Shown: positions 1 to 64,000 of the stretch, piece after piece | Layout: the number at the start of each line of letters is the position of its first letter | Numbering within the stretch: the stretch's first letter is position 1 | Assembly: GCA_015143295.1 (NCBI GenBank) | Contig: CM026564.1 | Span: forward strand, 13,690,416-13,754,415 | Direction: 5' to 3' | Length of the DNA: 64,000 nt | Source of the DNA: Tetracentron sinense | Taxonomy: Eukaryota > Streptophyta > Magnoliopsida > Trochodendrales > Trochodendraceae | Made by a program: the position numbers and the translations under genes | The notes under the pieces: generated by a model | What the model saw: the letters and a program-made list of their open reading frames with translations, nothing else | The model's database searches: none | What the model was told of the DNA's origin: nothing

Positions 1-287
1 ACCCAAAACCCACCCTAGGAGTTAGAGTGAATCTTGGACGACTTATCATGAGTTGCGTGACTTGCTTGACAAAACTTCCTGCAAAACACTCGGAGCATAT
101 ACAAAAGAGGACATAAAAGCGGAAACATAAATAACATAGCACAGCGGAAGTCTAACCAAACCTCTAAGTATATACATGATCCAAGTTTGTACAAAACCAA
201 CTCAATAAAAGAAGGTGCGGATATGTCCGTCAAAATACATGAATATAAATCTCTCAAGCTCACCCACAATCACTCAGAATCTACCAC

Positions 288-410
288 CTAATAGTAGTCC
301 TCCACATGAGGCTCCATAGTAGGGACCTCCTCAACGTACTCCTCTTCCTCTCATGGACCGGGAGCACAGATGTCAAAAGGAGTAGGTGCTCCACTAACAC
401 CTACCGACAT
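288..410 (-). pseudogene. LTR A acidic mini-ORF, interrupted by one stop
   Basis: Codons run from ATG at 410 to TAG at 288. Residues begin MSVG and include PFDICAPGP, then a stop where sister copies have Trp, then EEEEYVEE and HVEDYY. The TGA at the Trp position fits one G-to-A transition. See the intact copies at 7456, 12920, 50546 and 63047. Confidence 0.55.
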
Positions 411-629
411 CAAAAGTAAGGCTGAGCATGGAATACTCAGCGGGTACCAAATACTAACCAACAGTCATAGCATAATAATAACATAAATAAGTAGGAAGTA
501 GTTCATTTAATTAACAGGAAATCAAACAGTTAATAGATCATGCTTGCATCATATCAAGTCAGAAAACTCTTGAAAACATCATGTGCTTAACTTGACTTGA
601 AATACTCCTTTCGTGTATGAAAACTTGTC

Positions 630-735
630 TTGTCATGTTCTATCTTGTTCGTTTTGTCGTGTCATGTCATGTCTTGCTTGTCGTGTCATATCATGTATTT
701 CTTGTCTTGTTGTATCATGCATGCCTTGTCATGTT
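630..735. repeat. TCATG/CTTGT-rich degenerate simple repeat in LTR A
   Basis: Short degenerate units such as GTCATGTC and CTTGTCTTGT. The equivalent stretch is at 7140-7240 in LTR B and 63370-63440 in LTR G. Confidence 0.6.
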
Positions 736-2306
736 TTGCTTTCTTGGAATTTAAACATGCTCATGCTACTTCTGAAGGAGGGTGGCTTAGAACCCCCTCT
801 TCCTAAAAGAGATACAACTTGTGAGGGAGGGAAAACCCCTCTTTAGCGAAAATGCATTTAAAGTAACCATGCATGCTTGGATTCTTGCTTGGCGTGTTCT
901 TGTTCTTGTCAAAAAGCGAGGCAAAACATATCTTAAGATATGCCCTACCTCTAATTACCAACCCTTACATTTGGCTTTGTCATGATGTTCATGAATCGAG
1001 AATAAAACCTTTGGTTTAGAAAACACTGATAAACCATATCATGCATACCGTGCTCGTGAAATTGTGTACATGCTTTGACTTGGAATTAAATATGACATTT
1101 GGGATTCAACAATACATAGAATAACATTAATTTTCACAAGTAATTATTCATGCTGTTAGAGAAAGCAATTAATCACACTATTATAAAACCTAGAAAGTTC
1201 CATGCACATTAAACCATTCTTTTCTTAAATTATGATTCATTTTCTTCACCTTGACATTTCATCAAACATATGGTGTGTACATTATGGTTAAAGCCTATAT
1301 TCATGCTTTTCTAGATGGGTTAGTGTTCACAACATACATGTGTGTTTATTATTGATACAATGCCATTCCCATTTCATTTATCATAAACATACACACGGCA
1401 TCCATCGCCCAACATCCATTTTCACACAACCATCCATCTCCTATTATATTCGTATTATAGGGAGAACAAGAAAGAAGGGAAGAAAAATGGAGAATATGAA
1501 CTAGGAGGGTAGCATATGGTACCAACCTTGAATAGGGAAGAAAACCCTTGCAATGATGAGGATGAACGCTGCCAAGATTGGAGAAGGAACTCCGTGCTTG
1601 AGCCGTGTGCTTGAAGAAATCCAAGCTTTTGGAACGATCTAGGGTTCTAAAACCCTTGATTTCTTCTCAAGTGGAAAACCCTAGGTTAGAAATCTCCTTT
1701 CTCCTCTCTCACTCTCTCTCAAAATACTCTAAGTGTGATGAATAAGGACCCAAGACTCGTGCAAGCCCTTATAGGCAAGGGTGTAACACCCAAAAGACGA
1801 ACAAGCCCTTAATGAAATTCTGCAAAAACGCGAAAGACCGAGCGATCGGTGGTTATGACCGAGTGATCGGTGGTTATGACCGAGCAATCGGTCGCTTACC
1901 GAGCGATCGGTGTTCTTGACTGAGCGATTGGTTGAAAACACCCTCTCTGGAAAAATTCTCCATACAAATTAGTTAACCAGTCGACCGATACCGATCGATC
2001 AGTTGTGGACCGATCCATCGCTACAATGGACTGAGCGATCGGTGCTTTGCAATTTTCGACATTGAGTCCATTTTCCATCCAATCTACTACTTATACTTAT
2101 TCCACTTCTATTCTAACCTCTTCTAGACATGACTAGGGCCCTTTTAAGGCTATGGTACCTTATTAATTATTTTATTTAATTATTTTATAATACAAATGCA
2201 AAATTCTCAAAGGTTCTAATTTCTCATTTCATGAAAATTGGAGATTACAATGTATTGTGCCTTGACACGTATTTCAAAACATATACAAAAGTTCTGGGGC
2301 TCTACA

Positions 2307-2369
2307 TGGCAACACCATTCAGCTGAAGAAGCCACGTGGGAGCACAAGGCCAAAGTGAGGGAAAGGTAA
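2307..2369 (+). pseudogene. Gypsy pol 3' end (C-terminal tail of integrase)
   Basis: Frame SAEEATWEHKAKVRER then TAA at 2367. This is the typical EATWE...VRE end of plant Gypsy/chromovirus polyproteins, directly before the 3' LTR. The upstream part is cut off by LTR A, so this is only a tail. It assigns LTR E as a 3' LTR in + orientation. Confidence 0.75.
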
Positions 2370-2440
2370 CCTCAATTAATTTTGTAGTTGTCTTTCATGT
2401 ATTTGTATTGTCTTAATTTCGGGGATGAAATTTCTATAAA

Positions 2441-2450
2441 GAGGGGAGGA
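2441..2450 (+). other. Polypurine tract of the element with LTR E
   Basis: GAGGGGAGGA lies directly before the TGTAGAACCCC start of the LTR. This is the position and composition of the plus-strand primer of LTR retrotransposons. Confidence 0.75.
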
Positions 2451-3384
2451 TGTAGAACCCCGGATCTTGATGGCATGGCATGGTGAATAGTGCTATGAAT
2501 AGTATCTAAGGCTTAAAGCATATTATAATGCCTTGAATGGTTATCAATGATAATGGTAACCTTGTTTTGATATATGTTGGGTGGATGATGTGTTATGGCA
2601 TGTATTAAAGCCTTAAGAATATTTTCTTAAGTTTATGGGTGTTTGGGATGAAGGAGTAAGAGTATAAAATACTCTTAAGTGTCAAAAATGGTTATATCTT
2701 AACAAACCCTCAAATTTAGGGAACTCTAGTTTTGTCACCGCATATCGGAATCGAGTGATTCTTGAAACATTAGAATGATATTGAAACCCTCTTTGATGTT
2801 TATGTTTATCATTGTTTTAGATTTTTAGTCGAAGTTAGGTTAAATGTTGCATTTTCGAAGTTTGGTCTGCTATATTCCATCCCATACAAGTTAACTTTAG
2901 AGCCCAATTTAGACCATTAAGACCTTAGAATTTGGATTTGTCCATTATATACAAAATTATTTCTTTTTGAATTACGAGTCCAACGCAAGTTGAATCGTCA
3001 AAATCTAATAAGCGAGTCAAAAGTTATGGTCGAAATACCAAAGGGGGAAAAACTCAACCCAGTCAGAACACCCAAACGTTGAGGTCTGCACCAGAGGGAC
3101 ATATAAACGTCGATGTTTATTGTAGAACCCCAGAACATTTTGCATATCTCTTGGAATGTGTGGCAAGGTATAATACCCTTGTAATCTCCATTTTCATAAA
3201 ATGAGAATTGGAAACTTTAAGAATTTTGCAAGAATGCTATAATTAATTAAATAAATTATTTAATAATATCTATAAGCCTTAAAATGGTCCTAGTCATGTT
3301 TAGAAGAGGTCAAAAGGGAAGTAGGATAAGTCTAAGTAGTAGGAATGGGTGAAAAATGGACTTAGTGTCAAAACCTGCAGAGAA

Positions 3385-3612
3385 TCGATCGCTCGGTCAT
3401 GAGAGCGATCGATCGGTCCATAACCGATCGCTCGGTCCATTTTAGCGATCAATCGGTCCACAACCGATCGATTGGTAGCTCTTGACTTGTATACCTCTTT
3501 GTATGGGAAAAAATTCCAGAGAGGGTGTTTTTGACCGATCACTCGGTCAAGAACACCGATCGCTCGGTAGGCGATCGATCTCTCGGTCCTGACCACTGAT
3601 CGATCGGTATAT
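3385..3612. repeat. ACCGATCGATCGGT-type palindromic minisatellite, LTR B
   Basis: About ten variants of a 14-16 bp palindrome centred on GATCGATC or GAGCGATC, separated by spacers of 5-20 bp. It ends about 60 bp before the TATA position of the LTR. Confidence 0.85.
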
Positions 3613-4563
3613 CGCGTTTTGCAGAATTTGATTAAGAGCTTTTTCGTCATTTGGGCATTTCACCCTTACCTATTAAGGCTTGCTCGAGCCTTAGGGGTCT
3701 CATTCACCAGACTTAGAGTAATTTGAGATAGAGTGAGAGAGAAGAAAGGGTTTTGAAACCCTAGGGCATCCTCTTGAAACAAATCAAGGGTTTTGAAAAC
3801 CTAAGATCGTTCCAAAGGCTTGGATTCTTCAAATCCAACTTCAAGCAAGTGAAGGACACGTTCTCCAAGCTAGGGCAACGACTCCACACACGTTTTGGAA
3901 GGATTCCTTCCCTTTTCAAGGTCAGTACCATATGCTACCCTTCTAGCTCATATTCTCTCTTTTCTTCCCTTCTTTCTTGTTTTCCCTAAAGTATGAACAT
4001 AATGGGAGATGAATTGTGGTGTGAGAATGGATGTTGGACGATGGAGGCCGTGTGGATGTGTTGTGATGAATGAAATGGGGAGGGTATTCTACCAATAATG
4101 AATACACATGTATGTTGTGAACATTAACCCATCTAGAAAAGCATGGTATAGGCTTTAACCAATAATGTACACACCACATGTTTGATGCAATGCCAAGGTG
4201 AAGAAAATGAATTGTAAATCAAGAAATGCATGATTTAAAGTGTATGGAAATTCTAGGGTTTATGATAGTGTGATTAATAGTGTAACGACCCCAAAATCCC
4301 ACAAGGCTAAAATAGGACTTTGGAATCGCCACATTACTTAATCCTGCTTACAAACCATGCATATAAGGCTACTACACGAGTCTCCCAAAAATTAGAGTAA
4401 TAAAATTCCGATATATAAACCCAATCCAACCTGCACAAGTCTAAGGTCTATATATGCAACTCACAATGAACCAACAAGTCTGATACACAACTAATAAGAA
4501 GTCTACTGAGCAACATCCTCTAAAAGTCAAATACAAAACTCTCTCAATGAAAAGAAATGTAAA

Positions 4564-4758
4564 CTAAGAGGTGTAGCCGCCCAAGTCTCCGGCTCCCTCC
4601 TCGGCAGGCTCACCTTCACCTCCTTCCTCAATGTATGTCTCCTCAACCCACGGCTCCGCCGTGTACTCCTGCTCTATACCTGCCAAGACAAAGTCCGGCT
4701 GAGTACAAAGGTACTCAGTGTATATAAAATCCAACCAACAATAATGATATACCTGCAC
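4564..4758 (-). CDS. LTR C acidic mini-ORF (open 64 codons)
   Basis: The frame contains AEPWVEETYIEEGGEGEP and ends GGYTS-stop. It shares the PWVEExYIEE core with the other LTR copies, but the ATG of sister copies is replaced here, so the start is unclear: either the upstream ATG of this open frame, or none. Strongly acidic, no membrane segment. Function unknown. Confidence 0.45.
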   Translation of the reverse strand: MQVYHYCWLDFIYTEYLCTQPDFVLAGIEQEYTAEPWVEETYIEEGGEGEPAEEGAGDLGGYTS

Positions 4759-4874
4759 TTAGTCAGAAACATATCCAATAGCATAATAACATAATCAGAG
4801 TGCGGAAGAACGTGTGCACATATACATCATATCATCACCTTGACTCGTGTACTTGTGAGAATCTTAGACTTGGA

Positions 4875-5110
4875 AGACAATACACTTATGAGTTGCTTAT
4901 GCTTATGAGACCACGTGCTTGTGAGATGCTTATGCTTATGCACTTATTCAGATCATACAGTAATGAGACATGCCGTTCTTGGCGGATACGGACCATGCCT
5001 TATGCACTTATTCAGATCACACAGAAATGAGACATGTCGTTCTTGGCGGATACAGACCATGCCATGCTTATGCTTATTCAGAATGTCATACGTATGCCAT
5101 GCTCATGCTT
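4875..5110. repeat. Degenerate ~66-bp tandem repeat in LTR C
   Basis: Units contain CACTTATTCAGATCA, AATGAGACATG and TTCTTGGCGGATAC. It occupies the same LTR position as different repeats in LTRs B, D, E, H and I. Confidence 0.65.
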
Positions 5111-6027
5111 GTGGTCCACATGTGTGACTTGTGAGACTCTTATCTTAAAATACACGTGCATATGTGCTTAAGTGTCGAAATTAACATTCGAGTTGATAAT
5201 TGCTTAGATTCCGATCTCCCACCATGGAAACTCCACTATACTGTCCCATACCAAATAGTTAGAGAATTCCCGGTTTGAGAGATGTTCCTCTAAGTTCTTA
5301 CCTTCCCGACTATCAATTTCCATGCAAATAATTAGACATACTTAACAAACCATTCCCATATACATATCTTATCATAATTCATATCGCAATTCATAATCAA
5401 TTTACCACCATTTCATAAGAGTATAATAGCATTTATCTCACAGACATTTTCACAAACACCTTGAGTACACATAATATGAATCCATTGTTTCTCTACCTTT
5501 TCATGCATTCATCAAATCATAATTTCATCCATACAATCCATATATTCATCCACATCCACAAATTAATCCCATCCTCCATACATTTCCCATCCTCCATACA
5601 TTCTATCCATATTTAATCCACATTTCCAATCCACATATCCACCCATAATTAGCTTGCTTCTTAGAAAATTAGGGAAAATGCATCAAACATCTATTTCTAC
5701 CATTCCTAGCATCTTAACATTCACAAAACCTTAAAATAAAGTTGATTAGGATAGTATATCGACCTTAGGAATCCTTCCCTTGGATTCAAAACGCTCCAGA
5801 GACGATTTGGAGAAGCTTCCCAAACTTTTCTTGCAATCTCCTATCAATTTCCTCCTTCTCCAAGAAAACCCTCTCTCAAACCCTAGGGTTTCTCCCCCTT
5901 TTTGCCAAATTAGGTTAGAACTAGGTGGAGTATTTTAATATTTCAAGTTGGACCCCCTATTTATAGCCTCAAGGTCTGAGAACAAAAGACCAAAAAGCCC
6001 TTACTAAAATTCTGTAAAAATCACGAA

Positions 6028-6196
6028 AGACCGAGCGATCGGTTGCCTACCGATCGATCGGTGTTTATGACCGGGCGATCGGTCAAAAACACACTCTCTG
6101 GAAAATTTCCCCATACAAAATTTTGAACTAGTCGATAGATTCCGATCGATCGGTTTTGGACCGATCAATCGCTGGTTCTGACCGAGCGATCGGTTC
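6028..6196. repeat. ACCGATCGATCGGT-type palindromic minisatellite, LTR C
   Basis: Several GATCGATC-centred palindromes. The nearest lies about 60 bp from the TATA box on the minus strand of this LTR. Confidence 0.8.
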
Positions 6197-6944
6197 CTGC
6201 AGGTTTTGACTCCCTTTACTGTTTTGGCCATAACTTTTTACTCGTTCATCGGATTTTGAGGATTCAACTTGCGTTGGATTCGTCTCTCGAAAATGAACAT
6301 TTCTAGTGTTTTAGAATTCCAATTTCCACTTAATTAATAGACTAAAATATCCCCAAAGTTGACTGATCTGTAATTCCATTAGACAAAACTCACTATTGAC
6401 TTGACTTAAACTCAAAATGAGGAAAGACACTAAACATGAACCTCGAAGAGGGTTCCAACACCTTTCTAATGGTTCAAGAATCACACAATTCCAGTAAACG
6501 GTGCCAAAACTAGAGCTTCATAAAGTTTAGGATGTGCCATGACATCCATCCGTTACAAGTTGATTAAGCCTAGTTTACATCACCATAATTAGATATATAA
6601 TACAATAAACATCAAAACATCATAAGGACTATAATACCCCTAATGCAATGCACTAAAAACATGAAAAAGATTCGGGTCTCTACAAATAGCTTTCTCTAAA
6701 TGGCATGAATGATTACTTGTTTAAATTAATGATATTCTATGTATTGTTGAAATCCCAAATGTCATATTAAATTCCAAGTTAAAGCATGTACACGATTTCA
6801 CAAGCACGACATGCATGATATGGTTTACCGGTGTTTTTCAAGAATAAAGATTTTAGGGGTAGGGCATATCTTACGATATGTTTTGCCTCGCCTTTGGACA
6901 AGAACAAGCATTGCACATGAGGGAGTTTACACTTCCCTCCCTTC

Positions 6945-7105
6945 CAGATTGAAAGAGGGGTCTCCCCTCACTCACAAGTACATATCATTGAAAAAAGGGC
7001 CTCTCTTCCCTCTCAAGTGCATCTCATTGAAAGAAGGGTCTCCCTTCCCTCTCAAGTGCATCTTATTGAAAGAAGGGTCTCCCTTCCCTCTAAAGTGCAT
7101 CTCAC
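6945..7105. repeat. ~45-bp tandem repeat in LTR B
   Basis: Three to four copies of a unit with GAAGGGTCTCCCTTCCCTCT and AAGTGCATCT. Related copies lie in LTR D at 12430-12590. Confidence 0.8.
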
Positions 7106-7455
7106 AAGTTACATGAAAATGTTTAATTTCCAAGCAAGCAAGCATGATTCCATGGTATGACATGCACGACACGACACGACACGCAATACAAGACAAGCAC
7201 GACTCGACAAGATCAAACAAGACAGAACAGGACAAGACAAGTTTTAAACACGAAAAGAGTATTTTAAGTCAAGTCAAGCACATGACGTTTTCAAGAGATT
7301 TTCAACTTTGATATGATACAAGCATGAACTATAAACTGTTTACTTTTCTTGTTAATTATATGAACTGCTTCCCGCTTTGCTCTGTCATTATTATGCTATG
7401 ATTGTTGGTTAGTTTTTGGTACCCGCTGAGTATTCCATGCTTAGCTGTACTTCTT

Positions 7456-7575
7456 ATGTCGGCAAGTGATAGTGGAGTGGCAGCTCCTTTTCACATCTGT
7501 GCTCCTAACCTATGGGTGGAGGAGCAGTATGTTGAGGAACCTATGGAGGAGCCTCATGTAGACGAGTACTATTAG
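7456..7575 (+). CDS. LTR B acidic mini-ORF, 39 aa
   Basis: ATG at 7456, TAG at 7573. Residues include MSASDSGVAAPFHICAP, LWVEEQYVEEP and HVDEYY. Intact. Same length and frame as the copies in LTRs D and G. Acidic and Trp/Tyr-containing, with no family I recognise. The start ATG overlaps an acceptor-like site, so translation would need an unspliced or internally initiated RNA. The conservation is seen; function is inference. Confidence 0.5.
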   Translation: MSASDSGVAAPFHICAPNLWVEEQYVEEPMEEPHVDEYY

Positions 7576-10500
7576 GTGGTAGATTCTGAGTGATTGTGGG
7601 TGAGCTTGAGAGAGTTATATTCATGTATTTTGGCGGGCATGTCCGCACCTTCTTTTGTTTCCCTTTTTGTACAAAACTTGGATCATGTATATATATACTT
7701 AGAGGTTTGGTTAGTCTTCCGCTGTGCTATGTAGTCTATGCTTCCACTATTTTGTCCTCTATTGTATATGCTCAGTGTATTTTACAGGATGGTTTGTCAA
7801 GCATGTCATGTGAGTCATGACAAGTCGTCCAAGATTCACTCTAACTCTTAGGGTGAGTTTTGGGTCGCGACATTTATGGATGAACAAAATGCTCAAAAAT
7901 CCCAAACATTGAAGTCTGTAACCCAAACATCGACGTCTAGAATCCAAATGTCGACGTTTACATGCAGGGATCGCGAAAAAAAGGTTTATAAAGGGTACAA
8001 GCATGATTTTAACAACCCTATCCCTATAAATACCCAATTTTCGTGGGATTAAGAGTTTGAACACTTTGAAAAACATATTTTGAGATGAAAAAGGAAAGAG
8101 CTAGGTTTTTCAAAAGGGGTTTTCATTTGAGATCAAGGAGGAGCTCGATTTCTTGCCCTAGAAGCTTGGATCTTCATCTCCAAGCTCAGATCTTCCTTTC
8201 ATTGCATCAATGAAGCTTGGAGTAAGCTTCTACAAGCATCCTGAAGCTTCCTCAAGGCTTGGATCTTCTTCCTCAAGCACGATTTCACTCCCTCAAGCTT
8301 CTCAACCATCTGAAGCTTTAAGATCAAAGGGGTTTCGACCTTTCCAAGGTACTTACACTCTACTAACTAGCTTGTTGTAATCTCATAAGTAAATACACCT
8401 ATTCTCTAATCTTACTATGATTCAACCTAGGGCTTTAAATTGAGAGATTTTCTCAAGATCAATGATAAATCTATTTTGGGTTATTATCTTTAAAGAAAAT
8501 TTTATGTGGGTATGATGTTGATGAAATAGGCTTAATGACCAAAATTATTGTGAAGTAATGCCATGAATGAAGATGTCCCATGTTTTTAGGATTTTTCCAA
8601 GTATACTATGATGTTAATATGTCTTATATGAACATGTATGAAATGTTTAAAGTTTCTTAAGTTAATTGTGATGCTCACAAGCACTCCACGCACTCTATGT
8701 TTTACATAACCGAGATTTTCTCATAAGCATAGTATTTCAAGAATCATAAGAAAGGTTTTTCAAAGGAAAATTCATAAGAAGTATAACTTGAAAGTATGCC
8801 TCTTTTTAATTTTAGAAAAACAGTTCTTGGGGAGTATACATCGAATCCCAAGATCTGACTAAGATTCTAATTGATTTTATTCAATGAGAGTAAAAATCAC
8901 AATCACCTTTGCGACTTTGAAATTGTTAAGTCAAATCCACGATAAAAGCGACACCGGCAAAACTTCACAAGTTCCAAGTCTCCTTCGCAATCCACACGGA
9001 CATTCTTTTTCTTTAAAGTTTTCTCTAATGGAAGATAATGACCCTTCCAAATATCTAACTTTAGGAATCTTGAATAAAAGATCAAATCTTTATTCTTCAA
9101 GATGGGTTCTTGATCTCTTCTTGATATTCAAAACTTAAGAACACAAGAATGGAGAAAAAAAGGGGATTATGGGGCTGACCGTACAACTCTTGGAGAGAGA
9201 AGGGGAGGGCGTGAGATATTTGAGGAGAGAGGAGAGAAATAAAAATCTTGAAATTAAAAGGTGTATCCAACCCTTGGACGTCCTCCCCTTTATATAAATC
9301 CTTCTTGAATCTTATCATTATCCTAATCTTTTTAGGATATCCTCAATTAGTTTCCTATTTGGTTTCTCCATAATTAATTAGAATTAATCAAAATATAAAC
9401 TAATCTTATCTATTAGTAACCAACCAACCATATTCTTATCCTAATCCAATTAGAATTCCTTGATTAGCAAGAAACTAATAGAATCCTTGTCTAACAAGGA
9501 ATCTTTAATTAGTAACTAACTCTAACTAACCAACTAACCTTATCCAATAAGGAGAGTAGTAATTAGAAACTAATTAAATAATAACTATTATTATTTCTTC
9601 ATGGAGTGGGCGTCCCATCCTAGGTGGGTCCCACCCCACCCGCCCCTCTTTTGGTATTAAACACCTTTGGTCACTTTTATTATTCTTTTAAAATAATCCC
9701 CAATGGGTCTTACCCATTTGGTTTTTCACATCTAATGTGATTTCACCTTTTAGAACTTTACTATACCATATAGTGATTACTTAAAGAAATTATTTAATTA
9801 AATTAAATACTTTAAGAAAATATTTGTGTGTGGGATCTAAAGGGATCTCTTATTTCCGGTTGTGGGACCAAGTACTCAACCTTTTGGTTAAAGGATTGTT
9901 ACTAGGAAACACCTTTCCTATACTCCATTAGGATTATAAAATTTTATCTATATCCCTGGACTTCCAACAATCACAATTAATGTCCATTAACACAATGTGA
10001 TTAACCTCCATAAAATAGAGAATTACTTGCAGGTATTTCTATCTCAAGATTTGTTTACAGATGCGTCCCTCCACTTCCGATATTGTTATAAGCTTACGGG
10101 ACAATATCTAATACTGTTTTTAATCCCTGATTTATATTGAGAACCCATTCTCTTTGATACTTTTAGTCAAACTTGGACTTTCAAAACATTTTAGAAATTC
10201 TTTAAAAGAAATAATAATAATAATTATATTTCTTTTATGCAGAAAATGAATTCCTCGATAAAAACCATTTCATCGATAAATATCAGTGCTGGGTTTTTCA
10301 AGTCCGGTTTTGACAAGTATTAACTCAATATTATTTACTCTGTTAAGATAGTGGAATCCTTGTTGAGCGTACACACACTTCTTCTAATACAACGTACATA
10401 ACCCAACAAGCCCGTATTTAGTCTAGTGTGTTGGACATTGACGATTGGCTACATCAAAGCTACATAGGCAAATACTAGAGAATATGTCGACTTCTCAGGT

Positions 10501-11139
10501 TAAGGACAATCTGTCAAATGGACTACTCTAAATATAAAGACAACATATTTCTAAGGGTATCCACTGAGCGATCCAGTTGCAATAGAAGTACTTCTTACTT
10601 ATATCCACATCTTAGTCAAGAGACCATTCTATCAGTGATTGAGATTCATCACTCCATCATATGGAAATAACAATGTGTAAGTTATTAGGAATACATTGTC
10701 CAGATGTATCCTGATTAACTTAGAACAATTTTAGGTCTACAAGGAACCTGAAAACCATATCTCCTTAGTAATCAGTTCTCAACTAATTGGATGGTTTTCC
10801 TACAATATTACCTAAGGGACAAAGTAGTCTCATCCAATGAGATACTTTAGATATATTACCCAATGTAAATGTAGAGCCCCAGACTTTTTTCATGCTTAAT
10901 ACATGGCACTTTCGTTGCCATTTTACCTTTAAAGAGGTATAATTAATAAATAAAGAAGAAATTGGAAATTTTGAAATGTCAGAAATGTTCCTTTTCGAAG
11001 TACGAACCCAACGCAAGTTGAATCGTCAAAATCGGACGAACGAGTCAAAAGATATGGCCAAAACAGTCTGGACCTGCAGGCAAACGTAGCTCGGAAGGCA
11101 CTAAGGACGTAGCTCGAAAGGCGATAAGGACGTAGCTCT

Positions 11140-11512
11140 AGCTCAGACAACGGGTACGTCGTGCAGCAGACAACGTGTATGTTGTACAGCAAACAACGAG
11201 TACGTTGTACAGCTCACAACGTGTACGTTGTGCATCCGTTGTGCAACAGACAACGGGTACGTCGTGCAGCAGACAACATGTACGTTGTACAGCAAACAAC
11301 GAGTACGTTGTACAGCTCACAACGGGTACGTTGTACATAAGACAACGGGCAACGAGCTCAGCACAACGTGTTCAGTACTATTCACAGCACAACGTGTTTG
11401 GCACTGTTCACAGCACAACGTGTTCAGCACTGTTCACAGCACAACGTGTTCAGCACTGTTCACAGCACAACGTGTTTGGCACTATTCACAGCTCAACGTG
11501 TTCAGTACTCGC
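11140..11512. repeat. ACAACGTGTACGTTGT-type minisatellite of LTR D
   Basis: Two adjoining arrays: about nine ~22-bp units with the palindrome ACAACGTGTACGTTGT, then six ~26-bp units with CACAACGTGTTCAGCACTGT. They occupy the slot filled by GATCGATC repeats in LTRs A, B, C, G and I. Confidence 0.88.
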
Positions 11513-12919
11513 GTTTTTGCAGAAATTTCAGTAAGGGTATTATGGTCTTTTGGTCGGTTTACTCTTACCTTAAGAGTTTAACCCGAGCCTTTAGGGCATC
11601 ATTCAACACTTAGAGAGTTTGAGAGAATAGGAGAAAGGGGAGAAGGCGATTCCAACCTAGGGTTTCCATTTTGGAGAGAAATCAAGGGGTTTGTGAACCC
11701 ACACTCCACTCAAGCCCATTTTTCTTCAAGATCAAGGCACAAACTCGTGAAGAGCATCTCCTCAAGCTAGGGCAGCAACTCACGGTTGTTTTTGGAAGGG
11801 GATTTCTTCCTCACTTGATCAAGGTCGGTACTTCTTGCTACCCTCCTAGTTATAGCTTCTCTTTCCCTTTGTTTCTTCTCGTTTTCCTTCACTCATATAT
11901 GTGTTATGAGATTGGTGGTATGAATGGTGAATGGAGGTGGATGTTGGTGACTGGATGCCGTGTGGATGATGTGGTGAATGAATGGGAAAGGGCATTGCAC
12001 TAATAATGAACATACAAGTGTGATGTGAGCATAACCCACCTAGAAAAGCATGATTTAAGTTTAAAGGAATAATGAATAATGAACACACCATGTTTGATGA
12101 AATGCCAAGGTGAATAAAGTGAGTTGTAAATTAGGAAATGCATGCCTAATAAATTATGGATATTACTAGGGCCTATGATAGTGTGTTTTCTTGCTTTCCC
12201 TAAATGATATGAATATTACATTGCTCAATCATTGATGTTATATGTGTTGTGAAATTACCCAAATGTCATGTTTAAAATCAAATGCAAGTATGCACACGAT
12301 CCCACAAGCACGGCATGCATGACATGAATTTACCGAGGCTTTCAAGAACAAGGTTGAGAGGTGGGACATATCCTACGATATGCTTTACCTCGCTTTTCAC
12401 AAGAAAACAAGAACAAACACCCACGAGAGGTCTCCCCTCACTCACAAGTGCATATCATGAAGAAGGGTCTCCCTTCCCTCGCAAGTACATACATATCATG
12501 AAGAAGGGTCTCCCTTCCCTCGCAAGTGCATTGCATAAAGAAGGGTCTCCCTTCCCTCTCAAGGCATCTCACAAGCGCATCTCACAAGTGTATCTCACAA
12601 GTTACATGATCACAAGCAAGCACGCATGACATGCATGACATGACACAATATACAAGAATCAAGCAAGATAGACAAGACGAGCTTTCAAGTACGAAAAGAT
12701 ATTTCAAGCCAAGTCAAGTGCACGATGTTTTCAAGAGGTTTCATCGGCTTTCTACAAATTACAAGCATGATTATAAATTGTTTTGCTTCCTTGTATGATA
12801 TGAATTGTTTCCTTCTAACATGTATGAATTGCTCCTAAATTATGTATACTATCTGTATGCTATGACTATTGGTTAGTATTTAGTACCCGCTAAGTATTCC
12901 AAGCTCAGCCGTACTTCTT

Positions 12920-13039
12920 ATGTCGGCAGGTGATGGCGGAGCAGCTGCTCCTTTTGATGTCTGTGCTCCGAGCCCTTGGGTGGAGGAGGAGTACATCGAG
13001 GAACCTTTGGAGGAACCTCCAGTAGAGGGTTACCATTAG
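12920..13039 (+). CDS. LTR D acidic mini-ORF, 39 aa
   Basis: ATG 12920, TAG 13037-13039. Residues include MSAGDGGAAAPFDVCAPS, PWVEEEYIEEPLEEP and VEGYH. It differs from the LTR G copy at only two residues, Val/Ile exchanges. Predicted small acidic protein, no known domain. An acceptor-like CGGCAG lies inside codons 3-4. Confidence 0.5.
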   Translation: MSAGDGGAAAPFDVCAPSPWVEEEYIEEPLEEPPVEGYH

Positions 13040-13539
13040 GTGGTTGTAGATTCTGAGTGAATAGCTGTGGGTGAGATGAGAGATATACATTCATGTATTT
13101 TGGCGGGTCTGTCCGCACTTTCTTTTGGTTACTTTTTGTATAAACTTGGATTACCATGTGTATATACTTAGAGGTTGTTAGACTTCCGCTGTGTTTTATA
13201 GTTATGTTTCCGCTGTCATCCTCTATTGTATATGCTCTGTGGGTTTTGCAGGTTGGTTGCCAAGCAAGTCATGATTAGTCGTCCAAAGTTCACTCTAACT
13301 CCTAGGGTGGGTTTTGGGTCGCGACAGTAAAAGACAATGTGTGAATGTAAAATATGTATTTATTGATTAAATAGATAAATACAATTCTGGAATGGCTTTC
13401 GTGGGCATATATGTCTAAAATAAGTTCATAAATATTGACAAAGCCAAACATTAGGTTGGTGTTTCTAAGATCGGTTACCTTATGCTTACAAGGATCATAT
13501 CTATTATATTACATAAGCTCCAAGGATCATAAGTCTCGC

Positions 13540-13760
13540 AAGGCTTCTAATAACTCGTAAGAAATACATAAGTCTAAGATCGATTACAAGGCTCACAAAG
13601 CTCATAAGTGCTCACAAGCTCCATGAATTATGTCTAAGATCGGTTTACAAGTCTCCAAGGATCACAAGGAACTCATAAGAACTTATAAGCTCACAAAGAA
13701 CTCATAAGAACTCATAAGCTCACAAGGAACTCACAAAAACTCATAAGCTCATAAGACATA
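13540..13760. repeat. CTCATAAG/CTCACAAG degenerate repeat in LTR E
   Basis: Short units such as AACTCATAAGCTCACAAGG. The counterpart is at 43900-44110 in LTR H. Confidence 0.65.
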
Positions 13761-13940
13761 TACAAGGTGTTTAGTTTTCCACGAAATATAAGATTTGACG
13801 AAAGGTTTTCTATGTTGGTTTTTAAGTGTAAATTATGAATTGTATTCTTTTAAGTACTCGCATGTAATATTATTGTTGTCATAGTATGGTTAGCTAGTAG
13901 TTTGTACACGCTTAGTATTTCATGCTCAGTTGTACATTTT

Positions 13941-14048
13941 ATGTCTGCAGGTCCGTTCGGCATCTGCAACTCCGAGCCATGGGTTGAGGAGGAGTATGCG
14001 GAAAAGAGGCGTCTATCCTGTTACAGTCTCAAGAGGACAGAGATCTAG
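13941..14048 (+). CDS. LTR E acidic mini-ORF, 35 aa, C-terminus frameshifted
   Basis: ATGTCTGCAG start at 13941. Residues MSAGPFGICNSEPWVEEEY, then divergence, stop at 14046. In another frame, 14046-14072 encodes LDRWPCLDY-stop, which matches the C-termini LDRWSYLDYC of LTR H and DVWPYLDYC of LTR I. This copy therefore carries a frameshift. The sequence overlaps a good acceptor TGTCTGCAG. Confidence 0.45.
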   Translation: MSAGPFGICNSEPWVEEEYAEKRRLSCYSLKRTEI

Positions 14049-14332
14049 ATAGGTGGCCCTGTCTAGACTATTGAGTGGAGAGACAATGAAGTTTTTTTTT
14101 TTTTTTTTGTATTTTGATGAGTGGGCATGTCCCCTCTTGTTTTGTTTTAATTATTGCATAAACTTAAAATACAGTCATATGTATAGAAAGAAAAATTTAG
14201 TTTACGCTTCTGCACTATTCTATACTTCCACTATGTTATGCCTTGGGTATTTTTATAGGATGGTTGGTATCAGATATGAAACATCATGAGCCAAAGTATC
14301 CCTAACTACTAGGGGTATTTTGGGTCGCGATA

Positions 14333-15236
14333 GTAAACGTTCGATAGAGCTCAGATTTTGTTAGAACGAAAGTGAGTTTAGTTTGAACCAATTCTCCTAT
14401 TTTATCATATTTTCAATTTCTTTTCTTTATTTTCCTCTTAACATGCAACATAATATTAATTATGATAAAAATATTAACATACATCATATAAATGATACAA
14501 ATATCAATAAATGGAATTCAGGTCTTTATAGATCTGCTATTGGCTCTTCGAATTTGCTACTGATATTCAAAAATCTGGTACTACTATCACAATTGCATAT
14601 TATCTGTTTAAAATATCAGTTTTGAAATTTATCTATTAATCCTAAAGACATCTCTGATCTGCTGTTATTGGATTTTGCATGTGAACAATCTGTTGTTTGC
14701 AATTCTAGATTACAAATCTGATTCTGTAACACTGCTTTCGATGTTTATTTGGTTCAAAAACCAATCTTAAATTTTCAACTATTGCAATCATTTTCTCAAC
14801 AATATACACCGACTGGGTAGGGTTTCTAAGCCTCCTTTTCAAGTAGATCATTGAATAGTTTTTCTTAAAGGTGCCCCATTTGCATCCTAAATTTTGTTTA
14901 CAGATTAGACAGGGAATCACAACACCACTGAGATTGCTTTGCTTACCAAAAGAGAAAAACTCACTTTCTTTGTTTTGTTTTTTTTTAAATCTCTTCCCAC
15001 AATTCACCTCTGTAGGTGTACATCATCCACCGTTCCCAAACAGGCGTTGCGCCTATCAGCCTCATTCCCATCTCCGCAGTAGCAACAATTACTCGCTTTT
15101 ATCACTCTATGAATTTTCCTCAGACTGGCAATACAATCATTCTCTCCCACAACATTTAACAGCTCTTCTTCCTTCATTCTCCACGGTGTCAACAAGTATG
15201 ATCCTTTTTTTAGGGTTAAGATTTGATTAATGGAAT
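14333..15236. other. Intergenic, no gene recognised
   Basis: AT-rich sequence after LTR E. No primer site follows, as expected for a 3' LTR. Short open frames lack any family signature and codon continuity. Confidence 0.5.
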
Positions 15237-15595
15237 TTAATAATGTTATAAATTGAGATTATTCTTGGTCAAATTCAAATTTATATTAATTTGTTAACTT
15301 TTTAAAGTTGTAATTGTAATTTTATTATAAAAATCTCTCTTAGTATTCGTTTAATTCTGTCTACTCCTGTGTGCATTTTGCAGTCTTAATTTTAAAAAAA
15401 AATCTAATTGTAGTTAATAATGTTTTAAATTGAGATTATTCTTGGTCTAATTTAGATTTATATTAAATTTCTAACTTCTTAAAATTATAATTATAATTTT
15501 ATTTTAAAAATATGCCTCCCTTAGTATTAGTTTAATACTCTGTGCATTTTGCAGTCTTAAATTTTTTAAAATTCTAATTATAGTTGTATTTTCAA
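15237..15595. repeat. Two-copy ~180-bp tandem duplication
   Basis: Copies 15237-15413 and 15416-15595 share ATTGAGATTATTCTTGGTC and GTGCATTTTGCAGTCTTAA, with many differences, so the duplication is old. Confidence 0.7.
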
Positions 15596-15815
15596 ATTCT
15601 GTTACTTAAGGGGCGTTTGACAACACTTCTAATAAGTACTAATTTAACTTATTAATCTGAATAATTAGATATCAAAAAACAATTTTAGGTTGGTCTTCAT
15701 CGCTTATCTACCTGAACTAGGGGGTTAGCAGGGTTAGTACTCATGGTGGGCGCTCAATAGCCACACCAAGACTCGTACACTAGTCATACCTCCCCAAAGA
15801 GAGATACACAACCAC

Positions 15816-16106
15816 AGCCTCGGATTCTCTCTGACAGATGCTAGAAAAGTGGCCTCAGGCCACCACACATTATGTGACATGTGGCAATAAAAAAATGAGA
15901 AGTCATTTCATTTTTCCTATGATTTTGACTTTTCCCCACTTGATTTTTCTCTCATTTTTTCTCACTATTTTATCGTCACATGTCACATAATGTGTGGAGA
16001 AGTTAAAATCATGAGAGACAATGAAATGACTTATCCATCACATGTTGCACACATTGTGGTTGCCCGTTGCCACTTTTCTGGCATTTGCTGGAGAGAATCC
16101 GAGGTC
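15816..16106. mobile_element. MULE-type MITE with 9-bp TSD CACAACCAC
   Basis: Terminal inverted repeats of about 38 bp (CCTCGGATTCTCTC... and its complement ...GAGAATCCGAGG). Identical 9-bp direct repeats CACAACCAC at 15807-15815 and 16107-16115. The internal part has CACATTATGTGACATGTGG-type secondary repeats. A 9-bp TSD is the hallmark of Mutator-like elements. No coding capacity. Confidence 0.85.
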
Positions 16107-16187
16107 CACAACCACTACTAGGACAGTGGATAAGTTTTATCAATCGGCATCCTAAGCTAATTTTAGTTATATTATAAATATGGGAAA

Positions 16188-16341
16188 TGCTATGTAGACC
16201 TTTTAGGGCCGAGACCACCGAGACCGTGCTCTAAGAGCACGGATTTCAGGTAGGACCTACCATGTGAAATGGGCCCCACCTGAATCCCGTGCTCTTAGAG
16301 CACAGTCTCGGGAGTCTCGGCCTAAAGGGGTCTCCGTAGCA
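16188..16341. mobile_element. Short foldback MITE
   Basis: Ends TGCTATGTAGACCTTTTAGG and the imperfect complement ...AAAGGGGTCTCCGTAGCA. The inner arms GTGCTCTAAGAGCACGG and CCGTGCTCTTAGAGCAC are nearly perfect. About 154 bp, roughly 370 bp upstream of the kinase TATA-like box. Confidence 0.75.
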
Positions 16342-16708
16342 AGTCCAATAAATATACCCTACTTCAGTATTTAGTTTAATCATCTCACGTGTGAGTCATC
16401 ATTTTCTCTTGCTTTTCAAACCTGTCGTTCCATTTACTATTTAGCAATCATTAACGAGACTTGACATTCCAAACATAACCGTTGAGGATTATCCAAAAAA
16501 GCAGAATGGTACTTCTTAATTCGAAACAGACGGGTATCATTTTTTGACACGCAGTTCGAGTTTAAATATGAGACAGCTCTGCTTCAACGTTATGAAAGGG
16601 GGAGCTTCCCTTTCTGGATGGCAGTTCTGTTATTATCGGAGCAATAAAGCTACTAAACTGCCACTCTCTTTAACCCAAATTACAGAACTGCCACACAACT
16701 CTGTATTC

Positions 16709-16752
16709 AAACACGCGGTCCGGCAAACACGCGGTCCGGCTCCTATTTAATT
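16709..16752 (+). promoter_or_regulatory. Core promoter candidate of the kinase: tandem GC-rich repeat and TATA-like box
   Basis: CTATTTAATTTC around 16743 is TATA-like. Directly upstream, a 15-bp motif containing ACGCGGTCCGGC is repeated twice head to tail (16710-16740). ACGCG is also a CAMTA-type core. Functional use is inference. Confidence 0.4.
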
Positions 16753-16759
16753 TCTTTTC

Positions 16760-16876
16760 TTTCACAATGTTGGGACAGAGATTTCCACCAAGCTTCCTCT
16801 CATTGCCTTTTTCTGCCTTCTCTCCATTTTTCGATCACGAGAGAATTCTCAACAGTAGCCCTAAACGAGGAACCAG
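16760..16876 (+). other. Predicted 5' UTR exon of the PTI1-like kinase
   Basis: A CT-rich leader precedes a good donor (ACCAG|GTGAGC at 16876/16877). An intron of about 1.1-1.2 kb then runs to the coding exon at 18093. A 5' UTR intron is plausible because no in-frame coding lies between. The transcription start is inferred from the TATA-like motif, not measured. Confidence 0.55.
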
Positions 16877-17484
16877 GTGAGCTTTTTCTCTTTAGTTTGA
16901 TCCAACTAGATTTCAAGACATTTATTTTCAATTCGATCGTGTCTTGATTCTGGGTTTATATTCCTTTTATCTGTCTTTTGAGGTTTATTTAATTGATTTC
17001 TTTCTTGCATTCTGATCGTGTCTCGAATTCTGTGGGATTTTTCCTTTTGGAATTTTTGTACCAGATCTGTTATTTTCTTGTGAATTTAGGGAGTTTTAAA
17101 GCGAATCTCATCATGCTTTTGCTTTGATAGTGGTTAATTCGACCGGTTCTTCTTTTGATTGCTATTTGAATTTAGCGATTCTTTCACCCTTATTCAGGAT
17201 AAGCTTTGGGAATTCAGATTCTTTTCATCAAAATCAATTGTCGATTCTTTGAGAAATATGCATTGGTTTGTAGAAGGTCGATTACTGATCATTTCCAATT
17301 ACCCTTGGGAACACGCATTTGATCAAATTCTGTTTGGAGGAGTAGCATCTTCTGATTTCCGGGGTGTATTATTATTCTCTTCGTGGTATTGTTGCCTTGT
17401 TATGGCATTTAATGCTTATATTAATACTTTTAATGGATCTTAGATGATCTATTTGAGCTTTATTTATTGATTCTGCTTACAGTT

Positions 17485-17595
17485 AAAACGAATTAGTTGT
17501 AGTTTGCGGATGATTGCTTGCATCTGAAGGGACTAGTCCTTCCTTGTCAAGGTTGGGACACCCACCGTTACATAAAAAAAAAAACGAATTAGTTG
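17485..17595 (+). mobile_element. 5'-truncated SINE with target duplication
   Basis: Direct repeats AAAACGAATTAGTTG at 17485-17499 and 17581-17595 enclose an 81-bp insert ending GGGACACCCACCGTTACAT plus poly(A). Its GGGACTAGTCCTTCCTT matches the SINE at 31247. It lies in the 5' UTR intron. Confidence 0.85.
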
Positions 17596-18092
17596 GGCAA
17601 TTTGTTTTTATCTTGGAACAATAATAATTATGATAGGCAGCTTTTGGCATGTTACTATCTTAATCATTTATTTTTTTAAAGGCTGCAATTGTTTGGAGGG
17701 AAAATAGGTGCACTAATTTATTTTCGGGAGAAAAGCTAATTTTTATGTTTGGAATGCTGCAAAATGAGCTTTTTAATGCAAATAATTCTGTAACTTTTGC
17801 TTTATGTTTGAGGAAAATAATTAGGTTCCCAATTTTGTTTTCATTTCCACAACGTTTTCCCTCTAAACAAAAAAAGCTTAAAGGAAATTTGTATCAATAT
17901 TGATTTATTTATTATGTTGTCAACTGAAGCTATTGTGCATCATATTTTAGGTTATGTGTACAATCAATAAATTTAGTTGTGTGACATAATTGGCGGTGGT
18001 TATACAGGCACACGCAGCCTCTCCTGGTTTCTTTGGATATTTAGAGAATTACCTGAACCAATCAAAATATTGATTTAAGGAAGAAAGGCAGG

Positions 18093-38945
<20,853 letters not shown>

Positions 38946-39035
38946 ATGAATGAAGCTTTGTGCCCATTCGTTTTCATGTATCAGAATTCTGCATCTTGTG
39001 CATTGTTTGGTTTCATTTGCTGGTGGATTTAGGTA

Positions 39036-39322
39036 GCGTTTGTTAACACTAGTCTAAAAGAAGTGCTTATTTGAAAATTATGCTTAGTTGGACTTTAAAT
39101 TTTTAAGTTGAAGGTTAATTGCATGTCTACATGTTAGAGATTTTAGGAGTAAAAACCTCTACTTTAAAAAGTAGTTCCATAGCTACTTTTTATGGTAGAG
39201 GTTTTTACCCCTAAAATCTCTAAAATGTAGACATGCAATTAACCTTCAACTTAAAAATCTAAAGTCTAACTAAGCATAATTTTCAAATAAGTATTTCTTT
39301 TTAGACTTGTGTTAACAAACGC
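39036..39322. mobile_element. Hairpin MITE directly downstream of the kinase stop
   Basis: GCGTTTGTTAACAC...GTGTTAACAAACGC; the 287 bp folds along its whole length, with AGGTTAATTGCATGTCTACAT complementary to its partner. It starts 90 bp after the stop codon, so probably lies in the 3' UTR. The TSD is not clear; the termini resemble hAT-type MITEs. Confidence 0.85.
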
Positions 39323-39970
39323 CAGCCCGGGGCAAGTTCTCTTTCTTTTTTGTCATCGTGTTGAGATTGGATGTGTTGGATTGCAAAGGCAAGGCGTTTT
39401 GCAGGTCTCTGTTGTGGTCTGTCGGTTGCTATCACACCGTGGTGCCATAGTCGTGAAGCATAACTGACATGGGATTTGGTTGTGGTGGATATTTGTGTTG
39501 AGTATTCATTTCTGCAATGCCTCTTTCCCCCTTTACTAAGTCCCATTAACTGTGTAGATTCAATTTTTTCATGGCTCCTACATAAAATAGTCTAATAACG
39601 CAGAGTTTATGTAACATTAATTATGCGATTTACCTTATAAGGGTTTATTGAAAACAATTAATTTGAAATGAAAAGAAAGACTTGAGTAAATCAATAAATC
39701 TTTTGTATCTTTTATTGGTGTTATTATTTCTATCCAATTAGATGATCGTAATCATTCAATCAATTGAACTCCACTGATTAGGTTAATGCGCACAAACCCT
39801 AGCCCGCACTTGGTGCGCACGCTCCTTAGTCTTACCATGTTAGCATTCAACCCTTGGGGTTAATGCTTTCCTTCCTAGGGTTTTAAAGAAATGCCGAAGT
39901 GGCGAGGCCAAGGATCGTGCACACCTCTGGCTAGGGCTTCGCTCTCCTTAGCATGATCCCATTATTTAAT
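39323..39970. other. Downstream flank, no gene recognised
   Basis: May include the end of the kinase 3' UTR. No canonical polyadenylation signal stood out. Confidence 0.4.
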
Positions 39971-40019
39971 AAACTGATGGCCATCGATGTGATATAAACA
40001 GATCCATTGCTTAGCACAT

Positions 40020-40180
40020 GATTTTTTGGGGGGTAAATGTGGCTATCCTGGCCCAGACTGGACTAGTCCCACGTTATGCATAGGTAAAAACCCCCAATCC
40101 ATACATCCGATATTTTGATGGGAGCCCAGATTCGATCTCGAGGCCTCTAGGTTTATGGTTCATCCTTCAATTGCTCGACC
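40020..40180 (-). mobile_element. SINE, minus orientation, with ~44-bp flanking repeats
   Basis: Minus strand: A-box-like ATGGTCGAGCAATTGAAGG, B-box-like GAGATCGAATCTGG, 3' GGGACTAGTCCAGTCTGGGC. Flanks 39978-40022 and 40178-40222 repeat ATATAAACAGATCCATTG and TTAGCACATGATT with about three differences. Confidence 0.7.
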
Positions 40181-40317
40181 ATCTATGTAATATAAACAGA
40201 TCCATTGGTTAGCACATGATTCAAAGGGTATAATATCAAATAGAGAAATGATGCATGAAAGGAAAGATAGGGGACAGAGATATGAAAACTCCTACCAAAT
40301 TTGAGGGACCTCCTTTA

Positions 40318-40560
40318 AGTGGCTTTTTTTTCGTTGTCAAGACTTAATGTATGCCATGCAATGCATAAAACCAGACATTGCTCAAGCGGAATGCTTTGCA
40401 GATATACCAGCAACCTACAGGAAAATGCAATGGAATGCACTAATCAGAGTCCGAAGATATTTTAAAGGTACGATGTCATATGGGTTGCATTATGAGAGGA
40501 CTCTAGCTGTACTTGAAGACGATGCAACATTCACTTTTCGACTAGTCTTTAACCAAGTCA
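40318..40560 (+). pseudogene. Copia reverse transcriptase/RNase H fragment
   Basis: LMYAMQCIKPDIAQA and YFKGTMSYGLHYE match the well-known region at the RT-RNase H boundary of Ty1-copia polyproteins. The frame is degenerate and truncated at both sides. Confidence 0.7.
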
Positions 40561-41021
40561 GAAATGACCTAGTCAATCCGACAAGTTTTTAACTAGACTA
40601 GTCTATTATGCCTGATATCTATATGCTACAAACATTATTCTGTTGATTTTTTTATAGAATATCTGGATTCCTCAATGGTTCCTTTGGATTAATTTTTTAT
40701 TAATTAATTGATTAGTCAATCCTGTAAAATGGTTAAATTTAATTTTAACATTTAATATGACTCGACCAATTTAATCAGATTTAAATTGTTTAATTTGAAA
40801 GATTAAATTATCAATTAAAATTAGATTTTGGGACATGTAATTTAATTTTGGAATCTTGACTCAGGAAAGTCATTTGAACTATATGTTATTCTAAAAGATA
40901 TTACCTTAGATTTATTTTAATATTTTATATAACTAAATCAAATTTATTGGTGTGGGACTAAGTTTAAAATAATTTTATTTGGGCATTCTAAACGAGGTTG
41001 TCTTTTGCCAAGCAATGCAAG

Positions 41022-41045
41022 CACTACAAGAAATCGGCTCATCGC
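41022..41045 (+). mobile_element. CACTA transposon terminus
   Basis: CACTACAAGAAATCGGCTCA is the canonical 5' terminus of CACTA (En/Spm) elements. The opposite end was not found, so only a fragment is claimed. Confidence 0.5.
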
Positions 41046-41189
41046 TCACAGTTTTTCTCTGTAATCGTAGGTCATTGATCAAGGTTATAACATGCGAAAT
41101 GAACTGTCTGAAGGGAATCCAGATAAAAAAATATGCGGAATACTGGATCCCGAAGATCTTAACATCATAGAAAATATTTAATATTAATT

Positions 41190-42253
41190 AAGAAGAATAC
41201 CTCGGTGAATGATGTTCACCGGTGACGAACAAAATGATAGAACTTCAGAACTTTTTGTAAAGATTTCTCGAAGAAATATTTCAAGCTCAATCATCGCTCT
41301 TCGCTATCTCCGCGAAGCTTTCGAAACTTTCCTTAGCTTTTTGAAGAATAGAATAATCCTTAGATCAATTCTTAGAAGAAAGATCATTGGATCAAATGGG
41401 ATGAAGGAGATTATGGAGTTCTAACAACTTAGAACCCCACAATAAAGTCCATGAAAATCCCTTGGGCTCCACTCTATAGCTCAGGAAAATTCCTTGAGGT
41501 AATGAATCATGCCCCACACGGTTTTGGGTTGGTTATATTTATAGATATGGATCTTATCCATATCTTGATCATTATCTAATAATGATCATTATCTATTAGA
41601 GTTTCTAATAATGATAACACTTATCATTAATAGAATCATAATTTATCCACAATAGGTTTGTTATCACATAACTTCTATTTTAGGTTTCCTTTTCCAAAAA
41701 GGATTACTAAATAATAGGGATATAATTAACTCCCTAAAAAATAGGGATTATAGAATCTAGATTCTCCACAAAGGAGGGGGGGGGGGGGGGGGGGGGAGCA
41801 AGGGGTGGGCATGAACTACATAGTAGGGATTAAGGTTTATCCTCTTATCTCTTCTTTTATTTCTTCAAAGCTAAGTAATTATCTAATCTCATTAGATAAG
41901 AGATAATTAATTAATAATTATCTACTTACCAAAATCCCTTAAAATTAGGGAACTTAAAAGTAGGCACCGCTTTTAGGGTATCTATCCCATGGGCTTGGGC
42001 CTACCTATAAGGTCCTTTTTATATGGGTTTTATGAATATGGGTTCAACTCATATTTCCTTATATTTGGTTAGTCAAATTATTATTATTTTATCCCTTTAA
42101 TTTAGATTAACATTTAATCTATTTATTAAAAGTTTGTATTTGTTTATGAGCATCTTCACAGATTGTTCTGGGACATTCTAGCCTTGGCATACCCGGTGTT
42201 ATCCCATTGACCCTATAATAGGAAGGACACCGGAATTGCATGTGATGTGAGAT
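41190..42253 (-). mobile_element. LTR 'K' fragment, minus orientation
   Basis: Matches the reverse complement of LTR K2: CACCGAGGTATT end motif, and CATTGACCCTATAATAGGAA with CCGGAATTGCATGTGATGTG near 42195-42250. Homology stops at 42253, where LTR H begins. Contains 21 G in a row at 41776-41796. Confidence 0.6.
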
Positions 42254-43094
42254 ATTTAAGAACCGGAACCAAGTTCACTAGGCATTGAATAGTGTTTTCA
42301 AGGCCTAAACCCTTAATGAAATCGTGGTTTCATGTTTTAAAATGAAAGGAGGTTTTGAATGAATTAAAATGTGTATGGAAAGTTTTATAAATGTTTTAAG
42401 ATCTTGAGGAGAGTTTTCTTTTGTTTGTAGGAGTGAAAACATAATTGGGGTAAGTTTAGTTTGAAAGAAAAAGGGAAGCCTAAACATACCCTCAACTTTA
42501 AAGAGCTCTAAATTTCTCACCACTGATCGGAATTGAGTGATTCTTAAATTTTTGAACATATATCAAAACCCTCTTAAAGGTTCATGTTTATCACTTTTTC
42601 AGATTTTGAGTCGAAGTTGGGTCAAACATCAGATTTCTGAAAACTAGTCTGCTGAAATTCTGGTCTGCTGTAATCCATCCCAAATCAGTCATCTTTAAAG
42701 GTCATTTAGTCCATTAAAAACTTAAAATTAGGATTTGTCCATTATACAAAAAATTGTTCCCCTTTGAATGACGAGTCCAACTTAAGTTGAATCGTTAAAA
42801 TCCGATAAGTGAGTCAAAAGTTATGGCCAAAATGTCAAAGCGAGAAAAACTCAAACAAGTCAGAGTACCTACTCGTCGCCGAGTGCCATGAACTCGTTGA
42901 TGAGTGAGACGAACAAAATGAAAAAAAATATCACTCGTCGACGAATTCAACTCAGAAATGATCTGTAACTTGCCACCGACCTTGGGAGATATTTTCTAAG
43001 ATATTTTTGAAATTTTTCCAACCTTTAGGCTATAAATAGGGTCTGATTTTTGTGGCTAAGGGTTACCAAACCCTTGAATATAATTGAGAGAGAT

Positions 43095-43131
43095 TGAAGA
43101 AGAAGAAGAAGAAGAAGAAGAAGAAGAAGAA
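43095..43131. repeat. (GAA)12 microsatellite
   Basis: Uninterrupted GAA/AAG run in the presumed transcribed leader of LTR H, about 60 bp after its TATA box. Confidence 0.9.
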
Positions 43132-44240
43132 AAACTCTGTTCTTTTCAAAGTGTTCTTCTCGGAGCTCAAGTGAGGTCCCAACCTTGTTCTAGAAGCTCA
43201 TGCTTCATTCATTTGGTGTTATAAAGTTCAAAATTCATATTCAAGTTGATTCCTCAAGCTTGAAATTCTCCAAAGAAATTTTGTGCGTGTTCTTGAAGAA
43301 GGGGGGTTTTCAAATCCAGTTTTTCCAAAGCTTCAAGCAAGCTTTCTGAAGTTTGTTTTTTATCCTACAGAAGTGTAAAAACTTCATTTTTAAGGTAGAT
43401 ACACTCTACTTTCTACCCTTGATTATTCTTTAAATAAAATCATGTTTTACAGTGTGTTCTTGGATGAATTGAATGATGAAGTCTAAGTGTTTGTAAGCTA
43501 TCACTATTATTGAATTTCTATGACTATGATTCCATGTTTTTAAGCTTTCTAAGTATAGTATGATGTTCACAAGTATTCTATGCACTCTTTGTCTTACATG
43601 TCTCGCATGATTTGAAAGTTTTCTCATAAGTCGGGTTATAGAAGCATTCATAAGAATTCTAATAACTCATAAGTTACCAAGCTCAAAAGCATTGATAAAA
43701 CCAAACTAAGGGTTGGTCAAGGATAGGGCATATCCAAGGATATGTCATATCTGGTTCAAAGTACTTTCATAAGAAGTTGGATAAAGCCAACGGGAAGGTT
43801 GGTCAAGGATCTTGGCTGCCCACTTCTATATATTTGATGAAGGGTATTTATATGCCCGAATCTAAGTCTTTTTACAGGTACTAAGATCTGGCTCTAAGTT
43901 ATGCTCATAAGGATCTCATAAGCTCAGAAGTGAATCTCAAAGTCTCTAAGTGCTCTAAATCTCTACGGATCATAAGCTCATAAGTGCTCCAAGTTTCTAC
44001 AGCTCATAAGAACTCTAAGAACTCTAAGGGACTCAAAGAACTCATAAGACATGATTCTCATACGCTCATAAGACTCATACAGTTTTAGATTTCATAAGAA
44101 ACTCATAAGGAAATGATTTTGGAACTAGTACGGGTTTTTTACGGATTTCTACGGCTCTATGTCTTTGTATGCTCCATGATATTATCTCATTTTTAGCTAG
44201 TAGTTTGTAGACACTGAGTATTCCATGCTCAGCCAAATTA

Positions 44241-44375
44241 TTGACTTCGACAGGTTTTGATGAGCGTGCTCCTGAGACTTGGATAGAGGAGGACTACTAT
44301 GAGCCGGAGCCTACCATGGATCATCATCAGGATGATGGAGCTCTAGATAGGTGGTCTTATCTAGACTATTGCTAA
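44241..44375 (+). CDS. LTR H acidic mini-ORF, 44 codons, no ATG
   Basis: The frame carries ETWIEEDYYEPEPTMDHH and ends LDRWSYLDYC-TAA at 44373. The ATG of sister copies is TTG here. The C-terminal DxWxYLDYC is shared with LTR I through synonymous codons (TAT/TAC, CTA/CTC, TGC/TGT). Very acidic; no known family. Lack of ATG leaves translation doubtful. Confidence 0.42.
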   Translation: MTSTGFDERAPETWIEEDYYEPEPTMDHHQDDGALDRWSYLDYC

Positions 44376-44521
44376 GTGAGAGAGGTGTATTTTGAGAGTG
44401 GGACTTGTCCACTTCATACTTCATACTTCATATTTTGCTATGTTTTGTTGGTTCAGACTTGAACCTAACGATAGGAGTGTTTTATTATACATTGCTTCCA
44501 CTTTATTTCTACTATATGTTA

Positions 44522-44924
44522 CTAGCGGGTGGAACGTACGATGCACGTGAGAGCAAGGGGAAGGAGTTCCACAGTTAATAGGAGTTAAAAGGGACACGTG
44601 TTAACCCGTTGGTGCAATTGAACTTGCTAGTGGCACGTGTGACGCACGTAAGAGAGAGGGGAAGGAGTTACCACAGTTAATAGGAGTTAAAAGGGTCACG
44701 TGTTAACCCGCAGGTGTGATTGAACTCTCCCTGAGTTTAATCACAATTGGCTGTGATTCAAAATAGATAGATGAGTAAGGGTAGTTTCGAAATTAAATCA
44801 AAGGTAAGGGGTCGTTTGGGAATTAAAGCAAACATTAAATCAAAGTTTTGTTTTTATATAAGGGTAGTATGGGAATTTTCAGAAAAATCATCTATGGCTG
44901 CCCCTCGCATTATAAAAGTAAAGA
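44522..44924 (-). mobile_element. Non-autonomous Helitron, reverse orientation
   Basis: Read on the minus strand it starts TCTTTACTTTTATAATGCG and ends ...CACCCGCTAG with a GTGCATCGTACGT-type hairpin, between host A (44521) and T (44925), as expected for Helitron insertion between A and T. A second CTAG terminus about 105 bp inside (near 44629) shows duplicated 3' ends. Confidence 0.7.
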
Positions 44925-45366
44925 TAAAAGAAATTATTTAAGAGACACGTGGTTAACATGTCTCAAATGTTAGACACTAAGTGACACATGGTTGATATGT
45001 CTCCCATGCACAACTTAGGTTAAAAGTTTGGTCAGTTTTAAGTTAATTAATTAGGTATTAAGGTTATTTAAGTTGGGCAAGATTATATACAACTAATCCT
45101 ATTATATTAAAGTGTATCTCACCCTACTATACTTCGGATAATCCGATTGAGTCCTATACAAGTCCGATTCATATGATCTTATAGTCCAATGCTATTGGTT
45201 TGATATGATCTATAAGATGACACATTCATTAACTTTCAAAAACTTTCTAAGAAATCCTCGAATTCAATGAGTCACTCCCGACCGTTCCAAGAGTTAACCG
45301 AAAATGTTCGATCATAATATCGGAAATGACTTGCTAGGTTTATTGAACAAAATTTCAGGGTATTAC
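44925..45366. mobile_element. LTR-like remnant
   Basis: Ends TTTCAGGGTATTACA, like a Gypsy LTR terminus. No start or TSD recognised. Confidence 0.3.
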
Positions 45367-46426
45367 ATAAGTACTTACAACTATAATTTTGTTTAGTTGA
45401 CACTACTAATAAATGAATAATCAGTTATTTCTAATAATATATTTTAATCAATTTAAAAATATTTATTTTAAAGAATCTATCTTAAGAGTAATGGATCTTA
45501 ATAGAGGCTTTACTGGATGCAACATAGTTATGCTTCATAATAATCATCTCTTGCAATATTATAAAAAACAACCGATTGTCGCATATTTATAATTCTATAA
45601 TATTGCAAGAGATAACTATTGTGACAATTTGATGATTTTTTTTTGAAATTTCAGTCGAGGTACCCCAAAATTTTGCAAAATGTTGAAATCTTGTCCTCTT
45701 TTTCCCTCCATTGGTTCATATTATTGTAGTCATAAGTTATTATGCATTTAAACACTAACAGTTGTAATTTTGTTTAGTTGACACTGTGAATAAATGATTA
45801 TTCAATTATTTTAAAATAATATTTCAATTATTTTTTAAAAATGTATCTCAAGATTAATGGATCTTAATTAGAGGCACACACCAGGGCTTTGTCCCAGTGG
45901 TAGTGTATCCCTTGCTTTGGGGGGAGGTACCGGGTTCCATTCTCTAGAGGGTGGGAGTTTGTATATACTCTCCACCTGCCCACTAACTGAACAAATACTA
46001 AGACCTAACCGGCGTTGCGGCCTAAACATATATCTCGAACCAAAAATAAAAATATAGTGCGTGCAAAGTATGCTTCACAATAATCATTTCTTGCAATATT
46101 ATAGAACCATAAATCTATGATAATTTGGCAAAATTTTTGAAGTTTCTATCAAGTTACCCCTAAATTTCACAAAAATTCGAGCTCTTGTCCTCTTATTCCC
46201 CCTTGGTTCATATTATTGCAACCATAGGTGATTATGTTGCTAAGCACTGACTGTTGTAATTTTGTTTAGTAGACACTGCTAATAAATGATTATTCGGCAA
46301 TCTTTTTAATAAAGTATTATAGTCATTTAAATAATTTATCTCAAGATTAATTGATCTTAATTATAGGCTTTACTGGGTGCAAAGTAGTTATGCTTCAGGA
46401 TAATCATCTATTGCAAGATTCTAGGG
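45367..46426. repeat. Three-copy ~390-bp tandem repeat
   Basis: Units share TTGTAATTTTGTTTAGTTGACAC-like starts, TCAAGATTAATGGATCTTAAT, and ATAATCATCTCTTGCAATATT, beginning about 45372, 45756 and 46243. The second unit is interrupted by a SINE; the third is partial. Confidence 0.75.
45880..46046 (+). mobile_element. tRNA-derived SINE inside the tandem repeat
   Basis: A-box-like CCCAGTGGTAGTGTA, B-box-like ACCGGGTTCCATTC, and an end AAAAATAAAAATA. It interrupts the second ~390-bp unit at GAGGC. Confidence 0.65.
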
Positions 46427-48007
46427 CCCGTTTGGTTCGGATTATTCAAATCAATTTAATCACTTAAAAGCGCTTTTGATAGAATCGTCGATATATAATC
46501 GTGTTTGGCTCATTTATATTAATCAATTATTATGAAATAAATTACATCTAAAACCACTACGAAGAGAATCGCTCGAAGCGGTGATTACTGCTCAACACAA
46601 TCCGTTTCCACGAGTCGATTGTGCGACCGATTATGACGGACTTGAGAAATTCGTAAATGACTTGAGACTTTTTTTCTCGTGCTCTCACACAATGGTTTGT
46701 AAACAGGAAGGAGAAGGAAGAGCGATCACTGGAAGGAAGACAAAGTACCTAGTCTTCTTTGTCAGCATCCACGTCTTCTTCGTCATCTGCATCTTCATCT
46801 ACCCTTCTTCTTCTGTTTTTTTAATTTATTTTTCTTTAGTAAAATGTAATTCAAAAGAGGGGTTGGTTGTTAAAAAAGGGAGATCTATCTCATCCGTGGC
46901 TTTGAAAAACTGCAAGTCCTCTATGGGGTTTGAGTTTTAATTTTGTGCTTTTGGTTTGGGTTTGGTTGGGTGGTTTTGGACCGTTGGTCATGGGAGATTT
47001 AGCTTCCTCCAAATCATATTTCCTCCAATATCTATCTTCTCACAAACCCAGCTCCAAATGCCATTACATCTCTCTCTCTCTCTGTAATTTAGGGCTTTCT
47101 TGATTTTAATATTTTCAATTGGTAATGTTCAAGGAATTTTCTTGAATTTGTTGAAGCATTGATTTTACTGAATTTGTGTTCTTGTGGTGGTGTTTTTGCA
47201 TTGATTTGTTTGGTCTCCTATGATAGAAAATGGATTTATTGAGAATTCTTGGGTGATCTACAAGGACCCAAAAAGGGTTTATATAGATAATCTAAATTCC
47301 TAATATAGAAGGATCTCCCCCTAAAACACATGGGGATTTTGAGAAATTTGATGAGTTTGTTGGAAATTGAGATACAGCTGACACATTGGATCTTCAAGAC
47401 ACGCTTATTTGAGTCGCTTGCTCGATCAGGTGGTTGATTCGCTGCCAAGGACAGTGGATGGGCCAAAAGAAAAGAAAAAATCACTGTGGGCCAAGAGAAT
47501 GAGTTCATATATGGGTGGGCCAAGAAGACCTCAAATGAGCCGAATAGGATGCCCCCTGATGGGGATGAAATTGGGCCTTAACCAGTGGGTTTAAGAAAAG
47601 AGGATTAAAATGGGGTCAAAGAGAAGAAAGAGGGGCCTTTGTAGGAAATAGATTGGACCTCAACAGAATAAAATATGAGAAGTATAGACGATGAACAAAA
47701 AATGTGCTCGACTCAAGTCATGGGCCTTATAATGCTGAAGAGAATAAGCCCAAGAGAAGAGGGTTGAAATAGAAGTGGGGGTGATATTTGTAGGGAAGAT
47801 ATAATAGAGGCGAAGAGCAGAAGCTTTACTCAGTTAGTTAAGAATAAAGAAAGGTGTGCTTTGATGGGTTAAGGAATGCTGAGGAAGGGGTCTCGTATGG
47901 ATCTGGCAAAACAAAAAAAAGACAGATGGATACCTCAAGGATAATCCTAATCTAATCCTAAAGATCATAATCTAATTAATACTAATCTTTCATATACCTT
48001 ATCTTTA
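46427..48007. other. Unassigned DNA inside the Helitron composite
   Basis: Begins GGGCCCGTTTGGTTCGG, like one end of a hAT-type MITE, whose partner end was not found. 46980-47230 (CT-rich leader, GTAATTTAGGGC) resembles the 5' UTR of a host gene and could be captured. No coding frame with a recognisable domain. Confidence 0.35.
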
Positions 48008-48715
48008 TCTTTACTATTATAATGTGAGAGGCAGTCGTAGATGATTTTTCTGAAAATTCCCATACTAGCAAACTAAACTTTAATTTAATGTTTGCTTTAA
48101 TTCCCAAACTACCCCTTACCTTTGATTTAATTTCAAAACCACCCTTGCTCATCTATCTATTTTGAATCACAGCCAATCGCGATTGAACTCAGGGAGAGTT
48201 AAATCGCACCCACGGGTTAACACGTGACCCTTTTAACTCCTATTAACTGTGGTTAACTCCTTCCCCTCACTCTTATGTGCATCGCACGTGGGGAAGGAGT
48301 TAACCACAGTTAATAGGAGTTAAAAGGGACACGTGTTAACCCACGGGTGTGATTGAACTCGCTAGTGGCACGTGTGATGCATGTGAGCGTGAGGGGAAGG
48401 AGTTAACCACAATTAATAGAAGTTAAAAGGGACAAGTGTTAACCCGCAGGTTCGATTGAACTCCCCCTAAGTTCAATCGCGATTGGCTGTGATTCTAAAT
48501 AGATAGATGAGCAAGGGGTAGTTTTGGAATAAAAGTAAAACATTAATCAAAGGCAAGGTGTAGTTTGAGAATTAAAGTAAAACATTACTCAAAGGCAAGG
48601 GGTAGTTTGAGAATTAAAATAAAACATTAAATCAACGTTTTGTTTTTTTATAAGGATAGTTTGGGAATTTCAGAAAAATCATCTACGCATGCCTATCGCA
48701 TTATAATTGTAAAGA
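48008..48715. mobile_element. Head-to-head Helitron pair
   Basis: A forward 5' end TCTTTACTATTATAATGTG after A at 48007 runs to about 48290. From there a reverse-orientation copy continues to 48715, where GA|T is a reversed 5' TC end. The arms AGTTAACCACAGTTAATAGG are inverted around a CGCACGTG centre. CTAG at 48362-48365 is a 3' terminus. Host LTR H resumes at T48716. Confidence 0.65.
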
Positions 48716-48836
48716 TAACTTGTGTCCTCTCATAGGGTGGTATATATGCCTTATGTGTCATACAGGATAGTATGATACGGCAGTCACGAGCTAAAGTATC
48801 CCTAATTCGTAGGGGGTATTTTGGGTCGTGACAGAG

Positions 48837-48850
48837 TTGGTATCAAAGCC
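48837..48850 (+). other. Primer-binding site of element H
   Basis: TTGGTATCAAAGCC, complementary to the 3' end of initiator tRNA-Met with one change, three bases after the LTR end. Confidence 0.8.
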
Positions 48851-49215
48851 TAGGGATTAGTTTCCCTTGGGCTAATTCGTCTTTTGAGCAGAAGCATGTT
48901 CCCGGAGTTGAACTTAGAACTCAGATGAAATTCTTAACTTAAATTTGATACCATGACATAATGGGTATCAAGCAAGTCCTTAAGTCAATCTAGGAAGTTT
49001 AGATTCCAAGTATGGACTAGTCATCTTGTCTTATCATGTAACCGGTTAACTCATTAGCCGAGTTGAGAAACTAGAATCGCTAGGATTTCCTTGGTATGCT
49101 TATACTATTATGTGTATACTCCGATGCATACGATGCTTATATAAAGCACTAAGTGCTCATTGAACTATGGTATTCAAGAGCTTGACATTTTGCCACTGTC
49201 CTCGGGATTGTTATC

Positions 49216-50258
49216 ATGAGGCGTGGCGCTCGAGGTAGAGGTTATCAGACCAAAAGGACTGAAGGACAGATTCCAATGGGCGAGGAACAACCCGACTTTA
49301 TGAACCTTCTCGAGTCAATGGCCGAGGCGTTGACTCTTTTAATAGTTAGGCAGACTAGTGCAACTGCGACTACATCCCCACTTCCTCCGGTACATCATAC
49401 CGCAGGATTAGAGGCTTTTCGAAGACTGCGGCCTCCTACTTTTTATGGGACGCTCGATCCCATGGCTGCAGAAGCATGTATCATGCAGCTAGAGAAGAAA
49501 TTTCAGGTACTTCATTGCACCGATGAGCAGCGTGTTGAGTGGGCTTCCTTCTTAATGGAAGGCGAAGTTGAACATTGGTGGAGAGCTACCCTGAGGCAAA
49601 GGGATGTAGCTAAGGCAGGGGTACTCTGGACATGGGGGCGTTCTTAGATGTTTTCTACGAGTAGTACTTCCCCAGGTTTGTTAAGGAGCAGAAGGTGAGA
49701 GAGTTTATGTTTCTCGAGTAGGGAGAGACGAGCGTGGCCGACTATGAGGCTAAGTTCGTCGGGCTGTCGAGATGATCCACATTTGATCGTTACTAAGAGT
49801 ATACGAGTTAGGAAGTTAGAGGATGGATTGCGGTCCTTCATCCATGATAAGGTCCTATGTTCTAGGTAGAGACTTGGAGGGATATTGTGGGGAAGGCGAA
49901 GATTGCCGAGAGGAATTCTGAGGCATTTCTCATGAGGAGAGATGGTGGCTTGGGAAGAGGCATGTTTCAAGGACAGTCCAGTGGCTTAGCATCGCCTGAG
50001 AAGAGGGCTAGGACTAGTCCATATCAGACTTCTCAACCTAGGCAGGCTTAGAGGCCTCCTTTTGCCCCACAAGCACCTCGCCCTATTTCTACATAGATCA
50101 CTAGATATGCGCCTCTCATATCCTCGACATCGTCACCATTTGAGGAGTGCGCTGTTTGTGGTAAGAGGCATAAGGTCGAGGAGTGTCGTAGACTTTCTGG
50201 GGGTTGCTTCCACTATGGTGATCAGGGCCACATGATCAGGGATTGCCCACGGAGGCAG
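49216..50258 (+). pseudogene. Gypsy gag of element H, broken
   Basis: Starts MRRGARGRGYQ. The capsid-type gag domain is seen as LRPPTFYGTLDP, EKKFQVLHCTDEQRV and EGEVEHWW (about residues 70-125). A frameshift near 49633 and several TAG/TGA stops follow (FYE-stop-YFP, FLE-stop-GE). Zinc-knuckle region 50148-50246: CAVCGKRHKVEEC, then CFHYGDQGHMIRDC, where the second Cys is Tyr. It ends at solo LTR I. Non-functional. Confidence 0.85.
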
Positions 50259-50545
50259 TGTCGCGCCCCAAAATACCCCCTAGGAGTTTAGGGATACTTT
50301 AGGCGTGACTATACATACCTGCCAAACCATCCTGTCATGAACAAGATAATTAAAGTATTAAACAATGATCATCAGAGCGCGGAAGCTAAACATAAATGCG
50401 GAAGCGTAAACTAACTTTTTCTTTTCTTCTAAGATTTCCAAAATAGTATTCCAAGTTAACATATATACAACATGTCTAAGTCTAAGGTGGACAGGCCCAC
50501 CTATCAAAATGTCAAAATACATAAGCACCCTCTCGTACTCTCCCC

Positions 50546-50686
50546 TCAACAGTAGTCGAGGTACGGCCACACGTCAAGGTCTCGGTCCGCCTGAGACTGC
50601 AGTGGGATAGACGGCTCTCTCTCCTTGATATACTCTTCCTCGACCCAAGGCTCTGGGTCGAGGGCTCCCTCAGTACCTGCCGACAT
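50546..50686 (-). CDS. LTR I acidic mini-ORF, 46 aa
   Basis: ATG at 50686, TGA at 50546. Residues include MSAGTEGALDPEPWVEEEY, IKEREPS and the end DLDVWPYLDYC. Intact and the longest copy. It shares PWVEEEY with LTRs D, E and G, and its C-terminus with LTR H. Confidence 0.5.
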   Translation of the reverse strand: MSAGTEGALDPEPWVEEEYIKEREPSIPLQSQADRDLDVWPYLDYC

Positions 50687-50978
50687 GAAAGTACGGCTGA
50701 GCATGGAATACTCAGCGAGTACAAGTTTCTAGCTATCCATAACAATAATAAACACGCAAGGAGTAGTACAATACCAATCATCAATTCCAGGTAATAGTAA
50801 GATCATAGAATCAAACAATATTAAACATGGAGCAATATTATCATCTTGATGTGCATGAATGCAAAAACGCCGACAAAACTCATGCTTGAAAACTCGTTTC
50901 CATGTCTCAGTATGCATTGTAAAAATCATGTATGCGTGCATACACGAATGTCTTGTCATCATCTTGTAACCTTGCATC

Positions 50979-51345
50979 TTGTAACTTGTGAGCCAGAGGC
51001 TAGCACCCGAATCTCCCTGGGCTGCCAACCTCCTTGATATGTAATGCACTTGTGAGCCAGAGGTTAGTACCCGAATGTCCCTGGGCTACCAACCTCCTTG
51101 ATATGCAATGTTTTCTTGTGAGCCAGAGGCTAGCACCCGAATCCCCCTGGGTTGCCAACCTCCTTGATATGCAATGCACTTGTGAGCCAGAGGTTAGTAC
51201 CCGAATCTCCCTGGGCTACCAACCTCCTTGATATGCAATGCACTTGTGAGCCAGAGGTTAGTACCCGAATGTCCCTGGGCTACCAACCTCCTTGATATGC
51301 AATACCCGAATGTCCCTGGGCTACCAACCTCCTTGATATGCAATA
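50979..51345. repeat. ~64-bp tandem repeat in LTR I
   Basis: Five full units and a partial, with CTTGTGAGCCAGAGG and CCTGGGCTACCAACCTCC. Same LTR position as the different repeats of LTRs B, C, D, E and H. Confidence 0.92.
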
Positions 51346-52255
51346 TTTTCTTGTTGTTATTATATGCATATGCAATTGAAATCGCGGTTCATGCTAACAT
51401 GCGTGCTCGTGTATGTGTCAATAGTGACCATCGTGGAATGAGGATAGCAAGAGAGATATGGCCTCATAATTCGATTCATCATATAAGCATAGGAGCACTT
51501 ACGAAATTTGCACATTACTTGATTACATTACTTGATCAATTCATCATTCATAAGAGTACATGCATGAGGCCTATTTCCATTTTCTTCATTCAAGTCATTA
51601 TTTCATAGTTTAGGTATTTTGTCAAACACTTAGCATGCAAGTTTCCTCATTGTTCATTTTCTCCTTTTTAGTGCATATTTTACATTCAATCACACAAGGT
51701 AAGTTTATTATTTGTATAATGCCCATCCTCCATTTTTCAATCCACAACCCACACATACCATACATCACTCATTCGGCATCCAATCGCCACATACAACATC
51801 CATCCAAGCATCCATACCATTTCTTTATCTTGTTTATATTTATTAGGGATGATACATTTCACAAGAAAGCAAACATAATAGCATAAATCACATTTCATAA
51901 AGAAAACTTAGATTCATTGCTAGGGTAAGTTAGTAGGGTGTACTAACCTTGAAGAAGAGAAGAAAACCCTTGAAAAATGTTGTGGAGAACACTGCCCTAA
52001 CTTGGAATGGGACTCCACACGTGCTTGAGGTTGGATTTGAGAGATCCAAGCTTTTGAGATGGTCATGGGTTCCAAAACCCCCTTGATTTTCTCAAGTTGA
52101 TGCCCTAGGGTGAAAACCCCTTCTCTCCTCTCTCACTCCCTCTCGAAATATGGCTAAGGGTGTTTATGAACACCCTTGGCTCGAGCCAACCCTTAAAAAT
52201 AGGGGTGGAGTGGCCAAAAGACCAAAAAACCCCTAAAAAATTTCTGAAAAATCAT

Positions 52256-52350
52256 GTAGGACCGATAGATGACCGATCTACCAGTAGTGGACCGATCGAT
52301 CGGTGCTTATGACCGATCTACCGGTAGTGGACCGATCTCTCGGTCTTGAC
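52256..52350. repeat. GATCGATC/GATCTACC palindromic minisatellite, LTR I
   Basis: Units GACCGATCTACCGGTAGTGG and ACCGATCGATCGGT about 55 bp upstream (minus strand) of the TATA-like site. Confidence 0.8.
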
Positions 52351-53145
52351 TGGTGCTGCAGAATGTACTTCGGTATTTTGGCCATAACGTTTGACTCGGT
52401 ACTCCGATTTTGACGATTCAACTTGCATTAGATTTGTCTTTCAAAGAGGAACAACTTTTGTGTTTTGAAAAAATTCTAATTCTTCTTTATTCATGGACAA
52501 AAATACCCCTAAAGCTGACTGGTCTGCAATGGGTTGCGACAGCCCAAATTTGCAGCCGACCCGATTTTGGAAATCCCACTTTTGACTCAACCCCGACTCA
52601 AAATTAGGGAAAGTGATCAGCATGAACCTTGAAGAGGGTTCTAATACCTTTCCAAAAATTCAGTAATCACTCAATTCTGAGCAACTATGACTAAACTAGA
52701 GCCCTTTATAGTTGAGGTAAATGCCGAAACATACCTTTTCGACACCTAGAATACCTCGAGTGTTTTCACACTCTTTTCCCCTTGTGTCCAACACCCTAGT
52801 CACACCTCATAAATCATTCTTCATAAGTCTTTAACCCACCTCAATGATCATTAAATTCACACCGACATGCATGAGAGGCTCCGGCCTCTCTATGCCTCAT
52901 GCACTAGCACTATTCACCAACAACCCATTGAAACACTTAGGGTATTTGTACCCTTGATTTCACTTACTTAGAGTATCTTTACACTCTCTTTTTACGACTC
53001 AAACCATGTACCTAAAACCCTCAATTGGCTAATCATAATATCAAGAACACAATGGGAGGCCTTAGGCCTTCACACATACCATACAAGGGCACCTTTCACT
53101 GGCACTATTCATAGTATAGTGAACTTGAATTTTTGGGGTTCTATA

Positions 53146-54398
53146 GGCAGTTACTGGCTAGGCTGTATGGAGTTAGACTTCCAGTCAGGCAGACTTCATA
53201 GCAGGGGTCTTTACAGGCTTCCAAGCCTCCACAGTCCACCCAACTACCTCGCCGGGTAAACTAGGGTCAGGTTTTCGCCATGACAGAGCATGATGCACAT
53301 GCATCAGATGATGTTGTGCAAGGTACACTCAAGTCAAAGTTGTTCCAGTTATGAAATGTTGATGTTATATATATATGCTATGATTGCCTATGAGTACAAC
53401 ATGTTACCTATATAATATGTGTGACTTGTGAAATTTATTGACGTAAGTTAGTTTAATTATTCAAGTGCCTTACTCATTAGCGAGTGTTTAACGCGTGTGT
53501 TGATTGACACTAGATCAACGCATTCTTTTATCTCATCTAGCTTTGCCAAGGGCTTTGCCTCAGAGCCGAGTCGATTACCCCAGGAGTTGTCTATTTCAAC
53601 TTCGCTCGGCAAGTTGGTTGATGCAGACAAAGTGTATCGGGGCAGTGTCGTGCAAGTTAGACAGCATGAGTTGCGAGTCAATCTGATCATTCTTGAGTTC
53701 CAAGACTTGGACTTTGATGTCATCCTAGGGATGGATTGGCTCTTGACTCACCATGGGCATGTAGCGTATTTTAAAAAGAGGGTGGACTTCAGGCCAGAGG
53801 GTGTGAAACCGTTTTATTTTCGAGGGATACGGAGGAGAGACGTCACTCGCTTTGTAGACCTTAGATTCTTGAGTTTGGAGGTACGAGACTCGTCAACCAT
53901 TCCAGTTGGGAGTGTGTACCTGGAAGTATTTCCTGAGGTTCTGTCGGGTTTCCCTCTTAATCGAGTGATTGAGTTCGTGATCAAGCTTACTCCGGGAACT
54001 GCTCCAATTTCTAGGGCTTTATACAGGATGGCCCCTATTGAGCTTAAGGAGTTGAAGGAGCAATTGGAGGAATTGCAGGGCTTTGGATTCATCTGGCCGA
54101 GTGTTTCACCATGGGGAGCTCTTGTGCTCTTCGTGAAGAAGAAGGATGAGTTGATAGAGATGTGTATTGATTATAGCCAGCTCAACAAGGTCACGATCAA
54201 GAATCATTATCCATTACCTCGGATAGACGATCTATTTAATTAGCTAAAGGGAGCGAAGTTCTTCTCGAAAATTGATCTTCGATCTGGGTACCATTAGTTG
54301 AAGATCAAAGCTGAAGACTTTCCCACGACTGCCTTCAGGACTCGGTATTAGCACTACGAGTTCTTGGTCATGGCTTCTGGTTTGACGAATGCGCTATG
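53146..54398 (+). pseudogene. Gypsy gag end, protease and RT start of element H, broken
   Basis: 53275-53335 reads VFAMTEHDAHASDD, the usual gag-protease linker. After about 150 non-coding bases, the protease appears at 53497: [11 protein letters not shown] (the active-site Asp-Thr-Gly is DTR at 53506-53514) and [10 protein letters not shown] starts with [18 protein letters not shown] and [14 protein letters not shown]. Stops at 54241 and later, then LTR J cuts it at 54398 after GLTNA. Catalytic YxDD is not present. Confidence 0.85.
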
Positions 54399-55149
54399 TG
54401 ATGCCCCGAACCCGCGTCTGGGAAATCAAGTTCCAAGACGCGTGCTCGTTCGACATAACCATGCATGCAGACGACTTTACCTGCGAAAATGCGGGGATTT
54501 TTTTAAAAACTTTTCTGATGAGCTTACATAAGCAATAACAACCGGTCATCACAATTACCCATCATAAGCAAATATGTTACCTCATTGGCTACAATAGCCG
54601 TTACTTTTGGCGCCACAACTGCGACGGTACACTTTCAGAATCCATCAAGTATAAATCCTTGCCAATCGGTAACTGCTTCCAAATCTGAAGACATAAAATG
54701 AGAGGAGTGAGCTATAGAGCCCAGCAAAATTCACAATCCATGTAGGCTATTTTCTACCTAGTAACAATCATCATTATCAATAACGATATAGTGTTGCAAT
54801 ACAATTCTCATATTATAATAATATATAATATCGTAATCCGTGACCCGAGATCACTCAGGGCTATTTCACCCTATTTCGAGGTTCCGAACCTCAATTTTCA
54901 AGTTCATCCAATCATCGTTTACACCACTAGGTTACCCTTCCAAACAACCGCTCACTCTCTATCCTTGAGTCTGCAGACTCAATTAACTGGCCTTTGCCCG
55001 TATTCAACCTGAGTCCGTAGACTCAATATCCAAGTTAGAGTTCGTAGATTCACTATCTATTTCTACATCTGTTAACATTAACTTTTTTACCATGGCATCT
55101 CATACCCCCATGATAACTATCGAGATCAAACAAGACTTACACCCAATGA

Positions 55150-55232
55150 AATCAAACCTTGAGTCCTTAGACTCCGTACAACCTTGAGTCCTTAGACTCT
55201 GTACAACCTTTAGTCCATAGACTCGATACATA
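55150..55232. repeat. ~26-bp tandem repeat in LTR J
   Basis: Three units of CCTTGAGTCCTTAGACTC plus spacer; related GAGTCCGTAGACTC motifs lie at 54965-55055. Confidence 0.75.
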
Positions 55233-55255
55233 ATTTGGGCCTTCACTCGTTAGAA

Positions 55256-57860
55256 CCAACACAATCGTCTGATCTCAGCCACGGTGAGGAACTCTAGCCT
55301 CACAGCATCTCTATCAGACAACACAACCATCTGACACAGCCACGGTGGAGAATTCTATCCTCATGACATATCTATCATATTATAGATAACATAACTGTTA
55401 GCCTCAGGGTTACAACCATACGTACCCCTATTAATTTTGATAATAACATAATAATAAAATGAAATATTTGGTACTAATAAAACCATTTAAGTGCGTGAAC
55501 ATTTCAGATTACATAAGTTGATAGCACTCCAATCATGAAAAAGGATGGAAATTACCCAAGAGGAAGTTCAACTCACTGAATACAAGATAAAGATCCAAGA
55601 TAAGACCTTAGTCCAAGTCAGATCCATTGAAGACAAAAGACAAAATCACAAGATCCAAGTCAAGCCAAGATCACCTCTCATCATTTTTAAATGTATTTAC
55701 TTTTTATTCTGAGAATGTATAGGACTTATGTAAAATGTCCTCAAAAGGATGGTAAGTTGAAAAGCTCAAGAATCATATATTGACCATAGGAGCCTAGGAC
55801 ATTTTTGAAGATCACTCCAAAGCCCTAATTAATCATAAAATTTTGATAAGAGTATAGCTAATTGACCTAGGAAATCAATCACATCCCTTCAGTGTGATCC
55901 AAGATTGAATTCAGAATTTTTACTCTGAATCCGTCGACGAATTCTCCAGGTGGATTGAATTCGGCGACGAAGTCATTACAAAAATTTTCAAATTCAGTTC
56001 TGTTTCTTGATTTCGGTGATGAAATCTTTGGTTGGGTTAACTTCGGCGATGAAGTTATTACAGGATTTTTTAAAATTAAATTCCATCTTTTGAATTCGGC
56101 GACGAACTCAAGTGGGAACTCTACTTCGTCGACGAAATCATGTCTGAAATTAAAAATTTTTTGTAACGGCTAGTTTGCAACGGACCTAAAAGCATTTAAT
56201 GCTACCCCAACGGCACTATTGGATCAAATGATATAAAAGGAGTTCATTTATGAACATATCATAACTCTTGATCACAGCAATAACCCCCATCTATCACCGA
56301 TTCACTGCTATTGATTTTCACTTACTCTCATACTTAGAAAATCCCCAAAAATTCTCTCTTGAGCTTACTTGACTCCTACCTACTTTGAGAGACTTAATTA
56401 GAGTTTGTATTTCACTCTTATTCAGCTCATTTAAGGAGCTTTCTCTTCGGATTTTTAATCCAAAAACTCATTTATTGAAAGTAGTCAAGAATCCAGGATT
56501 CTTGCACTGAAGCTATTGCTTCAGTTATTTCAAGAGAGGGTTGTCTCTTGAGAGGTTTCAGCTCGGCCTAAAGGAGAGCTTGTAAGGTAATATCTCGACC
56601 TGTAAGAGAGATTGTAAAGGCTTGGACTCCACCTGTAAAGGAGCCAATGCGATTAAGGAATCATGGTGAATCCTCTAGCTGGAAGCTATAGCGGGGAGTG
56701 GGTTGGATTGCTGAACCTCGTAAACAAATCTTGAGTTTGCATTCTCCTTATCTCTTATCTCTTTCCTTTAAATATTCTACAGTTCAGCTTGTTGCATATT
56801 TAATTTTATTCCGCACTTCTGAATTTGTAGTTCAATTTTAAAAAAAAGCTGCCATAGACCCTATTCACCCCCCCTTTAAGGTCATTACCTGGCCAACAAC
56901 AACCATCTGACTCAGCCACACTGAGGACCTCTATCCTCATGACATATCTGTCAGATAACACAACCATCTAACTCAGCCACGGTACGAACGACATATCTAT
57001 TAGAGGCATCACAACCTACTGACTCTACCTCGGTACGACATATCTATCAGATAACACAACCATCTGACTTAGCCATGGTACAGACGACGTATTTATCAGA
57101 GGCATCACAACCTACCAACTCAGCCTCGGTACGACATATCTATCAGATAACACAACCATCTGACTTAGCCACGGTATGGATGACATATCTATCAGAGGCA
57201 TCACAACTTACTGACTCAGCGTCAGTACGGCATATCTATCAGCTAACACAACCATCTGACTCAGCCACGGTGGGGACCTCTATCCTCACGACATATCTAT
57301 CAGATAACACAACCATCTGACTTAGTCACGGTATGGACGACATATTTATCAGAGGCATCACAACCTACTGACTAGCCTCGGTACGACATATCTATCAGAT
57401 AACACAACCATCTAGCTCAACCACGGTACGGACGACATATCTATCAGAGGCATCACAACCTACCGACTCAGCCTCAGTACGACATATCTATCAGATAACA
57501 CAACCACCTGACTTAGCCACGGTACAGATGACATATCTATCAGAGGCATCACAACTTATTGACTCAGCTTCGGTACGGCATATCTATCAGCTAACACAAC
57601 CATCTGACTCAGCCATGGTGGGGACCTCTATCCTCACGACATATCTATCAGATAACACAACCATCTGACTTAGTTACGGTACGGATGACATATCTATCAG
57701 AGGCATCACAACTTACTGACTCAGCCTCAGTATGACATATCTATCAGATAACACAACCATTTGGCTTAACCACGGTAGGGACGACATATCTATCAGAAGC
57801 ATCGCAACCTACTGACTCAGCCTCGGTACGGCATATCTATCAGATAACACAACAATCTGT
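55256..57860. repeat. ~96-bp tandem array of LTR J, split by copia solo LTR
   Basis: Units carry ACATATCTATCAGAGGCATC, ACCTACTGACTCAGCC and AGATAACACAACCATCTGAC. About ten units in 56899-57860 and two divergent units in 55256-55395. Confidence 0.9.
55396..56898 (+). mobile_element. Copia solo LTR, TSD ACAAC
   Basis: TGTTAGCC...GGCCAACA, 1,503 bp. TATAAAA at 56232, then leader sequence, CCTGTAAAGGAGCC and GGGGAGTGG motifs, and TTCACCCCCC near the end, all usual in copia LTRs. The flanks ATAAC (55391-55395) and ACAAC (56899-56903) fall on the array consensus AGATAACACAACC, so ACAAC is the TSD with one change. Confidence 0.88.
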
Positions 57861-59513
57861 TCTCGCCTGACCTAGTCAAAGAGGATCTATGGATATCAAA
57901 TCCACCCACTCCCGACTATCAGTCATGGAGGATTATACTTTAACCTTGGCTAGGTTTTTTAACCACAGGTTAACCCTAGTTAACCCAAGTCTCGCTTAGT
58001 TAACTTAAATACTCGGGTCTCGCGCCCGTGAACTAAATCCGGTAACACACCGTCCCGTTAGGGAATGCTTCCAGGCTAATGAATGTGTCCATAACTTTAT
58101 ACGACTTGCAAAATAACTTTTCGCCATCCTAGGGTGACGATACAATTTACCCGGGACCCGATCTAGGCTCCCCAAAGGTCCACAAAAAATCACAACATCA
58201 CATAGGGGTTTCTGACCCTTTTTCCATCCACGCCTTTTACACAGTGAGTCTAAATCCGGGATTTGGAGACCGGAGACCGAGGGCTACGCCCCTCTACTCA
58301 TTTTCCACGCACAACCACCTTCCCATAACACATCCATGGGATCTCTGACCCTTTTCCATCAACGCACATACATTCCATATAAAGAATATAACATATAACA
58401 GGGAAAAGAGAAGAGATGGAAGTGATTTTTACCCCTTTCATGCACTTCGAGGTGTCTAGGGCCGAAACGGACACCACCAACGCGCTCAGGAGGACGATCA
58501 ACCCCAAGGTGAAGCTCCTCGCCTTCAAACCTTCACTTTCTCTCTCTAGATTTATCCCTTTCTCTCTCTACACATTTATTGAGGCACCGGGGAAGAAAAT
58601 AGACGTCGCCAACGCATCGGGGACGTCGAAAAACCCCAAGGTGGACTCCCATTTCTTTCTCTCTCTTCTTTCTCTCCTTTTCTCTCTCTCATCTTTCTCT
58701 CTCCTCACTTTCTCTCTCTAAAACCCACTGACAGCAAAATGGGTTTGCTGTTTTTGCACGAACATAAATGAGGGGCTGCCCCCCCTTCATATAGGCATTA
58801 AAGGGGGTTTAGATCATGTGCAATAGTAGCACATAACCATTGGTGTGGAAAAGTGTGGTTGACCAAGTCAACCACTTTGACTGGTTTGACTAGATTTTCT
58901 CATTTTCAATGCATATATCCTTTAAAACCCTACTTTATGACGTTTGATAGTGATGAAACTTCTAGTGACCGAACTTGGGATAGTCCAACACCTACTGTAA
59001 AAATTTTAGGGAAAAATACTTAGTTTTGACAACTACACTTTAGTCCGGATGAAAACTGCAAAACCCACTAATATTCTGATTTCGGACACAAAACAGGTCG
59101 CCATTTCTTCGTTTGAGATAACTAACTGCCGAGATAACAGACATTAGTCCCACGACCGATCGACACGCATTAGTACCAGTCACACGGATTTCTATTAGGA
59201 TCTCCATGGATTTTGGGTCCCACTTAATTTCTGGAAATCTAGAAATTTCCTGTTTTTCTCAATTTTATCACACATAATGGCCCCGCGGTCCCGCGAAATG
59301 ATACCTGACGGAACTGATACGATAGGGGTGTGTCCCGGCAGTCGACCAACACACTTTGTGTGATTTACGTGAAAGGATACTGAGATTTCCTTGGTGCACT
59401 TCAATCCCGAGTGAAACCCACTTTTTATTAATTTAACTATCACTTAAGTATTTAACCCCAGTTAAGGACCAACAAGCACATAATTTTATTATCTAAAATT
59501 CTGGGGCGTTACA

Positions 59514-59527
59514 ATATCCCCTCCTTA
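59514..59527 (-). other. Polypurine tract of element J
   Basis: Minus strand TAAGGAGGGGATAT, next to the LTR start TGTAACGCCCCAG. Confidence 0.7.
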
Positions 59528-59744
59528 CAAAAATTTTGCCCTCGAAATTTGATCAACTTATATCTGCCAATAGTGGAGGGTACCCATTTTAGTATTCTCA
59601 TGTAAACTATTAATATCTTCGGGTTTTCGACTTTCTCAAGAATTAAAATAGCCAAAATATTTATATTATGAAATCATTCCATACTTATCACAAAATGCAT
59701 ACATTAAGATGTTTTTCTCATGTACAATCCTTCTCCAAAACACA

Positions 59745-60660
59745 CTAAGACAAAAGAGTAAGCACGTTTATTAAGGTAGGACGTAGACGTCTAAAGTTCT
59801 CTTCGACAATGTCATCGTCGAGTTGGCCTTCTGCTTGTGTCATGGCAAAAACATGACCCTTTCCTCCACTGCCCGACTGCTGTCCTAAGGTTGGGCAATA
59901 TTTCTTGATGTGGCCTGGCTTGCCGCACTGGTAGTAAACCCCGACCTTACAGTCTTCTGTCCGATGGAACCGACCACAACGCTCACAATTTCGCTGCTTA
60001 GCCTCTTCTGAAGTAGTATTTTTATCGAAGTCTCCAAATTTCCTCTTGTTGTCCCTATCTCTTACTTCTTTATTTTCCCCTGACTTTTCTATCAGACCCT
60101 TTCCTTTACCAACACTTGTTTTGGCCATTTCTTCGTGTACTCTCTCTACCTGAGTGCTCTATCTAGAAGTTCAGAAAATGATGTAAATCTTTGAGCTGCT
60201 AACTTCCCTTTCATAGTAGGTCCTAATCCTTCTTCAAACTTTTCCACCCTCCATATTTCATCCTCTATGAACTTGGTAGCAAACCTAGAGAGTTGGTTGA
60301 ACCTCTGCTCGTACTTACTGACTGTCATATTCTCCTGGGTCAGCTGTAGAAATTCAATTTCTTTCTTCTTCTTCATGGACGTAGAGAAATATCATTCATA
60401 GAACAACTCTGTGAACTTTACTCAACTCACAGGCTTTTGATCCTCTAGGACTGTTCTCTCAACTGTCATCTACCAATGTTCTGCCTCGCCCTTGCGCATG
60501 AAAATGGCGAACTCTGGCTTAGTGTCCTTTGGACAAGACATAGCTCGAAATATTTTCTCTAAGCCCCTGATCCAGTTCTCAGCTTTTAACGGATCAGTTA
60601 TATCCGTAAAGGCTAATGGTCCCAGTTGTTGGACATGATGCCCAGAAAAGTCATTTAGAA
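59745..60660 (-). pseudogene. Gypsy gag of element J, broken
   Basis: Reads right to left: LGPLAFTDITDPLKAENWI, IFRAMSCPKDTKPEFAIFM, then three in-frame stops around 60480-60390. A gag domain piece follows (LTQENMTVSKYEQRFNQLSR), then the knuckle region CERCGRFHRTEDC with YYQCGKPGHIKKYC, the first Cys being Tyr. The pol region that should follow is absent: only about 200 bp separate gag from the polypurine tract. The 5' part is cut by LTR K2. Confidence 0.82.
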
Positions 60661-62748
60661 TGTTAGAACCTTATTAATTTGATTAATAAACGCTTCTTCT
60701 TAATCTATTGTGTATTCATTATGGGTAATTGACCATGATCAGGAGATGATCTATACGATATGAGATATCGATAAAGGTCCATAGGATATATGTAGGAAAG
60801 TTATGTGATTAGATTATCACAGGTAGATATAACTTTTCAGTTCCTTATACCTTATATAGTCACAGCTGTGGGTGAAGCTGTGCACTTTACTTATATGACT
60901 GCCAGAATGCTAAGATGTTCTCAATAGTTGAGATGTAGTTCTATCTCGAACTATTATAGTGGAGACTACACATTAACATATGGGTCCTTAAATGTACACT
61001 GACTGATTGCATTAAATGAGAGACCTCTTGCATAAACATACTACCAGATAGTTGGTCTCTCATTCACATTGAACGATTTCAATGATCCATAGATCTGATG
61101 AGTTCATCTATGACTGGGCAGTGATCTGATTGTTTTGATTCCACCAACGTATTTTCTAACTTAGGGAATACAATACAGTGACAGTTGGATAGTCAGAAAG
61201 TTGTTCGAGTCATGATGAATTTCAAACAAGAAATCCATGCTCATTAATTTGAGAGATTATCCAAGTTCTGGGTAAGACAGTTGATTAAGTTCAAATCCTG
61301 AGCAGGTAATTTTGAAAACAAAATAAGTTTTGAAATATACTTTATTAAAAGGTATTATACTTTTAAATGGATTTTTTCAAAATGTTTTTCATGAGAAATT
61401 GTTTCTTATGGCTTAATCATAAGTCTTGGAAACCCAGATGATTTGCAATGGGCTATGGGGTAGATAGTATGTCAATCTCGAAGGCCCATTAGGGATAATG
61501 TATTTGGAAGGATAAATCGAATTTAAAAGTTCATGTGCCGGGATCCTTAATGGTTAATGTTAATACACTGGGATTCAATTGCAACATGGATATCTCACGT
61601 CACTTGCAATTCCGATGTAATTCCTATTTAGGGTCAATGGGATAACATTAGATAAGCCAGGGTAAGAATGTTCCAAAGTAATCTGTGGAGGTGCTCACAT
61701 AAGAAATACAAGCTCAATAATTGATTAAAAGTTAATCAATTATTTTAAGTGGTTAAAAATTAATCATTTAATTAAATAGATTAATAGTTAATCTATTGTT
61801 TAAATTAATTGTTAATTTAAACTAAGGGATTATTTTAGTAATTATTTGATTAACATAATTAAAGGGGAAATGAGTTTGACCCATATCCATAAATCCATTA
61901 AAATGGACATTTAATATAGGCCAATGCCCATGGGTTTAAACCCTAGGGTGGGGCGCCCACTTGAGGAATCCTAATTGGATTAGGATTTGTTTTATTGAAT
62001 AATTATTGAAATATAATTCCTTTTATTGTGGAATTAAAATCCAAGTGTTGGATTGCAATTAGGATTAAGATGTTATTGTAATTAGATTACAATAAGGAGT
62101 TTTAACTCCTCAAATCCCACTCCCCATAGAAGCTCATGCCCCCCCTGTGGATTCCTAGTTTGACTAGGTTTCCTACTTTGGTGTAGGATGTTGACTTATC
62201 CCTTTTAATTAAGGAATCCTCTTATAATAGAGACTCTTTAATTAATAAGATTACTATAACTAAAGTAATTATAGATTAAGTAGGAGTTTATTTAATTAAT
62301 AATAAGAGTTATTGTTAATTAATAAATCCTACTAGATAAGATCAAGTTGGAGTAGGATTAGGATAAAATCTTAGTCTATAAATACCCCAACACCCTAGAC
62401 CATTAAGTAGAATTGTCCAGAATTTTTTCTCTCCTCTCCTCTCTCTTTCCAAACCATGAGCCCTAGGGGAGACCCCTAGGGATTTTCGTGAGCTATATTG
62501 GTGGTCCTAGTTGGGTTTTGCAAATCTAGGGTTTTGAACCTTAGTATTATTGGTGATAGAAGGTCTACACCATTGATCAATCTTCTTCCTCTTGCTTCTA
62601 TAATTCCAAAGGAGATTCTAAAGCTTCGTGGGGATAGCAAAGAACAAGGATCGAGCTTCTAGTATTTTTTCGGAGAAATCTCTACAAAGAGTTCTGACGA
62701 TTCGAGTGGATTAAGCTTTACCGGTGAAAAACATTCACCGAGGTGATA
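60661..62748 (+). mobile_element. LTR 'K2' (copia-like), interrupted by LTR G
   Basis: Begins TGTTAGAACC within gag of J. Similar to LTRs K and F: GGTCAATGGGATAACATTAG, TCACGTCACTTGCAATTCC. TATA-like TCTATAAATACCCC at about 62379, and a leader with CTCTCC runs. Homology continues until LTR G at 62749. The far end is outside the window. Confidence 0.65.
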
Positions 62749-63046
62749 TGTCGCGCCCCAAAACCCACCCTAGGAGTTAGAGTGAATCTTGGACGACTCA
62801 ATCATGACTTACATGACTTGCTTGACAAACCAACCTGCAAAAACCCACAGAGCATATACAATAGAGGACATTATAGCGGAAACATAACTATAAAACACAG
62901 CGGAAGTCTAACAAACCTCTAAGTATATACATATGGTCCAAGTTTATACAAAAATAACCAAAAGAAAGTGCGGACAGACCCGCCAAAATACATGAAAGTA
63001 TATCTCTCATCTCACCCACAGCTATTCACTCAGAATCTACAACCAC

Positions 63047-63166
63047 CTAATGGTAACCCTCTACGGGAGGTTCCTCCAAAGGCTCCTCGACGTACTCCTC
63101 CTCCACCCAAGGGCTCGGAGCACAGATATCAAATGGAGCAGCTGCTCCGCCATCACCTGCCGACAT
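63047..63166 (-). CDS. LTR G acidic mini-ORF, 39 aa
   Basis: ATG at 63166, TAG at 63047. Residues include MSAGDGGAAAPFDICAPS, PWVEEEYVEEPLEEP and VEGYH. Intact. Nearly identical to the LTR D protein although the two LTRs differ much elsewhere. Confidence 0.5.
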   Translation of the reverse strand: MSAGDGGAAAPFDICAPSPWVEEEYVEEPLEEPPVEGYH

Positions 63167-63856
63167 AAGAAGTACGGCTGAGCATGGAATACTCAGCGGG
63201 TACTAAGCACTAACCAACAGTCATAGCGTACAGATAGCATACATAAAGCAGGAATAATTCTTATCATGACAATAAAGTAAAGGAGTATATAATCATGCTT
63301 GAATTCATAAAAGCCGATAAAACCCTTGAAAACACCGTGCACTTGACTTGACTGAAAACACCATTTCCTTGCTTGAAAACTTGTCATGTTTGTCTTATCT
63401 TATCGTATCATGCATGTCATGCCATGTCTTGTCATGCTTGCTTGGAAAAGTAAACTACTTGTGAGGGAAGGGAGACCCTTCTTCCTAGAATGAATAAGGA
63501 AATGAGAGGCTATAACTAGGAGGGTAGTAAAAAGTACCGACCTTGAAAAGATGAGGAAGAAACCCCTCTTCCAAACGACCGTGAGTTGCTGCCCTAGCTT
63601 GGAACACGAGCTCCACCCGAGCTTGAGCCGAGATCTTGAAGGAAAACGTGCTTGAGGATGATCTAGGGTCTCAAACCCCTTTGATTCCTCTTCAAAATGG
63701 AAACCCTAGATTTAGGAACCCTTTCTCCTCTCTTCTAATCTCCCAAATCTTCTAAGGGATGAGAATGAGCCCTAAAGGCTCGGGCAATCCTATATAAGAA
63801 AGGGTATAACACCCGAATGCCGAAAATGCCCTTAGTGAAAATTCTGCAAAACGCGA

Positions 63857-64000
63857 GGACCGAGCGATCGGTGTTAATGACCGATCGATCGGTTGCCTAC
63901 CGATCGATCGGTTTCATAACCGAGCGATCGGTTAAAATTTCACTCTCTGGAAAATTTCTCCATACAAAAATCTTGACCAGTCGATAGCCTCCGAGCGATC
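63857..64000. repeat. ACCGATCGATCGGT-type palindromic minisatellite, LTR G
   Basis: Palindromes GACCGATCGATCGGTT and CCGAGCGATCGGT at about 20-bp steps, about 60 bp from the TATA box, continuing past the window end. Confidence 0.82.

Follow-up and report, generated by a model that had tools for sequence, protein, structure and literature searches.

A reading frame conserved in the LTRs of plant chromovirus-like elements is a candidate spliced accessory exon

LTRs are commonly masked as non-coding in plant annotation. Among retroviruses, MMTV Sag and lentiviral Nef are accessory proteins encoded in the LTR; the frame described here resembles these genes in that probable protein-coding sequence lies in an LTR, but Sag and Nef belong to vertebrate retroviruses and are far larger proteins. 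In C. elegans, the Ty3/gypsy element Cer1 produces CERV, a protein needed for export of the genomic RNA, from a spliced mRNA (PMC10309623). Our proposal would share with Cer1 the Ty3/gypsy origin, a spliced accessory mRNA with a separate C-terminal exon, and splice sites that are kept in the genomic RNA; by contrast, CERV has 517 aa, is encoded by five exons and was shown experimentally, whereas the frame here has 37-46 codons and lies in the LTR (PMC10309623). In CRM group A chromoviruses, the polyprotein extends into the 3' LTR, where it encodes the CR motif (PMC3059260). Both there and in our proposal, the 3' LTR of a plant chromovirus contains coding sequence; however, it is polyprotein sequence in CRM, whereas here the LTR frame is separate and, in the element read, pol stops before the polypurine tract. 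Finally, splicing in Ogre, EVD/EVADE and BARE1 sets the proportions of Gag, polyprotein and genomic RNA (PMC12786077, PMC3735527, PMC8892269); partial splicing would be the common feature, but in Ogre, EVD and BARE1 it favours Gag or the polyprotein, and the available parts of these reports describe no LTR accessory exon. For Tekay elements, neither an LTR intron nor an LTR frame is mentioned in the titles and abstract starts among the matches listed, a scope outside which most subscription papers lie; these matches likewise include no separate LTR exon that is under selection and preceded by a structured splice site. In its anatomy, the frame described here is nearest to the accessory genes of partly spliced retroelements.

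The window, i.e. the whole 64-kb stretch of DNA that was analysed, contains eight LTR copies (A to E and G to I) with a common frame of 37-46 codons centred on PW[VI]EEEY. All eight frames were found where an earlier sequence-only reading had placed them and are in sense orientation to their LTR, and the encoded peptide is acidic with aromatic residues retained. The frame of copy D runs from ATG to TAG over 39 codons (12920..13039, + strand; MSAGDGGAAAPFDVCAPSPWVEEEYIEEPLEEPPVEGYH) and, as had been noted, those of copies B (7456..7575, +) and G (63047..63166, -) have 39 codons as well. The same reading correctly described a TGA in place of the Trp codon in copy A (288..410, -), the D-x-W-x-YLDYC common to copies H (44241..44375, +; TTGACTTCGACAG/GT, where the slash here and below marks a presumed splice junction) and I (50546..50686, -; 46 codons, MSAGTEGALDPEPWVEEEYIKE...WPYLDYC), and the lack of an ATG at the homologous position in copies C and H. 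Two of its statements were refined. Copy E (13941..14048, +), the tail of which had been called broken, is frame-shifted in its second half, and its final part is a 74% match to copy I in a different frame. The frame of copy C exists as proposed (4564-4758), but its homology to the others starts only at 4680, and nothing in the other copies corresponds to its codons from 4758; the shared part extends from a GGT codon to the stop (4564..4680, -). A search of the window with a nucleotide profile built from the eight copies gave no further copy: the eight themselves, by construction, score E = 2e-37 or better, and beyond them the best match has E = 3.9.

The LTR of copy D starts with TGTAGAGCCCC, ends with GGGTCGCGACA and spans 10870..13326 (+), with GTAAA on each side (10865-13331 including these flanks). 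We read copy D as a solo LTR and GTAAA as a 5-base duplication. Contig C15 contains a full-length relative, in which the LTRs are ~2.55 kb long with the same start and end, and the primer site is TGGTATCAGAGC. Pieces of this element, part of pol being excluded, gave Pfam matches to Retrotrans_gag, zf-CCHC, RT_RNaseH, Integrase_H2C2 and SH3_Tf2-1; the match to Chromo, in a piece truncated by the end of the locus, reached 21.0 bits and is below the cut-off of 25.1. The two LTRs of the element are 98.7% identical over the 2045 bases compared and, therefore, this group of elements was active not long ago. Its pol ends with KYPELIE and a stop codon ahead of the polypurine tract and the LTR start, which rules out a continuous pol-LTR fusion in this element. 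Of the domains expected in Tekay elements, the element possesses a Ty3/gypsy gag, RNase H, and an integrase with a C-terminal SH3-like domain. From the domain order, the long LTRs and general knowledge of these groups, we read the elements as Tekay-type (Del) chromoviruses.

A hairpin upstream of the frame occurs in its exact 20-base form at 16,834 places in the 1.16-Gb genome, which we take to be that of a plant from the elements and from named relatives, and its reversed control at 0. To avoid selecting copies by the frame itself, we used this hairpin to pick genome copies. We took 70 of the first 100 places in the list, every one of which is on contig C1, and these yielded 67 distinct copies. 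Among the 75 sequences made up by these copies and the eight window copies, 65 were used in three lineage groups, i.e. D (35), I (22) and H (8); left out of the dN/dS calculations were window copies E (frameshift) and C (mis-anchored), L058 (deletion), and L024, L030, L034, L035, L044, L073 and L082, for which no lineage had enough alignable copies.

Using codon alignments built at the protein level, in which sequence pairs share copies and are not independent, pairwise dN/dS was 0.27 in group D, 0.24 in group I and 0.21 in group H, with codon-bootstrap upper limits of 0.46, 0.42 and 0.37, respectively. By divergence bin, dN/dS was 0.19-0.26 in the true frame and 1.02-2.64 in the two shifted frames. 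Codon models on trees gave maximum-likelihood omega values of 0.40, 0.32 and 0.21 for D, I and H, and omega = 1 was rejected in each group (2dlnL of 24.8, 28.0 and 44.9). Informative columns were distributed over codon positions 1, 2 and 3 as 10/10/26 in D, 8/9/20 in I and 13/8/28 in H. Transversions showed this excess at position 3 as well, with a clear signal in D and weaker ones in I and H, and cytosine methylation decay alone is therefore insufficient to explain it. Moreover, of 19 indels within the frame, 18 had lengths divisible by three, compared to 203 of 1260 in the flanks, counted over pairs that again share copies; group I had none in the frame. The amino-acid-level conservation that the sequence-only reading had suspected from eight copies is thus borne out by family LTRs across the three groups, and the indels are not the random frameshifts that would speak against it. 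An antisense reading was rejected: only A, C, D, G and I among the eight window copies have an open codon-aligned antisense frame, and the excess at position 3 of the sense frame does not fit it.

A chance or relic frame under no selection could be argued from three observations, i.e. most copies look dead, a stop interrupts the frame in eight of 57 analysed copies from groups D and I, and one sub-family, that of copy H, has a dN/dS of 0.98. The latter value comes from seven copies, i.e. copy H and six parsable relatives, two of nine (L098 and L102) having been dropped because the junction was not located. However, omega = 1 is rejected by three groups, and we regard a frame without selection as next to impossible. 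The list from which the sub-family was drawn is 87-93% like copy H and, therefore, its differences should mostly postdate insertion and add nothing for selection; we read the 0.98 as decay after insertion in an old sub-family. Among the H copies, three (L015, L016 and L075) have an earlier-than-normal stop; a count of 7/8 included the normal stop. In total, these data argue strongly that the LTR frame is under purifying selection on amino acids, and we hold this to be very probable.

Distant LTR sub-families align with each other mainly in three islands, i.e. ~1.1-1.4 kb upstream of the frame, in the block containing the hairpin, the junction and the frame, and at the 3' end of the LTR. Conservation between them is closest just upstream of the frame, where the frame opens at a 3' splice-site-like block consisting of the hairpin and TCGGCAG/GT, a feature absent from the sequence-only reading. 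The hairpin has the form CUGAGUAU-UCC-AUGCUCAG, and copy C has a compensated version, CUGAGUAC-CUUU-GUACUCAG (4718-4699, -; CTGAGTAC-CTTT-GTACTCAG in the DNA). In copy D, the counterpart of the hairpin, CTAAGTATTCCAAGCTCAGC (12890..12909, +), has two differences from the exact form and is followed by the 3' splice-site-like stretch ending in TCGGCAG/GT (12910..12930, +), in which, as judged from conservation, 12930 would be the first exon base. The hairpin and the presumed first exon base are at 440-421 and 400 in copy A, 63196-63177 and 63156 in copy G, 44214-44233 and 44254 in copy H, and 50715-50696 and 50676 in copy I; copy B has the hairpin at 7426-7445 and AA/GT in place of AG/GT, and copy E has a hairpin-like sequence at 13911-13930. 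The hairpin is part of the lowest-energy fold in five of the eight window copies and absent from that of D, E and G, and the folded acceptor stretches are not unusually stable (z from -1.86 to 0.03). There was no match to a known RNA family at the Rfam gathering threshold, and the hairpin had none in viral contigs.

In 60 of the 67 genome copies, the frame starts at AG/GT. The spacing between the hairpin and the junction varies from 18 to 21 nt in single-base steps rather than in threes while the frame behind holds its phase, and the first codons after AG/GT differ in length between lineages, again with the phase kept. Moreover, TCG-GCA-G/GT has few synonymous changes whereas the codons behind it vary, a measure that in group D combines two spacings. 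Variable spacing, constant phase and a nearly invariant TCGGCAG/GT together look like a coding exon behind a 3' splice site. The location of a GAG- and GAA-rich frame directly behind such a block is also what would be seen if the purine-rich GAGGAGGAG served the LTR acceptor as an exonic splicing enhancer and the frame were a non-coding by-product; however, changes concentrate at third positions, the shifted frames are without signal, indels keep the frame, and codons beyond the purine run (FDVC and YLDYC) are kept as well, making this explanation very improbable. An enhancer may exist in addition to the coding frame.

A contiguous in-frame ATG is present in 55 of the 60 copies that have AG/GT. 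This ATG falls within the last ten bases of the conserved 3' splice-site-like block and, in the D and I lineages, inside the presumed acceptor itself (ATGTCGGCAG/GT). In window copy C, there is no ATG before a stop. In the H lineage, 10 of the 12 copies tested are without a contiguous in-frame ATG; here, the frame is kept and AG/GT mostly so. Because copy C and lineage H retain the frame and the acceptor without the ATG, a simple ATG-initiated microprotein misfits some copies. The ~1.1 kb upstream of the local ATG is crowded with ATGs.

These observations bear on the proposal of the sequence-only reading that the LTR encodes a stand-alone microprotein, which would have 39-47 residues and start at the local ATG (MSAG...). 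In a variant of this proposal, an ATG-poor exon 1 would be spliced upstream of the ATG, e.g. to the CTCAG in the hairpin arm, making the ATG the first AUG of a short mRNA. The frequency of the local ATG, an ATG-poor exon 1 and a stop in the same LTR fit a microprotein, and the selection data apply to it equally. However, the ATG is absent in copy C, the family of which is young and abundant (a further 39 places scored at 97-98% identity, of which some form pairs ~7.4-7.5 kb apart; one copy was read), and in the ATG-less H copies, for which pN/pS in a set of four is 0.44. Moreover, unspliced RNA would place some 50 ATGs ahead of the local one, and the nearly invariant synonymous sites of TCG-GCA-G/GT are splice-site-like rather than codon-like. 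Thus, the selected peptide frame of the earlier proposal stands while its stand-alone ATG start was not established, and we consider the microprotein possible but rather unlikely, with or without the upstream splice. The location of the ATG in the acceptor block, its absence in copy C and lineage H, and the crowding of ATGs upstream lead us to prefer an exon over a frame that starts locally; that this exon is entered by splicing has, in our estimate, roughly an even chance.

About 1.1 kb upstream in the same LTR, an ATG-poor stretch ends in a 5' splice-site-like block. This upstream island comprises TATA-like boxes, which are clearest in lineages H and C (CTATAAATAGGG), the GA-rich and ATG-poor stretch, and the donor block AAG/GT..GTAC..TACT, which is present in 35 of the 67 genome copies. 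Among the window copies, the block is present in A (from 1529), D, G (from 63544), H and I (from 51950) and, in a looser form, in C; it was not found in B and E. In copy D, it reads AAG/GTCGGTACT (11821..11839, +), and the intron would start at 11824. Copy C has an ATG-free stretch (5720..6114, -) with the TATA sequence GGCTATAAATAGGGG at 5966 and a donor-like CCTAAG/GTCGATATAC (AAG from 5766). In copy H, the island (43030..43410, +) has the TATA box GGCTATAAATAGGG at 43030 and the donor block TTTTTAAG/GTAGATAC (AAG from 43392). Two H-lineage LTRs, L068 and L072, have a minimal upstream AUG-stop, ATGTAA, shortly past the TATA box.

The last 280 nt of the presumed exon 1 contain 0.24 ATGs versus 1.39 expected, with none in 27 of 34 copies; behind the donor block, there are 13.6 ATGs per 280 nt of presumed intron (34 copies). 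The donor can be folded into a hairpin, the sequence of which differs among lineages I, D and H (z of -2.9, -3.2, -1.7 and -1.7); in the stems, GUUAGUA pairs with UACUAAC, GGUA with UACC, or GUAGA with UCUAC, i.e. the stem is kept and the letters are changed. In lineages H, L030/L073 and C and in four I copies, exon 1 ends with TAA/G. In those copies, exon 1 therefore cannot supply the frame, and reading through exon 1 into the LTR exon is ruled out. Intron-less genomic copies were rejected as evidence of splicing: three matches to the junction pattern were all unspliced with an extra base.

Altogether, we propose that the frame could be a coding exon located in the LTR and joined by splicing to the mRNA for an accessory protein of Tekay-type chromoviruses; we judge the chances for and against this proposal to be balanced. 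The hairpin and AG/GT would form the 3' splice site of this exon, and the LTR would also provide the first exon, which is poor in ATGs, together with a TATA-like box and a 5' splice-site-like block with a possible hairpin of its own; a second candidate acceptor would lie just ahead of the gag ATG. Besides the unspliced genomic RNA, the element would produce two spliced RNAs, i.e. a gag(-pol) mRNA and one with the LTR exon as its last coding exon, and the hairpins at the LTR splice sites would hold splicing partial. The accessory protein would terminate at the conserved LTR stop, and its start codon might come from an upstream coding exon, for which the first gag codons are a candidate, or from the acceptor ATG in lineages that have one.

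The acceptor-like site near gag is CTCAG/GA in D, I and C copies, where 8-10 nt separate it from the gag ATG; the I-type copy L093 has CTCATGA and the window element of copy H has CTCGG/GA. In L095 (C17:21769080-21769700), of the young C family, this site looks strong, with a long T tract and TTCTTCTTCTCAG/GA, and the distance to the gag ATG is 10 bases.

In a special case of the exon proposal, which resembles Cer1, the first gag codons (MRRxxR-G/GT) would be joined to the exon in the 3' LTR, giving a basic-acidic protein of ~43-50 residues. The phase at gag codon 7 fits: this codon is GGT in the D, I, H, L089 and L090 lineages while codon 9 is GGA, GGG or GGT, and D, I and H share no other phase-1 GT site in the ~140 gag codons compared. 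The acceptor-like site just before gag is consistent with such a fusion. However, the donor would be weak in most lineages, among them D and I (CGGG/GTCG), the one C-family gag that was read has no GGT at codon 7, and sites of this kind occur by chance in pol (5 of ~290 codons), suggesting to us that the fusion is unlikely.

Searches for protein homologues found none for the copy-I peptide, and an alignment of six peptides (A2) gave seven candidates, none of them with E <= 10; the same protein database yields 7155 relatives of the protease frame of the window, many of them named from plants. As to the role of the encoded protein, our guess would be the handling of unspliced RNA or, given its acidic nature, transcription. 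A fuller version of the exon proposal, with a regulatory accessory gene organised as in complex retroviruses, in which structured partial splicing joins a start exon to the LTR exon and the small protein acts back on unspliced RNA or transcription, appears doubtful to us. If the exon proposal is true, thousands of LTRs, solo LTRs included, hold the last exon of an accessory gene, and a gene has been overlooked in one of the commonest groups of plant elements. Moreover, how element RNA is divided between genome and message could then be tested directly, and host transcripts could acquire an element-derived exon from solo LTRs that are expressed.

The window contains several further features. 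The LTR of copy H seems to reach 48833, and repeat-rich DNA with direct and inverted repeats (~44.5-48.7 kb) seems to be inserted in it (44375-48833); downstream of the LTR end and a primer-site-like sequence at 48838, the element of copy H encodes the N-terminus of gag (MRRGARGRGYQT...; 49216..49644, +). An open frame of 263 aa for a retroviral-type protease (RVP_2) at 53452-54240 is the sole stop-to-stop frame of at least 180 aa in the window. The segments 21219-22873 and 23342-24961 form an inverted repeat of ~1.65 kb with 88% identity and ~470 bases between its arms, and a near-perfect palindrome of 287 bases (91%) at 39036-39322 is perhaps a foldback transposon. Finally, overlapping direct repeats with offsets of ~96, 253 and 349 bases at 56899-57859 are probably a tandem array.
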